From: Blastochloris viridis
GTDB lineage: Bacteria; Pseudomonadota; Alphaproteobacteria; Rhizobiales; Xanthobacteraceae
Assembly (NCBI RefSeq): GCF_001402875.1
Contig: NZ_CP012946.1
Span: forward strand, 474,001 to 538,000
Length of the DNA: 64,000 nt
Direction: 5' to 3'
In this document: piece after piece, positions 1 to 64,000 of the stretch
Layout: each line of letters begins with the position of its first letter
Position numbering within the stretch: the stretch's first letter is position 1
Program-made: the position numbers and the translations under genes
The notes under the pieces: generated by a model
Database searches by the model: none
Seen by the model: the letters and a program-made list of their open reading frames with translations, nothing else
What the model was told of the DNA's origin: nothing

Positions 1-1059
1 CCCGATTATTACGACGAGGTCGTGGTGTTCCAGGGCGCGAGCTATTTCCGCGCGGTGGGCAAGGGCCAAAGCTACGGTTCCTCCGCGCGCGGCCTGTCGA
101 TCAAGACCGGGGACGCTGGCGGCGAGGAGTTCCCGGTTTTCAAGGCGGTGTGGATCGAGCGCCCGCGCCCCGGCGGCGATTCCGTCGTGGTGCACGCGCT
201 GCTCGACAGCCCGAGCGCGGCGGCGGCCTACCGCTTCACCATCCGGCCGGGCGATGCCACGGTGATGACGGTGGAGATGGCGCTCTACCCGCGGGCCGAC
301 GTCGACCAGCCGGGTTTGGCGACGCTTACCAGCATGTTCCTGTTCGGCCCCAACGACCGCGACGGCATCGACGATTTCCGGCCGGCGGTGCACGACGCCC
401 AGGGCCTCGCCATCCTCAACGGCAAAGGCGAGTTGCTGTGGCGGCCGCTGACCAATCCGCGCCGGCTCCAGGCGTCCGCCTTCGTCGACACCAATGTGCG
501 CGGTTTCGGCCTGATGCAGGCGCAGCGCTCGTTCTTCGACTACCAGGATTTGGAGGCGCGCTACGAGCGGCGGCCCAGCGTGTGGGTCGAGCCGATCGGG
601 GATTGGGGCGAGGGCGCGGTGCACCTGTTCGAGATCCCGACCCCGGAAGAGGTTCACGACAACATCGTCGCGTTCTGGCGGCCGAAAGACCCGCTGCGCA
701 AGGGCGCCGAATACATCTACACCTACCGTCTGCACTGGACCTGGGACATGCCGGGCCGCGACGCTCGCGCCCGCTTCGCCGCCACCCGCGTCGGCGGCAA
801 CGCCGAGCGGCGGCTGTTCGTGCTGGACGTCGTCGGCGACAACCTGCGCGGCGTCGCGGCCGAGGCGCTGCGGGTGGACGTCGGGGCGAGCGGGGGGGCG
901 GTCACCAACGTCGTGCTGCAGCCCAACCCCGACATCGAGGGCTGGCGGCTGTCGTTCACGCTCGACACCGCGGGCCAGGATCTGGTCGAGCTGCGCGCCG
1001 AGGTGCTGCGCGGCGAGGAGCGCATGAGCGAAGCGTGGATCTATCGATGGACGCGGTAA
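1..1059 (+). CDS. opgG: Glucans biosynthesis protein G, C-terminal part (5' truncated by window)
   Basis: The frame is open from base 1, so the gene begins before the window; 352 C-terminal residues are visible. OpgG/MdoG is a periplasmic protein needed for making or branching osmoregulated periplasmic glucans. The visible part starts with the family's conserved stretch around VVVFQGASYFRAVGKGQ, then SARGLSI and GEEFP, and ends with the immunoglobulin-like C-terminal domain. The last 13 bases overlap the start of opgH, the usual operon arrangement. Identification is firm; only the N-terminus and signal peptide are missing. Confidence 0.93.
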   Translation, partial: PDYYDEVVVFQGASYFRAVGKGQSYGSSARGLSIKTGDAGGEEFPVFKAVWIERPRPGGDSVVVHALLDSPSAAAAYRFTIRPGDATVMTVEMALYPRADVDQPGLATLTSMFLFGPNDRDGIDDFRPAVHDAQGLAILNGKGELLWRPLTNPRRLQASAFVDTNVRGFGLMQAQRSFFDYQDLEARYERRPSVWVEPIGDWGEGAVHLFEIPTPEEVHDNIVAFWRPKDPLRKGAEYIYTYRLHWTWDMPGRDARARFAATRVGGNAERRLFVLDVVGDNLRGVAAEALRVDVGASGGAVTNVVLQPNPDIEGWRLSFTLDTAGQDLVELRAEVLRGEERMSEAWIYRWTR

Positions 1060-3182
1060 CTGTGCCGGCCGGCGTCGCGCCGGAATCCCCCGCCCCGGCG
1101 CTGCCGCCGGACTCGCCGCTGGCGATGCCGGTGCAGTCGCTCCGCGCCGCGCCGGCGGCGCGCCTGCGCCCGACCACGGCGCCGGCAAGGCTCGCCGCCC
1201 GGCGGGCGTTCGTGTTCGGCGGCGCGCTCGCGCTCACTGCGCTGGCCGCGGAGGAAATGTACGCGGTGCTCAACGTCGCCGGCCTCACCGTGCTGGAAAC
1301 GGTGGTGCTGGTGCTGTTCGTGGTGCTGTTCGCCTGGATCGCGTTCTCCTTCACCAACGCGCTGGGCGGCGCCATCGCCATGGCTCGGCGCGGCGATGGC
1401 GGGCTCGGCATCGATCCGGCATCGCCGCTGCCCGAACTGACCGGCCGCATCGCGCTGTTGATGCCGACCTACAACGAGGCGCCGGCGCGGGTGTTCGCCG
1501 GGCTGGAGGCGACCTGGCAGTCGCTGGTGGCGACCGGGCGGAGCGCGGCGTTCGACCTGTTCATCCTGAGCGACACCACCGACGCCGACGTCTGGGTCGC
1601 CGAGGAGGCCGGCTTCCTGGCGCTGCGCGCGCGCGCCGGCGGCGATGGCCGCATGTTCTATCGCCGGCGGCCGCGCAATATCGATCGCAAGGCCGGCAAC
1701 ATCGCCGATTGGGTGATGAGGTTCGGCGGCGGCTATGACAGCATGATCGTGCTCGACGCCGACAGCGTCATGACCGGCGAGGCGATGGTGCGCATCGCCG
1801 CGGCGATGGAGCAAAACCCCGGCGTCGGCCTGATCCAGACCTTGCCGGTGATCGTCGGCGGCCGCAGCCTGTTCGCCCGGGTGCAGCAGTTCGCCGGCCG
1901 GCTCTACGGCCCGCTAATCGCCCACGGGCTGGCGTGGTGGCATGGCCCCGACGGCAATTACTGGGGGCACAACGCCATCATCCGGGTGAGGGCGTTTGCC
2001 GGCGAGGCCGGGCTGCCGCACCTCAAGGGCAGGAAACCGTTCGGCGGCCACATCCTCAGCCACGATTTCGTCGAGGCGGCGCTGATCCGGCGCGGCGGCT
2101 GGGCGGTGCACATGGTGCCGGCGCTGGCCGGCAGCTTCGAGGAAGGGCCGCCCTCGCTGATGGATCTGTCGGTGCGCGACCGCCGCTGGTGCCAGGGCAA
2201 CCTCCAGCACATCGCGGTACTGCCGGCGCGCGGGCTTCATCCGCTGTCCCGGCTCCATCTCCTCACCGGCATCGGTGCTTATGTCACCGCGCCGCTGTGG
2301 CTCGCCATGCTGCTGATCGGCCTTCTGGCCGCGTTGCAGGCCCGCTTCGTGCCGCCGGACTATTTCCCCACCGCGTTCTCGCTGTTCCCAGAGTGGCCGG
2401 CGCAGGACCCGGTGCGCGCCGCCTGGGTGTTCGTCGGCACCATGGCGGTGCTGCTGCTGCCCAAGCTGATCGGCTACGCCCTAATGCTGGCCGACCGCGA
2501 CGCGCGGCGCGGCTTCGGCGTGTTCGCCCTGGTCGGCGTCGTCGCCGAAACCGCGATCTCCGCGCTGACCGCGCCGATCACCATGGTGTCGCAGTCGGCG
2601 GCGGTGGCCGGCATCCTGGCCGGGCGCGACGCCGGCTGGCAGCCGCAGCGCCGCGACGACGGCACCATGCCGTTCGCCCACATCGCCCGGCGCTTCGCGC
2701 CGCACACCCTGTTCGGGCTGGCGCTGGCCGGCGCGGCGTTCGCGATCTCGCCCGAGCTGTTCCTGTGGATGACGCCGGTGATCGCCGGCCTGGTGCTAGC
2801 GGTGCCGGTGGCGGCGCTCACCGCCTCCCGTGGCGCCGGCCGGGCGCTGGCCGGCCTGCTGCGCACGCCGGAGGGGCGCAACCCGCCCGAGGTGCTGCGG
2901 CGGGCCGCCGACCTTGCGGCGGCGCGGGCTCAGGAGACGGTGGGCGAGGCGGTGGCGGCGCTGGCGCGCGATCCGGAACTGCTCGCCGCCCACCACGCCA
3001 TGCTGCCGGCCGGCGGCGCCCGCCGGCCGGGCGACTACGCCCCCGAGCGGCTGGTCGCCCGCGCCAAGATCGAGGACGCCCGCGATCTCAATGAGGCGCT
3101 GGCGTTGCTGACGCCACGCGAGAAGGCGGCGGCGCTGGGCGATCCCGACGCGTTGGAGCGGCTGGTGACGCTGGCGCGGTGA
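1047..3182 (+). CDS. opgH: Glucans biosynthesis glucosyltransferase H
   Basis: Inner-membrane GT2-family transferase that builds the beta-glucan backbone of osmoregulated periplasmic glucans from UDP-glucose and passes it to the periplasm. The ATG at 1047 lies inside the end of opgG and gives 711 aa; a longer in-frame reading upstream is only the shadow of opgG. Visible motifs: PTYNE (140-144), DTTD (176-179), LDADS (236-240), SHD (338-340) and the acceptor motif RDRRWCQGN (377-385). Two N-terminal hydrophobic segments (about 55-68 and 81-101) and several C-terminal ones frame the catalytic domain. The N-terminal 50 residues are Pro/Ala-rich and presumably disordered. Confidence 0.95.
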   Translation: MDAVTVPAGVAPESPAPALPPDSPLAMPVQSLRAAPAARLRPTTAPARLAARRAFVFGGALALTALAAEEMYAVLNVAGLTVLETVVLVLFVVLFAWIAFSFTNALGGAIAMARRGDGGLGIDPASPLPELTGRIALLMPTYNEAPARVFAGLEATWQSLVATGRSAAFDLFILSDTTDADVWVAEEAGFLALRARAGGDGRMFYRRRPRNIDRKAGNIADWVMRFGGGYDSMIVLDADSVMTGEAMVRIAAAMEQNPGVGLIQTLPVIVGGRSLFARVQQFAGRLYGPLIAHGLAWWHGPDGNYWGHNAIIRVRAFAGEAGLPHLKGRKPFGGHILSHDFVEAALIRRGGWAVHMVPALAGSFEEGPPSLMDLSVRDRRWCQGNLQHIAVLPARGLHPLSRLHLLTGIGAYVTAPLWLAMLLIGLLAALQARFVPPDYFPTAFSLFPEWPAQDPVRAAWVFVGTMAVLLLPKLIGYALMLADRDARRGFGVFALVGVVAETAISALTAPITMVSQSAAVAGILAGRDAGWQPQRRDDGTMPFAHIARRFAPHTLFGLALAGAAFAISPELFLWMTPVIAGLVLAVPVAALTASRGAGRALAGLLRTPEGRNPPEVLRRAADLAAARAQETVGEAVAALARDPELLAAHHAMLPAGGARRPGDYAPERLVARAKIEDARDLNEALALLTPREKAAALGDPDALERLVTLAR

Positions 3183-3185
3183 CCG

Positions 3186-3893
3186 TCAGATCAGCCCGAG
3201 CCCCTTCAGGCTGGCGTGGCCGTTCTTGCCGATGATGAGGTGGTCGTGCAGCGCGATGCCGAGCGGGGCGGCGACCTCGGCGATCCTGCGCGTCATCTGC
3301 ACGTCGGCAGAGGACGGCGTCGGGTCGCCGGACGGGTGATTGTGCACTAAAATCAAGGCAGTCGCCGATAGCTCCAGCGCGCGCTTGACCACCTCGCGCG
3401 GATAGACCGGGGTGTGGTCGACGGTGCCGCGCGACAGCACCTCGTCGGCGATCAGCTGGTTGCGCTTGTCGAGGAACAGAATGCGGAATTCCTCGCGGTC
3501 GGCGAACGCCATCGCGGTGCGGCAGAAGTCGAGCACCTGCGACCACGAGCTCAGCACCGGCCGGGCCTTGAGCTCACCCTTGGCCAGGCGCAGGGCGGCG
3601 GCCTGCACGAGCTTCAGCTCGGCCACCACCGCCTCGCCGACGCCCTCGACCTCCGCCAGCCGCGGCGGTGGCGCCGACACCACCTCGGCGAACGAGCCGA
3701 ACCGCGCCAGCAGCGCCTTGGCCAGCGGCTTGGTGTCCTGGCGCGGCAGGGCGCGGAACAGCACCAGTTCCAAAAGTTCGTAGTCGGCCAGCGCGTCCGG
3801 CCCGGACTCCAGAAAGCGGGTGCGCAGCCGGGCGCGGTGGCCGACGAAATGAGGCTCCAACGTCCCCGCCGCCGATTTCGGGGCACGGGCCAC
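3186..3893 (-). CDS. radC: RadC/UPF0758 family JAB-domain protein
   Basis: 235 aa from a GTG start 8 bases after the map stop codon; no ATG fits. N-terminal helix-hairpin-helix-like region (about 40-100) followed by a JAMM/MPN+ metalloprotease-like domain with [14 protein letters not shown] at 184-197 and a candidate upstream Glu at 134/135, so the zinc-site residues are intact. The family was once tied to DNA repair, but its biochemical role remains undefined. It is probably translated from the map mRNA. It ends only 3 bases from the end of convergent opgH. Confidence 0.9.
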
Positions 3894-3901
3894 GGTGCGC
3901 C

Positions 3902-4726
3902 TCAGACGTTGTAGGGCGGCTTGTCGAGCCCTTTCGGCGACAGCGTGAAGATCTCCACGCCGGTCTCCGTCACCCCGACCGCGTGCTCGAACTGTGCCGA
4001 CAGCGAGCGGTCGCGCGTCACCGCGGTCCAGCCGTCGGACAGCACCTTCACGTGCGGCCGGCCGAGATTGATCATCGGCTCGACGGTGAAGAACATGCCG
4101 GGCTTCAGCACTGCGCCCTCGCCGGGGCGGCCGACATGGACGATGTTGGGCTCGTCGTGGAATAGCCGGCCGACGCCGTGGCCGCAGAAATCGCGCACCA
4201 CGCTGAGGTGGCACGGTTCGACGAAGTCCTGGATGGCGGCGCCGATGTCGCCGACGGTGGCGCCGGGCTTGATCACGGCAATGCCGCGCATCATCGCCTC
4301 ATAGGTGATCTCGATCAGCTTCTCGGCGCGGCGGGGGATTTCGCCGACCGGATACATGCGGCTGGAGTCGCCGTACCAGCCGTCGAGGACCAGGGTGACG
4401 TCGACATTGACGATGTCACCCTCGCGCAGCGGCTTTTCGTTGGGAATGCCGTGGCAGACCACGTGGTTGATCGAGGTGCAGGTCGACTTGCGATAGCCGC
4501 GGTACATCAGCGTCGCCGGCAGCGCGCCATGGTCCATGGCGAACTCGAACACCGCCTTGTCGATCGCCTCGGTGGCGACGCCAGGGCGGATCAGCGGGAC
4601 GATCAGGTCCAGCGCCTCGGCGACCAGGCGGCCGGCCTTGCGCATGCCTTCGAAATCGGCCGGGCCGTGAAGCTTGATCTGGCCGTTCTTCCGGAGCGGT
4701 GCGGCAGCAGCGTCGACATAGGTCAT
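3902..4726 (-). CDS. map: Type I methionine aminopeptidase
   Basis: 274 aa cytosolic dinuclear-metal peptidase that removes N-terminal Met from nascent proteins. The metal ligands of the pita-bread fold are all visible: Asp in NVDVTL, Asp in GDSSRM, His in [13 protein letters not shown], Glu in FTVEPM and Glu in QFEHAVGV. The ATG at 4726 ([13 protein letters not shown]) is chosen because conserved sequence starts shortly after; the open frame further upstream lies antisense to the FkbM gene. radC follows after 8 bases and is probably co-transcribed. Confidence 0.95.
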
Positions 4727-4976
4727 TTCAGTTGCACTCGGAAATGGCGGTCGTCGGGGCCGCCTCTTGTCTTGCCGGTTCGGGCAATGTAGGCGATCGG
4801 CGGTCGCGCGCAAGGATGCGTTGCCGGTTCCCGCCGGCACGCGCCCGGAAGGGCGGGCGGCGGAAACGGTTCGGGACTGGACACCCGGGGCACTCGGATC
4901 GATGATTGGCCGGTGTTCCAGGCGGAGTGGTCCGGATTCGGCACTAAGGTTCGATTCGGACTCCCCAGAGGTTCGG

Positions 4977-6047
4977 ATGCGGACGATCGCGTCCGGTGCG
5001 ACCGGTTCTGCCGGGATCGATGAGGTTCCGAGCGTCCGTCCAGCCGCGGTGGGAACGGTCGGGTCGAGGCACGCCGTAGTGGAGTTCCGTTTGCTGGCAC
5101 GCGAAAACGACTCCAGCCCCTTCGGCGCCTGCAAGCCGGACAGCTTTGCGTCCAACGTCATCGGGTTGACCCGCCGGATCCCGGATCGGTGGCTGTACCG
5201 GCGCCTTGCCTTCGCGCTCAGGCGGCTGGTGACGTTCAGGCTGGCCGGGCGGCCGCTGGACGTGGAGTCGATGGGCGCCCGCTTCCGGCTCTACCCGTTC
5301 AACAACGTGTGCGAGAAGCGCATCCTGTTCACGCCGCAGTATTTCGACGCGGTCGAGCGGGCGGCGCTGGCGGCGTTCGCCGATGCGCTGGCCGGCGAGG
5401 GCCGCGAGGTCACCTTCGTCGACGTCGGCGCCAATATCGGCGGCTACAGCCTGTTCCTGGCGGCGCACACGGCCGGACGTGCCCGGCTGCTCGCCATCGA
5501 GCCGCAGCCGGTGGTGTTCGAGCGGCTATGCTTCAACATCTCCGCCAATCCCGGCTGCGGGGTCAAGGCGCTGTCGGTGGCGGTGGCCGACCGCGACGGG
5601 CCGCTGACGCTGTTCCTCGCCCCGCGCAACAAGGGCGAGTCGAGCATCAAGATGGTGGGCTTTGCGCCGGGCGAAGGCTCCAGCGTCACGGTGCCGGCCG
5701 AAACGCTGGAGCGTATCCTCGACAGCGAGGGCATCGACCGGGTCGACGCCATGAAGATCGATGTCGAAGGCGCCGAGGATCTGGTGCTGGTGCCGTTCTT
5801 CCAGTCGACTGCGCCGGCGCGGTGGCCGGCGCAGCTGATCCTGGCCAATACGCCGCATCTTTGGCACTCCGACCTTCACGCCCTCTTGACTGGCCATGGC
5901 TACCGGCTCTGCGGCCAGTCGCGGCGAAAGCGGCTCTACCAGCGGCTTGGCCCCGACGAGGCCGCCGCACCGGCGCGGGCGGCGGAGGAGGTCGCGCCGG
6001 TGGCCCGGCTCGGTCTGGCCGTGGCGCGGTCAAGCCTGACGCCGTGA
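4977..6047 (+). CDS. FkbM family SAM-dependent methyltransferase
   Basis: 356 aa. The core carries the class I SAM-binding motif VDVGANIGGYSLF, an acidic strand end (LLAIEPQP) and the FkbM hallmark IDVEGAEDLVL. Members O-methylate sugars, polyketides or other small molecules; the substrate here cannot be read. The start is uncertain: ATG 4977 is preceded by AGAGG at good spacing and is preferred, while ATG 4902 and GTG 5079 are alternatives. Conserved sequence begins only near the region coding FASNVIGLTRR. The Ala/Pro-rich C-terminal tail of about 40 residues is not part of the fold. No biosynthetic neighbours; transcribed divergently from map. Confidence 0.8.
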   Translation: MRTIASGATGSAGIDEVPSVRPAAVGTVGSRHAVVEFRLLARENDSSPFGACKPDSFASNVIGLTRRIPDRWLYRRLAFALRRLVTFRLAGRPLDVESMGARFRLYPFNNVCEKRILFTPQYFDAVERAALAAFADALAGEGREVTFVDVGANIGGYSLFLAAHTAGRARLLAIEPQPVVFERLCFNISANPGCGVKALSVAVADRDGPLTLFLAPRNKGESSIKMVGFAPGEGSSVTVPAETLERILDSEGIDRVDAMKIDVEGAEDLVLVPFFQSTAPARWPAQLILANTPHLWHSDLHALLTGHGYRLCGQSRRKRLYQRLGPDEAAAPARAAEEVAPVARLGLAVARSSLTP

Positions 6048-6153
6048 GCGCCGGCACCAAGGCCAAGGCAGCTCCCGCTCGAGGCGACCGGCGGGCGTCC
6101 GGAGGATCCGACCTGGCTGCATCAGGGCGGATGCTCCAGGCCTTTGTGATTTC

Positions 6154-6197
6154 GCATTTTCTTCCGCACAACCGGATCCCACTTGTGCGGAAAATGC
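6154..6197. repeat. Intergenic palindrome between convergent genes
   Basis: GCATTTT-CTT-CCGCACAA (6154-6171) pairs with TTGTGCGGAAAATGC (6183-6197) apart from a three-base insertion in the left arm; the loop contains CCGGATCCCAC. It lies exactly between the convergent FkbM and Inh-protein genes, with A/T-rich arm ends, so it may act as a bidirectional terminator. Similar palindromes are common between genes in Hyphomicrobiales. It is unrelated in sequence to the CGTCGTCCCGG family elsewhere in the window. Confidence 0.7.
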
Positions 6198-6198
6198 T

Positions 6199-6903
6199 CT
6201 AGCGGGTCAGGAACAGCGGCCGGCTGGCGTCGGAAACACGGCGCCAGATGTTGTCCTCGGTGCGTTCGAACCGCACCTGATCGCCCTGCCCGGAGGTAAT
6301 CACGATGTCGGCGCGGTCGAGCCGCCACGACACCGGCGCAAACGACTTGATGGTCTGGTCGCAGGTGCCGGCGAGGGTCAGGCGGTAACTGTCGCCGTCG
6401 GCCGGCTCTTCGGTCAATGTCACGCTGCAGATCGGCCGACCCGGCTGGCGGGCGAACGACCAGGTTCCGGTCAGCTCGGCGGGCGTCGGCCCGGCCGGCT
6501 CGGTGCCGCCGGCCCGCGACAGGAAGAACACGCCTTCTCCGGCGCGCGCCATCTCATAGAGGCCGTCCTCGGTCTCGCCGAACTCGGCGACGACGCGGCC
6601 GGTGCCGTCGAGAAGCCGGATGGCGCTGGCCGGGCCGCGGCTCCAGGAGGTGACGGTGGCGAGGAATGGCATCGCGCCGACGCAGGTCGGCTTGTCGAAG
6701 CCGAGGGCGAAGCCGGTGCCCTGGATTTTCGCCTCCAGCGCCAGCGCGCAGCGGCGGTGGCCTTCGGCGTCGGTCAGATCGAACGGGCCCGCCAGTTGAC
6801 GAACCTCGTCGGGTACCTTCGCCGGCCGCGCCGTTTCCGCCGTCGCCGCCCCAGCTCCGATCAGCGCGAGCATCAGGGTCACTGGGATAAGAACCGCGCG
6901 CAT
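6199..6903 (-). CDS. Secreted protein with two AprI/Inh-like inhibitor domains
   Basis: 234 aa. ATG 6903 gives a clear Sec signal peptide (MRAVLIPVTLMLALIGAGAA, cleaved near AETA). Two similar beta-barrel modules follow: one around GPFDLTDAEGHRRCALALEAK...TCVGAM, the second around GTWSFARQPGRPICSVTLTEE...TCDQTIKSF. Each has the Trp/Phe-Cys-Cys pattern of the AprI/Inh metalloprotease-inhibitor family. In pathogens, Inh proteins sit beside secreted serralysins; no such protease is encoded here, so a periplasmic housekeeping or self-protection role is only a guess. The domain call rests on motif memory, not a search. Confidence 0.75.
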   Translation of the reverse strand: MRAVLIPVTLMLALIGAGAATAETARPAKVPDEVRQLAGPFDLTDAEGHRRCALALEAKIQGTGFALGFDKPTCVGAMPFLATVTSWSRGPASAIRLLDGTGRVVAEFGETEDGLYEMARAGEGVFFLSRAGGTEPAGPTPAELTGTWSFARQPGRPICSVTLTEEPADGDSYRLTLAGTCDQTIKSFAPVSWRLDRADIVITSGQGDQVRFERTEDNIWRRVSDASRPLFLTR

Positions 6904-6970
6904 GTCCGTCCCCCGCCGTGCGTGCCGCCCAAATTGACCTAACGGCAATTCAGGATCTCTTAATAGGTTA

Positions 6971-7942
6971 TCACGCCCGGCGCGGGTTCGGCCAAGGCGT
7001 TTCCGGTACCGGGGTTAACGGTCCGCGGTCGTCGAACCAGCTCACCAGATTGTCGACGGTGAGCTGCGCCATGGCCTGGCGGGTGTAGAGCGTGGCCGAG
7101 CCGACGTGCGGCAGCAGCACCACATTGTCCATCGCCATCAGCTCGGCCGGCACGTTGGGCTCGTCGGCGAACACATCGAGGCCGGCGGCGAGAATGGTGC
7201 CGGCTCTCAGCGCCTCGATCAGCGCCGGCTCGTCGACCACCGAGCCGCGGGCAACGTTGATCAGGACGCCGCGCGGGCCGAGCGCGGCGAGCACGGCGGC
7301 GTTGACGCTGTTCTTGGTGTCCGGGCCGCCGGGGGTGATCACGATCAGGGTGTCGACCGCCGCCGCCAGCGAGGCAAGGTCGGGATGGTAGGGATAGGGC
7401 ACGTCGGTGTGGCGGGTGCGGCTGTGATAGGCCAGCGGCACGCCGAAGCCGTCGAGCCGGCGGGCGATGGCGCGGCCGATGCGGCCGAGACCGTAGATGC
7501 CGATGCGGCGGTCGCGCAGCGACGGGCTGAGCGGGAAATGCGCCTTGGGCCAGGCGCCGGCGCGGACGTAGCGGTCGGCCTGTGGCAGCCGGCGCACGGT
7601 GGCCAGCAGCAGGCCGAGTGCGGTGTCGGCGACCTCCTCGGTCAGGACGTCGGGGGTGTAGGTCACCACCACGCCGTGGCGGGCGGCGGCCGCGGCGTCG
7701 ATATGGTCGTAGCCGACGCCGAAATTGGAGATGATCTCAAGCTTGGGCAGCTTCGCCAGCAGCGCCTCGTCAACCGGATGGCCGGCGGCGGTGGTGGCCA
7801 GGCCGCGAACCCGCGCGGCGACGGCATCGAGCGCGCCGTCGCCCGACTCCCACAGCTTGTGCAGCCGGAAGCGGCGGCCGAGCTGTTCGGTCACGGTCGG
7901 CATCATCGGCCGGGGCACCAGGATTTCGGGCGTATCGGTCAT
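6971..7942 (-). CDS. D-isomer-specific 2-hydroxyacid dehydrogenase (GhrB/hydroxypyruvate reductase-like)
   Basis: 323 aa cytosolic NAD(P)H oxidoreductase. Rossmann motif GIYGLGRIGRAIARR, substrate motif FGVGYDHIDAAAAARHG, and the catalytic trio Arg (INVARGSVVDE), Glu (DVFADEPNVP) and His (LLPHVGSAT) are all present. Likely substrates are glyoxylate or hydroxypyruvate, but the subfamily cannot be fixed from motifs. The ATG at 7942 is the only sensible start; the open frame upstream is the DMT gene in another frame. A DMT-family permease lies 50 bases upstream on the same strand, so the two may share a message. Confidence 0.88.
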   Translation of the reverse strand: MTDTPEILVPRPMMPTVTEQLGRRFRLHKLWESGDGALDAVAARVRGLATTAAGHPVDEALLAKLPKLEIISNFGVGYDHIDAAAAARHGVVVTYTPDVLTEEVADTALGLLLATVRRLPQADRYVRAGAWPKAHFPLSPSLRDRRIGIYGLGRIGRAIARRLDGFGVPLAYHSRTRHTDVPYPYHPDLASLAAAVDTLIVITPGGPDTKNSVNAAVLAALGPRGVLINVARGSVVDEPALIEALRAGTILAAGLDVFADEPNVPAELMAMDNVVLLPHVGSATLYTRQAMAQLTVDNLVSWFDDRGPLTPVPETPWPNPRRA

Positions 7943-7992
7943 GGGTCGCTCCTGCGTCGCCGCGCGGTGGTGGCCGAGGTCTGCGCCCGGCG

Positions 7993-9012
7993 TCAATCCA
8001 AATTCGGGTGTGTTTCGGCCGGTGCCGGTCGACGCTCGCACATTAGCAGGAACAGGCCGGAGGCGACGACGATGGTGCCGCCGGCGAGGGTCCAGGGGTC
8101 GGGCACGTCGCCGAACACCAGATAGCCCATCGCCACCATGCCGAGCAGCTGGGCGTAGATGAACGGCGCCAGCACCCCGGCCGGGGCCTTGCGGTGGGCG
8201 AGGATCAGCAGCCAGTGGCCGACGCTGCCGAGCGCACCGACCGCCACCATCAGCGTAACGACGCGGGCGTCGTTCGGCGTCGACCACAGCCAGGGCAGCG
8301 GCACGGAGGCCAGCAGGACGCCGACCAGGTTGGAATAGAACAGCGTGGTGAGGGCGGAATCGTAGCTCGCCAGCACTCGGGTCGAGATGTTGTAGAGGGC
8401 GTAGGCCACCGCGCCCGCCAGCGACAGCCCGACCGCCCAATGGACCTCGCCGACGCCCGGGCGGGTGATCACCAGCACGCCGCAGAAGCCGACCAGGATC
8501 GCCAGCCAGCGCTTCCAGCCGATCCACTCGCCGAGCAGCGGCCCGGCCATCGCCACGACGAAGAACGGCGTTGTGAACACGATCGACATGGTCTGGTCGA
8601 GCCGGAGGTAGTGCAGCGCGACGAAATTGCACACGGTGGAGGCGAACAGCAGCGTCGAGCGGCCGAGCTGCAGCGCTGGCCGGCGGGTGCGGATCAGGCC
8701 CGGCACCGTCCATGGATTGACGATCAGGATGGTGAGGACGAAGGCGCTGGCGTAGCGCGCCCACACCACCAGCGCGGTGTCGATGTGGTGGCCGAGCCAT
8801 TTGGCGGTGGTGTCGAGGCAGCAAAAACAGGCGAGCGCAGCGCCCATCAGGGCGATGCCGGCCAAACGGTGCTGCCGTGGCTCAGTCACCACGAACGGCG
8901 GAGTGGGGGTGGCGTCCAACGGGGGGCGGGGCTTTCGGGAGGATCGGTCGGCGGGTGTTCCCGCACCGAGCACGGCGGGGCGCCGATGGCAAGGGCGGGC
9001 GGCGCCGCTCAT
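7993..9012 (-). CDS. EamA/DMT superfamily transporter
   Basis: Up to 339 aa with about ten hydrophobic helices in two EamA-type halves (for example LVVWARYASAFVLTILIV and GLSLAGAVAYALYNI), typical of drug/metabolite or amino-acid exporters. ATG 9012 has a weak AAGG upstream. The first 40 residues are Pro/Arg-rich and not membrane-like, so GTG 8892 or 8889, just before TEPRQHRLAGIALMG, may be the real start. The substrate is unknown. It precedes the hydroxyacid dehydrogenase on the same strand. Confidence 0.83.
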   Translation of the reverse strand: MSGAARPCHRRPAVLGAGTPADRSSRKPRPPLDATPTPPFVVTEPRQHRLAGIALMGAALACFCCLDTTAKWLGHHIDTALVVWARYASAFVLTILIVNPWTVPGLIRTRRPALQLGRSTLLFASTVCNFVALHYLRLDQTMSIVFTTPFFVVAMAGPLLGEWIGWKRWLAILVGFCGVLVITRPGVGEVHWAVGLSLAGAVAYALYNISTRVLASYDSALTTLFYSNLVGVLLASVPLPWLWSTPNDARVVTLMVAVGALGSVGHWLLILAHRKAPAGVLAPFIYAQLLGMVAMGYLVFGDVPDPWTLAGGTIVVASGLFLLMCERRPAPAETHPNLD

Positions 9013-9188
9013 GGCAGCCTTGCGGAAGGCCGCGGCTGTCCGGTGCCCGCTTTGGCGCCGAACACGGCGCCGTCGCCCCTAGCGGCATCGTCCCGCCGGG
9101 CCGGCTCTCCCGTGCGGGAGAAGCTAAGCCCCCTGCCGACCGCCGCTCCGCTCGCGGTCCTTGATGACGCCGTCTATTCCGGCGCCGT

Positions 9189-9707
9189 CTATTCCGACGC
9201 CCTGTCGGCCGGCGCGTCGTCGGCGTCGTCGTCGGCGTCGTCCTCGTGCGCGTCGGTGCCGAGGCGGCCGGCGAGGTTCTTCTCGATACGGCGCAGCAGC
9301 TTGCGCAGGCGCTTGCGGTCCTTGCCGTCGAGGCCCTCCAGCATCTCCTGCTCAAGGGTGTGCCAGATGCCGTCGATGGCGCTGGCGCGCGTGCGCCCCG
9401 GCTCGGTGAGATGGACTCGCACCAAGCGGCCGTCGCCGTTGACGGCGCGGCGCTCGACCAGCCCCTGCGCGGTGAGGCGGGCGATGGTCTTGGAGGCGGT
9501 GGGCGGCCGGACCCGGAGCGCGCCGGCGAGGTCGCCCATGGTGCGGCCGTCATGCTCGGCCAAGAGCTTAAGCACGGTTTCCTGGCCGGGAAACAAGCCG
9601 AGCCCGGTCAGCAGCTTGGCCGTGCGCGCCCGTTGCAGCCGGGCGGTGTGGTTCAGCCGGTAGCCGACCGTCTTGACGTGAGCATCCTTGGCGGCGGCAT
9701 TCTTCAT
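9189..9707 (-). CDS. MarR family transcriptional regulator
   Basis: 172 aa winged helix-turn-helix regulator. The recognition region reads TMGDLAGALRVRPPTASKTIARL, followed by the wing (VERRAVNGDGRLVRVHLTEPG) and a dimerisation helix. ATG 9707 (MKNAAAKDAH) is preferred, with AAGG just upstream; GTG/ATG codons further 5' lack a ribosome site. The C-terminal tail is a low-complexity acidic run (DDADDDADDAPADRASE) coded by GTC-rich tandem triplets. It is divergent from the creatininase gene; MarR proteins often act on the adjacent divergent promoter, so that gene is a candidate target. Confidence 0.87.
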   Translation of the reverse strand: MKNAAAKDAHVKTVGYRLNHTARLQRARTAKLLTGLGLFPGQETVLKLLAEHDGRTMGDLAGALRVRPPTASKTIARLTAQGLVERRAVNGDGRLVRVHLTEPGRTRASAIDGIWHTLEQEMLEGLDGKDRKRLRKLLRRIEKNLAGRLGTDAHEDDADDDADDAPADRASE

Positions 9708-9866
9708 AGCCTTCACCCCGCGGACTGTTTGCCGGCAGCGCCTGCGCACCAGAAAGACCGGCAGCGGACACTTTCATCGTATTCTGCACGATTCGGCACG
9801 CCGATAGTTTCCGTCACTTGATGAAAACTGTATGTCGGCGAAGAAAAATCTGTCGGAGGACCTTGG

Positions 9867-10679
9867 ATGCCGCCACGGCGCCGCTGGCTGGAGCTGAGCT
9901 GGACTGACCTTGCGGCCGCTGATGCCGCGCGCTGGATCGCGGTGCTGCCGCTGGCGGCGGTGGAGCAGCACGGGCCGCATCTGCCGCTCGGCACCGACGC
10001 AATCATCGCCGAGTTCTACCTGGCGCGGGTCGAGGCGCTGCTGCCGGACGAGGTGCCCGCCGTGCTATTGCCGATGGCGACGATCGGCGTCTCGCCCGAG
10101 CATCTCGGCTTTCCCGGCACCCTGAGCGTCGATGCCGCCGCCGCGGTGGCGGGGTGGATTGCGGTCGGCGAGGGGCTCCATCGTGCCGGGGTGCGCAAGC
10201 TGGTGATCGTCACCAGCCACGGCGGCAACGTCGCGGCGGCGAGCCTTGCGGCGGTCGAACTGCGGGCGCGGTTCGGCCTTTTCGTGGTGACGTGCTCCTG
10301 GCACAAGCTCGGCTATCCCGACCGGCTGTTCTCAGCCGATGAGGTGCGGTTCGGCATCCATGGCGGCGAGATCGAGACCTCGTTGATGCTGGCGGCGCGG
10401 CCGGAGCTGGTGCGCATGGCGGAGGCCCGCGATTTTCCGTCGGCGGCGCAGGCGATGGAGGCGCGGTTTCGGCGGCTGCGGGCGACCAGCCCGGTCGGCT
10501 TCGGCTGGATGGCGCAGGACCTCAATGCCGAGGGCGTGGTCGGCAACGCCGCCGCGGCGACCGCCGACAAGGGCCGCGCCGCCGCCGAGTTCGGCGCGCG
10601 CGCCTTCATCGAGCTGCTGCGCGACGTCGATGCGTTCGACGTTGCGGCGCTGACGCCGGGGCCGCTGGGCGGGGGATGA
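9867..10679 (+). CDS. Creatininase family amidohydrolase
   Basis: 270 aa. Family metal-site motifs are visible: VEQHGPHLPLGTD (about 33-45), SHGGN (about 117-121) and FGIHGGEIETS (about 163-173). Members hydrolyse or remodel cyclic amides: creatinine, dehydro-riboflavin intermediates (ArfB-type) or peptide-derived cofactors such as mycofactocin (MftE). The true substrate cannot be told. GGAGG sits properly upstream of ATG 9867. The 159-bp gap to the divergent MarR gene holds the shared promoters. Confidence 0.88.
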   Translation: MPPRRRWLELSWTDLAAADAARWIAVLPLAAVEQHGPHLPLGTDAIIAEFYLARVEALLPDEVPAVLLPMATIGVSPEHLGFPGTLSVDAAAAVAGWIAVGEGLHRAGVRKLVIVTSHGGNVAAASLAAVELRARFGLFVVTCSWHKLGYPDRLFSADEVRFGIHGGEIETSLMLAARPELVRMAEARDFPSAAQAMEARFRRLRATSPVGFGWMAQDLNAEGVVGNAAAATADKGRAAAEFGARAFIELLRDVDAFDVAALTPGPLGGG

Positions 10680-10704
10680 TCACGAGTAGCGTCGTTCAAT
10701 CATG

Positions 10705-10833
10705 GGTCCCCTTCCCTTGCGTCGCTGCGCGACGCTCGCCGGGGACGACCCGTTGAGGTTCCGAAGCTTGGTTCTGCAGACGCAACCCGTCGTCCCCGGC
10801 GAGCCGGACAACGTCCTGGGAGGGAAGGGGACC
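10705..10833. repeat. Long intergenic palindrome, family member A
   Basis: Nested inverted repeat. Outer arms GGTCCCCTTCCCT (10705-10717) and AGGGAAGGGGACC (10821-10833) match perfectly over 13 bases; inner arms CTCGCCGGGGACGAC (10735-10749) and GTCGTCCCCGGCGAG (10789-10803) match perfectly over 15. It sits between the convergent creatininase and ATP-grasp genes. The GTCGTCCC core relates it to three other intergenic elements in this window. Confidence 0.85.
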
Positions 10834-10869
10834 AGACTCTGCAATGGCGCAAGCAGCAGACCGCCGCGC

Positions 10870-12345
10870 CTACCCCTCCAGCTTCTTGACGAACCAGCCG
10901 ACCAGGCGCTGCCACACCGCGTCCTTTTCGGCGGCGTCCTCGACGCCGTGCTCGATATTGGGGTTGTCGTTGACCTCGATGACGTAGATGCCGCCATTGG
11001 TCTGCTTGATGTCGACGCCGTAGAGGCCGTTGCCGATCAGCCGGCAGGCGCGCACCGCAAGGTCGATGACGTCGGGCGGCGCGGTGGCGACCGGCAGGGT
11101 GCGGAAGCCGCCTTCCTTGGCGATGCCGTTCGGCTCGTGCTTGAGGATCTGCCAGTGGCCGCGCGCCATCATGTATTGGCAGGCGAACAGCGGCTCGCCG
11201 CCCAGCACGCCGACCCGCCAGTCGTATTCCGTCGGCATGAACTTCTGGGCGATGACGAGGTCGGTGTCCTCGAACATGTGCTCGGTGACGCGCTTCAGCT
11301 CCTCCGGCGTCGCCACCTTCACCACCCCGCGCGAGAACGAGCCGTCCGGGATCTTCACCACCAGCGGCAGGCCGAGCTCGTCGATCGCCTGTTCCAGCTC
11401 GCCGTCCTCGCCCGACAGCAGCAGCGTCGGCGGCATCGCCACGTCGTGCCCGCCGAGCTTCTCCATCAGGTAGACCTTGTTGGTGCAGCGGATCATCGAG
11501 ATCGGGTCGTCGATGACCGGCATGCCCTGCTGCACCGCGAGCCGGGCGAAGCGGTAGGTGTGGTTGTCGATCGAGGTGGTTTCGCGGATGAACAGCGCGT
11601 CGTATTCGGCGAGGTCGGACAATTGGCGGCGGGTGATGGTCTGCACCGACACCGACATCTTCTCCGCCACCCGGGCCAGGTGGCGAATGGAGGCCGTCGA
11701 ACTCGGCGGCAGCTTTTCCTGCGGGTCGTGCAGCACGGCGAGATCGTACTTGGCGACGGCGCGCGCCTTCGGCCGCCGCCAGTCGCGCCTGGTGTGGGCG
11801 TGCAGCGCCTCGGCGAAGAACCGCGCGTCGCCGTTTTCCAGCTTGGTGATGGGGCGGGCGCGCAGGCGCGCGATCGAAATCCAGCTGTTGGCGTCGGTGC
11901 CCGGCTCCAGCGACACCTCGATCGCCGGGCAGCGGAACCAGTCGAACAGCAGCTTGCCGAACGCCTCGAAGCGCTCGTCGGCGACCAGGCCGAAGCACAC
12001 CATCAGCCTCTGGTCGGAGGCAGGCTGCCAGCCGGTCTTGCGGGCACAGCGGTTCAGCTCGTCCTCCAGCTCCGGCAGCGCCTTCTCATACAGCGTCGCC
12101 TCGCGCAGCTCGAGCATGGTTTCGACCGTCGGCATCACGCGGTGGCCGCGCGCCTCCGCCAGCAGCGAGGCGTAATAGCCCTGGCTCTGGTAGTTGTACG
12201 ATCGCGACAGATTGATGAGCTTCGGACGTCCTGAATCGAACAGCCGCGGTCGGGCGAGATACTCGCTCGTGGTAATGACCTTGTGGGGCGTGTCGGCGTT
12301 GCGGAAGTCCTTGGGCTGATCGACGATGATCACCCAACCGGTCAT
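10870..12345 (-). CDS. RimK-like ATP-grasp ligase with N-terminal RLAN-type domain
   Basis: 491 aa. Residues about 1-170 form the N-terminal domain typical of a large RimK-related subgroup (VIIVDQPKDF, NLSRSYNYQSQGYYASLLAEARGHRV). The C-terminal half is an ATP-grasp fold: nucleotide-binding Lys near 290 and 331 (VVKIPDGSFSRGV), and Mg ligands D445, E457 and N459 in GLYGVDIKQ and IEVNDNPNIEHG. RimK relatives attach amino acids to carboxyl groups of proteins, peptides or cofactors; the substrate here is unknown. The start ATG is 2 bases after the stop of the GNAT-C39 gene, so the two are clearly one operon. Confidence 0.88.
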   Translation of the reverse strand: MTGWVIIVDQPKDFRNADTPHKVITTSEYLARPRLFDSGRPKLINLSRSYNYQSQGYYASLLAEARGHRVMPTVETMLELREATLYEKALPELEDELNRCARKTGWQPASDQRLMVCFGLVADERFEAFGKLLFDWFRCPAIEVSLEPGTDANSWISIARLRARPITKLENGDARFFAEALHAHTRRDWRRPKARAVAKYDLAVLHDPQEKLPPSSTASIRHLARVAEKMSVSVQTITRRQLSDLAEYDALFIRETTSIDNHTYRFARLAVQQGMPVIDDPISMIRCTNKVYLMEKLGGHDVAMPPTLLLSGEDGELEQAIDELGLPLVVKIPDGSFSRGVVKVATPEELKRVTEHMFEDTDLVIAQKFMPTEYDWRVGVLGGEPLFACQYMMARGHWQILKHEPNGIAKEGGFRTLPVATAPPDVIDLAVRACRLIGNGLYGVDIKQTNGGIYVIEVNDNPNIEHGVEDAAEKDAVWQRLVGWFVKKLEG

Positions 12346-12347
12346 GG

Positions 12348-13481
12348 TCAGTGTCCCTTTCGGACCAACACCGCGGCGCGAAGATTGTCGCGGCCGAACC
12401 GCGCCATGCGGTGGAATTCGGCGGCGGGAATCGGCAGGTTGGCGGCGGCGAGAATGCTCTCGCGCGACTCCGCTTCAAACCAGGGATCGTGGACGAAGAT
12501 GTGGCGATCGTCGCGGCCGAACGCCAGAACCCAATGCGGTTCCTTGCGGCGGTACATGCGGTAACCGGAAACGAGCACCAGCGCGAGTGCCTCGCCGTTC
12601 AGCACGGCGGCGTAGTCGCTTTCCGTCATTGCGCCGCCGCGGTCGGGAATGCCGAGTTCGTGCGCCTCCTCGCGGAAGCCTTCCTGCACGAGGCGCATGA
12701 CGTCCTTTTTCTCCGGCGAGCGTACGCCATCGAGGAAATAGGGGCCGCAATGGGATACCCGCACCTCCGGCTCAAGGCCGCGATGCTTCAGCGTGACCGC
12801 AAGGCCGTAGGGATCGCAACCGCCGGGGCCGGACGTCATGAAGATCGTCGTCGAATCGCGCCACAGCTTGAGTTCGAGCGCCCGGCTCGGGCGGAGCGAC
12901 CGGTCGTCCCAGGCGAGCGCCATCAGCATGCACGCCGGACCGCATGTGAAGTCGGTGGTTTGGTGAAAGTAAGGCGGCGGCTTGAGCGGCGCCTCGACCT
13001 CCGCGATCAGCCGTTTCTCCAGCCTCAGCGCCGGTTCGTGGTCCTGGTAATAGTCGGCGAGGCGGGCGATCTGGCGATAGCCGGCGGAGCGGTACAGCGC
13101 CTTTGCGGTGGCGTTGTCCTCGCGCACTTCCAGCCGCAGGAACAGGCAGCCGCGCGTTTCGGCGGCGGTCTCGGCGGCATCCAGCAGGCGGCGGCCAAGG
13201 CCGCGGCCGGCCGCCTCGGGCTCAACCGCGATCGAATAGAGCCGGCCGAGCGCGGTGCCGCTGCGGAACAGCACCAGCGCATAGCCGGCGATGCGGCCGC
13301 CGACCTCGGCAACCAGCAATTCGTCGCGATCCTGGCTGAGGAAGTGGCGGAACGAGCGGCGCGACAGCCGGTCGGTCTCGAACACGCGACATTCCAGCGC
13401 AGCGAGGGCGTCGAGGTCGTCCAGCTTGGCGGTGCGGATGCCCGCGGCGGGCGCGGTGGGTGCGCCGTCGGCTGCGGTCAT
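12348..13481 (-). CDS. GNAT N-acetyltransferase fused to C39-like cysteine peptidase
   Basis: 377 aa from ATG 13481 (MTAADGAPTAP); ATGs further upstream lack ribosome sites. Residues about 14-155 are a RimI-like GNAT domain with acetyl-CoA loop EAAGRGLGRRLLDAAE (89-104). Residues about 168-370 are a papain/C39-like peptidase with candidate catalytic C180 (DFTCGPACMLMA), H316 (PHWVLAFGRDD) and D332 (FVHDPW). C39 domains usually cut leader peptides, but no ABC exporter is attached. First gene of a two-gene operon with the ATP-grasp ligase, suggesting a joint peptide ligation, acylation and cleavage function that remains to be shown. Confidence 0.87.
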   Translation of the reverse strand: MTAADGAPTAPAAGIRTAKLDDLDALAALECRVFETDRLSRRSFRHFLSQDRDELLVAEVGGRIAGYALVLFRSGTALGRLYSIAVEPEAAGRGLGRRLLDAAETAAETRGCLFLRLEVREDNATAKALYRSAGYRQIARLADYYQDHEPALRLEKRLIAEVEAPLKPPPYFHQTTDFTCGPACMLMALAWDDRSLRPSRALELKLWRDSTTIFMTSGPGGCDPYGLAVTLKHRGLEPEVRVSHCGPYFLDGVRSPEKKDVMRLVQEGFREEAHELGIPDRGGAMTESDYAAVLNGEALALVLVSGYRMYRRKEPHWVLAFGRDDRHIFVHDPWFEAESRESILAAANLPIPAAEFHRMARFGRDNLRAAVLVRKGH

Positions 13482-13778
13482 CACGGTCTCTATCGGAGAA
13501 GGGTCGCGCGCGGCATCCATCGCGGGCTCGAATGTGCCGGAAACGCCGGGTTGGCAAGTGGGAGGGCGACAATAGCCCCGCCGCCGCACCGGCGCGAGCC
13601 CGTCGTTTCCGGAGTTGACGCTGTCGAAGGGAAACACCAGATACGCGCGACAAGCTCCGGCTTAACCGTATTTTCAACGCTTCGTGATCAATTCGCGGCG
13701 CTCATCTGGCGCGCCGACGCGGCGAAAGCGCAGCCGGCGTGAACCTGAACCGGGGGATTTGCGTCATTCTTAGGATTG

Positions 13779-14336
13779 ATGCACCAAAGGGCGGAAGACA
13801 TGTTGGCGTTGGTTCGAGTTGCGGCGTGCGTGCTGGCGATTGCGGCGTTCTCCGGGCAGGCGACGGCGGCGACCTCGCCGGCCGGCCGCCCGGTCGGCCC
13901 CGGCCCGCAACTGGTTGATTTCGACGACTCCTATGAGCCCGGCACGCTGGTGGTGAAGACCTCCGAGCGCCGGCTCTATCTCGCGCTCGGCAACGGCAAG
14001 GCCTATCGCTACCGCATCGCGGTCGGCGAGCCGATCCGCCAGTGGTCGGGCGAAAGCTGGGTGTCGGCCAAGCGCGTCAACCCCGACTGGCGGCCGACGC
14101 CGCGCATGCGCAACGCCAATCCGTCGCTGCCGAGCTACGTGCGGGGCGGCGCCGGCAATCCTCTCGGCGTCCGCGCGCTTTATCTCGGCTGGAGCGAGTT
14201 CCGCATCCACGGCACCACCAAGCCGTCGTCGATCGGCACCGCGTCCTCCAACGGCTGTTTCCGCATGTACAATGCCGACGTGGTGGACCTCTACGAGCGC
14301 GTCCACGTCGGCGCGCCGGTGGTCGTTCTGCGGTGA
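13779..14336 (+). CDS. L,D-transpeptidase (YkuD/ErfK domain)
   Basis: 185 aa exported enzyme predicted to make 3-3 peptidoglycan cross-links or anchor proteins to peptidoglycan. After a signal peptide (LALVRVAACVLAIAAFSGQA), the YkuD domain shows H144 in FRIHGTTKPSS and the catalytic motif SSNGCFRMYN with C160 and R162. ATG 13779 has AGGA upstream; ATG 13800 (GGAAG upstream) would simply shorten the leader and is about equally likely. Transcribed divergently from the GNAT-C39 gene. Confidence 0.9.
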   Translation: MHQRAEDMLALVRVAACVLAIAAFSGQATAATSPAGRPVGPGPQLVDFDDSYEPGTLVVKTSERRLYLALGNGKAYRYRIAVGEPIRQWSGESWVSAKRVNPDWRPTPRMRNANPSLPSYVRGGAGNPLGVRALYLGWSEFRIHGTTKPSSIGTASSNGCFRMYNADVVDLYERVHVGAPVVVLR

Positions 14337-14437
14337 TGATGCTGCGCTGAGGCCGCTGCGCCGACACCTGCCGGGCGCGGCCACCGTTCCGCCGCAGTCG
14401 TGGCCGAAACGGCTGGCGACTCCGCGAGGGACGGCGC

Positions 14438-15094
14438 ATGTCGACGGCGTTGACGTCATGGAAGGCCGCGCTCGTGGCGGCGGGAGCCGTCATTGCGCTG
14501 CCGGCGACGGCGCTCGCGCATCCTCACGTCTGGGTGATCGCCACCGGCGAACTGGTCTATGCCGCGGGCGCGCTGACCGGCGTTCGCTTCGCCTGGGAAT
14601 TCGACGACATGTTCTCGGCGTTCGCCATCCAGGGGCTCGACGCCAACAATGACGGCGTCTACTCCCGCGAGGAACTCGCCGAACTCGCCACCACCAATAT
14701 CGAGTCGCTGAAGGAATTCGGCTACTTCACCGTTGCCACCGCCGGCTCGCGCAAGATCACCTTCACCGATCCGACCGACTATCATCTGGAGTACCGCGAC
14801 AACGTCCTGGTGCTGCATTTCACCTTGCCGGTGGCAAAGCCCCAGGTGACGAAAAGCCCGCTGCGGCTTGAGGTCTACGATCCCACCGTTCTGGTCGCTT
14901 TTGCCTTTGCCGAGGCTGAGACGCCGGTGGCGCTGGCCGGCGCGCCGGCGGGCTGCGCGGTCGCGGTCGAGCGGCCCAAGCCGCTTCAGCCCGGCCAGCA
15001 GTTCGACATCTCGGAGTCGTTCTTCAACAGCCTCACCTCCGGCAGCGATTTCGGCCTGCAGTTTGCCAATCGCGCGACGGTGACATGCCCGTGA
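14438..15094 (+). CDS. DUF1007 family periplasmic protein
   Basis: 218 aa with an N-terminal signal peptide ending near ALA-HPHVW. The mature protein begins with the His motif HPHVWV characteristic of DUF1007; LDANNDGVYSREE (an EF-hand-like Asp loop) follows. The last 10 bases overlap the NicO-type transporter gene. The pair is a recurrent unit in proteobacteria; the periplasmic partner is thought to bind or deliver a divalent metal, which the N-terminal histidines fit, but no activity is established. Confidence 0.87.
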   Translation: MSTALTSWKAALVAAGAVIALPATALAHPHVWVIATGELVYAAGALTGVRFAWEFDDMFSAFAIQGLDANNDGVYSREELAELATTNIESLKEFGYFTVATAGSRKITFTDPTDYHLEYRDNVLVLHFTLPVAKPQVTKSPLRLEVYDPTVLVAFAFAEAETPVALAGAPAGCAVAVERPKPLQPGQQFDISESFFNSLTSGSDFGLQFANRATVTCP

Positions 15095-16032
15095 GGCGGC
15101 GTTTCCTCCTTGCCGCAGCGATGGCGATCGTGGTGCTGGCGGCGGCGCTGCCGGCCCTGGCGCAGGGCTCGCCGCTCGGGGTCGGGCCGAAGCCGCCGCC
15201 GCCCGATGGCGTCGTCGGCTGGCTGCTTTCGGTCCAAGCCCAGTTCTACCGCGATCTGACCCAGGCGCTGCGGGCGGCGCGCAGCGATGGCTCCGCCGCG
15301 TGGGGGCTGGTCGGCCTCAGCTTCGCCTACGGCGTGTTCCATGCCGCCGGTCCCGGCCACGGCAAGGCGGTGATCTCGGCCTATCTCGTCGCCAACGAGG
15401 CGACGTGGCGGCGCGGCGCGGTACTGTCGTTCGCCTCGGCCATGATGCAGGCGGTGGTGGCGGTGGGCCTGGTGCTGGCATCGGTGGCGGCGCTGCGGCT
15501 GACGGCGACGCAAATGAGCTCGGCCATCCGCGTGGTCGAGACGGCCTCCTACGCCGGAATCGTCGGGCTCGGGCTGTGGCTGGCGTGGAGCAAGGGCCGG
15601 GCATTGGTCGCGACGTGGCGCGGCACCGCCGCCGGCTGCGGCCCCGGCTGCGACCACACCGCCCACCTCGACCCGCGCGAGTTGGCAAAACCGGGTGGCT
15701 TCAAGCGCGCCGCGGCCGCGGTGGTGTCGGTCGGGGCGCGGCCGTGCTCGGGGGCGCTGCTGGTGCTGGTGTTCTCGGCCGCCAACGGCGTGCTGTGGCT
15801 CGGGGTGTCGGCGACCTTCGCCATGGCGCTCGGCACGGCGGTGACGGTGGCGGCCATTGCCGCCCTGGCGGTGTTCGCCAAGGCGGCGGCGGTGAGGTTG
15901 GCGCTGGCCTCCAGCGGCCGCGCCGACCTTGTGCTGCGCGGACTGGAATTTCTCGCGGCGCTGGCGGTGGCGGCGTTCGGCGCAGCCCTGCTGACCGGCT
16001 ACATGGCGTCCGAACGCATGGTGATGTTCTAA
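15085..16032 (+). CDS. NicO/RcnA-family nickel/cobalt transporter
   Basis: 315 aa, signal-like N-terminus then about six membrane helices. The metal-path motif HAAGPGHGKAVISAYL (about 87-102) and the second signature GARPCSGALLVLV are present. The long His-rich loop of RcnA is replaced by a short Cys/His segment (CGPGCDHTAHLD). Members export or import Ni/Co; direction is not readable. Translationally coupled to the DUF1007 gene by a 10-base overlap. Nickel is unlikely to be for the hydrogenase at 62 kb, which is of the [FeFe] type. Confidence 0.87.
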   Translation: MPVRRRFLLAAAMAIVVLAAALPALAQGSPLGVGPKPPPPDGVVGWLLSVQAQFYRDLTQALRAARSDGSAAWGLVGLSFAYGVFHAAGPGHGKAVISAYLVANEATWRRGAVLSFASAMMQAVVAVGLVLASVAALRLTATQMSSAIRVVETASYAGIVGLGLWLAWSKGRALVATWRGTAAGCGPGCDHTAHLDPRELAKPGGFKRAAAAVVSVGARPCSGALLVLVFSAANGVLWLGVSATFAMALGTAVTVAAIAALAVFAKAAAVRLALASSGRADLVLRGLEFLAALAVAAFGAALLTGYMASERMVMF

Positions 16033-16044
16033 ATTTTACACCTT

Positions 16045-16167
16045 CGTCATCCCGGACGGTGCGGGATGCGGAGCATCCGGCGCCGATCCGGGATCGTATG
16101 CGGGATGAGCGCCTTGTCTTGCTGACGGTCCCGGCTCGCGCGGCGCTGCCGCTTGGCCGGGACGACG
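16045..16167. repeat. Intergenic palindrome, family member B
   Basis: Outer arms CGTCATCCCGG (16045-16055) and CCGGGACGACG (16157-16167) pair with one mismatch. An inner hairpin GGATGCGGAGCATCC lies near 16074-16080 and a second one around GTCCCGGC...GGCCGGGAC fills 16128-16163. The stretch GCTGACGGTCCCGGCTCGCG (16121-16140) is identical to 25061-25080. Located between the convergent NicO transporter and korC genes. Confidence 0.85.
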
Positions 16168-16200
16168 GGAAACGGTTGATGGAGGCTGCGCTATTCCGCC

Positions 16201-16755
16201 TTACGCGTCCGCCAGCGCGAGGTGGTCGAGCGCGAAGCCTTCCTTCAGCGCGGCGAGGTTGAGGTCGGCGAATTTCGGCGGCGTCTCCAGCCGCACCGCC
16301 TCTTCCAGCGCGTCCCTGCCGCACACCCCCGACAGCTTCGCCATCGCGCCGAGCGCGATGATGTTGGCGACCTTCGGCGAGCCGATCGCTGCCGCGCGCT
16401 CGCTGAGCGGCAGCACGTGGAGCTTGAACGGCCCAGTGGGCGGCGTCTCGACCAGCCGCTCGTCCACGATCACCAGCGCGCCCGGCTTGATGAAGGGCAG
16501 CGAGCGCTCGATGCCGACCTGCGACAGCGCGGCGATGACGTCGAGCCCGGTGACCAGCGGATAGTCGGACGCATCGCGCGACAAAATGAGGTCGGAATAG
16601 CAGTAGCCGCCGCGCGAGGTCGGCTCATAGCTCTGCGACTGGGCGGCGCGCTTGCCCTCCAGCCCCAGCGCGCGGAACAGGATCTGCATGCCAAGGATGA
16701 GGCCCTGGCCGCCGGCGCCGGCGAGGCGGAGTTCGGTGCGATCCGTCACGGCCAT
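16201..16755 (-). CDS. korC: 2-oxoacid:ferredoxin oxidoreductase, gamma subunit
   Basis: 184 aa. The pyruvate/ketoisovalerate oxidoreductase gamma-domain signature is clear: LAGAGGQGLILGMQILFRA, then QSYEPTSRGGYCYSDLILS. The gamma subunit takes part in CoA binding and subunit contacts. The ATG at 16755 is 2 bases from the korB stop. It is the last gene of the iorA-iorB/korD-korA-korB-korC run and ends 33 bases before a palindromic repeat that may terminate the message. Confidence 0.9.
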   Translation of the reverse strand: MAVTDRTELRLAGAGGQGLILGMQILFRALGLEGKRAAQSQSYEPTSRGGYCYSDLILSRDASDYPLVTGLDVIAALSQVGIERSLPFIKPGALVIVDERLVETPPTGPFKLHVLPLSERAAAIGSPKVANIIALGAMAKLSGVCGRDALEEAVRLETPPKFADLNLAALKEGFALDHLALADA

Positions 16756-16757
16756 GG

Positions 16758-17603
16758 TCAGCGTCCCTTTTCGGCGCGCAGGTCTGCGGCGCGGTCGCGG
16801 TAGGTGCGGCCGTATTCGGGCCGGGCGTGGCGGGCGAGGATGCCGGTCGCCATCGGGTTCGGCCGGAACGGCTGGTCGGGCGCGTTGCCGAGGCCGTCGG
16901 GCACCATGTCGCACTTCTGGCTGAGGATCATCTCCGGCGACTCGCCGAGGTCGTTCTTGCGACCGTAGATCTCGGTGCAGTCGGTCATCACCTCGACGAA
17001 CGAGAAGCCGTCGTGCTCGATCGCCGACTTGATGAGGTTCTTCAGCGCCGGGGCTTGGCGCGTCACCTCGCGGCCGACGAAGCTGGCGCCGGCGGCGTCG
17101 GCCAGCTTGCAGGCATCAAAGGTGGGCTCGGCGTTGCCGGACGGCGTGGTCGAGGTCACCCGCGTCGCGGCGGTGGTCGGCGACACCTGGCCGCCGGTCA
17201 TGCCGTAGATCTCGTTGTTGAGCATCAGGCAGGTGAGGTCGAGGTTGCGGCGGCAGGCGTGGATGAGGTGGTTGCCGCCGATGGCGAGGCAGTCGCCGTC
17301 GCCGGCGATCACCACCACGGTGAGGTCGGGCCGCGCCAGCTTGAGCCCGGTGGCGAACGCCAGCGGCCGGCCGTGGGTGGTGTGGTAGGTGTTGGCGTCG
17401 ATATAGGCGCCGACCCGCCCCGAGCAGCCGATGCCGGAGACGATCGCGAGCCGGTTGCGGTCGATGCCAAGGTCGTGCACCGCCCACAATAGCGAGCGCA
17501 GCGCGATGCCGTGGCCGCAGCCCGGGCACATGAAATGCGGCATCAAATGGAGCCGCAGGTAGTCCTTGACGTCGAAATCGGTAATGCGGGCGATCTCGTT
17601 CAT
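16758..17603 (-). CDS. korB: 2-oxoacid:ferredoxin oxidoreductase, beta subunit (TPP-binding)
   Basis: 281 aa. TPP/Mg site GDGDCLAIGGNH (101-112) with the downstream Asn pair LMLNNEIYG. Cysteines C26 and C29 (MCPGCGHG), C60 (GIGCSGR) and C209 (TDCTEIYGRKN) match the four that hold the [4Fe-4S] cluster of KGOR-type beta subunits. Together with KorA it decarboxylates a 2-oxoacid to acyl-CoA and reduces ferredoxin. The 4-base overlap with korA (ATGA-type) implies translational coupling. The substrate, 2-oxoglutarate or an aryl-oxoacid, is not certain. Confidence 0.92.
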   Translation of the reverse strand: MNEIARITDFDVKDYLRLHLMPHFMCPGCGHGIALRSLLWAVHDLGIDRNRLAIVSGIGCSGRVGAYIDANTYHTTHGRPLAFATGLKLARPDLTVVVIAGDGDCLAIGGNHLIHACRRNLDLTCLMLNNEIYGMTGGQVSPTTAATRVTSTTPSGNAEPTFDACKLADAAGASFVGREVTRQAPALKNLIKSAIEHDGFSFVEVMTDCTEIYGRKNDLGESPEMILSQKCDMVPDGLGNAPDQPFRPNPMATGILARHARPEYGRTYRDRAADLRAEKGR

Positions 17604-18739
17604 TGCGCCACAAGCTCCCGAATCTTGCTGACCATCGCGGCGGGTGGGATCGGCTCGCCGTCGACGCGGTTGAGGCCGGCGACCCTGACGCCGCGGCCGA
17701 GCACGCGCTCGACCTCCAGCACCAGCTGGCCGAGGTTCATTTCCGGCACCAGCACCAGCCGGGCGTTGGCGGCGGCGGTGCGCAACGCCTCCTCCGGGAA
17801 CGGCCACAGCGTCACCGGGCGCACCAGCCCGGCCTTGATGCCCTCTGAGCGCAGCGTCTCGACCGCGCGGCGGGCGGCGCGGGCGGCGATGCCGACCGCG
17901 ACGATCACCACCTCGGCGTCGGCGGTCTCGATCAGCTCGACCTTGTCGATCCTGGCGCGGTGGCGCTCGATCTTGTCGAGGAGGCGGGTCAGGGCCTTCG
18001 AAGCGAGGTCGGGCTTCTGGGTCGGGAAGCCGTCCGGAAGATGGGTGAGGCCGGTGACGTGCAGGCGGTGGCCGTCGCCGGGCCGCGCCATCAGCGGGAT
18101 GAGGTCATCGGTCTCGGCGTAGGGCTTGAAGTCGTGCTCGGTGCCGTCGGCCCATTTGCGATCGACGATCTTGATCTCTCCGCGCCGTGGCAGCTCGACC
18201 GACTCCACCAGGTGCGCGATGATCTGGTCGTAGGTGACGATCACCGGCACCCGGAATTCCTCGGCGAGGTTAAAGGCGCGGATGGTCTCGGTATAGACCT
18301 CCTGCACCGAGGCCGGTGCCACCACGATGATGGGGTGGTCGCCATGGGTGCCCCAGCGCGCCTGCATCAGGTCGCCTTGCGCCGGCTTGGTCGGCATGCC
18401 GGTGGAGGGGCCGCCGCGCATCACGTTGACGATCACGCATGGCACCTCGGTCATGGCGGCAAAGCCGAGATTTTCCTGCATCAGGGAGAAGCCGGGACCG
18501 GAGGTCGCGGTCATCGCCTTGGCGCCGCCGAGCGAGGCGCCGATCACCGCCGCGATCGAGGCGATCTCGTCCTCCATCTGGATGAACACGCCGTCGACGC
18601 GCGGCAATTCGCGCGACAGCTTTTCGGCGATCTCGGAGGACGGGGTGATCGGGTAGCCGGCAAAGAAGCGGCAGCCGGCGGCAACCGCCGCCAGGGCGCA
18701 GGCCTTGTTGCCTTGAAGCGACTGGAGTGAAGACGACAT
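17600..18739 (-). CDS. korA: 2-oxoacid:ferredoxin oxidoreductase, alpha subunit
   Basis: 379 aa. N-terminal pyrimidine-binding domain with GCRFFAGYPITPSSEIAE and the catalytic-loop region QMEDEIASIAAVIGASLGGAKAMTATSGPGFSLM; the C-terminal half has the transketolase-like fold (LVRPVTLWPFPEEAL). No gamma domain is fused to it, matching the separate korC. ATG 18739 overlaps the stop of the iorB-korD fusion (TGATG); GTG 18742 is the alternative. Order korD-korA-korB-korC is the standard KGOR operon, here with korD fused to iorB. Confidence 0.92.
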   Translation of the reverse strand: MSSSLQSLQGNKACALAAVAAGCRFFAGYPITPSSEIAEKLSRELPRVDGVFIQMEDEIASIAAVIGASLGGAKAMTATSGPGFSLMQENLGFAAMTEVPCVIVNVMRGGPSTGMPTKPAQGDLMQARWGTHGDHPIIVVAPASVQEVYTETIRAFNLAEEFRVPVIVTYDQIIAHLVESVELPRRGEIKIVDRKWADGTEHDFKPYAETDDLIPLMARPGDGHRLHVTGLTHLPDGFPTQKPDLASKALTRLLDKIERHRARIDKVELIETADAEVVIVAVGIAARAARRAVETLRSEGIKAGLVRPVTLWPFPEEALRTAAANARLVLVPEMNLGQLVLEVERVLGRGVRVAGLNRVDGEPIPPAAMVSKIRELVAQ

Positions 18740-19680
18740 CACATGCTCACCGGTTCACGCACGGTGGTTTTGACGGAAATCGCGAAATCCGGGCACAGCC
18801 ACTCGCAGACGTGGCAGCCGGTGCAGGCTTCGGGGTGGGCCACGGTGGCGATGTGCTCGCGCGACATTGCAAGGCAACGCTCCGGGCACAGCTTGACGCA
18901 AATGTCGCAGCCCTTGCACCAGGCCTCGTTGACCTCGACCTCGAACGACACCTCTGGGTGTGGCCGGAACGCCGGGCGGCGGGTGATCGACTTGTCGAAC
19001 CTGAGCTCGGGGTCGAGCCGGGCGGCCTCGGCCCAGGCCCGGCCGGCCTCGAACGCCTTGCGGTTGATGTCGCGGGTGCGCTTGGGCACCAGTTCCTCGA
19101 TCACCGCCAGCCAGTCGGCGACCGGATAGTCCAGCGAAACCGACAGCGTGCCGAGCAGCACGGTGTTGGCGGCGCGCACGTCGCCGAGGTCGTCGGCGAT
19201 GGTGGTGGCGTCGAGCGCATAGCCGTCGGCGATGCGGCTGACGATCTCGGCCGGGGTCTCGCGGGCGTAGTTGGTGGTGGCGCCGTGCTTGCGGCTGCGG
19301 CAGGCGAACGGCGGCACGATGCGGCGGGTGTCGGCGATGAACACGCCGCTGTCGGGCTTCAAGTGATCGAGCCAGCGCAGCCCCTCGGCCCATTCCAGCG
19401 CGATCAGCGCGTCGGCCTCGCCCTTGGCGATGGTGGGCGACCACACCTCGCTGCCGAAGCGGACGTGGCTGAACACGATGCCGCCGCGCTTGGCCATGCC
19501 GTGCACTTCGCTCTGCTTGACCTGCAGCCCCTGGCGCTGGCCCATCAGCGCCATCACCTTGGAGATCATCAAGACGCCCTGGCCACCGACGCCGACGATC
19601 ATGATGTTGCGGGCCTCGGCCGGCTTGGCCGCCGCCGCCGGGGCTGCGTCGTCCAAGGTGAGGGCGGTGTTTGCAGTCAT
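18739..19680 (-). CDS. iorB: IorB (indolepyruvate oxidoreductase beta/gamma subunit) fused to a KorD-type dicluster ferredoxin
   Basis: 313 aa. Residues about 24-215 are the IorB/gamma-type domain (NIMIVGVGGQGVLMISKVMA, SEVHGMAKRGGIVFSHVRFG). Residues about 245-300 are a dicluster ferredoxin: C255, C258, C261 and C265 (CKGCDICVKLCP) and C286, C289, C292 and C296 (CTGCHVCEWLCP). Normal IorB ends near residue 200, and KorD is normally a free protein of about 80-100 aa. ATG 19680 is taken; GTG 19701, overlapping the iorA stop as GTGA, is a credible alternative. The fused ferredoxin directly precedes korA, so it may serve the KOR enzyme, IOR or both. Confidence 0.9.
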   Translation of the reverse strand: MTANTALTLDDAAPAAAAKPAEARNIMIVGVGGQGVLMISKVMALMGQRQGLQVKQSEVHGMAKRGGIVFSHVRFGSEVWSPTIAKGEADALIALEWAEGLRWLDHLKPDSGVFIADTRRIVPPFACRSRKHGATTNYARETPAEIVSRIADGYALDATTIADDLGDVRAANTVLLGTLSVSLDYPVADWLAVIEELVPKRTRDINRKAFEAGRAWAEAARLDPELRFDKSITRRPAFRPHPEVSFEVEVNEAWCKGCDICVKLCPERCLAMSREHIATVAHPEACTGCHVCEWLCPDFAISVKTTVREPVSM

Positions 19681-19697
19681 CTTGTTACGCTTGGCGT

Positions 19698-21512
19698 TCA
19701 CGGCATCACCGGCTGAACTGGCTGGATGCAGTCCGAGGGGCAGACCTGGGCGCACACCGTGCAGCCGATGCAGGTCGAGCTGTCGATCTTCACCTTGTGG
19801 CGGCCGTCATGGACGTCGTCGGACCAGGTGATCGAGGGGCAGCCGAGGTTCATGCACGACTGGCAGGCGACGCAATTGGCGGCGTTCACCGCCAGCGGCG
19901 TGCCCTTGATCTTGATCGGATCGAGCACGCACGGCCGCTGCGCGATCACCACCGCGACGCCCTTGAAGGCGATCGCCTCGCGCAGCGCCTGGTAGAGCCG
20001 GCCGACCTCGTAGGGATCGACGGTGCGGATCCAGTCGACGCCAACCGCCCGGCACAGCTTTTCGTAATCGACTTTGGGCGCCGGCTGGCCGCGCAACGTG
20101 CGCCCGGTGCCGGGGTGATGCTGGCCGCCGGTCATCGCGGTGATGCCGTTGTCAAGGATCACCACCGCGATGTTGGCCCGGTGATAGACCGCGTCGATCA
20201 GCGGCGGGATGCCGGAGTGCAGGAAGGTGGAGTCGCCGATGGTGGCGACGATGGGCTTGGTCTCGCTGCCCGACAGCGCCATGCCGGTGGCGTTGGCGAT
20301 CGAGGCGCCCATGCACACCGTGGTGTCGATCGATCGCAGCGGCTCCACCGCGGCCAGGGTGTAGCAGCCGATGTCGCCGGCGACGCGGGTGTCGAGCCCG
20401 CGCAGGGCGAGGAAGGTGGCGGTGTGCGGGCAGCCCGAGCACAGCACCGGCGGCCGCGCCATCGGCTCGATGTCGAGCGAGACGGTCGGGGGCGCGGCCT
20501 CCATCAGCCCGGCCTTGGCGAGTCCGGCGCGCACCAGCTCGGGCGACAGTTCGCCGACGCGCGGGAACAGCGACTTGCCCTCGGCCGGGATGCCGAGCGC
20601 ACGGATGTCCTTCTCCAGCACCGGCTCCAGCTCCTCGACCACGATCAGGCGGTCGACCGAGGCGGCGAACGCCGCGATGGCGGCTTCCGGCAGCGGATAG
20701 GCGGTGCCGAGCTTGAGGACCGAGGCGGTGGGGGCGACCTCCTTGACGTAGAGGTAGGACGTCGCGCCGGTGACGATGCCGAACCTTGTGTCGCCCTTCT
20801 CCCAGCGGGTGAGGGGGGAGTCCTCAAGATACCGGGCGAGCTTGGCCTCGCGCTCGATCACCTTGGGGTGCAGCCGGCGGGCGTTGGCGGGAATCGTCAC
20901 CGTGCGGGTCGGGGCGTTGACGAAGCCCTTCGACGGCGGCGTCTTGCGGGTGCCGACCCGCACCAGCGAGCGGGTGTGCGACAGCCGGGTGGTCGAGCGC
21001 AGGATCACCGGCGTGTCGAACGCCTCCGAGATCTCGAACGCCAGCTTGGTGAAATCGTAGGCTTCCTGGGCGTCGGAGGGCTCCAGCACCGGCACGCCGG
21101 CCAGCTTGGCGAACAGCCGGGTGTCCTGCTCGTTCTGCGAGGAGTGGATGCCCGGGTCGTCGCAGACCACCAGCACCAGGCCGCCGTGCGCGCCGATATA
21201 GGACTGCGACATCAGCGAGTCGGACGCGACGTTGAGGCCGACGTGCTTCATGGTGCAGATCGCGCGCACGCCGGACAGCGCGGCGCCGATGGCGACGTCG
21301 AGCGCCACCTTCTCGTTGGTCGACCAGTCGGCGTAAAGGTCGGAGGCCGGGTAGCCGGCGAGCGACTCCAGGATCTCGGTGCTCGGCGTGCCGGGGTAGG
21401 CGCTGGCGACCCGCACACCCGCTTCCCAGGCGCCGCGGGCGATGGCCTCGTTGCCCATCAGCGGCAGCGATTGCTCGCTCACCGCCTCGACCTCTCTGAC
21501 TTGAAGATTCAT
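19698..21512 (-). CDS. iorA: Indolepyruvate ferredoxin oxidoreductase, alpha subunit
   Basis: 604 aa TPP enzyme that oxidatively decarboxylates aryl-pyruvates, the transamination products of Trp, Phe and Tyr, to aryl-acetyl-CoA. Visible: N-terminal domain GNEAIARGAWEAGVRVASAYPGTP (first 20: GNEAIARGAWEAGVRVASAY), TPP motif GDSTFLHSGIPPLIDA with downstream LDNGITAMTGGQHHPG, and two C-terminal clusters CVACQSCMNLGCP and CIGCTVCAQVCP. Length and architecture match IorA. First gene of the oxidoreductase run; the upstream 159 bp separate it from livF. Confidence 0.93.
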   Translation of the reverse strand: MNLQVREVEAVSEQSLPLMGNEAIARGAWEAGVRVASAYPGTPSTEILESLAGYPASDLYADWSTNEKVALDVAIGAALSGVRAICTMKHVGLNVASDSLMSQSYIGAHGGLVLVVCDDPGIHSSQNEQDTRLFAKLAGVPVLEPSDAQEAYDFTKLAFEISEAFDTPVILRSTTRLSHTRSLVRVGTRKTPPSKGFVNAPTRTVTIPANARRLHPKVIEREAKLARYLEDSPLTRWEKGDTRFGIVTGATSYLYVKEVAPTASVLKLGTAYPLPEAAIAAFAASVDRLIVVEELEPVLEKDIRALGIPAEGKSLFPRVGELSPELVRAGLAKAGLMEAAPPTVSLDIEPMARPPVLCSGCPHTATFLALRGLDTRVAGDIGCYTLAAVEPLRSIDTTVCMGASIANATGMALSGSETKPIVATIGDSTFLHSGIPPLIDAVYHRANIAVVILDNGITAMTGGQHHPGTGRTLRGQPAPKVDYEKLCRAVGVDWIRTVDPYEVGRLYQALREAIAFKGVAVVIAQRPCVLDPIKIKGTPLAVNAANCVACQSCMNLGCPSITWSDDVHDGRHKVKIDSSTCIGCTVCAQVCPSDCIQPVQPVMP

Positions 21513-21671
21513 CGCGTTTCCGGCCCTTTCGGGATTGCTTGCCCTTCGGGAAACTTATGGCCCCTGTCAGGGCGGCGCACTCTATAGAACTGTTCAATTC
21601 CACGCCACCCTGGGCAATGCCTGAGCAGCGGCGGGGCGAGGATGTCATCGCCCTGCATTCTCCTTCGCCGG

Positions 21672-22373
21672 CTACAACCCGAGATAGGCCTCGCGGACCC
21701 GCGGCTCGGCGATCAGCGCCGCCCCGGTGCCGGCGAGCGAGATGCAGCCGGTTTCGAGCACATAGCCGCGATCGGCCGCCTGCAGCGCGGCGAAGGCGTT
21801 CTGCTCCACCACCAGGATGGTCACCCCCTCGTCGGCCAGCCGCCGTATCACCGCGAACACCTGCTCGACCAGCAGCGGCGCGAGGCCCATGCTCGGCTCG
21901 TCGAGCAGCAGCAGCTTGGGCCGTGACATCAGCGCGCGGCCCATCGCCAGCATCTGCTGCTGGCCGCCGGACAGCGCGCCGGCGTGCTGGTGGCGGCGCT
22001 CCTTCAGCACCGGGAACAGCTCGAAGACGTGTTCCAGGCTGGCGGCGGCGTCGGCCTTGCCGCGGCGATAGGCGCCGAGCACGAGGTTGTCCAGCACGCT
22101 GAGCGGCTTGAAGACGTGGCGGCCCTCCGGCACCTGGGCGAGGCCGCGCGCGACCCGGCGGTGGGCCGGCAGGGTTTCGATCGCTTCGCCGGCAAAGCGG
22201 ATGGTGCCGCGCCGGATCGGCTGCACCCCGGAAATGGCGCGCAGCAGGGTGGTCTTGCCGGCGCCGTTGGCGCCGACCAGCGCCACCACCTCGCCGGTGC
22301 GGACGTGGAGCGAGACGCCGTGCAGCGCCTCGATGCGGCCATAGGCGCTGACGAGACCACCCACCTCAAGCAT
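21672..22373 (-). CDS. livF: Branched-chain/aromatic acid ABC transporter ATP-binding protein LivF
   Basis: 233 aa. Walker A GANGAGKTT, ABC signature LSGGQQQMLAMGRAL, Walker B LLLLDEPSMGLAP and the LivF hallmark VPEGRHVF are all present. The start overlaps the end of livG by 8 bases. Last gene of the livKHMGF run. Relatives import branched-chain amino acids, but also aryl acids and benzoates; the neighbouring aryl-acid genes make the latter plausible. Confidence 0.93.
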   Translation of the reverse strand: MLEVGGLVSAYGRIEALHGVSLHVRTGEVVALVGANGAGKTTLLRAISGVQPIRRGTIRFAGEAIETLPAHRRVARGLAQVPEGRHVFKPLSVLDNLVLGAYRRGKADAAASLEHVFELFPVLKERRHQHAGALSGGQQQMLAMGRALMSRPKLLLLDEPSMGLAPLLVEQVFAVIRRLADEGVTILVVEQNAFAALQAADRGYVLETGCISLAGTGAALIAEPRVREAYLGL

Positions 22374-23154
22374 AGGCCGCCTCGGCGGGGCTTGCCGCGG
22401 CGGCGCCGAGATAGGCTTCCACCACCCGCGGGTCGCGGGCGACTTCGAGCGGCGTGCCCACGGTCAGCACGCGGCCCTCGACCAGCACCAGCACCCGGCT
22501 CGAAATGCCCATCACCAGCTTCATGTCGTGCTCGATCAGCACGACGGTGATGCCGCCCTCGGCGATCGACACCGTCAGGCGGTCGATCTCCTCAGTCTCG
22601 GCGGCGTTGCAGCCGGCGGCCGGCTCGTCGAGCAGCAGCAGGCGCGGCTCGGCGGCGAGCGCCCGCGCGATCTCCAGCCGCCGCATCGCGCCGTAGGGCA
22701 GGGCGCCGGCAACACGGCCGGCAACGTTGTCGAGGCCGACGCGGGCAAGGCAGGCCATCGCCGCCTCGCGCGAGCGCTTCTCCTGCGCCCGCGTCGCCGG
22801 CGAGCGCACGAGGTGGCCGAGCACGCCATGCCGTTCGTGGCGGTGGCGGCCGGTCATGACGTTGTCGAGCACGCTCATGCGGCCGAACAGCTGCAGGTTC
22901 TGGAAGGTGCGCGACACCCCGAGGCGGGCGAGCGCGGCCGGCCGCAGAGCGGTGACGTCGAGGCCGTCGATCGCGATGGTGCCGTCGTCCGGGCGGTAGA
23001 TGCCAGAGATCAGGTTGAACAGCGTGGTCTTGCCGGCGCCGTTCGGGCCAATGATCGAAAAGATCTCGGCCTTGTTCACCGCGAACGACACCGCGTCGAC
23101 GGCGCGGATGCCGCCGAACGAGATCGACAGGCTGTCGACCGAGAGAATGGTCAT
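22366..23154 (-). CDS. livG: ABC transporter ATP-binding protein LivG
   Basis: 262 aa. Walker A GPNGAGKTT, Q-loop VSRTFQNLQLFGRMSVLDNV and Walker B RLLLLDEPAAGCN with the LivG-type tail (VGTPLEVARDPRVVEAYLG). The signature motif is degenerate (LPYGAMRRLEIARAL), as is usual for LivG. ATGA overlap with the livM stop. It pairs with LivF to energise the LivHM permease. Confidence 0.93.
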   Translation of the reverse strand: MTILSVDSLSISFGGIRAVDAVSFAVNKAEIFSIIGPNGAGKTTLFNLISGIYRPDDGTIAIDGLDVTALRPAALARLGVSRTFQNLQLFGRMSVLDNVMTGRHRHERHGVLGHLVRSPATRAQEKRSREAAMACLARVGLDNVAGRVAGALPYGAMRRLEIARALAAEPRLLLLDEPAAGCNAAETEEIDRLTVSIAEGGITVVLIEHDMKLVMGISSRVLVLVEGRVLTVGTPLEVARDPRVVEAYLGAAAASPAEAAYA

Positions 23155-24095
23155 GTCTGCCCCGCTCTGAGACGCCGGGCCAGGCCCGGCACGATGCCCT
23201 CGCGCAGGAACAGCATGAACAGGACGATCATCACGCCCAGCGCCAGCGTCTCGTAATCGTGGAACACCGTCAGCGCCTGCGGCAGGATGACGAGCACCGC
23301 AGCGCCGATGATCGAGCCCAGGATCGAGCCGAGCCCGCCGATCACCGCCATGGTGACGAACTCGACCGAGTGCAGAAAACTGCCGACGTCGGGGGTGACG
23401 TGACCGTTGAGCAGCGCCGAGGCGGCGCCGGCGACGGCGGCGTAGATGGCGGCGGCGACGAAGGCGAGCAGCTTGTAGCCGGCAATGTCGACGCCGAGCC
23501 CCGCCGCCGCCACCTCCGAATCGTGCAGCGCCCGCAGCGCCCGCCCGGTCGGGCTGTCGAGAAGATTGATCGCGGCAACGACGCCGAGGATCAGGAGTAC
23601 GCCGCAAATCCAGTACCAGGTTTCCGGCGTCCGCAGCTTGGCGCCCAGCACGCTGGCGCGGGCCACCGCCATGCCGTCCGGGCCGCCGGTGATGGCGACC
23701 TCGGCGGTCAGCACCAAGGTGATCAGCATGCCGACGCCGAGGGTGGCGACGGCGAGGTAATGGCCCTTGAGCCGCAGGATCGGCTTGCCGATGACGAAGG
23801 CCAGCGCGGCGGCGAGCACGACGCCGGCAAACGCCGCCATCAGCGGGTGCCAGCCGAACTGCGCCGGCAGGATGGCCGGGCCGTAGGCGCCGATGGCGAA
23901 GAAGCCGGCGTGGCCGAGGCTGACCTGGCCGGCATAGCCCATCAACAGGTTCAGCCCGATCACGGCGAGCGCGCTGATGAACACCAGCGCGCCGACCCGG
24001 AAATAATACGCCGACGGCAGCACCAGCCCCGGCAGCACCACGATGGCGATCGCGGCAAGGACGATGAGGGTGGCGGGCGAGAGCTTGAACGCCAT
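23151..24095 (-). CDS. livM: ABC transporter permease LivM
   Basis: 314 aa, about nine hydrophobic helices, with the conserved central segment LMGYAGQVSLGHAGFFAIGA and cytoplasmic loop LRALHDSEVAAAGLGVD that contacts the ATPases. ATG 24095 overlaps the livH stop (TGATG); GTG 24098 is the alternative. Inner-membrane partner of LivH. Confidence 0.93.
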   Translation of the reverse strand: MAFKLSPATLIVLAAIAIVVLPGLVLPSAYYFRVGALVFISALAVIGLNLLMGYAGQVSLGHAGFFAIGAYGPAILPAQFGWHPLMAAFAGVVLAAALAFVIGKPILRLKGHYLAVATLGVGMLITLVLTAEVAITGGPDGMAVARASVLGAKLRTPETWYWICGVLLILGVVAAINLLDSPTGRALRALHDSEVAAAGLGVDIAGYKLLAFVAAAIYAAVAGAASALLNGHVTPDVGSFLHSVEFVTMAVIGGLGSILGSIIGAAVLVILPQALTVFHDYETLALGVMIVLFMLFLREGIVPGLARRLRAGQT

Positions 24096-24994
24096 CACAC
24101 CCGCTCCACCTGCTTGACCCGGGCAAGGCCGCCCGGCATCGCCATCAGCACCGCGATCAGCACCACGAAGGCGGCGGCGTCCTTGTAGGTGGATGACAGA
24201 TAGCCGGCGGCGAGCGCTTCCAGCAGGCCGAGCAACAGCCCGCCCGCCACCGCGCCGAGCGGGCTGCCGATGCCGCCGAGCACCGCGGCGGCGAAGCCCT
24301 TGAGCGACAGCATCACGCCGACGTCGTAGCTGGTCAGCGTGATCGGGGTGACGAGAATGCCGGCGATGGCGCCGATCGCCGCCGAGGTAGCGAAGGCGAA
24401 GCCGACGATGACGCCGGTGTTGATGCCGGCCAGCATCGCCGCCATGCGGTCGGCGGCGGTGGCGAGCACCGCCTTGCCGAACAGGGTGCGGGCGAGAAAC
24501 AGCTTCAGCGCCAGCACGATCACCGCGGCGCCGCCGACCACCCAGAACGCCTGGGGCTGCACCGCGGCGCCGAGCACGCCGACCGCGGCCTCGCCGGAGA
24601 AGCCCGGCAGCTTGTGGAACTGCTTGTCGAAGATCAGCGGCGCTGCGCCGCGCAGCACCAGCGACACCCCGATGGTGAGGATGATCAGCGTCACCGCATT
24701 GGCGCCGCGCGCCGGCTCGATCACCAAAGCGTGGACGACGATGCCGACGGCGACCGCCGCGATCACCGCTGCCACTGCCGCTGCCGGCAGCGGCAGGCCG
24801 AGCGCGGCGAGGAAAACCGTCGCCATGCCGCCGAGCATGACGAACTCGCCCTGGGCGAAGTTCACCACGCTGGAGGCGTTGTAGATCAGGGTGAAGCCGA
24901 GCGCGACCAGCGCGTAGACCGCGCCGATGGTCAGCCCGGAGACGGCGAACTGGACGAAATCGGCCATCAACTCAATCCCGCTGAGGTCATCCAT
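24095..24994 (-). CDS. livH: ABC transporter permease LivH
   Basis: 299 aa, about eight hydrophobic helices; family segments YALVALGFTLIYNASSVVNF and AVLGGIGSPLGAVAGGLLLG are conserved. ATG 24994 has GAGGA four bases upstream and is preferred to ATG 24967. It follows livK after a 130-bp spacer filled by a palindrome, while livH-M-G-F overlap one another tightly. Confidence 0.92.
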   Translation of the reverse strand: MDDLSGIELMADFVQFAVSGLTIGAVYALVALGFTLIYNASSVVNFAQGEFVMLGGMATVFLAALGLPLPAAAVAAVIAAVAVGIVVHALVIEPARGANAVTLIILTIGVSLVLRGAAPLIFDKQFHKLPGFSGEAAVGVLGAAVQPQAFWVVGGAAVIVLALKLFLARTLFGKAVLATAADRMAAMLAGINTGVIVGFAFATSAAIGAIAGILVTPITLTSYDVGVMLSLKGFAAAVLGGIGSPLGAVAGGLLLGLLEALAAGYLSSTYKDAAAFVVLIAVLMAMPGGLARVKQVERV

Positions 24995-24998
24995 TCCT

Positions 24999-25109
24999 CG
25001 TCGTCCCGACCCAAGCTTAGCGTCGAGCCGGGACCGTTTGGCGAGCAGGTGCCTTAATTTGCTGACGGTCCCGGCTCGCGCGCGCTGAGCGCGCTTGGCC
25101 GGGACGACG
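24999..25109. repeat. Intergenic palindrome between livK and livH, family member C
   Basis: Perfect 10-base outer arms CGTCGTCCCG (24999-25008) and CGGGACGACG (25100-25109) surround an inner hairpin built on GGTCCCGGC...GGCCGGGAC. It shares 20 identical bases (25061-25080) with member B. Its position between a solute-binding-protein gene and its permease genes suggests it may lower read-through or protect the livK mRNA 3' end. Confidence 0.85.
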
Positions 25110-25124
25110 CGTTTCGTGCCGCCC

Positions 25125-26321
25125 TCACTCCGCCAGCACCCAGTCGCCGCCCTTGACCTCGAGCATTTTGAAGGCGGAGAGGTCGAGGCCCATGTGGTCG
25201 GTCGGCGTCATGTTGAAGATGCCGGCGGTGCCGATGAAGCCTTTGGTGTTCTCGATCTGGTCGCGAATCTTGGCCGGCTCGGTCGAGTTCGCCCGCTCGA
25301 CCGCGGCCTTGAGGATGAACAGCGCGTCGAAGGCGTGGCCGCCGAAGGTCGAGACCTGGCCGTTGGTGGCGACCTCGTAGGTCGTCTTGTAGCCGGTGGC
25401 GACGCTCTTTTGCGGATCGGAGTCGGGCAGCTTGTCGGCGACCAGCAGCGCGGCGGCCGGCAGCCGCACGCCCTCGGCGGCCTCGCCGGCCAGCTCGATG
25501 AAGCTTTTCGAGGCGACGCCGTGGCTCTGGTAGAGCGGCAGGGCGATGCCGAGCTGACGCACGTTGCGGGTGACGATTGCCGGACCCTGGCCCATGCCGG
25601 GGTTGATCAACGCCTGGATGCCGGGCGCGCCCTTCAGGTTGGTGAGCTGGGCGGTCATGTCGGAATCGCGCGGGCCGTAGGTTTCCTCAGCGACGATCTC
25701 GATGCCGTATTTGGCGTTGACCTTGACGCACTGCTCGCGCATCGACTTGCCGAAGCCGTCGGTGCCGGAAATGATGCCGACCTTGGTGAGGTTGTTCTTC
25801 CTGAGGTCCTCGAAGATCTTCTCGCACGCCATGCGGTCGGTGTGCGGGGTCTTGAACACCCAGGTCTTGGTAGGCTCGACGATGCCAACCGCGCCGGCAA
25901 ACGCGATGAACGGCACCTCGGCGTCCTCGAACACCGGGATCATCGCGAAGGTGGTGCCGGAGGTGGTGCCGCCGAGCACCGCGACCACCTTGTCCTCCTC
26001 GACCAGACGGGTGGCGAAGGTACGCGCCTTGTCGGCGTCGCCGCCGTCGTCATAGATGACGAGCTTGACGGTGTTGCCAATGATGCCGCCGGCCTTGTTC
26101 ATTTCCTCGACATAGAGCTTCAGCGTCTTGTCCTCGGGCTCGCCGAGGAAGGCGGCCGGGCCGGTCGAGGACACCACCGAGCCGATCCGGATCTCGCCGG
26201 CGGCGGCCGCTGTGCCGCAGAGGCCCATCATCGCCGCGGCCAGCGCGGCGCCGGCCCAGTTCGTTTGAGCCAAGGTGATTTTGGCCAAGCGAGGCTTGGC
26301 CCAATTCCGCAATGACGACAC
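25125..26321 (-). CDS. livK: Branched-chain/aromatic acid ABC transporter periplasmic binding protein
   Basis: 398 aa type-1 periplasmic binding protein. GTG 26321 is chosen because GGGGG lies four bases upstream and it gives a normal N-region and signal peptide (WAGAALAAAMMGLCGTAAAA); the longer start ATG 26390 would add 23 Gly/Pro-rich residues. The fold begins GEIRIGSVVSSTGPAAFLGE, with the family motif LVIYDDGGDADKARTFATRL. LivK relatives next to aryl-acid genes bind aromatic acids as well as amino acids; specificity is not readable. First gene of the liv run. Confidence 0.9.
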   Translation of the reverse strand: MSSLRNWAKPRLAKITLAQTNWAGAALAAAMMGLCGTAAAAGEIRIGSVVSSTGPAAFLGEPEDKTLKLYVEEMNKAGGIIGNTVKLVIYDDGGDADKARTFATRLVEEDKVVAVLGGTTSGTTFAMIPVFEDAEVPFIAFAGAVGIVEPTKTWVFKTPHTDRMACEKIFEDLRKNNLTKVGIISGTDGFGKSMREQCVKVNAKYGIEIVAEETYGPRDSDMTAQLTNLKGAPGIQALINPGMGQGPAIVTRNVRQLGIALPLYQSHGVASKSFIELAGEAAEGVRLPAAALLVADKLPDSDPQKSVATGYKTTYEVATNGQVSTFGGHAFDALFILKAAVERANSTEPAKIRDQIENTKGFIGTAGIFNMTPTDHMGLDLSAFKMLEVKGGDWVLAE

Positions 26322-26535
26322 CGTTCCCCCCTTTGGTCGCGGCCTGGTTCCGCCGGCCGCCGTGCCGGACGTTCCCTTCAAATCCGGCATGGGCCCCTTG
26401 TAATCCGCGCATGGCACCGTTTCAAACGAAACGGCGACGCTGGCCATGAGGCAATGGTCGGGCTGTCGTTGGGGCCGGGTTGCTGTATCGACGGAGCGGC
26501 GGCGCAACCTGCCGCAGCAGGAGGGGAGGACGGTG

Positions 26536-26952
26536 ATGACGCCGGAGGAGATTGCCCGCAAGTCCGCCGAGGCGATGCGGCCTGACGACAGGGCACCGGC
26601 GGCGATTGGCGTCGTCGTCGAAACGGTCGGGCCGGGCGAGGCGGTCGCTTCGATGGTCGTCACCGCGGCCATGGCCAACGGCCACGGCACCTGCCACGGC
26701 GGCTATCTGTTCGCGCTGGCCGACACCGCTTTCGCCTATGCCTGCAACTCCTACAATCAGCGCGCGGTCGCGCAGCACTGCGCGATAAGCTTTCTCACGC
26801 CGGCCCAAATCGGCATGAAACTGGTTGCCACCGCCCGCGAGCGCCACCGCGCCGAACGATCCGGCATCTACGATGTCGAGGTCACCGCGGACGGGGTGGC
26901 GATCGCGGAGTTCCGCGGCCACAGCCGCACCGTGCCGGGAAAGCTGTTCTGA
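26536..26952 (+). CDS. paaI: PaaI-type hotdog thioesterase
   Basis: 138 aa hotdog-fold protein with the PaaI signature NGHGTCHGGYLFALADTA (48-65 region) and the following ACNSYNQRAVA. PaaI hydrolyses ring-hydroxylated phenylacetyl-CoAs, rescuing CoA when phenylacetate breakdown stalls. GGGAGGA upstream of ATG 26536 (a GTG one codon earlier is possible). Divergent from livK and 760 bases upstream of paaK on the same strand, consistent with an aryl-acetate context; the ring-epoxidase paaABCE genes are not in the window. Confidence 0.88.
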   Translation: MTPEEIARKSAEAMRPDDRAPAAIGVVVETVGPGEAVASMVVTAAMANGHGTCHGGYLFALADTAFAYACNSYNQRAVAQHCAISFLTPAQIGMKLVATARERHRAERSGIYDVEVTADGVAIAEFRGHSRTVPGKLF

Positions 26953-26996
26953 CCGTCCGGCGCTGCGATCGTCGGTCACACTGAAGGGAGAGGCCC

Positions 26997-27554
26997 ATGA
27001 AGCTCCTGACGCTGCTGGTTGTCCCGCTCGCGCTCGGTCTGGCCGGCGCTGCCGTCGCCGAGCCGGCGGTAGGCCGAGCCGCCTGCGCCGGCATCCCCGG
27101 CGCCGCCGAGCGGCTGGCGTGCTATGACGCCGAGGCGGCCAAGTCGGCAAAGCCGGACGAGGCGGCGCCGGCCGAAGCCGGGCTGGCGGGCTGGGTGCTG
27201 GAACGCCGGCAGGACCGCCTCACCGGCACTGAGGTCTGCGTCATCTCCCCGCCGGCCAAGCCCTATGTCCGGGTCGGGCGCGACGATCTGGTGGTCGATT
27301 TCTCTGCCCGCGGCGGCGTCGCTCGTTACCGCTACCGTATCGACGACGCCGAGCCGAGCCGGGAGCGCTCCCCGCGCGGCGCCGACCGCCCCCGCCAGCA
27401 GGTGCACATCGATGGCAAGGCGTTCCACCGCATCCTGGCGGGCAGCCAGCTTGTCCTCGAAGTCACGACGCGCAGCGGCGGCGTGGTGGTCGAGGAGTTC
27501 GATCTCGCCGGGCTGTCCGCCCAGCACGACCGTCTGCTGCGGGAATGCCGGTGA
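26997..27554 (+). CDS. Secreted protein of unknown function with C-x-RLACYD motif
   Basis: 185 aa with a signal peptide (LLTLLVVPLALGLAGAAVAE) and a mature N-terminus carrying ACAGIPGAAERLACYD, a Cys-Tyr-Asp motif found in several small periplasmic families, including T6SS-associated VasI-like proteins. The rest is beta-rich with no recognised domain. It lies 44 bases after paaI and 157 before paaK, so it may ride on the same message. No T6SS gene is near, so that link is not supported. Confidence 0.7.
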   Translation: MKLLTLLVVPLALGLAGAAVAEPAVGRAACAGIPGAAERLACYDAEAAKSAKPDEAAPAEAGLAGWVLERRQDRLTGTEVCVISPPAKPYVRVGRDDLVVDFSARGGVARYRYRIDDAEPSRERSPRGADRPRQQVHIDGKAFHRILAGSQLVLEVTTRSGGVVVEEFDLAGLSAQHDRLLRECR

Positions 27555-27711
27555 CGCCGGGCCGTTGCGGCGATGCAAAAAATCGCCAGGGCCGAGCCGT
27601 TACGTGATCAACCGCAATGAAGCGCGGGGGAGGCCGGGGCTATTGCCTCTCCCCACGACGTGGCGTTCGAACGTGTCGAGACCGCCCAACAGCCTGAAGA
27701 AGGAAATGACC

Positions 27712-29022
27712 ATGCTGGACCTCTCGCCGCGCCCGGGCGACCTTGAGCCGATCGAAACCGCCTCGCGCGACGAGTTGGCGGCGCTGCAGCTCGACCGCCT
27801 CAAATGGACGTTGCGCCACGCCTATACCAACGTCGCCCACTATCGCGCCGCGTTCGACGCTGCCGGTGTCCACCCCGACGACGTCAAGACGCTGGCCGAC
27901 CTCGCCAGGTTTCCGTTCACAACCAAGCAGGACCTGCGCGACACCTATCCTTTCGGCATGTTCGCGGTGCCGCAGTCGCAGGTGATGCGCGTCCACGCCT
28001 CCTCCGGCACCACCGGACGGCCGACCGTGGTGGGCTATTCCAAGGGCGATATCGACATGTGGGCCGACGTCATGGCCCGCTCGATGCGCGCCGCCGGCGC
28101 CCGGCCGGGCATGAAGGTCCACGTCGCCTACGGCTATGGCCTGTTCACCGGCGGCCTCGGCGCCCATTACGGGGCCGAGCGGTTGGGCTGCACCGTCATC
28201 CCGGTGTCGGGCGGCATGACCGAGCGCCAGGTCCAGCTGATGCGCGACTTCCAGCCCGACGTCATCATGGTGACGCCGTCCTACATGCTGGCGCTGCTCG
28301 ACGAGTTCCGCCGCATCGGCATCGACGCCCGCACCTGCAGCCTGAAGGTCGGCATGTTCGGCGCCGAGCCGTGGACCAACGCCATGCGCCTGGAGATCGA
28401 GGAGGCGTTCGACATGCACGCCGTCGACGTCTACGGCCTGTCGGAGGTGATCGGGCCGGGCGTCGCCAACGAGTGCGTCGAGACCAAGGACGGCCTGCAC
28501 GTCTGGGAAGATCACTTCTATCCCGAGATCATCGACCCGGTGACCGGCGCGGTGGTGCCGGACGGCGAGTTCGGCGAGATCGTATTCACCTCCCTCACCA
28601 AGGAGGCGATGCCGATCATCCGCTACCGCACCCGCGACCTCACCCGGCTGCTGCCCGGCACGGCGCGGTCGATGCGGCGGATGGAGAAGGTGTCCGGCCG
28701 CTCCGACGACATGATCATCCTGCGCGGCGTCAACGTATTTCCGAGCCAGATCGAGGAGCAGATCCTGAAATGCTCGGGGCTGGCGCCGCACTACGTCATC
28801 GAGCTCGGGCGCGAAGGCCGGCTCGACACCATGAGCGTGCTGGTCGAGGCGCGGCCGGAGGCCGCCGATGCGGCGACGCGCGCCACCCAGGTCAAGGAAC
28901 TGACCCATCACGTCAAGGCGGTGGTCGGCGTCACCGTCCGCGTCAATGTGGTCGATCCCAACTCGATCGAGCGCTCGGTCGGCAAGGCCAAGCGCGTGCT
29001 CGACATGCGGTCGCGGGGGTAG
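27712..29022 (+). CDS. paaK: Phenylacetate-CoA ligase
   Basis: 436 aa adenylate-forming enzyme that converts phenylacetate, ATP and CoA to phenylacetyl-CoA. The P-loop-like motif is VHASSGTTGRPTVVGYS; further adenylation motifs include VYGLSEVIGPGVANEC, TRDLTRLLPG and the C-terminal ERSVGKAKRVLDMR lysine region. ATG 27712 has AAGGA at seven-base spacing; ATG 27706 is two codons earlier. With IOR it could handle both arylacetyl-CoA formed from aryl-pyruvates and free arylacetates. Confidence 0.93.
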   Translation: MLDLSPRPGDLEPIETASRDELAALQLDRLKWTLRHAYTNVAHYRAAFDAAGVHPDDVKTLADLARFPFTTKQDLRDTYPFGMFAVPQSQVMRVHASSGTTGRPTVVGYSKGDIDMWADVMARSMRAAGARPGMKVHVAYGYGLFTGGLGAHYGAERLGCTVIPVSGGMTERQVQLMRDFQPDVIMVTPSYMLALLDEFRRIGIDARTCSLKVGMFGAEPWTNAMRLEIEEAFDMHAVDVYGLSEVIGPGVANECVETKDGLHVWEDHFYPEIIDPVTGAVVPDGEFGEIVFTSLTKEAMPIIRYRTRDLTRLLPGTARSMRRMEKVSGRSDDMIILRGVNVFPSQIEEQILKCSGLAPHYVIELGREGRLDTMSVLVEARPEAADAATRATQVKELTHHVKAVVGVTVRVNVVDPNSIERSVGKAKRVLDMRSRG

Positions 29023-29207
29023 GAGGCACGGTTTCGCGTTGCGCCACGCGCGGTTGCCGGTTGATGCGGGGCGAAACCTCTGTTTGTATTGACGGGTCCG
29101 GCGCCTCGACCGGCGGCACCGGACATCAGCCGCGCGCGCCCCGCGCGACCGGAGGCCGACCTCCGGCGGCGTGGCGCTCATCCACGCGGAACCGGGGCAG
29201 GAGCATC

Positions 29208-29522
29208 ATGCGGCGGGTGGTAGCGATGGCGGTGGCGATGGGCTGCGGCGCACCGTTGGCGGCGAATGCGCAAGCGGGCGATGCGGCGGCCGGCCGGGTG
29301 TTGGCAGAGCGCTGGTGCTCGGCCTGCCACGTGGTCGACGCCGAACAGGCGCAGGGCAATGACGCGGTGCCGACCTTCCGCGCCATCGGCACCAAAAGCT
29401 GGACTGAGCTCAAGTTTGGCATGGCGATGGCCTCGCCGCACCCGCCGATGCCTACGCTCGACCTCACTCGCCGGGAGCTGGCCGATCTGCTCGCGTTCGT
29501 TCGGCGCCAAGCGGCCGAATAG
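29208..29522 (+). CDS. Small class I cytochrome c
   Basis: 104 aa, with signal peptide (VVAMAVAMGCGAPLAANAQA), one haem motif CSACH at 37-41 and a likely Met axial ligand at M81 in HPPMPTLDL, followed by the C-terminal helix RRELADLLAFVRR. A periplasmic electron carrier; its partner is unknown. GGAG sits before ATG 29208. It is convergent with the coiled-coil gene. Confidence 0.87.
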   Translation: MRRVVAMAVAMGCGAPLAANAQAGDAAAGRVLAERWCSACHVVDAEQAQGNDAVPTFRAIGTKSWTELKFGMAMASPHPPMPTLDLTRRELADLLAFVRRQAAE

Positions 29523-29538
29523 GCCGAGCGGCCGGCGG

Positions 29539-30780
29539 TCAGGCGTCGCTGGCGCGGGCCTGCAGGGCGCGAATGCGGTCGGCCAGCGTGTTGGCCGGGG
29601 CGCCCTCGCGCGCCGGGGCGGCGCCGTTGACCCACACCTCGTCGGCAACGATGGCGTTGATCGGCGAGCCGGGGCCTTCGAGCTGGGCGGTGAGGCGGGC
29701 GACTTCGGCGGCCACCTCGCCGATCCGCTCGCGCAGCAGATCGTTGTCAGCGCGTTCGGCGGCGGCGTTGCCCTCGGCCTGACGCCTGGCCTGCGCCAGC
29801 TCGCGCTGGAGCTTGGCGCGCTCCTCGCGCGCCTGGGCCAACTGGCTCTCCAGCGCCGTCTTGTCCGCCTGCACCTTGTCGAAGGCGGCGCGCAGCGGCA
29901 CCGGGCCCTGCTCGGTCTCGACCGTGGCCTGCTCGCGCTCGCGGCGGGCGGCGGCCTCGGCGTCATGCAGGCGTGCCTCGCGCGCCTGCAACTCGCCCTG
30001 CAGCGCGGCGATGCGCTTGACCAGCCCGTCGTGCTCGCGGCCTTGGGCGGCCAGCCGGCCATCCAGCTCGGCGATGCGGCTGGTGGCCAGCTCGGCCTGG
30101 GCGCGCTGCTCGGCGAGGGTGCGGCTCAGCGCCTCGACATCGGCGCGCTGGCGCTGGGCCTGCGCCGCCGCGGCGGCGAGGCCGTCTTCGAGGTCGGTCA
30201 CCTTGGCCTTGAGCGCGGCGAGCTCGGCGTCCCGCGCCGCGATCTCGTCCTTGCGGGTTTCGCTCAGGGCGGCGGTTTCGTCGACCAGCCGCTGCAGCCC
30301 GGCGAGCGAGCGGTCCTGGTCCTCGATCCGCGCCACGGCGTCCTCGAGCGCGGCGGTCTTGTCGACCAGCACCTGCTCGGTCGCAGTCAGCCTTTGCTCG
30401 GTGGCGGCAAGCTGCTCGCGCAGCGCGGCGCCCTGGCTCTCCAGGACCTGGATCAGGGTGTCCTTCTCGCTCAGCTTCTGGGCCAGTTCGGCCTTCATGC
30501 TGAGGACCGACACCGCCTGCCGGCCGATCTCCACCGCCTGCTCGGCGGTCTTCCACTGCAGATTGTCGGCGGTCAGCTCCAGCCGTCGCATCGACATGGC
30601 GTAGCCGGCGCGGACCTGGTCCTTGTCGGCCTGGATTTCGGCGAGCGACACCGGCACCAGGCTTTCGATCCGCCGCCGGGTCAACCGCACGGCGCGGTTC
30701 CACACCGCCGGCAGGGTGGTGAGCGCAATCGCCGCGGCGATCAGAAAGCCGAGGGCGAAATACATGATCGCTTCGATCAT
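29539..30780 (-). CDS. Membrane-anchored coiled-coil protein of unknown function
   Basis: 413 aa. One N-terminal transmembrane helix (IMYFALGFLIAAAIALTTLP) anchors a long, Ala/Glu/Arg/Gln-rich region (about 40-375) that is almost all heptad-like coiled coil, ending in a short globular-looking tail (INAIVADEVWVNGAAP). AAAGG precedes ATG 30780. Similar proteins are widespread in Hyphomicrobiales without a function; an envelope-organising role is possible but unproved. Confidence 0.8.
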   Translation of the reverse strand: MIEAIMYFALGFLIAAAIALTTLPAVWNRAVRLTRRRIESLVPVSLAEIQADKDQVRAGYAMSMRRLELTADNLQWKTAEQAVEIGRQAVSVLSMKAELAQKLSEKDTLIQVLESQGAALREQLAATEQRLTATEQVLVDKTAALEDAVARIEDQDRSLAGLQRLVDETAALSETRKDEIAARDAELAALKAKVTDLEDGLAAAAAQAQRQRADVEALSRTLAEQRAQAELATSRIAELDGRLAAQGREHDGLVKRIAALQGELQAREARLHDAEAAARREREQATVETEQGPVPLRAAFDKVQADKTALESQLAQAREERAKLQRELAQARRQAEGNAAAERADNDLLRERIGEVAAEVARLTAQLEGPGSPINAIVADEVWVNGAAPAREGAPANTLADRIRALQARASDA

Positions 30781-30896
30781 GCCCAACCTTTCAGGAGCGA
30801 GGGAGAATCCCCTCGCATTCATGCCACGCGCGCGAGGCCGCTGCCAGTGAAAGCGGCCCTGCGCGCAGAGGTGCCCGAGCGAGGAGGGCCGGCCGG

Positions 30897-31466
30897 TCAG
30901 AACGGATTCCAGGTCGGCTTCTGGGTGAACTTGAGATAGCCGACATTGGCGCCGAGGCGCAGACCGACGCCGGAGCGGATCGGCACCACCGTCACCCCGC
31001 TGCTGTTCATCGCCGTCACCCCGAAGCCGGCAACCAGATAGGCCGAGCCGTCGATGCCGGGGAAGCGCTGGAAGATGTCGGTGACCTGACGCAGGTTGTA
31101 GATCAGCATCATGGTGCGGGCGCCGTCGCCGCCGAAGTCGAAGCCGAGCGAGGGGCCCTGCCAGAATACCGGCAGGTCGCCGGCGTTCTTGGTGTAGAGC
31201 GTGCCTTCGCCGTAGCGCAGGCCGATGGCGAAGGCACCAGTGCCCTCCTGGCCCAGGATGTAGCCGTTCGGCAGGCCCCATTTCGCCACCACGTCCTGGA
31301 TGGCGAGGGCGAGCCCGCGCGACAGGCCGCCGAAGAAGTTGTGGCCGGCCTGGACCAACTCGTCCGGGTTGAACTGGCCGACCCGACCTTGCGCCTGGCC
31401 GTGGCTGAACGGCGTGCCGGCAACGAGGATGAGGACGGCGAACACCAAAATCCGCAGGAGAATCAT
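30897..31466 (-). CDS. DUF1134 family exported protein
   Basis: 189 aa, signal peptide (ILLRILVFAVLILVAGTPFS) and a glycine-rich beta domain with DFGGDGARTMMLIYN and RSGVGLRLGANVGYLKF, the DUF1134 pattern related to lipid-binding SYLF domains. Conserved in Alphaproteobacteria; function unknown. ATG 31466 is chosen because the signal peptide starts there; an upstream ATG at 31526 adds Pro/Arg-rich sequence only. Confidence 0.83.
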   Translation of the reverse strand: MILLRILVFAVLILVAGTPFSHGQAQGRVGQFNPDELVQAGHNFFGGLSRGLALAIQDVVAKWGLPNGYILGQEGTGAFAIGLRYGEGTLYTKNAGDLPVFWQGPSLGFDFGGDGARTMMLIYNLRQVTDIFQRFPGIDGSAYLVAGFGVTAMNSSGVTVVPIRSGVGLRLGANVGYLKFTQKPTWNPF

Positions 31467-31592
31467 CGGTCGTGCTCCGGTTGGAGGAGGGCGATTAACG
31501 CAGCGCTCATCGCTCGTTCCTATCATTCGAGCCGGCGATGGCCGACGCGGCCGGTCTCCCGACCCGAATCGGCATCAGTAAGGAGCACGAGT

Positions 31593-32093
31593 ATGGCGTG
31601 TGCTAGGCAATCGCGGCAGCTGGCGTTCGGCACCGCCGGCCCGGTGTGGCCGGCGCTGCTGATGGTGCTGGCGGTGCTGGGGTCGGCGCTGGCGGCGACC
31701 AACGAGCGCGTGGTGGCCGACCGCCACTCGGGACTGGCGCTGTGGGGCTACGATCCGGTCGCCTATCACCTCGATCGGCAGGCGCGACCGGGCAGCGCCG
31801 AGTTCGAACTCGACCATGGCGGCCTGATGTGGCGCTTCGTCAACGCCGGCAACCTGGCTGCGTTCAAGGACCGGCCGGACGATTACATGCCGGCGTTCGG
31901 CGGCTTCGATCCGCCGGCGGTGGCCCGCAAGGCGGCGGTACCGGGCAATCCGGAGGTGTTCGCGATCTGGAACGGCAAGCTGCTGATGTTCCACAATGCC
32001 GCCAGCCGCGAGCGGTTCTTCACTGACCCCGGCGCCATCTTCCACGCCGCCGAGCTCGGCTGGGAGGACGCGGCGAAAACCCTGCCGCGCTAA
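31593..32093 (+). CDS. YHS domain-containing exported protein
   Basis: 166 aa. A signal/anchor segment (PALLMVLAVLGSALAA) is followed by a YHS-like domain: WGYDPVAYHLDRQA, then DHGGLMWRFVNAGNLAAFKD and YMPAFGGFDP. YHS domains often occur in metal-handling proteins. AGGAG sits eight bases before ATG 31593. Divergent from DUF1134; no metal transporter adjoins it. Confidence 0.85.
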   Translation: MACARQSRQLAFGTAGPVWPALLMVLAVLGSALAATNERVVADRHSGLALWGYDPVAYHLDRQARPGSAEFELDHGGLMWRFVNAGNLAAFKDRPDDYMPAFGGFDPPAVARKAAVPGNPEVFAIWNGKLLMFHNAASRERFFTDPGAIFHAAELGWEDAAKTLPR

Positions 32094-32122
32094 CCGCGGC
32101 GCCGGCACCGGATGAGGCGGCA

Positions 32123-32944
32123 TCAGGCCGTCGCGGGCAGGCCGCGCGCCCGAAAGTTCGGCACCAAATATCCGGCGCCGGCGTGGCAATAGGTCAGCGG
32201 CGTGCCATCGGCCGCTGTCACGTCGCCGCCGGCGGCCGCGACCAGGGCATGGCCGGCGGCGATGTCCCATTCGCACACCGGCGCCAAGCGCGGGTAGAGG
32301 TCGGCGCGGCCTTCGGCGATCAAGGTGAATTTCAGCGCCGAACCGTGGCGCAGGCAGTGGATCGGCCCCAGCGCCGCCACCTCCCGCTCGGTGGCGGGGT
32401 CAAGATGGGTGCGGCTCAGCACCACGGTCGGCACCGCCGGGCGCGGCCGGCAGCGGATCGGCTTCCATGCCGTGCGGGGCGCCAGCCCGGCCTCGGCCGG
32501 CGCGGCGTACCAGGCGCCCACGCCGACCACGCCGAGCCAGGTTTCGCCGGTGACTGGGGCGTGAACCACGCCGAGCACCGGCTTGCCGTCCGCCACCAGC
32601 CCGATATTGACGGCATATTCGCCGTTGCCGGCCAGGAATTCCTTGGTGCCGTCGAGCGGGTCGACCAGGATGAGCCGGTCGCTCTGCGGCGGGGTCACGC
32701 CGGCAGCCACCGCTTCCTCCGAGGCCACCGGGACGTCCGGCAGCAGCTCGGCGAGCCCGGCCAGCACGATCGCCTCTGAGGCGCGGTCGGCCTCGGTGAC
32801 GGGACTGCCGTCCGGTTTCAGGCAGGCGGCGGCACCGGCGGCGCGGATCGCCTCGATCCGGCGGCCGGCGCAAATAGCGAGTTCGCCGAGCGCGGCGATC
32901 AGGTCGAGGTCGGCGATGGCGGCGCCACCGAGTGAAAGGGTCAT
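32123..32944 (-). CDS. cysQ: 3'(2'),5'-bisphosphate nucleotidase CysQ
   Basis: 273 aa Mg-dependent phosphatase of the inositol-monophosphatase superfamily that removes PAP made during sulfate assimilation. Motifs: GSPVTEADRASE, DPLDGTKEFL and WDIAAGHALVAAAGG. ATG 32944 gives the normal N-terminus; the upstream ATG (33001) adds 19 residues with no support. Other sulfate-assimilation genes are absent here. Confidence 0.92.
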   Translation of the reverse strand: MTLSLGGAAIADLDLIAALGELAICAGRRIEAIRAAGAAACLKPDGSPVTEADRASEAIVLAGLAELLPDVPVASEEAVAAGVTPPQSDRLILVDPLDGTKEFLAGNGEYAVNIGLVADGKPVLGVVHAPVTGETWLGVVGVGAWYAAPAEAGLAPRTAWKPIRCRPRPAVPTVVLSRTHLDPATEREVAALGPIHCLRHGSALKFTLIAEGRADLYPRLAPVCEWDIAAGHALVAAAGGDVTAADGTPLTYCHAGAGYLVPNFRARGLPATA

Positions 32945-33064
32945 GCCGTCAGCCTTGGCAGCGTGGGGCGTCGCGGTGTATCCGGAACCGGATGGGACCA
33001 TGACGAATCGTGGCTTCGTGTCGAATCGTTATCGGCTACCGGAAGGCTTCCAGGGAAGGCCCTA

Positions 33065-33721
33065 ATGTCTGACGTTTTTGCTCTTGAGAGCCTTGACCTC
33101 GCGGCGCTGGTCGCCAGCCGGGTGTGCCACGACGTCATCAGCCCGGTCGGCGCCATCGTCAACGGCCTGGAAGTGCTCGACGAGGCCAAGCAGGACGAGG
33201 AAACCCGCACCTTCGCGCTGGACCTCATCCGCCGCAGCGCCCACCAGGCCTCCGCCCGCCTGCAGTTCTGCCGCATCGCCTTCGGCGCGGCCGGCTCGGC
33301 CGGCTCGGAAATCGACACCGGCGACGCCGAGACAGTGGCACGCGGCGTGGTTGAGGACGACCGCACCAAACTGACCTGGCAGGTGCCGCGGCAACTGATG
33401 CCGAAGAACCGCGTCAAGCTGTTGCTGAACCTGGTGCTGCTCGCCGGCAACGCCATTCCGCGTGGCGGCACGATCATGGTCGGTTGCGACGGCGGCGGCT
33501 TCCGGGTGCTGTCGGCGGGCACCAATCCGCGCATTCCAGCGGGCATCCAGGACCTCCTGGCTGGCCGGCCGGCCAGCGACCACATCGATGGCACCGCGAT
33601 CCAGCCGTTCTATACCGGGCTTCTGGCCCGCACCGCGGGCCTGGACGTCGCCGTGGCTATCGAGGACGGCGGCGTGGCGTTCACCGCCGTCGCAGCCGCG
33701 CCCCAGCCCGGCGTCGCCTGA
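33065..33721 (+). CDS. chpT: ChpT histidine phosphotransferase
   Basis: 218 aa. Alphaproteobacterial phosphotransferase that relays phosphate from CckA to CtrA and CpdR. The dimerisation helix carries the phosphoryl His at H22 (SRVCHDVISPVGAIVNGLE), followed by a degenerate ATPase-like domain lacking nucleotide motifs. It lies 458 bp before the che operon and 7 kb from ctrA, its expected phosphate acceptor; CckA is not in the window. AAGG precedes ATG 33065. Confidence 0.9.
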   Translation: MSDVFALESLDLAALVASRVCHDVISPVGAIVNGLEVLDEAKQDEETRTFALDLIRRSAHQASARLQFCRIAFGAAGSAGSEIDTGDAETVARGVVEDDRTKLTWQVPRQLMPKNRVKLLLNLVLLAGNAIPRGGTIMVGCDGGGFRVLSAGTNPRIPAGIQDLLAGRPASDHIDGTAIQPFYTGLLARTAGLDVAVAIEDGGVAFTAVAAAPQPGVA

Positions 33722-33722
33722 A

Positions 33723-33757
33723 GCCAAGCTTGGCCTCGCCGCCGGCCGGCGGCGAGG
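33723..33757. terminator. Two abutting perfect palindromes after chpT
   Basis: GCCAAGCTTGGC (33723-33734) runs directly into a 24-base perfect palindrome with arms CCTCGCCGCCGG and CCGGCGGCGAGG (33734-33757), two bases after the chpT stop. The hairpin would be very strong, but no T-run follows, so it may be an mRNA-stabilising structure or a Rho-linked end rather than a classical terminator. Confidence 0.5.
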
Positions 33758-34179
33758 TTGGACCGATTGCACCCGGTCATATCGCACCGGCTCGTTCAGC
33801 GCACAATTTCCGTATCGTCACGGCGGCTTTTGCAACCCGCGGCACGGCGATGCCTGCCGGTCCGGCGGCTTTGCCGCGCCCGGCCGCGCCCGCCAGCGTT
33901 GCCGCCGGGGGGTGGCGGCAAGAGTTTGAGCTGACGTTACCAGAGGTGGGTGGTTGGCTTCACGGTGGTTTCCGCAAGATTATCTGCGGGTTCGGCGACC
34001 GGGCACCGCCAACCTTGCGGAGTTCATTGAATCCATCAACCGATCGGTGACCTTGTCTCAGCCCGGCCGGGCGGCACGCCGTCACTTCAGTCAATTTTAA
34101 CGCCTGCTGTCGACACTGCGTCAAAGACCCGGGCGTCCGTCCGGTTCAGTCCGTCATGCTCGACCGAGGCGTGCCTCTC
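33758..34179. other. Non-coding gap before cheA
   Basis: No reading frame with a ribosome site or recognisable protein was found in these 422 bases. The region becomes more A/T-rich towards 34085-34135 and presumably holds the cheA operon promoter; no clear sigma-factor motif could be called. Confidence 0.5.
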
Positions 34180-36873
34180 ATGGACGATCTTCTTCGCGAA
34201 TTCCTGACCGAGACGAATGAAAGTCTGGATACGGTCGACGTTCAGCTGGTTCGATTCGAGCAGGATCCGAACGACAAGAAAATTCTCGATAACATCTTCC
34301 GCCTGGTCCACACCATCAAGGGGACCTGCGGCTTCCTCGGCCTGCCGCGCCTCGAGGCTCTGGCGCACGCCGCCGAGACCCTGATGGGCAAATTCCGCGA
34401 CGGCATGCCGGTCACCGGCGAGGCGGTGACGCTGATCCTGTGCACCATCGATCGCCTGAAGCAGGTGCTGGACGGGCTCGAACGCCAGGAGGAGGAACCC
34501 ACCGGTTCCGACACCGACCTGATCGGGCAGTTGGAGCACATGGCGCTGCACGGGCTCGGCGAAGCTGCGCCGGCGACGGTGCCCGAGCCGGAGCCCGAAG
34601 CGCCGGCGCTGGCCACCGGCTCGCTGACCGAGCAGACCCTGGAGCGGCCGCTGCGCCCGGGCGAGGTTTCGCTCGATGAGCTCGAGCGGGCATTCCGCGA
34701 GACCGCGCCGGAGGTGCCGGTGCCGGCGCCGAAGACGGCGAAGGGCAAGAGGGCCGAAGCCAAGAAGGCCGAGGCGAAGAAGGCCGACGCCAAGACCGAG
34801 GACGATGAGAAGGCGCCGGAGTCGCTGGTCAAGAACCAGAGCATCCGCGTCAATGTCGAGACGCTCGAGCACCTGATGACCATGGTGTCCGAGCTGGTGC
34901 TGACCCGCAACCAGCTGCTCGAGATCGTCCGCCGCCACGAAGATTCCGAATTCAAGGTGCCGCTGCAGCGGCTGTCCAACGTCACCGCCGAGCTGCAGGA
35001 AGGCGTGATGAAGACGCGCATGCAGCCGATCGGCAACGCCTGGCAGAAGCTGCCGCGGGTGGTGCGCGACCTCGCCAACGAGCTGGGCAAGTCGATCGAG
35101 CTTGAGACGGTCGGCGCCGAGACCGAGCTCGACCGCCAGGTGCTCGACCTGATCAAGGACCCGCTCACCCACATGGTTCGCAACTCGGCGGACCACGGGC
35201 TCGAAGGCCCGGAGGAGCGGCGCGCCAATGGCAAGTCCGAGACCGGCACCATCCGCCTGTCGGCCTTCCACGAGGGCGGCCACATCATCATCGAGATCGC
35301 CGACGACGGGCGCGGCCTCCACACCGAGAAGATCAAGGCCAAGGCGATTGCCAACGGCCTGATCAACGAGGTCGACGCCGAGAAGATGTCGGAGAACCAG
35401 ATCCAGAAGTTCATCTTCGCGCCGGGCTTTTCGACCGCCGCCAAGGTGACTTCGGTGTCCGGCCGCGGCGTCGGCATGGACGTGGTGCGCACCAACATCG
35501 ACCAGATCGGCGGCGCCATCGACCTGAAGTCGGTTTACGGCGAAGGCACCACCGTCACCATCAAGATCCCGCTGACGCTGGCCATCGTCTCGGCGCTGAT
35601 CGTGGAGGCGGGCGGCGACCGCTTCGCCATCCCGCAGCTCGCGGTGGTCGAGCTGGTGCGGGCGCAGTCCAATTCCGAGCACCGCATCGAGCGCATCAAG
35701 GACACTCCGGTGCTGCGGCTGCGCAACAAGCTGCTGCCGCTGGTGCATCTGAAGCGTCTGCTCAAGATCGACGGCGGCCAGAAGATCGACGAGGAGACCG
35801 GCTTCATCGTGGTGACGCAGGTCGGCAACCAGACCTTCGGCATCGTGGTCGACGGCGTGTTCCACACCGAGGAAATCGTGGTCAAGCCGATGTCCTCGAA
35901 GCTGCGCCACATCCCGATGTTCTCCGGCAACACCATCCTCGGCGACGGCTCGGTGATCATGATCATCGATCCGAACGGCATTTCCTCCGCGTTCGGTGCG
36001 GGCACCGACACCCGCCAGGCTGCCGAGGACGAGGCCGAGGAGGCGTATTCGGACGCCGCCAGCCAGACCATTTCGCTCCTGGTGTTCCGCGCCGGCTCCA
36101 CCGAGCCCAAGGCGGTGCCGCTGTCGCTGGTCACCCGGCTGGAGGAGATCGACGCCAAGAAGATCGAGCGCTCCAACGGCCGGTGGCTGGTGCAGTACCG
36201 CGGCAGCCTGATGCCGCTGGTGACGGTGAATCCGCACCTCACCGTGCGCTCCGAAGGCACCCAGCCGATGCTGGTGTTCTCGGAGTCCGGCCGCTCGATG
36301 GGCCTCGTCGTCGACGAAATCGTCGACATCGTCGAGGACCGCCTCAACATCGAGGTGGCGAGCGAGCAGCCCGGCGTGCTTGGCTCGGCGGTGATCAAGG
36401 GCCAGGCCACCGAGGTGATCGACATCGGCCATTATCTGCCGATGGCGTTCGAGGACTGGATGTCGCGCGGCCTGGCCCGCACCAGCTCCGCCTCGCGCAA
36501 GCTGCTGTTCGTCGACGACTCGCCGTTCTTCCGCAACATGCTGACGCCGGTGCTGCGCGCGGCGGGCTATGACGTCGTCGCCTGCGTCGACGGCGAGGCG
36601 GCGCTTCAGGTTCTGAAGGCCGATCAGCGCTTCGATGCGGTGGTCGCCGACGTCGAGATGCCGGGCATGGACGGCTTCGAGCTCGCCGAGCAGGTCAAGA
36701 CCGATCCGCGCACCAAGCACATGCCGATGATCGCGCTGTCGTCGGTGACGACGCCGTCCTCGATCGAGCGCGGCCGCCAGGCTGGGTTCGACGACCATAT
36801 CGCCAAGTTCGACCGGCAGGGCCTGATCGCGGCGCTGAAGGAATGCACCGTGGAATGGGAGAAGGCAGCGTGA
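34180..36873 (+). CDS. cheA: Hybrid chemotaxis histidine kinase CheA with C-terminal receiver
   Basis: 897 aa. HPt domain with phosphoryl H44 (RLVHTIKGTCGFLG); Lys/Ala/Glu-rich linker (about 180-212); dimerisation helix (about 222-285); HATPase N-box RNSADHG (334-340) and G-boxes DDGRGL and GRGVGMDVV; a first CheW-like domain (about 460-600); a second CheW-like stretch (about 630-745); and a receiver with D824 and K876. Hybrid CheA-REC proteins occur in alphaproteobacterial che and Frz-like pathways. ATG 34180 fits the HPt start; ATG 34156 adds eight residues. GTGA overlap with cheW. Confidence 0.93.
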   Translation: MDDLLREFLTETNESLDTVDVQLVRFEQDPNDKKILDNIFRLVHTIKGTCGFLGLPRLEALAHAAETLMGKFRDGMPVTGEAVTLILCTIDRLKQVLDGLERQEEEPTGSDTDLIGQLEHMALHGLGEAAPATVPEPEPEAPALATGSLTEQTLERPLRPGEVSLDELERAFRETAPEVPVPAPKTAKGKRAEAKKAEAKKADAKTEDDEKAPESLVKNQSIRVNVETLEHLMTMVSELVLTRNQLLEIVRRHEDSEFKVPLQRLSNVTAELQEGVMKTRMQPIGNAWQKLPRVVRDLANELGKSIELETVGAETELDRQVLDLIKDPLTHMVRNSADHGLEGPEERRANGKSETGTIRLSAFHEGGHIIIEIADDGRGLHTEKIKAKAIANGLINEVDAEKMSENQIQKFIFAPGFSTAAKVTSVSGRGVGMDVVRTNIDQIGGAIDLKSVYGEGTTVTIKIPLTLAIVSALIVEAGGDRFAIPQLAVVELVRAQSNSEHRIERIKDTPVLRLRNKLLPLVHLKRLLKIDGGQKIDEETGFIVVTQVGNQTFGIVVDGVFHTEEIVVKPMSSKLRHIPMFSGNTILGDGSVIMIIDPNGISSAFGAGTDTRQAAEDEAEEAYSDAASQTISLLVFRAGSTEPKAVPLSLVTRLEEIDAKKIERSNGRWLVQYRGSLMPLVTVNPHLTVRSEGTQPMLVFSESGRSMGLVVDEIVDIVEDRLNIEVASEQPGVLGSAVIKGQATEVIDIGHYLPMAFEDWMSRGLARTSSASRKLLFVDDSPFFRNMLTPVLRAAGYDVVACVDGEAALQVLKADQRFDAVVADVEMPGMDGFELAEQVKTDPRTKHMPMIALSSVTTPSSIERGRQAGFDDHIAKFDRQGLIAALKECTVEWEKAA

Positions 36874-37352
36874 GCGCCGAGGATACGACCGTGACGGCCG
36901 CGTTGAGCGACGACACCATCGAGTTCGTCACCGTGCTGATCGGCGGACAGTTGTTCGGTCTGCCGATCGGGCGGGTGCAGGACGTGTTCATGCCCGACCG
37001 CCTCACCCGCGTGCCGCTGGCGGCGCCGGAACTGGCGGGCGTGCTCAACCTGCGCGGCCGCATCGTGACCGCCATCGACATGCGCGTGCGCCTCGGCCTG
37101 CCGCCCCGCGACGACGGCAAGACCAACATGGCAGTCGGCATCGAGCACAAGGGCGAGAGCTACGGCCTCCTGATCGACCAGGTCGGCGAAGTGCTGAAGG
37201 TGTCGGAAGCGACCCGCGAGGCCAATCCGGCCAACCTCGACTCGCGCTGGTCGCGGGTGGCGGGTGGCGTGCACCGTCTCGACGGCCAGCTGATGGTGAT
37301 TCTCGACGTCGACCGCGTGCTCGATACCGGCACCGACGCGCTCGCCGCGTGA
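36870..37352 (+). CDS. cheW: Chemotaxis coupling protein CheW
   Basis: 160 aa CheW domain (FVTVLIGGQLFGLPIGRVQDVF, GVLNLRGRIVTAIDMRVRLGL, GLLIDQVGEVL) that links receptors to CheA. GTG 36870 overlaps the cheA stop as GTGA and has GGAGAAGG upstream, so it is preferred over the in-frame ATG at 36843 inside cheA. Confidence 0.93.
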   Translation: MSAEDTTVTAALSDDTIEFVTVLIGGQLFGLPIGRVQDVFMPDRLTRVPLAAPELAGVLNLRGRIVTAIDMRVRLGLPPRDDGKTNMAVGIEHKGESYGLLIDQVGEVLKVSEATREANPANLDSRWSRVAGGVHRLDGQLMVILDVDRVLDTGTDALAA

Positions 37353-37367
37353 TGAGGAGAGGATGAC

Positions 37368-37733
<366 letters not shown>

Positions 37734-37748
37734 TAAGGTCTTCGGACG

Positions 37749-37761
37749 ATCACGTCGTGAT
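37749..37761. promoter_or_regulatory. Palindrome ATCACG-T-CGTGAT after cheY
   Basis: Perfect 6-base arms flanking one base, 16 bases after the cheY stop and within the 197-bp cheY-cheB spacer. It is small for a terminator and lacks a T-run; it could be a DNA-binding site. Function unknown. Confidence 0.35.
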
Positions 37762-37930
37762 TCCGGAAACGACTTCGCCGACCAATCCTCGATCTGATTT
37801 TTCGGTGACCGGAAGCCGAAACGCTGGCCTGGTCGGCCTGATTTCGTGATCCGTCCGATTCCGCGCCGATACGGCACGGGCGCCGCAGCCGCGGGTCCGG
37901 ACCCTTTCCATTCTGCGACGCGTGTGAACG

Positions 37931-39067
37931 ATGAGCGCCACCGCCCCCGTGTTGTCCCCAGCCGACCACCCGATCCGCGTGATGATTGTCGACGACGCCG
38001 TCGTCGTTCGCGGGCTGGTATCGCGCTGGCTCGCCGAAGAGCAGGGCGTGGAGGTGGTGGCGTCGCTGCGCAACGGCCGCGAGGCGGTCGACCAGTTCAG
38101 CCGCTACGACCCGGACGTGGTGGTGCTCGACATCGAGATGCCCGAGCTCGACGGCATCTCGACGCTGCCGCGGCTGCTGGAAAAGAAGCGCGACCTCGTG
38201 GTGATCATGGCGTCGACGCTGACGCGCCGCAACGCCGAGATCTCGCTCAAGGCGCTGTCGCTCGGTGCCGCCGACTACATCCCCAAGCCGGAAACCAACC
38301 GCGACGTCACCACCTCGACGACGTTCCGGCGTGAGCTGGTCGACAAGATCAAGAGCCTCGGCGCCCGCCGCCGCCGCAGCGGGCCGCGCCCGGCGCCGGC
38401 TCCCGGCCGGCCGGTGCCGCAGCTGGCGCCGCGCCTCGGGCCGCTGCCGGCCGACATCAGGCTTCGGCCGTTTCCGCCGACGCCGCCGCGCATCATCGTC
38501 ATCGGCTCATCGACCGGCGGGCCGCAGGCGCTGCAGGTGGTGCTCAAGGGACTGGCGCCAATCGCCGCGCGCTTTCCCATCATCATCACCCAGCACATGC
38601 CGCCGACCTTCACCACCATTCTCGCCGAGCACCTCAGCCGCGCCAGCGGCCGGCCGGCGCACGAGGGCATCGACGGCGAGGCGATCACCGCCGGCACCAT
38701 CTATGTCGCGCCGGGCGGCCGCCACATGGTGATCAAGCGCGTCAACAACGTGCCGGTGATCGGGCTCGATGACGGCCCGCCGGTAAACTACTGCAAACCC
38801 GCGGTCGACCCCTTGTTCGCGTCGGCGGCGGACGCCTATGGCGCAGGGCTGCTCGCCGTCGTGCTGACCGGCATGGGCTCCGACGGGGCCCACGGCGCCG
38901 GAGGCATCGTCGCACGCGGCGGTGCGGTCATCGCCCAGGACGAGGCGACCAGCGTCGTCTGGGGCATGCCCGGCGCCACCGCGCATTCCGGGGTGTGTTC
39001 GGCGGTGCTGCCGCTCGCAGACATCGCCCCGCGCATCATTCGCCTTGCTTCAGGAGACCGCCTGTGA
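37931..39067 (+). CDS. cheB: Chemotaxis protein-glutamate methylesterase CheB
   Basis: 378 aa: N-terminal receiver with D67 ([12 protein letters not shown]), basic/Pro-rich linker (about 143-180), and C-terminal methylesterase with S194 ([11 protein letters not shown]), H222 (ITQHMPP) and D318 ([10 protein letters not shown]). Removes methyl groups from receptors when phosphorylated by CheA. Its stop overlaps the cheR start. Confidence 0.93.
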
Positions 39068-39939
39068 CGCCACTCGATTATGAGTACCTGCGCAAGTTCC
39101 TGAAAGATCGCTCCGGTCTGGTGCTCTCCAACGACAAGCAGTACCTGATCGAGAGCCGCTTGCTGCCGGTGGCGCGCAAGGTCGGGCTTGGCTCGATTTC
39201 GGAGCTGGTCGCCAAGTTGAAGGCGCCGGGTGCCGATCGCCTCGCGATCGATGTCACCGAGGCGATGACGACCAACGAGTCGTTCTTCTTTCGCGACAAG
39301 GTGCCGTTCGACCATTTCCGCGACACCATGCTGCCGAAAATGATGGCGGCGCGCGCCAGGGAGCGGCGCCTGCGCATCTGGTGCGCGGCGGCCTCGACCG
39401 GCCAGGAGCCCTATTCGCTCGCCATCGTGCTCAAGGAGATGGCTGACAAGCTGATGGGTTGGCGCGTCGAGATCATCGGCACCGACCTGTCCATCGAGGT
39501 GCTCGACAAGGCCAAGGCCGGCATCTACAGCCAGTTCGAGGTGCAGCGCGGCCTGCCGATCCAGATGCTGGTCAAGTATTTCGACCAGACCGGCGACGTG
39601 TGGCAGATCAAATCCGAAATCCGGGGCATGGTGCAATACCGTCCCCTCAACCTGCTCACCGACTTCTCCTCGCTCGGCAGTTTCGACATCGTGTTCTGCC
39701 GCAACGTGCTGATCTATTTCGACCAGGACACCAAGGTCGGCGTGCTGAGCCGCATCGCCAGGCTCACCGTGCCGGAGGGCTTCCTGGTGCTGGGTGCGGC
39801 GGAGACCGTGGTCGGCCTCACCGATGCGTTCGTGCCGGTGCCGGACAAGCGCGGCCTTTATCAGCCCAACGTCACCGGCAAGCCGGGGCTGGGCTCGATC
39901 GGGGCGCCGCGCCTCAATGTGGCGGGCGCGCGGATGTAA
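39064..39939 (+). CDS. cheR: Chemotaxis protein methyltransferase CheR
   Basis: 291 aa. N-terminal helical domain and SAM-binding core with [35 protein letters not shown] and [14 protein letters not shown]. Adds methyl groups to receptor glutamates. GTG 39064 overlaps the cheB stop (GTGA) and is preceded by GGAG, so it is chosen over upstream in-frame codons within cheB. Last gene of cheA-W-Y-B-R; no receptor or cheD gene adjoins. An 8-base inverted repeat (CGGTTTCC/GGAAACCG, 39978-40005) follows and may end the operon. Confidence 0.93.
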
Positions 39940-40053
39940 CACCAACGGCGGCGGCGGCCGACCGTCGGTATCGCCTTCGGTTTCCCGGGGACCAGCCGGA
40001 AACCGCTTCGCACCTGCGCTGCCACCTGCGCGGCAATTTTGTCGTGCCAGGGC

Positions 40054-40431
40054 TCAGTCGGCCCGCGGGGCGATGGCGCGCCGCACCTCGCCCAGCGCCT
40101 GTTCGCAGGCACCGGCATCGCCAACGGCGTCAGCCTGACGCGCCCGCTCCATTCCGACCACGATGGTATCCATCGCCTCTGGCGAGATGTCGCCGAGGTT
40201 GACTTCGGCCGCGGCGATCGAGTCCGGCGTCGGCTGGCGATGCATCAAGGCGCGGTTGCCTTCGTCCCCGACCGGCCCGGCCGCGGCGTGCGCCGCCAGC
40301 GCGGCATCGACATGTGTCTGCATCCGGTCGATCGCCTTCGAGCACGGACCGGCCAGGACCGGCGAGGCTCCGGTCAGGCTTTCGACCAGGACGACGATGC
40401 CGGCAACCGCCAGCATGCTGCGAATGGTCAT
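40054..40431 (-). CDS. Small secreted protein of unknown function
   Basis: 125 aa with a signal peptide (MLAVAGIVVLVESLTGASPV, cleaved near VLAG). The mature part has one Cys near its start (GPCSKAIDRMQTHVDAAL) and one near its end (DAGACEQALGEVRRA), which could form a disulfide between two helices. GGAGG six bases before ATG 40431 supports it as a real gene. No family recognised. Confidence 0.7.
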   Translation of the reverse strand: MTIRSMLAVAGIVVLVESLTGASPVLAGPCSKAIDRMQTHVDAALAAHAAAGPVGDEGNRALMHRQPTPDSIAAAEVNLGDISPEAMDTIVVGMERARQADAVGDAGACEQALGEVRRAIAPRAD

Positions 40432-40658
40432 GACGAGCCTCCGACGCGCGACGACCGCGTCGCGTGAGCTGCCATCACAACCCGATCGGGAGAGGACTGT
40501 TCCAAACCTGGCGCGGATACAACCGGAGGGGGGCCGACGACATGTGGCAATTCATACGGCTTCCGGGATCACGAGCGGATCAACCGGAAACGGTATGATG
40601 CCGTTAGCTTGGCAGCGCGCGCGGTGGTCGTCCCACCACCGTTCGCCCCGCCGTAACC

Positions 40659-40682
40659 AAAAGGCCCCGCACGAGCGGGGCC
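40659..40682 (-). terminator. Rho-independent terminator of ctrA
   Basis: Read on the minus strand: stem GGCCCCGC / GCGGGGCC with a four-base loop (40663-40682), followed by TTTT (40662-40659), 27 bases beyond the ctrA stop. Confidence 0.85.
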
Positions 40683-40708
40683 AGACGGAATACGGCTCGG
40701 GAATTCGG

Positions 40709-41410
40709 TCAGGCCGGAATGCGCTCGTCATTCTCGGAGGGCTCGCGCAGCACGTAGCCGCGGCCCCACACCGTCTCGATGTAGTTCTTGCCGTTCGAGG
40801 CGTTGGCCAGCTTCTTGCGCAGCTTGCAGATGAAGACGTCGATGATCTTCAGCTCCGGCTCGTCCATGCCGCCATAGAGATGGTTGAGGAACATCTCCTT
40901 GGTCAGCGTGGTGCCTTTGCGCAGGCTGAGGAGTTCCAGCATCTGGTACTCCTTGCCGGTCAGATGGACGCGGGCGCCGTGGACCTCGACGGTCTTGGTG
41001 TCGAGATTGACGATCAGGTCGCCGGTGGCGATGACCGATTGGGCGTGGCCTTTCGAGCGCCGCACGATGGCGTGGATGCGCGCGATCAGCTCGTCCTTGT
41101 GGAACGGCTTGGTCAGATAGTCGTCGGCGCCAAAGCCGAGCCCCTTCACCTTGTCCTCGATGCCGGCGAGGCCGGAAAGGATCAGGATCGGTGTCTTCAC
41201 CTTGGAGACGCGCAACGTCCGCAGCACCTCATAGCCCGACATGTCGGGCAAATTGAGATCCAGCAGAATGATATCGTAGTCGTATAGCTTGCCGAGATCG
41301 ACGCCCTCTTCGCCAAGGTCCGTCGTGTAGACGTTGAAGCTCTCCGACTTGAGCATCAATTCGATGCTCTGAGCCGTCGCGCTGTCGTCCTCTATCAGCA
41401 GGACACGCAT
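40709..41410 (-). CDS. ctrA: Cell-cycle master response regulator CtrA
   Basis: 233 aa OmpR-type regulator. Receiver with [20 protein letters not shown] at the N-terminus and phosphoryl D51 ([17 protein letters not shown]); winged-helix DNA-binding domain ending [32 protein letters not shown]. Sequence and length are those of CtrA, which controls division, DNA replication start and flagellar genes in Alphaproteobacteria. Phosphorylated through ChpT, whose gene is nearby. The C-terminus ends in Pro-Ala rather than the Ala-Ala proteolysis tag seen in Caulobacter. Divergent from fliI. Confidence 0.96.
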
Positions 41411-41507
41411 CAGTATCCCCTTCCCGCCAGCATGGCGGCGACCCGGACCCCTTGCCGATGCACACGCAAACCCGGCTCGGTACGATTGATTCGAAAACTA
41501 GCGACTG

Positions 41508-41515
41508 ATGGTTAA
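41508..41515 (-). promoter_or_regulatory. CtrA box (TTAACCAT)
   Basis: Exact match, read on the minus strand, to the 8-base CtrA site, 98 bases upstream of the ctrA start and 330 upstream of fliI. It may serve CtrA autoregulation. A single 8-mer can occur by chance, but the placement beside ctrA makes it credible. Confidence 0.6.
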
Positions 41516-41717
41516 CAAAGTCCGCTTCGGCCAGGCAACCGGCCCCTGCCAGACTTTTGACGAATCACGTAATATTTTGCCATCGATCGTGCGTTTCGTA
41601 CCGTACCCTGGTTTGCATAACGCCGGAGGAACTCCCAAAAAAAGCGGCCTGCGAGGTGGCACCTTGTGGTGCCGGCCTTGGCCACCCTGAACCCAACGGC
41701 GATGATTAACGAGGCGA

Positions 41718-41734
41718 GTAAACAAATCGTTTAC
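41718..41734. promoter_or_regulatory. GTAAAC-N5-GTTTAC palindrome upstream of fliI
   Basis: Perfect 6-base arms with a 5-base centre, 110 bases before the fliI ATG, in an A/T-rich pocket. The symmetry suggests a dimeric regulator's operator; the binder is unknown. It does not match TTAA-N7-TTAA. Confidence 0.5.
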
Positions 41735-41844
41735 GCCGCCGCAAGTGTCGGGAAGAACGCCGTTTCACCCGCGGTTTGTGCGCACGCGTTAAACCCTCCC
41801 GGCAAGGACACGCCGTCGCCGGGCACCAGCCCGAAGGATCCTTC

Positions 41845-43200
41845 ATGATGAAGACGCTGGCCGATCAGATCGCGGAGATCGGCGCCGTCGAAATCTATGG
41901 GCGCGTCGCCACCGTGCGCGGCCTGCTGGTCGAAGTGGCCGGGCCGGTGAACGCGATGCCGATCGGCGCGCGCATCTCGGTGGAGACCGCGCCCGATCGC
42001 ACCATTCCCTGCGAGGTGGTCGGCTTTGTCAGCGGCCGCGCGCTGCTGATGCCGTTCTCGGACCTTGAAGGCGTACGGCGCGGCTGTCGCGCCATCGTGT
42101 CGCCGACGGTGCCGACAGTGCGGCCGTCGGCGGGCTGGCTTGGCCGTGTCGTCAACGCCATGGGCGAGCCGGTCGACGGCAAGGGGCCGCTGCCGGCCGG
42201 CGCCGAGCCCTATCCGTTCCGCAATTCGCCGCCGTCCGCCCACGCCCGTCGCCGGGTCGGCGAGCCGCTCGACCTCGGCGTTCGCGCGCTGAACACGTTT
42301 CTGACCTGTTGCCGCGGCCAGCGCATGGGCATCTTCGCCGGCTCGGGCGTCGGCAAGTCGGTGCTGCTGTCGATGCTGGCGCGCAACACCGCCGCCGACG
42401 TATCGGTAATCGGGCTGGTCGGCGAGCGTGGCCGCGAGGTGAAGGAGTTCCTGGAGGACGACCTCGGCGAGGAGGGCATGAAGCGCGCGGTGGTGGTGGT
42501 CGCCACCTCCGACGAGCCGGCGCTGATGCGCCGGCAGGCCGCCTATTTGACGCTGGCGGTCGCGGAATATTTCCGCGACCAGGGCGCCGACGTGCTGTGC
42601 ATGATGGATTCTGTCACCCGCTTCGCCATGGCGCAGCGCGAGATCGGGCTGTCGACCGGCGAGCCGCCCACCGCCAAGGGCTATACCCCGACCGTGTTCA
42701 CCGAACTACCGCGGCTGCTGGAGCGCGCCGGCCCCGGCATCGACGAAGGCACCATCACCGGCATCTTCACCGTGCTGGTCGACGGCGACGATCACAACGA
42801 ACCGGTGGCCGACGCGGTGCGCGGCATTCTCGACGGCCATATCGTGATGGAGCGCTCGATCGCCGAGCGCGGCCGCTATCCGGCGATCAACGTGCTGAAG
42901 TCGGTGTCGCGCACCATGCCGCGGTCGTGCGATCCGGCGTTCTGGCCGGTGGTGCAGCGCGCCAAGAAGGTGCTCGGCACCTTCTCCGACATGGAAGAAC
43001 TGATTCGACTCGGCGCCTACCGGCCGGGCGCCAGCGCCGAGGTCGACGAGTCGATCCAGCTCAACCCGGCGCTGGAAGCCTTCCTGGCCCAGGCCAAGGA
43101 GGAGTCGACCTCGCTGGCGGAGGGCTATCGCCGGCTGGCGGACATCGTCTCGCCCGCCGGCGCCAAGGCCTCGCCCGCCGGCGCCAAGCCGAAAGGGTGA
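41845..43200 (+). CDS. fliI: Flagellar export ATPase FliI
   Basis: 451 aa cytosolic ATPase energising flagellar type III export. Walker A GSGVGKS (166-172), [20 protein letters not shown] and Walker [20 protein letters not shown] are intact. ATG 41845 has AAGGA six bases upstream (a second ATG follows at once). The C-terminus ends in a tandem [13 protein letters not shown] coded by a directly repeated 18-mer (43150-43191). The ctrA-fliI-fliJ order is a known alphaproteobacterial arrangement. Confidence 0.95.
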
Positions 43201-43599
43201 GGCCGGGCGGGAGTCCCGCGCTCGTTGGTCGAAAGCCCCTGTTCGAGCGATGAATTTCGCCGTGCGTCGGCCAGGTTGCGCGCGGCCGGTCGCTGCGGCG
43301 TGGCGGCGGGCGTGCCCCCGCAGGCCGGGTGGCGACGTTAAACTGTGTGCGGTTGATCCCGTCGTGATCCCGGACACAGCCGCGCTGAAACGCCTTGATC
43401 AGAAAGGGATTTCTCGGCGGCTGGACGGCGAAGCCCCGGTCTGATCGGGCGGATTTCGGATGAAGCGGCGAATAGTGCGGTGCGCGCGAATGTCCTGGTA
43501 ACCAAAGTTCAACGCCTGGGCCATATCGTGCGCCCTATTCGGCTGAACCTGCCGTTGTCCCAAGTCCCAGGCGATCTGCCGTACACCAGTGTCGAGTCC
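43201..43599. other. Non-coding spacer between fliI and fliJ
   Basis: 399 bases with no frame having both a ribosome site and recognisable protein. fliI and fliJ are usually adjacent, so this gap is wider than normal. The end (43490-43560) is less G+C-rich and might carry a separate fliJ promoter. No strong terminator hairpin was seen. Confidence 0.45.
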
Positions 43600-44007
43600 A
43601 TGAAGTCGCGTGAAACGCTCATCCGCTTGAAACGCTTCCAGGTCGACGAACGTCGCCGGCAGGTGGTTCAGATCGAGGCCATGATTGCGGATTTCGAACG
43701 GATGTCCGCCGAACTCGATCGCGAGATCCTGAGCGAGCAGGACCGCGCCGGCATCAACGATCCGGGCCATTTCGCCTACCCGACCTACGCCAGGGCGGCG
43801 ATGACGCGGCGCGACAATCTGCGCCGCTCGGCCGACGAACTGCGCGGGCAGCTCGATGACGCCCGCGCCCAACTGGCCGAGGCGTTCGACGAGCTCAAGA
43901 AGGTCGAGATCCTCGAGGAGCGCGATCAGGAGCGCGAGCGCATGGTCGAAGCCGCCCGCGAGCAGAGCGAACTCGACCGCATCGGCGCGCAGCTCCGCCA
44001 CGCCTGA
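43600..44007 (+). CDS. fliJ: Flagellar export chaperone FliJ
   Basis: 135 aa, almost wholly charged alpha-helical coiled coil (ETLIRLKRFQVDERRRQVVQ ... ELKKVEILEERDQERERMVE), the FliJ pattern. FliJ sits in the FliI ring like the gamma stalk of F1-ATPase and couples export. ATG 43600 (MKSRETL) fits the family N-terminus. It follows fliI after an unusual 399-bp gap. Confidence 0.85.
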   Translation: MKSRETLIRLKRFQVDERRRQVVQIEAMIADFERMSAELDREILSEQDRAGINDPGHFAYPTYARAAMTRRDNLRRSADELRGQLDDARAQLAEAFDELKKVEILEERDQERERMVEAAREQSELDRIGAQLRHA

Positions 44008-44139
44008 GCGCTGGCGCCGCGCACCGCACGGCGATGCCGACCGCGGCCGGGCCTTGGGCTCGGCCGTTTCGTTGGTGAGTTCCGCAGGCCGGGACGTTGT
44101 GCCCGCGGAGCCGATCGGCGCGGCCGCCGCGGAGGAACC

Positions 44140-44895
44140 ATGGCCACCGACGCCGAACGCATCATCGGTCTCTACCGCCGCCATGCCCGTGCCTGGGCGG
44201 ACCGGCGTGCAGCTCGGGCAGGGCCGCTGATGGAGGCGGCGTGGCTGGAGCGGTTTTGCGCCCTGTTGCCGCCGGCCGCCGCGGTGCTCGACATCGGCTG
44301 CGGCTCGGGCGAGCCGATCGGGCGCGAGCTGGTCGAGCGCGGCTGCGCGCTGACCGGGATCGACTCGTCGCCGGAAATGATCGCGATGTGCGCGCAGCGC
44401 CAGCCGCGGCAGACCTGGCGGGTGGCGGACATGCGCACGCTGGCGCTCGGCCGCGCCTTCGCCGGCATCATCGCCTGGGACAGCATGTTCCACCTCAGCC
44501 ATGACGACCAGCGCCGCATGTTCCCGATCTTCCGGAGGCACGCGGCGCCGCGCGCCGCGCTGATGTTCACCAGCGGCCCGGCGCACGGCGAGGCGACTGG
44601 CACGTTCGAGGGCGAGCCGCTGTACCACGCCAGCCTGGATGCCGCCGAGTATCGGGCGCTGCTGGCCGATCACGGCTTTGCCGTGGTGGCCCATGTCGCC
44701 GAGGACCCCGGCTGCGGCGGCCATACCGTGTGGCTGGCGCAGCGCCGCGACGGCGTCCTGGGCGACGCGGGAGCTGGCCAGCCTCACGCCGCGAGTTCGG
44801 GCGGAAGCTTGCCGCCGTTTGCGGCCAGCTTGGCCATGACTTGCTTGTGCAGCCAAACGTTCATCTTCCCGGAATCCCCACTGTCGCCGTCGTAA
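44140..44895 (+). CDS. Class I SAM-dependent methyltransferase
   Basis: Up to 251 aa. Motif I VLDIGCGSGEPIGREL, then LTGIDSSPEMIAMC and AGIIAWDSMFHLSHDDQRRMF, typical of a small-molecule methyltransferase. Homologous sequence ends near GGHTVWLAQRR (about residue 206); the last 40 residues read through antisense to the DUF3597 gene (44784-44895), suggesting the stop has drifted or was extended. A GGAGG precedes ATG 44140. Substrate unknown. Confidence 0.82.
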   Translation: MATDAERIIGLYRRHARAWADRRAARAGPLMEAAWLERFCALLPPAAAVLDIGCGSGEPIGRELVERGCALTGIDSSPEMIAMCAQRQPRQTWRVADMRTLALGRAFAGIIAWDSMFHLSHDDQRRMFPIFRRHAAPRAALMFTSGPAHGEATGTFEGEPLYHASLDAAEYRALLADHGFAVVAHVAEDPGCGGHTVWLAQRRDGVLGDAGAGQPHAASSGGSLPPFAASLAMTCLCSQTFIFPESPLSPS

Positions 44896-45134
44896 TGCAG
44901 CTCTTTGGCCAGGTCCTTCCGGGCCGACTGGCTCGCATCCATATCCAGCAGCTTCATCAGATCGACAATCGACCGGCGCCAGTCGAGCTTTTCCGACGAC
45001 TTCGACGCAAGGCCATCGAGGATGGCGGCAACGTCGACGGTTTTCGTGGCGGACGTCGGCGCTGGTGACGCGGTCGACGCCTCGGCGGGGGTGGTTCCGA
45101 AGATCTTTGACCGGATCGTCTCGAAAAGGTTCAT
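44784..45134 (-). CDS. DUF3597 family protein
   Basis: 116 aa. The N-terminal MNLFETIRSKIFG, a short Ala/Thr/Pro linker and the C-terminal LDWRRSIVDLMKLLDMDASQ with MNVWLHKQVMAKLAANGGKL are the DUF3597 pattern: a small helical domain of unknown role, with partial resemblance to LysM-adjacent or stress-related proteins. Its 3' end overlaps the tail of the convergent methyltransferase by 112 bases. Confidence 0.85.
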   Translation of the reverse strand: MNLFETIRSKIFGTTPAEASTASPAPTSATKTVDVAAILDGLASKSSEKLDWRRSIVDLMKLLDMDASQSARKDLAKELHYDGDSGDSGKMNVWLHKQVMAKLAANGGKLPPELAA

Positions 45135-45447
45135 CCCAGTTCCTCCTGTCGGGAAAACACGACAACCGTGGAGGAGGGAGGTTGGTTTCAAGCCAGCTTG
45201 GCTTTCCTGCACCCGCCGCCACAACGGGAGCCGCGTGGTAACGGCCGCGGTGATTATTTGGCGCGGCGTGGGCGCCCGGCCGCGGCGGCGAACCGCTCGG
45301 CCAAGGTGTTCGGCTGGGGGGGCGGCCAAGCCGCAGCTTGCTGCCATCGCGGCCGATCCGTCCGCGCGAAAAAAAGGCCCCTCGCGCAGGAGCGGAGGGG
45401 CCAGCTTAAGTGACGAGAGAGAGAGGTCGAAAAAGTCGAAGTAGCAG
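45135..45447. other. Intergenic region with a minus-strand terminator
   Basis: 313 bases between DUF3597 and the small membrane protein, both on the minus strand. The right half holds the terminator at 45369-45402. The left half must contain the DUF3597 promoter; no protein frame is supported. Confidence 0.5.
45369..45402 (-). terminator. Rho-independent terminator
   Basis: On the minus strand, stem GGCCCCTC / GAGGGGCC (45402-45376) with an 11-base loop is followed by a run of T (45375-45369). It ends the small membrane-protein gene 46 bases upstream. Confidence 0.88.
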
Positions 45448-45681
45448 CTACTCAACGGTGGATTCGCCATCCTCCATGTGCTGAACGATCTCCTTCGCCG
45501 CCGGCCGGACGATTTCCGGCGCGCTGGCGGACAAGGTGATCGAGGTGCGCGGCGCGGTCGAACCCTGCTGATCGTGGCTGAGCACCGCGGTCAGGGTCAC
45601 GATGATCGCCAGGGTCAGCGCGGCCACCACGCCGATGCGCAGATCGGTGTCCTTGGAGCTCGCAATCAGGTTCCCGTTCAT
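45448..45681 (-). CDS. Small single-pass membrane protein of unknown function
   Basis: 77 aa. One hydrophobic helix (IGVVAALTLAIIVTLTAVLS, about 17-36) with a short charged N-terminus and a soluble acidic C-terminus (EIVQHMEDGESTVE). GAGG six bases before ATG 45681 and a strong terminator just downstream argue for a real monocistronic gene. No family recognised. Confidence 0.65.
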   Translation of the reverse strand: MNGNLIASSKDTDLRIGVVAALTLAIIVTLTAVLSHDQQGSTAPRTSITLSASAPEIVRPAAKEIVQHMEDGESTVE

Positions 45682-46060
45682 CGTCCGCCTCGCCGTTTAC
45701 GCGGTTGTCGCAGTCCGTGTTCGGCGATTGGTCGCGCCGTGCCACGGACAGGTTCAACGCTGGGGTCGGCCGAAGTTCCAAGCAGGTCGGGCCTGACTTG
45801 CTTGTGAAGCGTGACGCTCCTGCTGCTCCAGCCGATCATCTATGGTCACGCTAACGGTTCGGTTCGGAGAGCGCACTAGTTAACGAGGGTTATGGTTGCC
45901 CGATATTCATAGGTCGCCGAAGTATTGAATGTGTTTCGTTCAAGCAAATTTCAAATTCGGTAACTTATTTTGACCCTGCTACCTCCGGCGCGGCCGGCGC
46001 TAGGGGACAATACTGACCGGCAATCACCGGTGCGCGGGTCTGCCGCAGGGGCGGCAGCGG
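45682..46060. other. Gene-free region upstream of the small membrane protein
   Basis: 379 bases. The stretch 45885-45970 is clearly A/T-rich compared with the window and may carry promoters or a DNA-bending site, but faces the 3' end of dctR. No reading frame is supported. Confidence 0.45.
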
Positions 46061-46675
46061 TCACGGCCGGCGCGGCGCCAGCTGGCTCGCCAGTTCTACC
46101 GCATTGCGCACGCCCATCTTTTCGAACACCCGCGCCCGGTGGACCTCGACCGTGCGCATCGACACGCCGAGCTCGTCGGCGATCTGCTTGTTGAGCCGGC
46201 CTTCGAGCAGAAGGTCGAGCACCTGCCGCTCGCGCGCGGTCAGCCGGTCGAGGCGGTGGTCGCGCTCCAGGCTCTGCTGCTCGGCGGCGCGCAGCACCGC
46301 CTGCTCGTCGAGCACGGCGATGACGATGTCGACCAGGTCGTTGTCGTTGAACGGCTTTTCGATGAAGTCGCGGGCGCCGCGCTTGAGCGCCGATACCGCC
46401 ATTGGCACGTCGCCGTGCCCGGTGAGAAACACCACCGGCAGCCGGCTGCCCTGTTGCTTGAGGCGGTCGAACAGCTCGAGCCCGCCGATGCCCTCCATGC
46501 GGATGTCGGCGACGATGCAGCCGTCGAGGTCCGGCCGCCAAGTGTCCAGGAATGCCTCGCCCGAGGAGAAGCTGAGCGCCAGAAGTCCGCGCGAGCGGAA
46601 CAGCCACACCAGCGAATCGCGGATTGCCGCGTCGTCGTCGACGACGAACACCCGCGCCCGCGCCGCCTCGCTCAT
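46061..46675 (-). CDS. dctR: LuxR/FixJ-type response regulator, probable DctR
   Basis: 204 aa. Receiver with DDD (13-15), D57 (IVADIRMEGIGGLELFD) and Lys in DFIEKPFND; C-terminal LuxR-type helix-turn-helix LTARERQVLDLLLEGRLNKQ and IADELGVSMRTVEVHRARVF. It overlaps the sensor gene by 4 bases and the pair lies divergent to dctPQM, as in Rhodobacter capsulatus dctS-dctR, so control of C4-dicarboxylate uptake is the likely job. Confidence 0.88.
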   Translation of the reverse strand: MSEAARARVFVVDDDAAIRDSLVWLFRSRGLLALSFSSGEAFLDTWRPDLDGCIVADIRMEGIGGLELFDRLKQQGSRLPVVFLTGHGDVPMAVSALKRGARDFIEKPFNDNDLVDIVIAVLDEQAVLRAAEQQSLERDHRLDRLTARERQVLDLLLEGRLNKQIADELGVSMRTVEVHRARVFEKMGVRNAVELASQLAPRRP

Positions 46676-48717
46676 TGCATCCCCCCGAGCGGCAGGACGA
46701 AGCGGAACACGGTGCCGCGCGGCTCGGCCGGCTCGAACCACAGCCGGCCGTGGTGGCGCTCGATGATGGTGCGGCAAATACAAAGGCCCATGCCCATGCC
46801 CTCCGGCTTGGTGGAGACGAACGGTGAGAACAGCGACTCGAGCACGTCGGCGGCGATGCCGGGGCCGCGGTCGGCGAGCGAGAACACCAGCTCCGCCGCC
46901 ACCCGCTCGACCTTGATGACGAGCCGGCGGTCTTCGGCCGCGGTGCGCGCCATCGCCTCGCAGGCGTTGCGGGCGAGGTTGAGCAGCACCTGCTCCAGCA
47001 GCACGCGGTCGCCGGGAACGGCGTTGACGTCGCTGTTGTTGCGGATGACGACCTCGACGCCGTACTTGCGGGCCTCGGGCGCAATGAAGGCGGCGGCCTC
47101 CTCGATCAGCGCCACGATGTCGAGCGGGGCGATCTGGGGCTCGCTGCGGCGCACCACGTTGTAGATCGAATGGACGATCTGGCCGGCGCGCTGGGCCTGC
47201 TCGGCGATCTTCTCGATCGCCGGCGCGATATCCTCGCCGCTGCAGCCGGACCTAATCATGTTGAGCGAGCCGGTGGCGTAGCTCGCCACCGCCGACAGCG
47301 GCTGGTTCAGCTCGTGGGCGATTGAGGACGCCATCTCGCCCATCGACACCAGCCGCGCGGTGCGCGCCAACTGCTCGCTCTGCTGGCGCGACAGCTCCTC
47401 GGCGCGCTTGCGATCGGTGATGTCGACCACCGAGGCCATCCAGCCGGCGTGGCGGCCGTCGGCGTCGATCAGCGGCGCCTCGTAGATCAGGGCGTCGAAC
47501 CACTCGCCGTTGCGGCGCTGGAAGGTGATCTCGAAGCCGTCGGGCGGGGCACGGCCGTCCAGCACCGCGCGGTAGACCGCCAGCGTCTCGTCGAGCAGCT
47601 CCGGCACCCAGTAGGGCATCGGCGGCGGCTGCCCGATCAGCTCGTCGGCGGCGAAGCCGACCATGCGGCAGAACGCCGGGTTCACGTAGATGATGCGGCC
47701 GGCGATGTCCTTGGCGCGCATGCCGACGGTGAGCGAGTCCTCCATCGCCTTGCGAAAGGCGTGCTGGGCGCGCACCTCGCTCTCCGCGGCGATGCGGCGC
47801 TGGATGTGGCGGTGCAGCGCAAGAAAGCTGGCCGCCACCACCAGCGCCAGCGCGGCGATGGTGGCGACCAGGCTGTTGCGAACCAGGTTGGTCTTGGCGG
47901 CGACGGTGGAGATCGAGATGAACAGGTCGCGCGCCGGCGGGTCGAGCGCGATGGTATGGCTGATGCTGCCGTCGGGGACGGCGACGCGCGAGCGCGCCGC
48001 CAACTCGCGGCCCGATACGTCCACCACCGTCACCCGGTAGCGCTCGACGATCCACCACGGGATATGCTCCGACAGCAGGGCGCTGAGCGAAACCGTCGCG
48101 ACCAGCGCGCCGGCATAGGCCTCGCCGCGGTGGATCGGCGTCACCAGCGCAAAGCCGGCCTGACCGTTCGCCAGCACGAAGTCGGAGGAGGGCACCGCGC
48201 GGCCGCCGGCGCGGGCGAGTTCCAGCGCCACCGTCAGCGGCGGCGGCGGCGCGGTGCGCTCGGTCTGTGGCGGCACCGCCAGGGCGGGGCGGTCGTCGGC
48301 GTCGAGCCATTGCAGGCGGACGATCTCGGGACTGTTGGACACCAGGTGGCGCGCCCGCACCGCCACTTGGCTGGCGTCGGCGCTGCCGCGGCCGATGTCG
48401 AGGGCGAGACGGTCGATGAAGCCGAGGTCGGCGCCGAGCTCGAACCGTAGCGTCTGCTCGACCCACAGCGAATCCTTGATCAGCGCCTGCTGGCGCTCGA
48501 GCCGTTCGTCGCGGTCGGCGAGCCAGACCAGCGCGGCGAGGGCGAGGCTGATGGCCAGGATGCCGGCGGCGGTCAGCGCCGGCGTTGCCACCTTCAGGCC
48601 GCGCCGGCCCAGCAGCCGCCACCCAAGGCGGGCTGGACCGCGGCGCCAGCCGGCGGCGCCGGACCGGCGGCCGGTGTCGCCGGGCTCAGGTGTCAGGCCG
48701 CGCGGACCGGCGTCCAT
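46672..48717 (-). CDS. dctS: PAS sensor histidine kinase, probable DctS
   Basis: 681 aa. Helix 1 (47-67), periplasmic sensor region (about 70-278), helix 2 (281-302), PAS domain (about 320-435), HisKA with H468 (SSIAHELNQPLSAVASYATG) and HATPase with NLARNACEAM, DRGPGIAADVL and MGMGLCICRTI. The first 45 residues are Arg/Gly-rich, so a later start is possible, though ATG 48717 is the only clear one before the helix. It senses a periplasmic ligand, probably C4-dicarboxylate, and phosphorylates DctR. Confidence 0.9.
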   Translation of the reverse strand: MDAGPRGLTPEPGDTGRRSGAAGWRRGPARLGWRLLGRRGLKVATPALTAAGILAISLALAALVWLADRDERLERQQALIKDSLWVEQTLRFELGADLGFIDRLALDIGRGSADASQVAVRARHLVSNSPEIVRLQWLDADDRPALAVPPQTERTAPPPPLTVALELARAGGRAVPSSDFVLANGQAGFALVTPIHRGEAYAGALVATVSLSALLSEHIPWWIVERYRVTVVDVSGRELAARSRVAVPDGSISHTIALDPPARDLFISISTVAAKTNLVRNSLVATIAALALVVAASFLALHRHIQRRIAAESEVRAQHAFRKAMEDSLTVGMRAKDIAGRIIYVNPAFCRMVGFAADELIGQPPPMPYWVPELLDETLAVYRAVLDGRAPPDGFEITFQRRNGEWFDALIYEAPLIDADGRHAGWMASVVDITDRKRAEELSRQQSEQLARTARLVSMGEMASSIAHELNQPLSAVASYATGSLNMIRSGCSGEDIAPAIEKIAEQAQRAGQIVHSIYNVVRRSEPQIAPLDIVALIEEAAAFIAPEARKYGVEVVIRNNSDVNAVPGDRVLLEQVLLNLARNACEAMARTAAEDRRLVIKVERVAAELVFSLADRGPGIAADVLESLFSPFVSTKPEGMGMGLCICRTIIERHHGRLWFEPAEPRGTVFRFVLPLGGMQ

Positions 48718-48838
48718 CCCGTCCTCCGGATCGCGGGGCCGATGTCAATTCGCCTTTTCGGTGATGCGTTTGCGTTTTGGAAGGGATTCGGAAATCCACA
48801 ATGGCGAAGGTAACGCATTCTTGACTACCTCAGGCCAG

Positions 48839-48850
48839 GGATCGCGATCC
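48839..48850. promoter_or_regulatory. Perfect palindrome GGATCGCGATCC before dctP
   Basis: A 12-base perfect palindrome 22 bases upstream of the dctP start, inside the 154-bp divergent dctS-dctP region. TTGACT at 48821 could be a -35 element upstream of it. It could be an operator or lie in the 5' leader. Confidence 0.4.
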
Positions 48851-48871
48851 ATCCCGTAACGAGGAACGCCC

Positions 48872-49873
48872 ATGAAGACTACCATGCTCGCCTTGGGAAC
48901 GGCCGCAATCTTGGTGTTGTCGCCGTTGTCGGCTGGTGCCCAGCAGCCGATCGTCGTCAAGTTCAGCCACGTGGTGGCGCCGGATACGCCGAAGGGCAAG
49001 GGCGCCGAGCGTTTCCGCGAACTGGCGGAGAAGTATACCGGCGGCGCGGTCAAGGTCGAAGTCTACCCCAACTCCCAGCTCTACAAGGACAAAGAGGAAC
49101 TGGAGGCGCTGCAGCTTGGCGCAGTGCAGATGCTGGCGCCCTCGCTGGCCAAGTTCGGCCCGCTCGGCGCGCGCGAGTTCGAGGTGTTCGACCTGCCTTA
49201 TATCTTCCCGGACAAGGAAGCGCTGCGCAAGGTGACCACCGGCCCGATCGGCAAGGAGCTTCTGGCCAAGCTGGAGCCCAAGGGCATCGTCGGTCTGGCC
49301 TATTGGGACAACGGCTTCAAGGTGATGAGCGCCAACCGGCCGCTCCGGACCCCGGACGACTTCCTCGGCCTCAAGATGCGCATCCAGTCCTCCAAGGTGC
49401 TCGAGGCGGAGATGAAGGCGCTCGGCGCGGTGCCGCAGGTGATGGCGTTCTCCGAGGTCTATCAGGCGCTGCAGACCGGCGTGGTCGACGGCACCGAGAA
49501 CCCGCCGTCCAACATGTATACCCAGAAGATGCACGAGGTGCAGAGCCACGCCACGGTCTCCAACCACGGCTATCTCGGCTATGCGGTGATCGCTAACAAG
49601 GCGTTCTGGGACGGCCTTGCCCCCGACGTCCGCACCCAGCTCGAGAAGGCGATGGCGGAAGCCACCGAATACGCCAACTCGATCGCCCAGCAGGAGAATG
49701 ACGATTCGCTCGCGGCGATGAAGGCCTCCGGCAAGACCCAGTTCTTCGAGCTGTCGCCGGCCGAGCGCCAGACCTGGATCAAGGCGCTGCTGCCGGTGCA
49801 CAAGGAGATGGCCAGCCGGATCGGCGCCGATCTGGTCGCCCGGACCCAGAAAGAAACCGGCCTGGTCGACTAA
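48872..49873 (+). CDS. dctP: TRAP transporter C4-dicarboxylate-binding protein DctP
   Basis: 333 aa. Signal peptide (ALGTAAILVLSPLSAGAQ), then the DctP fold: VKFSHVVAPDTPKGKGAERF, the carboxylate-binding Arg in LGLKMRIQSSKV and QTGVVDGTENPPSNMYTQK. Periplasmic receptor for succinate, malate or fumarate. GAGGA precedes ATG 48872. Separated from dctQ by 161 bp containing a strong hairpin. Confidence 0.93.
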   Translation: MKTTMLALGTAAILVLSPLSAGAQQPIVVKFSHVVAPDTPKGKGAERFRELAEKYTGGAVKVEVYPNSQLYKDKEELEALQLGAVQMLAPSLAKFGPLGAREFEVFDLPYIFPDKEALRKVTTGPIGKELLAKLEPKGIVGLAYWDNGFKVMSANRPLRTPDDFLGLKMRIQSSKVLEAEMKALGAVPQVMAFSEVYQALQTGVVDGTENPPSNMYTQKMHEVQSHATVSNHGYLGYAVIANKAFWDGLAPDVRTQLEKAMAEATEYANSIAQQENDDSLAAMKASGKTQFFELSPAERQTWIKALLPVHKEMASRIGADLVARTQKETGLVD

Positions 49874-49888
49874 AGGCCGCATGCCAGA

Positions 49889-49915
49889 CCGGCGCCGGTT
49901 CAAAGCCGGCGCCGG
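49889..49915. terminator. dctP-dctQ intergenic hairpin
   Basis: Two copies of the self-complementary decamer CCGGCGCCGG (49889-49898 and 49906-49915) separated by seven bases form a very stable stem-loop 16 bases after the dctP stop. No T-run follows. Such a structure would protect the dctP message or cause partial termination, giving more binding protein than permease. Confidence 0.75.
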
Positions 49916-50034
49916 TTCCGCGTTCTGCGGCCGTTTCGCCGCGATTTTCCGAAGTGCCCGCCATCCGCCTGTGCGGACAGGCGTGACAGCCGCGGCCGTG
50001 CCATGTCCGGCCGCACCCGCCTTGAGAGGTCTCG

Positions 50035-50673
50035 ATGTTGTTGAAGCTCCTCGATCGGCTGGAAGAGGTCCTGATCGCGGCGCTGATGGCCGCGGCTACC
50101 CTGATCATCTTCACCGCCGTCGCCCACCGCTACAGCCTGACCGGCGTCGCCGCCGTGTTCAATTATGGCCGCGCCCACGACATCGCCTGGCTGACCGATC
50201 TCGGGCGGGTCGGCTTTTTGTGGCTGCGCGGCCTCAACTTCACCTGGGCGCAGGAGCTGTGCATCTATCTGTTCGTATGGATGGCCAAGTTCGGTGCCGC
50301 CTACGGCGTGCGCACTGGCATCCATGTCGGCGTCGACGTGCTGGTCAACCGCTTGTCGTCCGGGCCGCGCCACAAGGTCATCACCTTCGCCCTGATGTGC
50401 GGGGCGCTGTTCACCGCCATCGTCGGCACGCTCGGCGCCAATTTCGTCTGGCACATCGCCCACACCGAACAGGTGTCGGCCGACCTCGAGGTGCCGATGT
50501 GGCTGGTCTATCTGTGCGTTCCGCTCGGCTCCTATTTGATGTGTTTCCGGTTTCTTCAGGTGACTTGGCGGTTTTGGCGCACCGGCGAGCTGCCGACCCA
50601 TGACCCCGGCCATGTGGAGGGCATCGCCGAGCCGGCGCCCGACGCCACCGTTGCCGCCGTGACGAAGGGTTGA
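50035..50673 (+). CDS. dctQ: TRAP transporter small permease DctQ
   Basis: 212 aa, four hydrophobic helices, with the DctQ hallmark WAQELCIYLFVWMAKFGAAY and HVGVDVLV. Longer than the usual 160-190 aa because of an extra loop (FNYGRAHDIAWLTDLGRVGF) between helices 1 and 2, a feature of the longer DctQ class. Four bases before dctM. Confidence 0.92.
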   Translation: MLLKLLDRLEEVLIAALMAAATLIIFTAVAHRYSLTGVAAVFNYGRAHDIAWLTDLGRVGFLWLRGLNFTWAQELCIYLFVWMAKFGAAYGVRTGIHVGVDVLVNRLSSGPRHKVITFALMCGALFTAIVGTLGANFVWHIAHTEQVSADLEVPMWLVYLCVPLGSYLMCFRFLQVTWRFWRTGELPTHDPGHVEGIAEPAPDATVAAVTKG

Positions 50674-50677
50674 GGCC

Positions 50678-52003
50678 ATGAGCGTCGCACTCATTTTCGG
50701 TCTGCTGTTCGCGCTGATGCTGACCGGCATGCCGATCTCGATTTCGCTCGGCCTCACCGTGCTCACGTTCCTGTTCACGATGACGCACGTGCCGATCGAG
50801 TCGGTGGCGCTGAAGCTGTTCACCGGTATCGAGAAGTTCGAGATCATGGCGATCCCGTTCTTCATCCTGGCCGGCGGCTTCCTCACCCATGGCGGTGTGG
50901 CGAAACGCATGATCGCCTTTGCCACCTCCATGGTCGGCCACTGGTATGGCGGCCTCGGTCTCGCCGGCGTGATGGCGTGCGCGCTGTTCGCCGCGGTATC
51001 CGGCTCATCGCCCGCCACCGTGGTGGCGATCGGCTCGATCCTGCTGCCGGCGATGGTGAAGCAGGGCTTCCCGCCGCGGTTCGGCGCCGGCGTCATCGCC
51101 ACCTCCGGCGCGCTCGGCATCCTGATCCCGCCCTCGATCGTGATGGTGATGTACGCGGTTGCCACCGCCGGCATGTCGGTGACGGGTCCGACCGGCGAGC
51201 GCGTCACCTCCGCCTCGGTCGGCCAATTGTTCATGGCCGGCGTCATTCCCGGCCTAATGCTGGCCACCCTGCTCGGCCTCACCACCTTCTACCGCGCCTG
51301 GAAGTTCGACCTGCCGCGCATGCCGAAGGCGAGCTGGGCCGAGCGCTGGACGGCGTTCCGCGAGGCGATGTGGGGTCTTCTTCTCATCGTGGTGGTGATC
51401 GGCGGCATCTATTCCGGCGCCTTCACCCCCACCGAGGCTGCCGCGATGGCCGCGGTCTACGCCTTCATCGTCTCGGTGTTCATCTATCGCGACATGAAGC
51501 TGATCGAGGTGCCGAAGGTGCTGCTCGGCTCGGCCAACATGTCGGCGATGCTGCTCTACATCATCACCAACGCCGTGCTGTTCTCGTTCCTGATGACGCA
51601 CGAGAACATCCCGCAGTCGATGGCCGCCTGGATCGTCGACACCGGGGTGGGCTGGATCGGCTTCCTTCTCTTCGTCAACATCTTGCTGCTGCTCGCCGGC
51701 AACGTGATGGAGCCGTCCTCGATCGTGCTGATCATGGCACCGATCCTGTTCCCGGTGGCGGTGAAGCTTGGCATCGATCCGATCCATTTCGGCATCCTGA
51801 TCGTGGTCAACATGGAGGTCGGCATGTGCCATCCCCCGGTGGGGCTGAACCTCTATGTCGCCTCAGGCATCACCAAGCTCGGCATCACCGAACTCACCAT
51901 CGCGGTGTGGCCGTGGCTGCTCACCATGCTGGGCTTCCTGATGCTGGTGACTTACGTGCCCGAAATCTCGCTGTGGCTGCCGCGGGCGATCGGGATGATG
52001 TGA
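50678..52003 (+). CDS. dctM: TRAP transporter large permease DctM
   Basis: 441 aa, about 11-12 membrane helices: MTGMPISISLGLTVLTFLFT, FFILAGGFLTHGGVAKRMI, GSSPATVVAIGSILLPAMV, IPPSIVMVMYAVATAGMSV and HPPVGLNLYVASGI. Sodium-coupled transport channel of the DctPQM system. It ends 10 bases before palindrome member D. Confidence 0.94.
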   Translation: MSVALIFGLLFALMLTGMPISISLGLTVLTFLFTMTHVPIESVALKLFTGIEKFEIMAIPFFILAGGFLTHGGVAKRMIAFATSMVGHWYGGLGLAGVMACALFAAVSGSSPATVVAIGSILLPAMVKQGFPPRFGAGVIATSGALGILIPPSIVMVMYAVATAGMSVTGPTGERVTSASVGQLFMAGVIPGLMLATLLGLTTFYRAWKFDLPRMPKASWAERWTAFREAMWGLLLIVVVIGGIYSGAFTPTEAAAMAAVYAFIVSVFIYRDMKLIEVPKVLLGSANMSAMLLYIITNAVLFSFLMTHENIPQSMAAWIVDTGVGWIGFLLFVNILLLLAGNVMEPSSIVLIMAPILFPVAVKLGIDPIHFGILIVVNMEVGMCHPPVGLNLYVASGITKLGITELTIAVWPWLLTMLGFLMLVTYVPEISLWLPRAIGMM

Positions 52004-52012
52004 GAAGACGCT

Positions 52013-52133
52013 GTCGCCCCGGGCGGCGCGAAGCGCAGACCCGGGGCCGTCAGCACAAGACCGTCAGCAGACGAATCGCGAACTCGCCGAACGATCCCGG
52101 GTCGCGCGTCTGACGCCGCTTGCCCGGGACGAC
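52013..52133. repeat. Intergenic palindrome, family member D
   Basis: Outer arms GTCGCCCCGGGC (52013-52024) and GCCCGGGACGAC (52122-52133) pair with one mismatch; an inner hairpin TCCCGGGTCGCGCG...TTGCCCGGGA occupies the right half. Lies after dctM and 50 bases before the B3/B4 gene. Same family as members A-C by its CCCGGGACGAC right end. Confidence 0.8.
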
Positions 52134-52186
52134 GGGGCCGCCTGCACCCGCTTGCACTTCGCCGCGCCGCCGGCCAAAACTGGGCG

Positions 52187-52888
52187 ATGGAGCTGTCGAT
52201 TGCAGAACTCGTGCCGCGCTTTCCCGCGGTCCGCATCGCCGCGGTGGTGGCGGAGGATCTGACGATTCCCGCCGAGCGCCCGTTGGCGCTGGCGGCGCTG
52301 ATCGCCGCGCGCGAGCACGACTGCCGGGCGCGCTGGGCCGGCGCCGAGCTCTCTGCCATTGCCGGCATCGCGGCGTGGCGCGCCGCCTACAAGGCGTTCG
52401 GCATCAAGTCGACCTCCTACCGCTCATCGGTCGAGCGGCTGGTGAAAAACGTATTGGCCGGGCGCTCGCTTCCCGCCATCAACGGCTTCGTCGACGCCTA
52501 CAACGCGGTGTCGCTGGCCCATGTCATGCCGGCTGGCGCCGACGACCTCGCCCAGGTGGCCGGCGACGTCGCCTTCCGCTTCGCGCGCGAGGGCGACGAT
52601 TTTCGCGACATGAGCGGGGAGGGCGAGCTCGGCGGCCCGCCCAAGCCGGGCGAGGTGGTGTTTGCCGACTCAACGAAAGTGCTTTGCCGGCGGTGGAATT
52701 GGCGGCAGGACGCCCGCTCGGTGATTTCGCCGGCAACGCGGCGGGCGCTGGTCACCGTCCAGTCCAACGGCTTCGGCGACGTCGAGGCCGCCGCTGCCGA
52801 CCTTACCGATCTGCTCGCCCGCTTCTGCGGCGGGCGGCTGCGGGTTGTGGTCGCTGACGCCGCCCGGCCGGTGGTCGATCTCGGCTGA
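52187..52888 (+). CDS. B3/B4 tRNA-binding domain-containing protein
   Basis: 233 aa free-standing B3/B4 domain, the editing-type domain of phenylalanyl-tRNA synthetase beta. Key stretches: AWRAAYKAFGIKSTSYRSSVERLV, LPAINGFVDAYNAVSL and a C-terminal VFADSTKVLCRRWNWRQ. Stand-alone members are suspected of amino-acylated tRNA editing or of handling amino acids, but no role is proven. No synthetase gene is adjacent. Confidence 0.85.
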   Translation: MELSIAELVPRFPAVRIAAVVAEDLTIPAERPLALAALIAAREHDCRARWAGAELSAIAGIAAWRAAYKAFGIKSTSYRSSVERLVKNVLAGRSLPAINGFVDAYNAVSLAHVMPAGADDLAQVAGDVAFRFAREGDDFRDMSGEGELGGPPKPGEVVFADSTKVLCRRWNWRQDARSVISPATRRALVTVQSNGFGDVEAAAADLTDLLARFCGGRLRVVVADAARPVVDLG

Positions 52889-53434
52889 CCGGCGCCCGCC
52901 CGCGGGTTGATGCGCCATCGCCGCTGCGGGCGGAGCGCCAAAGCGGGGAGAATTATTTTCCCCCTCGGCCGACAGCGCCGGAATGCCGCCCTCTTGGCTG
53001 CGGCAAAATGACAAACCCCATCGCCTTGCAATCAGGCTGCGAAATCGGCACGTTTTCAAGGCCGCTCGTTGAGCGATCGACGGTCGGCCGCGGGATTTGA
53101 TGGAGCAGCTTGCGCCGCGACACCAATGCTAAAGCGCCACGAAGCGGTTCGTGGGCTCCTTCTTTTGCGAATTGGACTGTCCGCGATGCGTATGACCTTT
53201 AAAACTGCCTTGAACGTCTCCCAATCCGTTGATCCGTCGCGGCGGCGCCTGATGGCCGCCGGATCGTGTCGGCAAGCGTGCTGTTACAGCGTATGCGGCC
53301 AAGCCGCCGCGATGCGCCTGGCGTCCGCCTAGAGCCGAGCCCCGCCGGGCCCGGCCGGCCGAAGCCGCCGCCCCCCGACGCTTCCTCGATCACCCGACCG
53401 GATACGGCCGCTGCTTCAGCGGCAGGAGACACTC
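52889..53434. other. Gene-free region between the B3/B4 gene and the small protein
   Basis: 546 bases with no supported reading frame (a TTG-started frame at 53069-53332 has no ribosome site or family). It contains the hairpin at 53137-53154 and an A/T-richer segment (53155-53220) that may hold the promoter of the small gene and metY. No SAM riboswitch pattern could be recognised by eye. Confidence 0.45.
53137..53165 (+). terminator. Terminator-like hairpin
   Basis: Stem CCACGAA / TTCGTGG with a GCGG loop (53137-53154) followed, after GCTCC, by a TTCTTTT stretch. It lies 249 bases past the B3/B4 stop, so it could end that message late or be a leader attenuator upstream of metY. Confidence 0.45.
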
Positions 53435-53662
53435 ATGTCCAGCGACAGCCATCACGGCGATACCCACCACGCCTACGTCATCGAGATCGGCGACGACACC
53501 GTCGGCATCGTCGTGCGCGACGAGGACAACCATTTCCGCTTCTTCGCCTCCACCCACGCCTTCAACGCGCTCGAACAGCAGCGCTTCCGCTCCCCCCGCG
53601 CGGCGCAGCGCGCCGCCCGTAAGCTGATCGAGAGCCGCCGCGGCTTCAGCCGCGCCGCTTGA
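53435..53662 (+). CDS. Small His-rich-N-terminus protein of unknown function
   Basis: 75 aa. His-rich start (SSDSHHGDTHHAYVIEIGDD), a beta-like middle (VGIVVRDEDNHFRFFAS) and a basic helical end (RSPRAAQRAARKLIESRRGF). GGAG six bases before the ATG supports translation. It sits 33 bases before metY on the same strand, so the two probably share a message. No family assigned. Confidence 0.65.
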   Translation: MSSDSHHGDTHHAYVIEIGDDTVGIVVRDEDNHFRFFASTHAFNALEQQRFRSPRAAQRAARKLIESRRGFSRAA

Positions 53663-53695
53663 CGCGCTTTCCCACGACACGCCACAGCGAGACCA

Positions 53696-55009
53696 ATGAT
53701 GACCGAGAGCACCCACCCCGAAACCCTGTCGCTGCACGCCGGCTGGCGCGCCGATCCCGCCACCGGCGCGGTGGCGGTGCCGATCTACCAAACGACCTCG
53801 TACCAATTCCGCGATACCGAGCACGCCGCCAATCTGTTCGCGCTGGCCGAGCTCGGCAACATCTACACCCGCATCAACAACCCCACCAACGACGTGCTGG
53901 AGAAGCGCGTCGCCGCGCTCGAAGGCGGCGTCGCCGCGCTGGCGGTGGCGTCGGGGCAGGCAGCCTCTGCGTTCGCGCTACAGAATCTGGCGAAGGCCGG
54001 CGATAACGTGGTGTCGTCGACTGATCTCTACGGCGGCACCTGGAACCTGTTCGCCAACACCCTGAAGGACCAGGGCATCGAGGTCCGCTTCGTCGATCCC
54101 TCCGACCCGGAGAACTTCCGCCGGGCCACCGACGCCCGCACCCGCGCCTACTACGCCGAGACGCTGCCCAATCCGAAGCTCGTGGTGTTTCCGATCGCCG
54201 AGGTCGCCGCGATCGGGCGCGAATACGGCATTCCCTTGATCGTCGACAACACCGCGGCGCCGATCCTGACCCGGCCGCTCGATCATGGCGCCGCGGTCGT
54301 GGTCTATTCGTCGACCAAGTATCTCGGCGGCCATGGCACCTCGATCGGCGGACTGATCGTCGACGGCGGCAATTTCGACTGGGCCAAGTTCCCCGGGCGC
54401 CAGCCGGCGCTCAACACGCCCGATCCCAGCTACCACGGTGCGGTGTGGACCGAGGCGGTGAAGCCGCTCGGCCCGATCGCCTACATCATCAAGGCGCGCG
54501 TCACGCTGCTGCGCGACCTTGGCGCCGCGCTGTCGCCGTTCAACGCCTTCCTCACCCTGCAGGGCATCGAGACCTTGGCGCTGCGCATCGAGCGGCATTC
54601 GCAGAACGCCACCCAGGTGGCCAACTGGCTGGCCAAGCGGCCGGAGGTGGTGCGGGTGATCCACCCCTCGCAGCAGAGCGGCGTCGAGCGCCAGCGCGCC
54701 GACAAATATCTCAAGGGCGGCTATGGCGGCCTGGTCGGCTTCGAACTCGCCGGCGGCCGCGACGCCGGGCGCCGCTTCATTGATGCGCTGCAGCTGTTCT
54801 ACCACGTTGCCAATATCGGCGATGCCCGCAGCCTCGCCATCCACCCGGCGACGACCACCCACTCGCAGCTTTCGCCGGAAGACCAGCACGCCACCGGCGT
54901 GTCGGACGGCTATGTGCGCCTTTCGATCGGCATCGAGCACATCGACGACATCCTGGCCGATGTCGAACGCGGCCTCACCGCCGCCGGCACGGTTGCGAAG
55001 GCGGCCTGA
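53696..55009 (+). CDS. metY: O-acetylhomoserine sulfhydrylase
   Basis: 437 aa PLP enzyme of the Cys/Met metabolism family that makes homocysteine from O-acetylhomoserine and sulfide. Visible: YTRINNPTNDVLEKRVAALE, SGQAASAFALQNL, LIVDNTAAPIL (PLP Asp) and the PLP lysine in VVYSSTKYLGGHGTSIGGLI. The length of about 430 aa and the insertion before HGAVWTEAVK mark it as MetY rather than MetB/MetC. ATG 53696 or the directly following ATG 53699. Confidence 0.94.
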   Translation: MMTESTHPETLSLHAGWRADPATGAVAVPIYQTTSYQFRDTEHAANLFALAELGNIYTRINNPTNDVLEKRVAALEGGVAALAVASGQAASAFALQNLAKAGDNVVSSTDLYGGTWNLFANTLKDQGIEVRFVDPSDPENFRRATDARTRAYYAETLPNPKLVVFPIAEVAAIGREYGIPLIVDNTAAPILTRPLDHGAAVVVYSSTKYLGGHGTSIGGLIVDGGNFDWAKFPGRQPALNTPDPSYHGAVWTEAVKPLGPIAYIIKARVTLLRDLGAALSPFNAFLTLQGIETLALRIERHSQNATQVANWLAKRPEVVRVIHPSQQSGVERQRADKYLKGGYGGLVGFELAGGRDAGRRFIDALQLFYHVANIGDARSLAIHPATTTHSQLSPEDQHATGVSDGYVRLSIGIEHIDDILADVERGLTAAGTVAKAA

Positions 55010-55060
55010 TCGACGCGCCCGGCCCAAACGATCGGCCCAACAGATCGGGCCAAACGGAAA

Positions 55061-55090
55061 GGCCGCGGACCTCCGCCCGCGGCCTTCTTC
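55061..55090. terminator. Bidirectional terminator between metY and the cytochrome gene
   Basis: GGCCGCGG (55061-55068) and CCGCGGCC (55077-55084) form a perfect 8-bp stem with an 8-base loop. T-rich sequence follows on the plus strand (TTCTTCGTT) and TTTCCGTTTG on the minus strand, so both convergent genes can end here. Confidence 0.85.
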
Positions 55091-55140
55091 GTTCCTTCCG
55101 GATACGCTTCTGCCGGTTCGGCACGGCAGCAACGGCTGGC

Positions 55141-56016
55141 TCACTGCCCCGGCATCTGCCCCGGCGTCTTGTGGCAGATGACGCAGTTGACGCCGTCACG
55201 GATGCCGACCGGGTGCTTCTTGGTCGGATCGGGCGATTGGCCGGGCCGGATCGGCTGGTCGGTGACGCCCTTGTGGCAGGTCAGGCACGCCGCCGAGTCG
55301 GTCACCGCCGGGTGCGGCGTCTTGGGGGGGGCCTGGGTGGTCGCAGGCGTCGGCGCCGGCAGGGCGGTGGCGGCCTGCTGGGTCGGCGGTGTCGGCTGTG
55401 CCTGCGGCGGTTGAGCCGGGGTCGCGGCCGGGGCGGCGGCCGTCGGGATCGCCGCCACCTTCTTGGCGTCCGGCAGCTTGTGGGCGATGCCCTTGTGGCA
55501 GTCGATGCAGGTCGAGCCGGCCTTGAGCGCCGCCGGGTGCACCTCGCGCGCCACCGGGTTCTGGCGGGCACGATCCATTGCCTCGACGGTGTGGCAATGG
55601 CGGCACTCGGCCGAATCGTTGGTCTTCATCTCCGCCCACACCCGGGCGGCGAGCTCGGCGCGGTGCGCCTCGAACTTCTCGGGCGTGTCGATGGTGCCGA
55701 GCGCCCAATGATAGATCTCGTTGATCGAGCCGATCTTGTGCAGCATCTTGGCCGGCCAGGCCCGCGGCACGTGGCAGTCGGCGCAGGTCGCCCGCACCCC
55801 GAACGCATTGGCGTAGTGGACGGTGGTCTGGTACTCCGGCAGCACCGAGTGGCGCATCTCGTGGCAGGAGCTGCAGAACTCCAGCGTGTTGGTGGACTCC
55901 ACCACCTTGTCGACGGTGAGCAGCGCCACGGCGCCGAGCGCGGCGCCGCCGGCCAGCCACCCAGCCGCGAATTTGAACCGCGGGTTGCGAATTGTCTTCA
56001 AAATGGCGTCCAACAT
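55141..56016 (-). CDS. NapC/NirT-like cytochrome c with six haem motifs
   Basis: 291 aa. An N-terminal anchor helix (FAAGWLAGGAALGAVALLTV) and four CxxCH motifs (48-52, 78-82, 138-142, 170-174) form a NapC/NirT quinol-dehydrogenase core (LEFCSSCHEM, VRATCADCHVP, HKGIAHKLP). A Pro/Ala/Gln/Thr-rich linker (about 188-235) then leads to two more haem sites, CLTCH (244-248) and CVICH (278-282). NapC has four haems and TorC-type proteins five, so six is unusual. The terminal reductase it feeds is not in the window. Its promoter region carries an IS insertion. Confidence 0.9.
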   Translation of the reverse strand: MLDAILKTIRNPRFKFAAGWLAGGAALGAVALLTVDKVVESTNTLEFCSSCHEMRHSVLPEYQTTVHYANAFGVRATCADCHVPRAWPAKMLHKIGSINEIYHWALGTIDTPEKFEAHRAELAARVWAEMKTNDSAECRHCHTVEAMDRARQNPVAREVHPAALKAGSTCIDCHKGIAHKLPDAKKVAAIPTAAAPAATPAQPPQAQPTPPTQQAATALPAPTPATTQAPPKTPHPAVTDSAACLTCHKGVTDQPIRPGQSPDPTKKHPVGIRDGVNCVICHKTPGQMPGQ

Positions 56017-56164
56017 CGGCCATCTCCGTTGTTCGTGGCAGAGGACGATCGCGGGGGAAGCGTACTGCCGGTTTCGAAATGGGCTGGAACGAGCGAATGC
56101 GAAATCCGTAAAGCCCCTGTCCGACGGCCGCGGGCGCGGCCGTGGCGGGCGGGCGAGGCCGCTC

Positions 56165-56174
56165 GACCCGCCAC
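56165..56174. repeat. Target-site duplication, left copy
   Basis: GACCCGCCAC directly abuts the left end of the insertion sequence and is repeated exactly at 57424-57433. Confidence 0.92.
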
Positions 56175-57423
56175 CAGGGCAATCGGGTGAAAAATCACGC
56201 TGCCAGGAGACTTGCGAGGAAGTCGTCGTCCCAGGCGGCGACTTTTCGCTTGAGGCGGAGAGAATCCTTGCCCGGGGCCTTGCGGATGAGATTGAGGGCC
56301 ATGTGCTTGAGGGTGGTGAAATTGGCGGGGGCGTGATCGGTGCGGACGCGGCAGTCGTCATCGCGGAACACCATGTCCATGATCCAATGCAGGCTGTTCT
56401 CCACCGCCCAATGGCTGCGGATGACGGGTCCGAGCTGGTCGGCCGGGGACGCCAGCGAGGCGATGTAGAAGCGGGTCTCCTGCTCGCACTTGGCGCCGAT
56501 CTCGCGCATGCTTTCGACCATGACGACACTGGTCAGGCCGGGCCAATCGTGACGGTCTCGGAGCCAAGCCACGTCGTGCATCACCGTGGTGGTGCGGGTC
56601 TCGATGCGGCCGTGATCGCCATCGACGCTGTGATGGCGGCTGATCGCTGTGTCCTTGAAACCATTGGCTTTCTGCTCGGCGGCGAACAGCTCGACGTCCT
56701 CTCGCAAGCTGCCCTGGTTGCCTTTCAGGGCCAGCACATAGTCGGCCTTCTGGGCGAGGATTTGCGCGGCGATGGCGCGCTGGCAGCCCATGGCGTCGAT
56801 GGTGACGATGGCGCCCTCGATCGACAGCAGGGAGAGCAGTTGGGGGATGGCGACGATCTCGTTCGACTTGTCGGCCACCTTGACCTGGCCGAGCACCAGG
56901 CGCTGGCGCGCCGCGAAGGCGGACACCATGTGGACCGCCGCCTTGGCGTCCCTCTTAGCCGAGCGGCGCAGCGTCTTGCCGTCGATGGCGATCACGTCTG
57001 CGGGCGCCCCGGTCACCGCCGCCACCCAGGCGACGAAGCAACGCTGGAACTGCGCAGCATCGAGGGTGGCGAGGATGTCGCCGAGGTGGTCGTGCGAGGG
57101 GGTGCCATGGAGAAACGTGCGGAACCGGCGCAGCAGGTCGAGCTTCGTCTCGCCGAACCTTGCGATGTCGACGAAGGTCTCGGCGCCGGCCAGCACCGCC
57201 AGCAGGCACAGCAGCAGCACCTCCTCCAGCGAGTACATCACCTTGCCGCGCTGGCGCGGGTCGGGCATGTCCTTGAAATAGTCCAGGAAAACAAGAGCTT
57301 CCCCAAGCGCGGCAAAGTCCGGTTCCGCTGGCTCCATCGCCCATCCTCCGCATCCGAATCGGAGGAACCGACAGATTCAGCACTTCAGGCCTTTGTCACC
57401 CCTTTCTTCACCCGATCGCCCTG
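56175..57423. mobile_element. Complete ISAs1-family insertion sequence (1249 bp)
   Basis: Bounded by imperfect terminal inverted repeats: CAGGGCAATCGGGTGAAAAA at 56175-56194 and, inverted, TTTCTTCACCCGATCGCCCTG ending at 57423 (the shared part is about TTCACCCGAT-GCCCTG). It carries one intact transposase gene and is flanked by the perfect 10-bp duplication GACCCGCCAC. Intact ends and duplication point to a recent insertion. It sits between the divergent cytochrome and ppx genes and moves any cytochrome promoter on the ppx side 1.25 kb away. Confidence 0.93.
56195..57337 (-). CDS. ISAs1 family transposase
   Basis: 380 aa DDE enzyme. N-terminal DUF4338-like region (FKDMPDPRQRGKVMYSLEEV), catalytic Asp in DVIAIDGKTLRRSAKRDAKA (first 20 shown), second Asp in GAIVTIDAMGCQRAIA and Glu in HWAVENSLHWIMDMVF. 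Length is normal for ISAs1 and the frame is unbroken, so it is probably active. The stop lies 20 bases inside the left terminal repeat and the start 86 bases inside the right end. Confidence 0.94.
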   Translation of the reverse strand: MEPAEPDFAALGEALVFLDYFKDMPDPRQRGKVMYSLEEVLLLCLLAVLAGAETFVDIARFGETKLDLLRRFRTFLHGTPSHDHLGDILATLDAAQFQRCFVAWVAAVTGAPADVIAIDGKTLRRSAKRDAKAAVHMVSAFAARQRLVLGQVKVADKSNEIVAIPQLLSLLSIEGAIVTIDAMGCQRAIAAQILAQKADYVLALKGNQGSLREDVELFAAEQKANGFKDTAISRHHSVDGDHGRIETRTTTVMHDVAWLRDRHDWPGLTSVVMVESMREIGAKCEQETRFYIASLASPADQLGPVIRSHWAVENSLHWIMDMVFRDDDCRVRTDHAPANFTTLKHMALNLIRKAPGKDSLRLKRKVAAWDDDFLASLLAA

Positions 57424-57433
57424 GACCCGCCAC
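57424..57433. repeat. Target-site duplication, right copy
   Basis: GACCCGCCAC directly abuts the right end of the insertion sequence; identical to 56165-56174. Confidence 0.92.
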
Positions 57434-57545
57434 AGACATCCATTGCGGGATATGCCACGCCATTGTTACAGTATTGTCCAACTGAAGAAACAACGGCCGT
57501 CCGTCGAGCGCCGCAGCGGCGAACCGGACGCCGGAAAGGCATCGC

Positions 57546-58619
57546 ATGTCGGAGGAAGTGGTCCCGGCGCAGCCTGCGTCTGCGGGGCGCCCTGGAGGGC
57601 GGGCGTCGTTCCGCCGACCCGGCGGCATTGCGCAGGTGCGCCCGACCTATGCCGCGCTCGATCTCGGCACCAACAACTGCCGATTGCTGATCGCGCGGCC
57701 GACCCACGACGGGTTCCGCGTGGTGGGGGCATTCTCGCGGATCGTGCGCCTGGGCGAGGGGCTGACCGCCAGCGGCCTGCTGAGCGAGGCGGCGATGAAC
57801 CGGGCGATCGACGCCCTTGCGGTGTGCCGCGACCGCCTCAAGGCCTACAGCGTGCGCCGCATGCGCCTGATCGCCACCGAGGCCTGCCGGTCCGCCGGCA
57901 ACGCGCCGGACTTCATCGACCGCGTCGCCGACCGCGCCGGCCTGTCGCTCGAAATCGTCAGCCGCGAGACCGAGGCCCGGCTCGCCGCCGGCGGTTGCAC
58001 CACCCTGGTCGACACCGCCGCCGACGGCGCGCTGTTGTTCGACATCGGCGGCGGCTCCTCTGAGATCGTCTGGCTCGGCCCGCCGCGGCCGACCGACGCC
58101 GGGCCGCCGCGCGCCGACATCCGGGCGTGGGCGTCGCTGCCGGTCGGCGTGGTGACGCTGGCGGAGCGCCACGGCGGCCATCAGGTCGACCGTGCCGTGT
58201 TCGAGCGCATGGTGGCCGAGGTCACCGACCTGTTGGTGAGCTTCCCCGGCGCCGACGAGGTGCGGCGGACGCCGAGCCGCCACCTGCTCGGTACGTCCGG
58301 CACCGTCACCACCATCGCCGGGGTCCATCTTGGCCTGCCGCGCTATGATCGCCGCATGGTCGACGGCGTCTGGCTGGCCGAGCCGGACATCGCCCGCGTC
58401 ACCCACTCGCTGCTCGACATGAGCTGGTCCGAGCGCGCCGCCAACGCCTGCATCGGCAACGACCGCGCCGATTTGGTGCTGGCCGGCTGCGCCATCCTGG
58501 AGGCGATCCGGCGGGCTTTTCCTTCCGAGCGGCTGCGGGTCGCCGACCGCGGCCTGCGCGAGGGCATCCTGGTCGAATTGATGCGCGCAGACGAGGTGTG
58601 GCGGCGGAGACGAACATGA
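57546..58619 (+). CDS. ppx: Ppx/GppA phosphatase family protein
   Basis: 357 aa, ASKHA fold. Phosphate-1 motif [18 protein letters not shown], catalytic region [12 protein letters not shown], phosphate-2 [14 protein letters not shown] and adenosine-site [11 protein letters not shown]. At about 350 aa it is the short exopolyphosphatase/pppGppase type without the C-terminal HD domain. AAGG six bases before ATG 57546. ATGA overlap with rlmE; its upstream 120 bases remain between the IS and the start. Confidence 0.92.
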
Positions 58620-59305
58620 ATGACAAACGGACCGATGGCGAGCGTCCGCTCGCGGTGCGGCTGAAGACCGCCCGCGGCCGCACCACGTCCTCGCAGCAAT
58701 GGCTGAAGCGCCAGCTCAACGATCCCTACGTCGCGCGGGCGCGCGCCGCCGGCTATCGTTCGCGCGCGGCGTTCAAGCTGGTCGAGATCGACGACAAGTA
58801 CCATGTGCTCAAGCGCGGCCAGCGCGTGGTCGACCTTGGCGCTGCGCCCGGCGGCTGGAGCCAGATCGCGGCGCAGCGGGTCGGCGTCGCGGCCGGGCAG
58901 GGCCGGGTGGTGGCGATCGACCTGCTCGACATGGCGCCGGTTGCCGGCGTCGAGTTCGAGCAAATGGATTTTCTCGACCCCACCGCGCCCGACCGCCTCA
59001 AGGAAACGCTCGGCGGCTCGGCCGATATCGTGCTGTCCGACATGGCGGCCAACGCCATCGGTCACAAGAAGACCGACCACCTGCGCATCGTTGCCTTGGT
59101 CGAGCTTGCCGCCACCTTCGCTCGCGAGGTGCTGGCGCCGGACGGCGCCTTCCTCGCCAAGGTGCTGCAGGGCGGCACCGAGGCCGGGCTGCTCGCCGAC
59201 CTGAAGCGCGATTTCACCAAGGTGGTGCACGTCAAGCCGCCGGCCAGCCGCGCCGATTCCGCCGAGCTCTACGTGCTCGCCACCGGCTTTCGCGGCACGG
59301 CGTGA
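58616..59305 (+). CDS. rlmE: 23S rRNA (uridine-2'-O)-methyltransferase RlmE (FtsJ/RrmJ)
   Basis: 229 aa. Catalytic K-D-K-E tetrad is visible in [32 protein letters not shown] and [13 protein letters not shown] motif [16 protein letters not shown]. It methylates U2552 of 23S rRNA late in 50S assembly. The N-terminal 25 residues are basic (RNA binding). ATG 58616 overlaps the ppx stop; a ppx-rlmE pair is common in Alphaproteobacteria. Confidence 0.94.
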
Positions 59306-60190
59306 GCGATCGTGCCGCGGGCCGAACGAAGCCGGCGCAACGTTCGCGGTGGCGGGCGCCGCGGTTGCGACTGGCCCGCAAACCGGCCCGCAACCTGGCT
59401 CGCGAATGCGAGTGAATGGCGATAAGTCGTTGATGGGGCTGCGAAGGTCGCATATGGCGCGAGCGCAATCGCCGTTGACAATTTGCGGCGGCAAAAATGT
59501 AATCGCGCTCGCAACGGATTATGCGTCAGCGACGACCGCCGGTATTTCCCCCACGCCGGTGTAGGCGATCGAACGGGTCGACGTCACAACCTGACTGATT
59601 GGGCCGGCGGCAGTCGCCGCGGCAACGGCGACGTGCGCCCGCGCTCCAGCGCCCGATGGCCGTCACCAACACCGCCGAGGTCGCTCGACCCCGGCGCCGC
59701 CTGCGCTCGCCGGACGAGTGCAGGGTTGCCGAAACGCGCCGGCGGGCCGGCGACATGAAGCCGGGGAGGGTGCCGCGTGGCCGGGCCGGTCTGCAACGAA
59801 ATCGCAACACCGCGGCGCCTCGGTCGCGATCGCCGCCGCGTTGCATCCGGAACGGAATTTGCACGGAGGATCGCCGCGGTGGCCGTGACGGCGCCGATTG
59901 GCCGACACCCCGGCATTTCCGAGGCCGGACACCGGACATTTCGAACAAAGAGGTCGTTCGTTACCCGCCAAAGTCATTCGCCGCGCCGTGTCCGTTTGTC
60001 GTGGTTCGCACACGGCGCCTCGTCGTTTCCGCTCCCCCCGCTGCGGTTAGCTCGTCGACCGGACGGATGATGCGCGTCGCGATGACGCCCGCATCACCCG
60101 CCGCTTGACGACGACATCGGACCGACCCGCAGGCCGGCCCGACCCGGGACTTCGAATCTTGCCGGTGCGCACCGGCCGTGGAGACATGCC
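59306..60190. other. 885-bp gene-free region upstream of the hydrogenase operon
   Basis: The largest gap in the window. Open frames here (for example 59599-60108 plus) lack ribosome sites and show Arg/Pro/Ala-rich shadow-like composition. A perfect palindrome GCCGGTGC-GCACCGGC lies at 60161-60176. No FNR box (TTGAT-N4-ATCAA) or sigma-54 site was recognised. It could hold a remote promoter, a small RNA or a decayed gene. Confidence 0.5.
60161..60176. promoter_or_regulatory. Perfect 16-bp palindrome before the hydrogenase operon
   Basis: GCCGGTGC followed directly by GCACCGGC, three bases upstream of the GGAG ribosome site (60180-60183) and 14 before the ATG. It may be a repressor operator or, in RNA, a short stem next to the ribosome site. 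Function unknown. Confidence 0.5.
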
Positions 60191-61891
60191 ATGTTGTTGA
60201 CGGAACAGGACAAACAAAAGGCGCTGATTTCCCAGCTGGCCGAGCGGCACGCCCGCAAGCGATCGGCGCTCATCCCCATCCTGCAGACCGTCCAGCGCGA
60301 TTACGGCGAGGTGTCGCAGTTCGCCATGCAGCACATCGCCGACGTGCTCGGCCTGCACGCCGCCGACGTCTATTCGGTCGCCACCTTCTACCAGTTCATC
60401 AACACCGCGCCGAAGGGCAAGTTCATCATCCGGCTCAGCCGCGACATGTCGTCGATGATGAAGGGCGCCAAGACGGTGGCGCGCCAGCTCGAAAACGACC
60501 TCGGCATCAAATTCGGCCAGACCACGCCGGACGGCATGTTCACGCTGGAATGGACCAGCTGCATCGGCATGAACTACCAGGCGCCGGCGATGCTGATCAA
60601 CAACGAGGTGTTCTCCAACCTCACGCCGCAGCGCGCCCACCTCATCATCGAGGATTGTCTGCAGGGCTTCCGCGCCCACCGCCCGACCCTCGGCAAGATC
60701 GGCGAGACCTATTCGTCTGCCTTGACCTATTCGAGCCACGAGGCCGACGCCGGCCTGCGCAATGCCTTGGCGATGAGCCCGGCGGAGGTGGCGGGCGAGG
60801 TGGGTGCCGCCGGCATCCGCGGCCGCGGCGGCGCCGGTTTTCCGACTGGCACCAAATGGAAGCTGGCGGCGGAGGCCAAGGGCGAGTTCAAATACATCGT
60901 CTGCAACGCCGACGAGGGCGAGCCCGGCACCTTCAAGGACCGCATCATCCTGTCGCGCTACGCCGACCTGGTGTTCGAGGGCATGACGATCGCCGCCTAC
61001 GCCGTCGGCGCGCGCGAAGGGCTGATCTATCTGCGGGCTGAATACACCTTCCTTCGCCCGCAGCTGGAGGCGGCGCTGGAGGCGCGGCGCCAGAACGGGC
61101 TGCTCGGCAACGCCATCCTCGGCAGGGAAGGCTTCGATTTCGACATCCGCCTGCACATGGGCGCCGGCGCCTATGTCTGCGGCGAGGAGACCGCGCTGAT
61201 CGAATCGCTGGAGGGCCGCCGCGGCCACCCGCGCAACCGCCCGCCCTACCCGATCGACGTCGGCCTCAACGGCATGCCGACCGTGGTCAACAACGTCGAG
61301 ACGCTGGCGTCGGTGTCCTGCATCCTCGGCCGGGGCGCTGCGTGGTTCTCCTCGATCGGCACCGAGCGCTCCAAGGGCTTCAAGCTGTTCAGCGTGTCGG
61401 GCGACTGCACGCGCCCCGGCGTCTACGAATTTCCGTGGGGCATCACGGTCGAGCAACTTCTGGAGACGGTCGGCGGCGGCAATGCCAAGGCGGTGCAGGT
61501 CGGCGGCTATTCCGGCCAGTTGATCCCGGCCTCGCAGTTCGACCGCCGCCTCGCCTATGAGGATCTCGGCATCGGCGGCTCGGTGATCGTCTACGGCCAG
61601 GACCGCGACATGCTCGACGTCGCCGAGAACTATTTCGAGTTTTTCGTCGACGAATCCTGCGGCCAGTGCACGCCATGCCGCGATGGCAACGTCAAGCTGC
61701 TCGAAGGCATCCGCGCGCTGCGCCAGGGCAAGTGCACCAGCCGCTATCTCAACGAACTGATCAGCCTGTGCGAGACCATCCAGGTCGCCTCCAAATGCGG
61801 CCTCGGCCAGCTTAGCCCCAACATTCTGATCGCCATCAACAGGCACTTCCGGGACGAGATTTTGGCGCGTCCCGTGGTTGGCCAGCACTGA
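60191..61891 (+). CDS. Fused NuoE-NuoF-like flavoprotein subunit of [FeFe] hydrogenase
   Basis: 566 aa. Residues 1-160 are NuoE/HydC-like (thioredoxin-fold end GQTTPDGMFTLE) but the [2Fe-2S] ligand positions read S83, S88, C124 and N128 instead of four Cys, so this cluster is probably absent. Residues about 175-560 are NuoF/HydB-like: FMN/NADH motifs GIRGRGGAGFPTGTKW (209-223), CNADEGEPGTFKD, AYVCGEETALIESLEG and the [4Fe-4S] site C490, C493, C496 (ESCGQCTPCRDG) and C536. No C-terminal ferredoxin extension. It should oxidise or reduce NAD(H) for HydA, encoded 18 bases downstream. Complex I assignment is less likely as no other nuo gene adjoins. Confidence 0.9.
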   Translation: MLLTEQDKQKALISQLAERHARKRSALIPILQTVQRDYGEVSQFAMQHIADVLGLHAADVYSVATFYQFINTAPKGKFIIRLSRDMSSMMKGAKTVARQLENDLGIKFGQTTPDGMFTLEWTSCIGMNYQAPAMLINNEVFSNLTPQRAHLIIEDCLQGFRAHRPTLGKIGETYSSALTYSSHEADAGLRNALAMSPAEVAGEVGAAGIRGRGGAGFPTGTKWKLAAEAKGEFKYIVCNADEGEPGTFKDRIILSRYADLVFEGMTIAAYAVGAREGLIYLRAEYTFLRPQLEAALEARRQNGLLGNAILGREGFDFDIRLHMGAGAYVCGEETALIESLEGRRGHPRNRPPYPIDVGLNGMPTVVNNVETLASVSCILGRGAAWFSSIGTERSKGFKLFSVSGDCTRPGVYEFPWGITVEQLLETVGGGNAKAVQVGGYSGQLIPASQFDRRLAYEDLGIGGSVIVYGQDRDMLDVAENYFEFFVDESCGQCTPCRDGNVKLLEGIRALRQGKCTSRYLNELISLCETIQVASKCGLGQLSPNILIAINRHFRDEILARPVVGQH

Positions 61892-61909
61892 CGCCGGAGG
61901 ATCACGTCC

Positions 61910-63838
61910 ATGGACATCGCAACCACCAGCGCCGCGCCGGCCGCCAGCTCCGCGTCCGCCCCGCACAGCCATTCCCACAGCCATCCCGCGGTCGATCCCA
62001 ACGCCGCGCCGGTGACCGCCACCATCGACGGCGTCGAGGTCACGGTGCCGACCGGCACCACCATCCTCGCCGCCGCCGAGAAGGCCGGCGTCCGCATCCC
62101 GACGCTGTGCCACCATGCCGACCTGTCGCCGGCCGGGGTGTGCCGGGTGTGCGTGGTCGAGGTCGAGGGCTCGCGGGCGCTGCAGGCCTCGTGCGCCTAT
62201 CCCATCACCCACCCGATCAAGGTCAACACCACCACCAAAGCGGTGCGCAAGGCTCGCCGCCACATCATCGATCTGATGCTCGCCAACCACCATGGCGACT
62301 GCTTCACCTGCAAGCGCAACAACAATTGCGAGCTGCAGTCGCTGGCCCAGGAATACGGCGTCGACAGCTTCCGGTTCGGCCGCACCACCCAGCCGAAATA
62401 CGAGATCGACCGCTCCAGCGGCACCATCGTGCGCGACATGAACAAGTGCGTGCTGTGCCGGCGCTGCGTGCGCACCTGCAGCGAGCTGCAGGAGGTCGGC
62501 TGCCTCACCATCGACGGCCGCGGCACGCAGTCGAAGATCTCGACCTTCGCCGACAAGGCGCTGGCATCGGTGATCTGCATCAGCTGCGGCCAGTGCATCA
62601 ACCGCTGCCCGACCGGCGCCTTGAGCGAGGCGGACCAGACCGACGAAGTGTGGACACTGCTCGACGATCCCACCAAGCACGTGGTGATCCAGACCGCGCC
62701 GGCGCCGCGCGCCGCCATCGGCGAGTGCTTCGGGCTCGAGCCCGGCACGCCGGTGACGTTCGAGATGAACTCGGCGCTGCGCCGCATCGGCTTCGACGGT
62801 GTGTTCGACACCAACTTCTCGGCCGACCTCACCATCATCGAGGAGGGCACCGAGCTGATCCTGCGCCTCTACAAGGCGCTGGTGAAGAAGGACCCCTCGG
62901 TCATGCTGCCGATGTTCACCAGCTGCTCGCCGGGCTGGGTGAAATATATCGAGCACTTCAATCCTGACATGCTGGCGCACCTGTCGACGGCAAAAAGCCC
63001 GCAGCAGATGTTCGGCGCCCTGATCAAGACCTACTACGCTCAGAAGAAAGGCATCGATCCCAAGGACCTGGTGGTGGTGTCGCTGATGCCGTGCACCGCC
63101 AAGAAGTTCGAGGCCAACCGGCCGGAGATGGTGTCGAGCGGCTACAGGGACGTCGACTATGCCCTCACCACCCGCGAGCTCGCCAAGATGGTGAAGGAGG
63201 CCGGCATCGACCTGCCCAAGCTGCCGAAGTCGGAGTTCGACCCGCCGTTCGGCAGCGCCACCGGCTCGGGCGTGATCTTCGGCGCCACCGGCGGGGTGAT
63301 GGAGGCGGCGATCCGCACCGTGATCGAGCTGGTCACCGGCAAGACCGTCGAGAACTTCTACGATCATGCCGACATCGTGCCGCTGCGTGGCTTCGAGGGC
63401 GCACGCATGGCCGAACTCACCATCGGCGAGGTCGGCGCGGTGCCGGACATCCTCAAGCACCTGGTGCCGGACTGGAACTGGCTGAAGGGCGCGACGCTCA
63501 AGGTCGGCGTCGCCCACGGCACCGCCAACGCCCGCGAGGTGCTGGAGGACATCAAGGCCGGCGGCCCGTTCAGCCAGTGCCACTTCATCGAGTTCATGGC
63601 CTGCCCGGGCGGATGCCTGGGCGGCGGCGGTCAGCCGATCCCGACCAATGCCGAGGTCCGGGCGGCGCGCGCCAGGGCGATCTACCAGGAAGACAGCGAC
63701 GCACCAGTGCGCAAGTCGCACGAGAACGCCGCCGTGCTGCAGCTCTACAGCGACTTCCTGCTCGGCGGGCCGGGCGGGCACGAGGCGCACCAGCTACTGC
63801 ACACCCACTACACCCCGCGCGGCAAGTTCATCGCGTGA
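61910..63838 (+). CDS. hydA: Multi-cluster [FeFe] hydrogenase catalytic subunit
   Basis: 642 aa, M3-type layout: His-rich head (HSHSHSH, 19-25); [2Fe-2S] C67, C78, C81, C95; His-Cys cluster H127, C131, C134, C140; two [4Fe-4S] CVLCRRCVRTC (180-190) and CISCGQCINRCP (223-234); H-cluster domain with L1 TSCSPGW (337-343), L2 MPCTAKKFE (393-401) and L3 EFMACPGGCLGGGGQP (561-576). L1 has Ser where TSCCPxW has the second Cys. It pairs with the upstream flavoprotein for NAD(P)-linked H2 turnover. Maturation genes hydEFG are not in the window. A strong terminator follows. Confidence 0.93.
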   Translation: MDIATTSAAPAASSASAPHSHSHSHPAVDPNAAPVTATIDGVEVTVPTGTTILAAAEKAGVRIPTLCHHADLSPAGVCRVCVVEVEGSRALQASCAYPITHPIKVNTTTKAVRKARRHIIDLMLANHHGDCFTCKRNNNCELQSLAQEYGVDSFRFGRTTQPKYEIDRSSGTIVRDMNKCVLCRRCVRTCSELQEVGCLTIDGRGTQSKISTFADKALASVICISCGQCINRCPTGALSEADQTDEVWTLLDDPTKHVVIQTAPAPRAAIGECFGLEPGTPVTFEMNSALRRIGFDGVFDTNFSADLTIIEEGTELILRLYKALVKKDPSVMLPMFTSCSPGWVKYIEHFNPDMLAHLSTAKSPQQMFGALIKTYYAQKKGIDPKDLVVVSLMPCTAKKFEANRPEMVSSGYRDVDYALTTRELAKMVKEAGIDLPKLPKSEFDPPFGSATGSGVIFGATGGVMEAAIRTVIELVTGKTVENFYDHADIVPLRGFEGARMAELTIGEVGAVPDILKHLVPDWNWLKGATLKVGVAHGTANAREVLEDIKAGGPFSQCHFIEFMACPGGCLGGGGQPIPTNAEVRAARARAIYQEDSDAPVRKSHENAAVLQLYSDFLLGGPGGHEAHQLLHTHYTPRGKFIA

Positions 63839-63862
63839 GGGCCGCCGGATGAAATGGGCGGA

Positions 63863-63894
63863 CCTCCGGCCCTTGGGCCGGAGGTTTTGCTTTT
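63863..63894 (+). terminator. Rho-independent terminator of the hydrogenase operon
   Basis: Perfect 10-bp stem CCTCCGGCCC (63863-63872) / GGGCCGGAGG (63875-63884) with a two-base loop centre, then TTTTGCTTTT. 24 bases after the hydA stop. Confidence 0.92.
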
Positions 63895-63955
63895 CCGCGG
63901 CTGGTGGCGCGGTGCGCAGGTGGAGTAGGCTCCGCCGGCTTAACCGGAGGCGCTG

Positions 63956-64000
63956 ATGATCTCGCGGCGAAACCTGCTGGCCGGGGCGCTGCTCGCGGCG
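63956..64000 (+). CDS. Start of a Tat-exported protein (3' truncated by window)
   Basis: Only 15 codons are visible: MISRRNLLAGALLAA. The SRRNLL motif and following hydrophobic run form a twin-arginine signal, which implies export of a folded, often cofactor-bearing protein. GGAGG lies five bases before the ATG. It begins after the hydA terminator, so it is probably a separate transcription unit. Identity unknown. Confidence 0.7.
   Translation, partial: MISRRNLLAGALLAA

Follow-up and report, generated by a model that had tools for sequence, protein, structure and literature searches.

A two-gene [FeFe] hydrogenase locus of Blastochloris viridis with a NuoE-NuoF fusion whose [2Fe-2S] ligands are replaced, in a genus in which HydE, HydF and HydG were not found

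The window (the whole stretch of 64,000 nucleotides of Blastochloris viridis DNA that was analysed) carries two genes whose products probably form a cytoplasmic [FeFe] hydrogenase of the HydAB type, with two subunits, linked to NAD(H) and non-bifurcating. Judged from its sequence, this enzyme has probably lost the NuoE cluster, and selection keeps it although searches for HydE, HydF and HydG found none of them. The first gene encodes a NuoE-NuoF fusion (HydC+HydB, HoxF-like) of 566 aa (60191..61891, plus strand), assigned by its open reading frame, Pfam domains, an AlphaFold2 model and a fold match. The second encodes HydA, the catalytic subunit of an M3-type [FeFe] hydrogenase, with 642 aa (61910..63838, plus strand; open reading frame, Pfam and NCBIfam). 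Both frames are open, co-directional and side by side, and the gap of 18 bp between them holds GGAGG, a ribosome-site-like sequence (61896..61900, plus strand). The two-gene observation with its NuoE ligand substitution, first made in a sequence-only reading, is confirmed. The third-position GC of the two genes (0.90 and 0.94) resembled that of other called genes in the window, giving no sign of recent foreign DNA. Scans for FNR-type and sigma-54-type patterns yielded chance-level matches only, none of them upstream of the pair.

The NuoE-like thioredoxin-fold domain (residues 1–160; 60191..60670, plus strand; Pfam, alignment and dN/dS) lacks the [2Fe-2S] ligand set. Pfam 2Fe-2S_thioredx matched residues 14–156 of the fusion (146 bits). 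In the alignment with 120 listed homologues, the first and second ligand positions held Ser83 (60437..60439) and Ser88 (60452..60454), Cys124 (60560..60562) was the sole retained ligand and the fourth position held Asn128 (60572..60574), all on the plus strand. The four cysteines of a HydC/NuoE [2Fe-2S] protein (C-x4-C and C-x3-C) were thus not found, and the claim that three of the four ligands are replaced was borne out. Ligand loss across homologues, proposed beforehand as a check, was frequent: at least two ligands were replaced in 62 of the 120 listed homologues, the exact SSCN set was present in 42 and CCCC in 58. The case named beforehand against cluster loss, cysteines elsewhere in the NuoE domain, was ruled out: C124 and C156 are the only cysteines in residues 1–190 of the fusion, too few for a set of four Cys ligands drawn from other parts of the domain. 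A sequencing error or a pseudogene is also ruled out by the substituted ligands in 3/3 species compared within the genus and the exact SSCN set in the 42 homologues. The substitution lies far beyond chance because the substituted set is common to a clade and to several species.

The NuoF-like domain (60761..61891, plus strand) comprises an NADH/FMN site (GTFKDR at residues 246–251 and Y328), an SLBB motif (GGYSG at 438–442) and the [4Fe-4S] cysteines 490, 493, 496 and 536, all four of which were kept in 120/120 listed homologues. Pfam placed Complex1_51K at residues 205–375 and NADH_4Fe-4S at 476–559 which, together with 2Fe-2S_thioredx, upheld the view of the protein as HydC and HydB in one chain. 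The NuoE-type domain and NADH_4Fe-4S were the only Fe-S domains that Pfam found in the fusion. There was no extra HydB-type domain, in agreement with the claim that the additional clusters of bifurcating enzymes are absent. In its available text, PMC9304861 defines the bifurcating HydABC (Bfu) by clusters B2–B5 of HydB and C1 of HydC; the fusion has only NADH_4Fe-4S and the ligand-less NuoE part.

As given in the available part of PMC7311640, Losey et al. characterise non-bifurcating enzymes by T/S and K/S/A at positions 232 and 234 of Thermotoga maritima HydB, Tyr at position 367 and an SLBB region without GGPSG. These positions, transferred by motif correspondence alone, are T247, K249, Y328 and GGYSG in the fusion. 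The residues at 232/234 and the Tyr agreed in 120/120 listed homologues, and GGPSG occurred in 0/120. The bifurcating Nfn-type 9bov_B, in a separate alignment with the fusion, had GAFMDR, GAFVCGEE and GGPSG. A bifurcating enzyme is ruled out by the missing extra Fe-S domains and the non-bifurcating residues.

HydA was matched by the Pfam domains Fe_hyd_lg_C, Fe_hyd_SSU, Fer2_4 and NADH-G_4Fe-4S_3, and by NCBIfam NF040763 ('NADH-dependent [FeFe] hydrogenase, group A6'), where its 813.2 bits exceeded the cut-off of 765 bits. The M3-type HydA originally proposed is upheld. The H-cluster motifs L1 (TSCSPGW, 62918..62938; TSCSPGW in 118/120 homologues), L2 (MPCTAKKFE, 63086..63112) and L3 (MACPGGCLGGGGQP, 63596..63637), all on the plus strand, are intact as in group A6, L2 and L3 being assigned by sequence comparison. 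All three motifs were also intact in HydA of 3/3 genus members. The Fe-S and H-cluster cysteines of HydA were conserved in 119–120 of 120 homologues. At Ala402, 119/120 homologues have Cys. The Ser after C339 in L1 is a family trait, also seen in Acetobacterium woodii HydA1.

The proposal of a simplified two-subunit NAD-linked hydrogenase is supported by the Losey residues and the group A6 match. Electrons would pass from the H-cluster through three [4Fe-4S] and one [2Fe-2S] clusters of HydA to the [4Fe-4S] cluster of the NuoF part, and then via FMN to NAD+. If the pair is active, flow between the H-cluster and NAD+ could take either direction and would be independent of ferredoxin.

The flavoprotein and HydA trees that had been suggested as a check each split off the substituted members at a branch with support 100. 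The trees (79 and 80 rows for the fusion) came from quick searches with SH-aLRT support only and are unrooted, so the direction of change is not shown. In the fusion trees, the 33 substituted rows of the window's group were set apart by a single branch (SH-aLRT 100) and adjoined CCCC rows, some of them beside HydA. Two ligand changes in all were seen on the trees. In the HydA tree, the branch held the partners of 16 substituted fusions and two sequences from the genus, these partners being paired indirectly with the fusions via a HydA homologue taken to be from the same genome. What is new, as read from the alignment and trees, is a clade-wide ligand substitution that counts as one change on the tree, falls within a family some of whose members are linked to HydA, and is distinct from the substitution in HoxF. 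The NuoE part has probably been kept as a structural domain since a single ancestor lost its off-path [2Fe-2S] cluster; we infer the direction (loss).

The fusion could instead be a member of the HoxF family, known from [NiFe] hydrogenases that reduce NAD, with its place beside HydA a coincidence, but this is very improbable. The top solved-structure match by sequence and by fold was Hydrogenophilus thermoluteolus HoxF, also a fusion with missing ligands, and some homologues are named HoxF, HoxS or diaphorase at source. The AlphaFold2 model of the fusion (pLDDT 89.1, pTM 0.90) was closest in fold to HoxF 5xfa/5xf9, with a TM of 0.86–0.87 over 550–556 columns. However, 13 HoxF rows, including the annotated Cupriavidus necator HoxF, fell on a separate side of a branch with support 98, and 9 of 12 HoxF-group rows had a HoxH match at the same locus. 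On this separation, a simple HoxF identity was rejected. The window's fusion neither grouped with HoxF nor had HoxU, HoxY and HoxH as neighbours; its neighbour is HydA, as in 3/3 genus members, and 16 fusion homologues could be indirectly paired with a HydA homologue.

Among the matches listed, 16 of 80 genome loci had a HydA match that began at most 160 bases after the end of the fusion. Fifteen of these tight loci were CCCC and one had NuoE residues that were not covered; SSCN was found in none of the 80 loci among the matches listed. The named members of the SSCN clade are Proteobacteria, and the fusion of Magnetospirillum fulvum P0014 has the SSCN ligand set. [FeFe] hydrogenases had been described as uncommon in Alphaproteobacteria, and the samples agree. 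In a class sample of 385 genomes, in which (as in the phylum sample) the window's own genome was the only one from the SSCN clade, 11 passed E 1e-100 and no match exceeded 49% identity except that of the window's genome itself. Of 150 relatives, 9 had a full-length [FeFe] HydA, whatever its type, and three of these 9 belong to the window's genus. The nearest HydA homologue was labelled as a Bacteroidales MAG.

HydE, HydF and HydG were not found in 3/3 genus members (the window's complete genome and two congeners), nor in 6/6 further genomes of Alphaproteobacteria with a HydA of a second type. In the window's genome, the best HydF match reached 74 bits against a cut-off of 325.55. Among the matches listed, of the 16 genomes in which HydA tightly follows the fusion, 11 had a HydG match above the cut-off; the other five, mostly MAGs, had nothing or only weaker or partial matches. 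A search for hydEFG had been suggested, with their absence counting against a working enzyme, and none of the three was found. Without HydEFG the known pathway cannot supply the [2Fe] subsite. It is doubtful that the enzyme is active in this organism, and a working hydrogenase cannot be taken for granted. Among the open-licence PMC papers listed, only PMC4967309, in its available text, was relevant to a Blastochloris [FeFe] hydrogenase or its missing maturases. That HydEFG are present in the cell and absent from the assemblies, e.g. on a plasmid, is distinctly unlikely. Two of the three genus assemblies are single contigs, so a plasmid may be lost there, but the third, a draft of 90 contigs and about 100% completeness, would normally show a plasmid, and none of the three maturases was found there either.

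The fusion and HydA were adjacent in 3/3 genus members, each gene forming one unbroken match without a stop in the aligned stretches. Over the three species pairs, dN/dS was 0.12–0.15 for the fusion and 0.17–0.26 for HydA, at dS of 0.09–0.32. In the two pairs that include the window's genome, it was 0.125 and 0.146 for the H domain of HydA, 0.41 and 0.30 for its Fe-S part, and 0.089 and 0.069 for the NuoE domain. The pair is under purifying selection in the genus, with the tightest constraint on the HydA domain that binds the H-cluster and on the NuoE domain that has no cluster. A decaying relic of a hydrogenase operon after maturase loss is highly unlikely. It would fit the lack of maturases and the genomic position of the pair, which differs between the window's genome and the congeners. 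It does not fit the absence of stops and the low dN/dS at this divergence; moreover, maturase loss, if shared, predates the genus, yet the genes stayed intact.

Tentatively, the genus and the other HydEFG-less Alphaproteobacteria may have a selected [FeFe] hydrogenase without canonical maturation. Its [2Fe] part could be obtained by a non-canonical route, or a cubane-only H-domain could have been recruited for a different NADH-linked reaction; the genus enzyme would then do either H-cluster chemistry or other redox work. It is somewhat unlikely that the genus complex no longer does H2 chemistry and, its H-cluster reduced to the [4Fe-4S] half, serves as an NADH-linked electron-transfer or reductase unit. 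The missing maturases in both groups of genomes, the purifying selection and a [NiFe] hydrogenase large subunit in 3/3 genus members (of any [NiFe] type) are in its favour. Nevertheless, the H domain is the most constrained part of HydA, and motifs L1, L2 and L3 are intact in 3/3 species, which is unexpected for an empty [2Fe] site.

If the HydAB-type enzyme is active, it would be an [FeFe] hydrogenase without need for HydE, HydF and HydG, three proteins held to be required wherever H-cluster assembly is currently described. If it has no hydrogenase activity, its H-domain, strongly conserved yet without a [2Fe] site, would reveal that the fold has been put to a new use. That a whole clade has lost the NuoE cluster would be a natural experiment on the role of an off-path cluster in NADH-linked enzymes, parallel to HoxF.

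Bifurcating HydABC (T. maritima, A. woodii, Thermoanaerobacter kivui) shares the HydA subunit and the NuoF core with the window's pair (A. woodii 7q4v, 600 bits). It differs in its three subunits, extra HydB clusters and A/E-M-F and GGPSG residues, none of which the pair has. Rhodospirillum rubrum likewise has an alphaproteobacterial HydA gene (either of the window's type or of the second, GltD-linked type) without maturase genes, interpreted as inactivity or a different role in the available text of PMC4967309. Phaeospirillum molischianum and Pararhodospirillum photometricum are photosynthetic alphaproteobacteria with 'HoxS' and an M3 HydA, one protein being entered for both NuoE and NuoF (PMC4967309, Table 1). 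We infer that their 'HoxS' proteins belong to the SSCN clade. Unlike the window's genome, theirs have HydE, HydF and HydG according to the same available text, on which maturase presence in other SSCN-type genomes rests.

A cluster-less NuoE-NuoF fusion, which had seemed new, is known in HoxF: the available text of PMC3189943 describes HoxF of the NAD-reducing [NiFe] hydrogenase of Ralstonia eutropha/C. necator as an Nqo2-Nqo1 fusion without cluster N1a. The window's fusion has the same features, and H. thermoluteolus HoxF (5xf9/5xfa) is its closest solved fold. HoxF differs in its partners (HoxU, HoxH and the remaining subunits, including a NiFe site), in its separate tree branch and in the four ligand positions, which are C, A, C, S in C. 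necator and V, D, C, S in H. thermoluteolus (alignment), as against S, S, C, N in the window.

Nor is the fused two-subunit enzyme new: a characterised homologue with this fusion, named beforehand as a case against the proposal, exists. Syntrophus aciditrophicus HydAB has been purified and is an NADH hydrogenase of two subunits that works independently of ferredoxin (PMC7311640, available text); its beta subunit joins HydC and HydB, with the NuoE part N-terminal. NAD linkage without ferredoxin was measured in Syntrophus and would apply here by likeness. The available text gives the authors' prediction of two [2Fe-2S] clusters per heterodimer, so the Syntrophus NuoE cluster is presumably kept, in contrast to that of the window's fusion. 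The architecture is already known, as a two-subunit enzyme from Syntrophus HydAB and as a cluster-less fusion from HoxF.

The NuoE–NuoF fusion gene (60191-61891), which encodes 566 aa in which a NuoE-type domain precedes a NuoF-type domain, was adjoined at the end of the window by the gene for the [FeFe] hydrogenase HydA (61910-63838; 642 aa). HydA comprised Fe–S domains, an H-domain and a small-subunit tail, in this order, and the Cys pattern of the Fe–S domains indicated one [2Fe-2S] and three [4Fe-4S] clusters. The protein exceeded the curated cut-off of the NCBIfam family 'NADH-dependent [FeFe] hydrogenase, group A6'. Among named homologues of the fusion, the closest came from a Blastochloris MAG (92%; best 120 of 8000). 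For HydA, the nearest named homologue among the matches listed (92%) was labelled Bacteroidales, perhaps a binning error.

The fusion was aligned with the best 120 of 8000 scored homologues. The replacement of NuoE cluster ligands by Ser, Ser and Asn, claimed in the sequence-only reading, was confirmed: the four [2Fe-2S] ligand positions were S83, S88, C124 and N128. Substitute cluster cysteines elsewhere in the NuoE domain were also checked for, and residues 1-190 contained only C124 and C156. Ligand loss was counted across these best 120 homologues: 58 had four cysteines (CCCC) and 62 carried substitutions, mostly SSCN (42), SACD (9), SSCD (4) and SSGD (2), with ACCN, SSCS, ASCN, SSSD and SACS found once each. 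In the NuoF part, all 120 retained the [4Fe-4S] ligands. Among the named organisms of the window's clade are Magnetospirillum fulvum, Rhodovastum atsumiense, Thiorhodococcus fuscus, Imhoffiella purpurea, Halorhodospira abdelmalekii and Tolumonas osonensis.

Ligand columns were removed before the fusion tree (79 rows, unrooted) was calculated. A branch with full support set off the window's group, with its 33 substituted rows, which adjoined CCCC rows that included neighbours of HydA. Other substitutions occurred in twelve rows placed apart, and a HoxH match was found at 9 of their 12 loci. When the annotated C. necator HoxF (C, A, C and S at the four positions) was included, it grouped with those 12 (13 rows, support 98), and the window group still had 33 rows (support 100). 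Two ligand changes were counted in all on this unrooted tree, with the HoxF group on another branch and its substitution separate from that of the window's fusion. As NuoE and HydC in general have four Cys, the change in the window's clade may be read as a loss. In the HydA tree, 16 HydA putatively of the clade and two from the window's genus formed one side of a branch (support 100), the counterpart being 11 HydA taken from fusion loci.

A HydA match extending to the H-domain was present at 20 of the 80 genome loci listed with the fusion, and HydA started ≤160 bases downstream of the fusion in 16 of them. The NuoE ligands of these 16 tight loci were CCCC in 15 and not covered in L035. At other loci, HydA was located ~1 kb downstream (L070), upstream (L030 and L054) or, as a piece at a contig end, upstream (L019). 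Among the matches listed in the two protein searches, we infer a link of 16 substituted-clade fusions to 16 HydA proteins because the longest contigs of their genomes are equal in length.

The search for hydE, hydF and hydG, suggested by the sequence-only reading, found none in the window's complete genome (one contig, 3,724,841 bases). HydG and HydE had zero matches at E 0.001, and HydF matches were far below the cut-off (best 74 bits vs 325.55). The HydE profile matched 12 of 14 control genomes but not the window's genome at E 0.001; the control matches are probably due to BioB-like relatives, and a biotin requirement would fit the silence of the profile here. None of the three maturases was found in nine alphaproteobacterial genomes (three congeners and six with the second HydA type) at E 1e-20 for HydG and HydE and 1e-40 for HydF. 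In each search, one of the 14 control genomes was over the cut-off: T. maritima, certain in one of the searches. That hydEFG sit on an unassembled replicon is unlikely because of the draft congener.

Over all 29 genomes examined, HydG exceeded the cut-off in 14 (alphaproteobacterial 0/9, tight fusion–HydA 11/16, others 3/4). The five tight-pair genomes missing HydG, whose completeness is not given, had zero match (G542, G546), weak matches (G543, 171 bits; G544, 174 bits) or a partial match (G551, 207 bits). Among nine fusion-plus-HydA genomes tested, HydE was over the cut-off in six and HydF in seven. According to the available text of PMC4967309, the absence of maturases in R. rubrum had led previous authors to regard its enzyme as probably inactive or as serving another role. 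The same text lists Phaeospirillum and Pararhodospirillum, which carry 'HoxS' and an M3 HydA, with HydE, HydF and HydG, unlike the window's genus, in which none was found. Hence, maturase presence appears to vary within this enzyme family.

No stops were found in the aligned stretches of the pair in the three congeners (HydA of the congener G001: residues 20-642). Their dN/dS values were 0.12-0.15 for the fusion and 0.17-0.26 for HydA. Per-domain values were calculated for the two species pairs that include the window's genome: NuoE 0.089 and 0.069, NuoF 0.167 and 0.172, H-domain 0.125 and 0.146, Fe–S part of HydA 0.407 and 0.297, and small-subunit tail 0.292 and 0.356. Constraint is strongest in the cluster-less NuoE overall and, within HydA, in the H-domain. 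The 34-residue N-terminal extension of HydA was unconstrained, with very few changes to judge by. HydA residue 402 (63113-63115), directly after motif L2, is Ala; 119 of the 120 homologues listed, the nearest included, have Cys. These dN/dS values make decay of the pair unlikely. A cubane-only redox role of the complex is a possible, less likely alternative to hydrogenase activity. If loss of the maturases is older than the genus, the constraint on the pair acted in their absence. Strong selection on the pair, together with the failure to find maturases, is what merits experimental work.

A second [FeFe] HydA-like gene (616 aa, 44% identical) is located at G000:C1:3304646-3306496 (L009:646-2496) in the window's genome, with dN/dS 0.10-0.17 in the three congeners. 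Its H-cluster Cys are retained, yet L3 ends GGGSL. It occurs in all three congeners and six other alphaproteobacterial genomes, all without HydE, HydF or HydG found. An oxidoreductase gene precedes it; at the congener locus L165, this preceding gene is GltD-like and ends in a NuoF C-terminal stretch. A [NiFe] hydrogenase large subunit (G000:C1:2816991-2818577, minus strand) was over the cut-off in 3/3 congeners, the window's genome included. The pair is flanked in the window's genome (L006) by ppx- and rlmE-like genes upstream and a class A beta-lactamase-like gene downstream, and two congener loci (L162 and L163) share an upstream context unlike that of L006, so the two genes have apparently changed place as a unit. 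A DDE transposase with a DDE_Tnp_1_assoc domain (56195-57337, minus strand) has a second copy (L010:10567-11709) that matches it at 1141 of 1143 bases and lies ~29 kb from the second HydA. The first copy adjoins a NapC/NirT-family cytochrome c (55141-56064, minus strand), the C-terminal part of which weakly matches further multihaem families.

HydA has predicted cofactor sites for the H-cluster and four further clusters, and the fusion has one [4Fe-4S] and NADH/FMN domains, with NuoE lacking the ligand set. By analogy with known families, electrons would flow reversibly between H2 and NAD+, the ferredoxin branch would be absent from the path and the NuoE domain would have a structural role. 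Residues distinguishing bifurcating from non-bifurcating beta subunits were described by Losey et al. 2020 (available text of PMC7311640). The window's fusion and 120/120 homologues (best 120 of 8000) carried the non-bifurcating letters, in agreement with the proposed simplified type. The connection of NuoE-like HoxE with ferredoxin reactivity in cyanobacterial Hox (PMC11647496, in excerpt) would fit a ferredoxin-independent enzyme in the window's organism.

The two-subunit fusion architecture, proposed in the sequence-only reading, is of a known kind because Syntrophus aciditrophicus HydAB, a purified, dimeric, NADH-dependent, ferredoxin-independent [FeFe] hydrogenase, shares it: its beta subunit is a HydC–HydB fusion (PMC7311640, available text). 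The R. eutropha HoxF, a Nqo1/Nqo2 fusion without cluster N1a, resembles the window's fusion in both respects (PMC3189943, in excerpt). The AlphaFold2 model of the fusion was confident (mean pLDDT 89.1, pTM 0.90), and its closest solved full-length folds were HoxF chains in 5xf9/5xfa, an NAD-reducing [NiFe] hydrogenase (TM 0.86-0.87). The architecture is thus already known; as far as the literature was searched, the new element is that the cluster has been lost throughout a clade of an [FeFe] enzyme.
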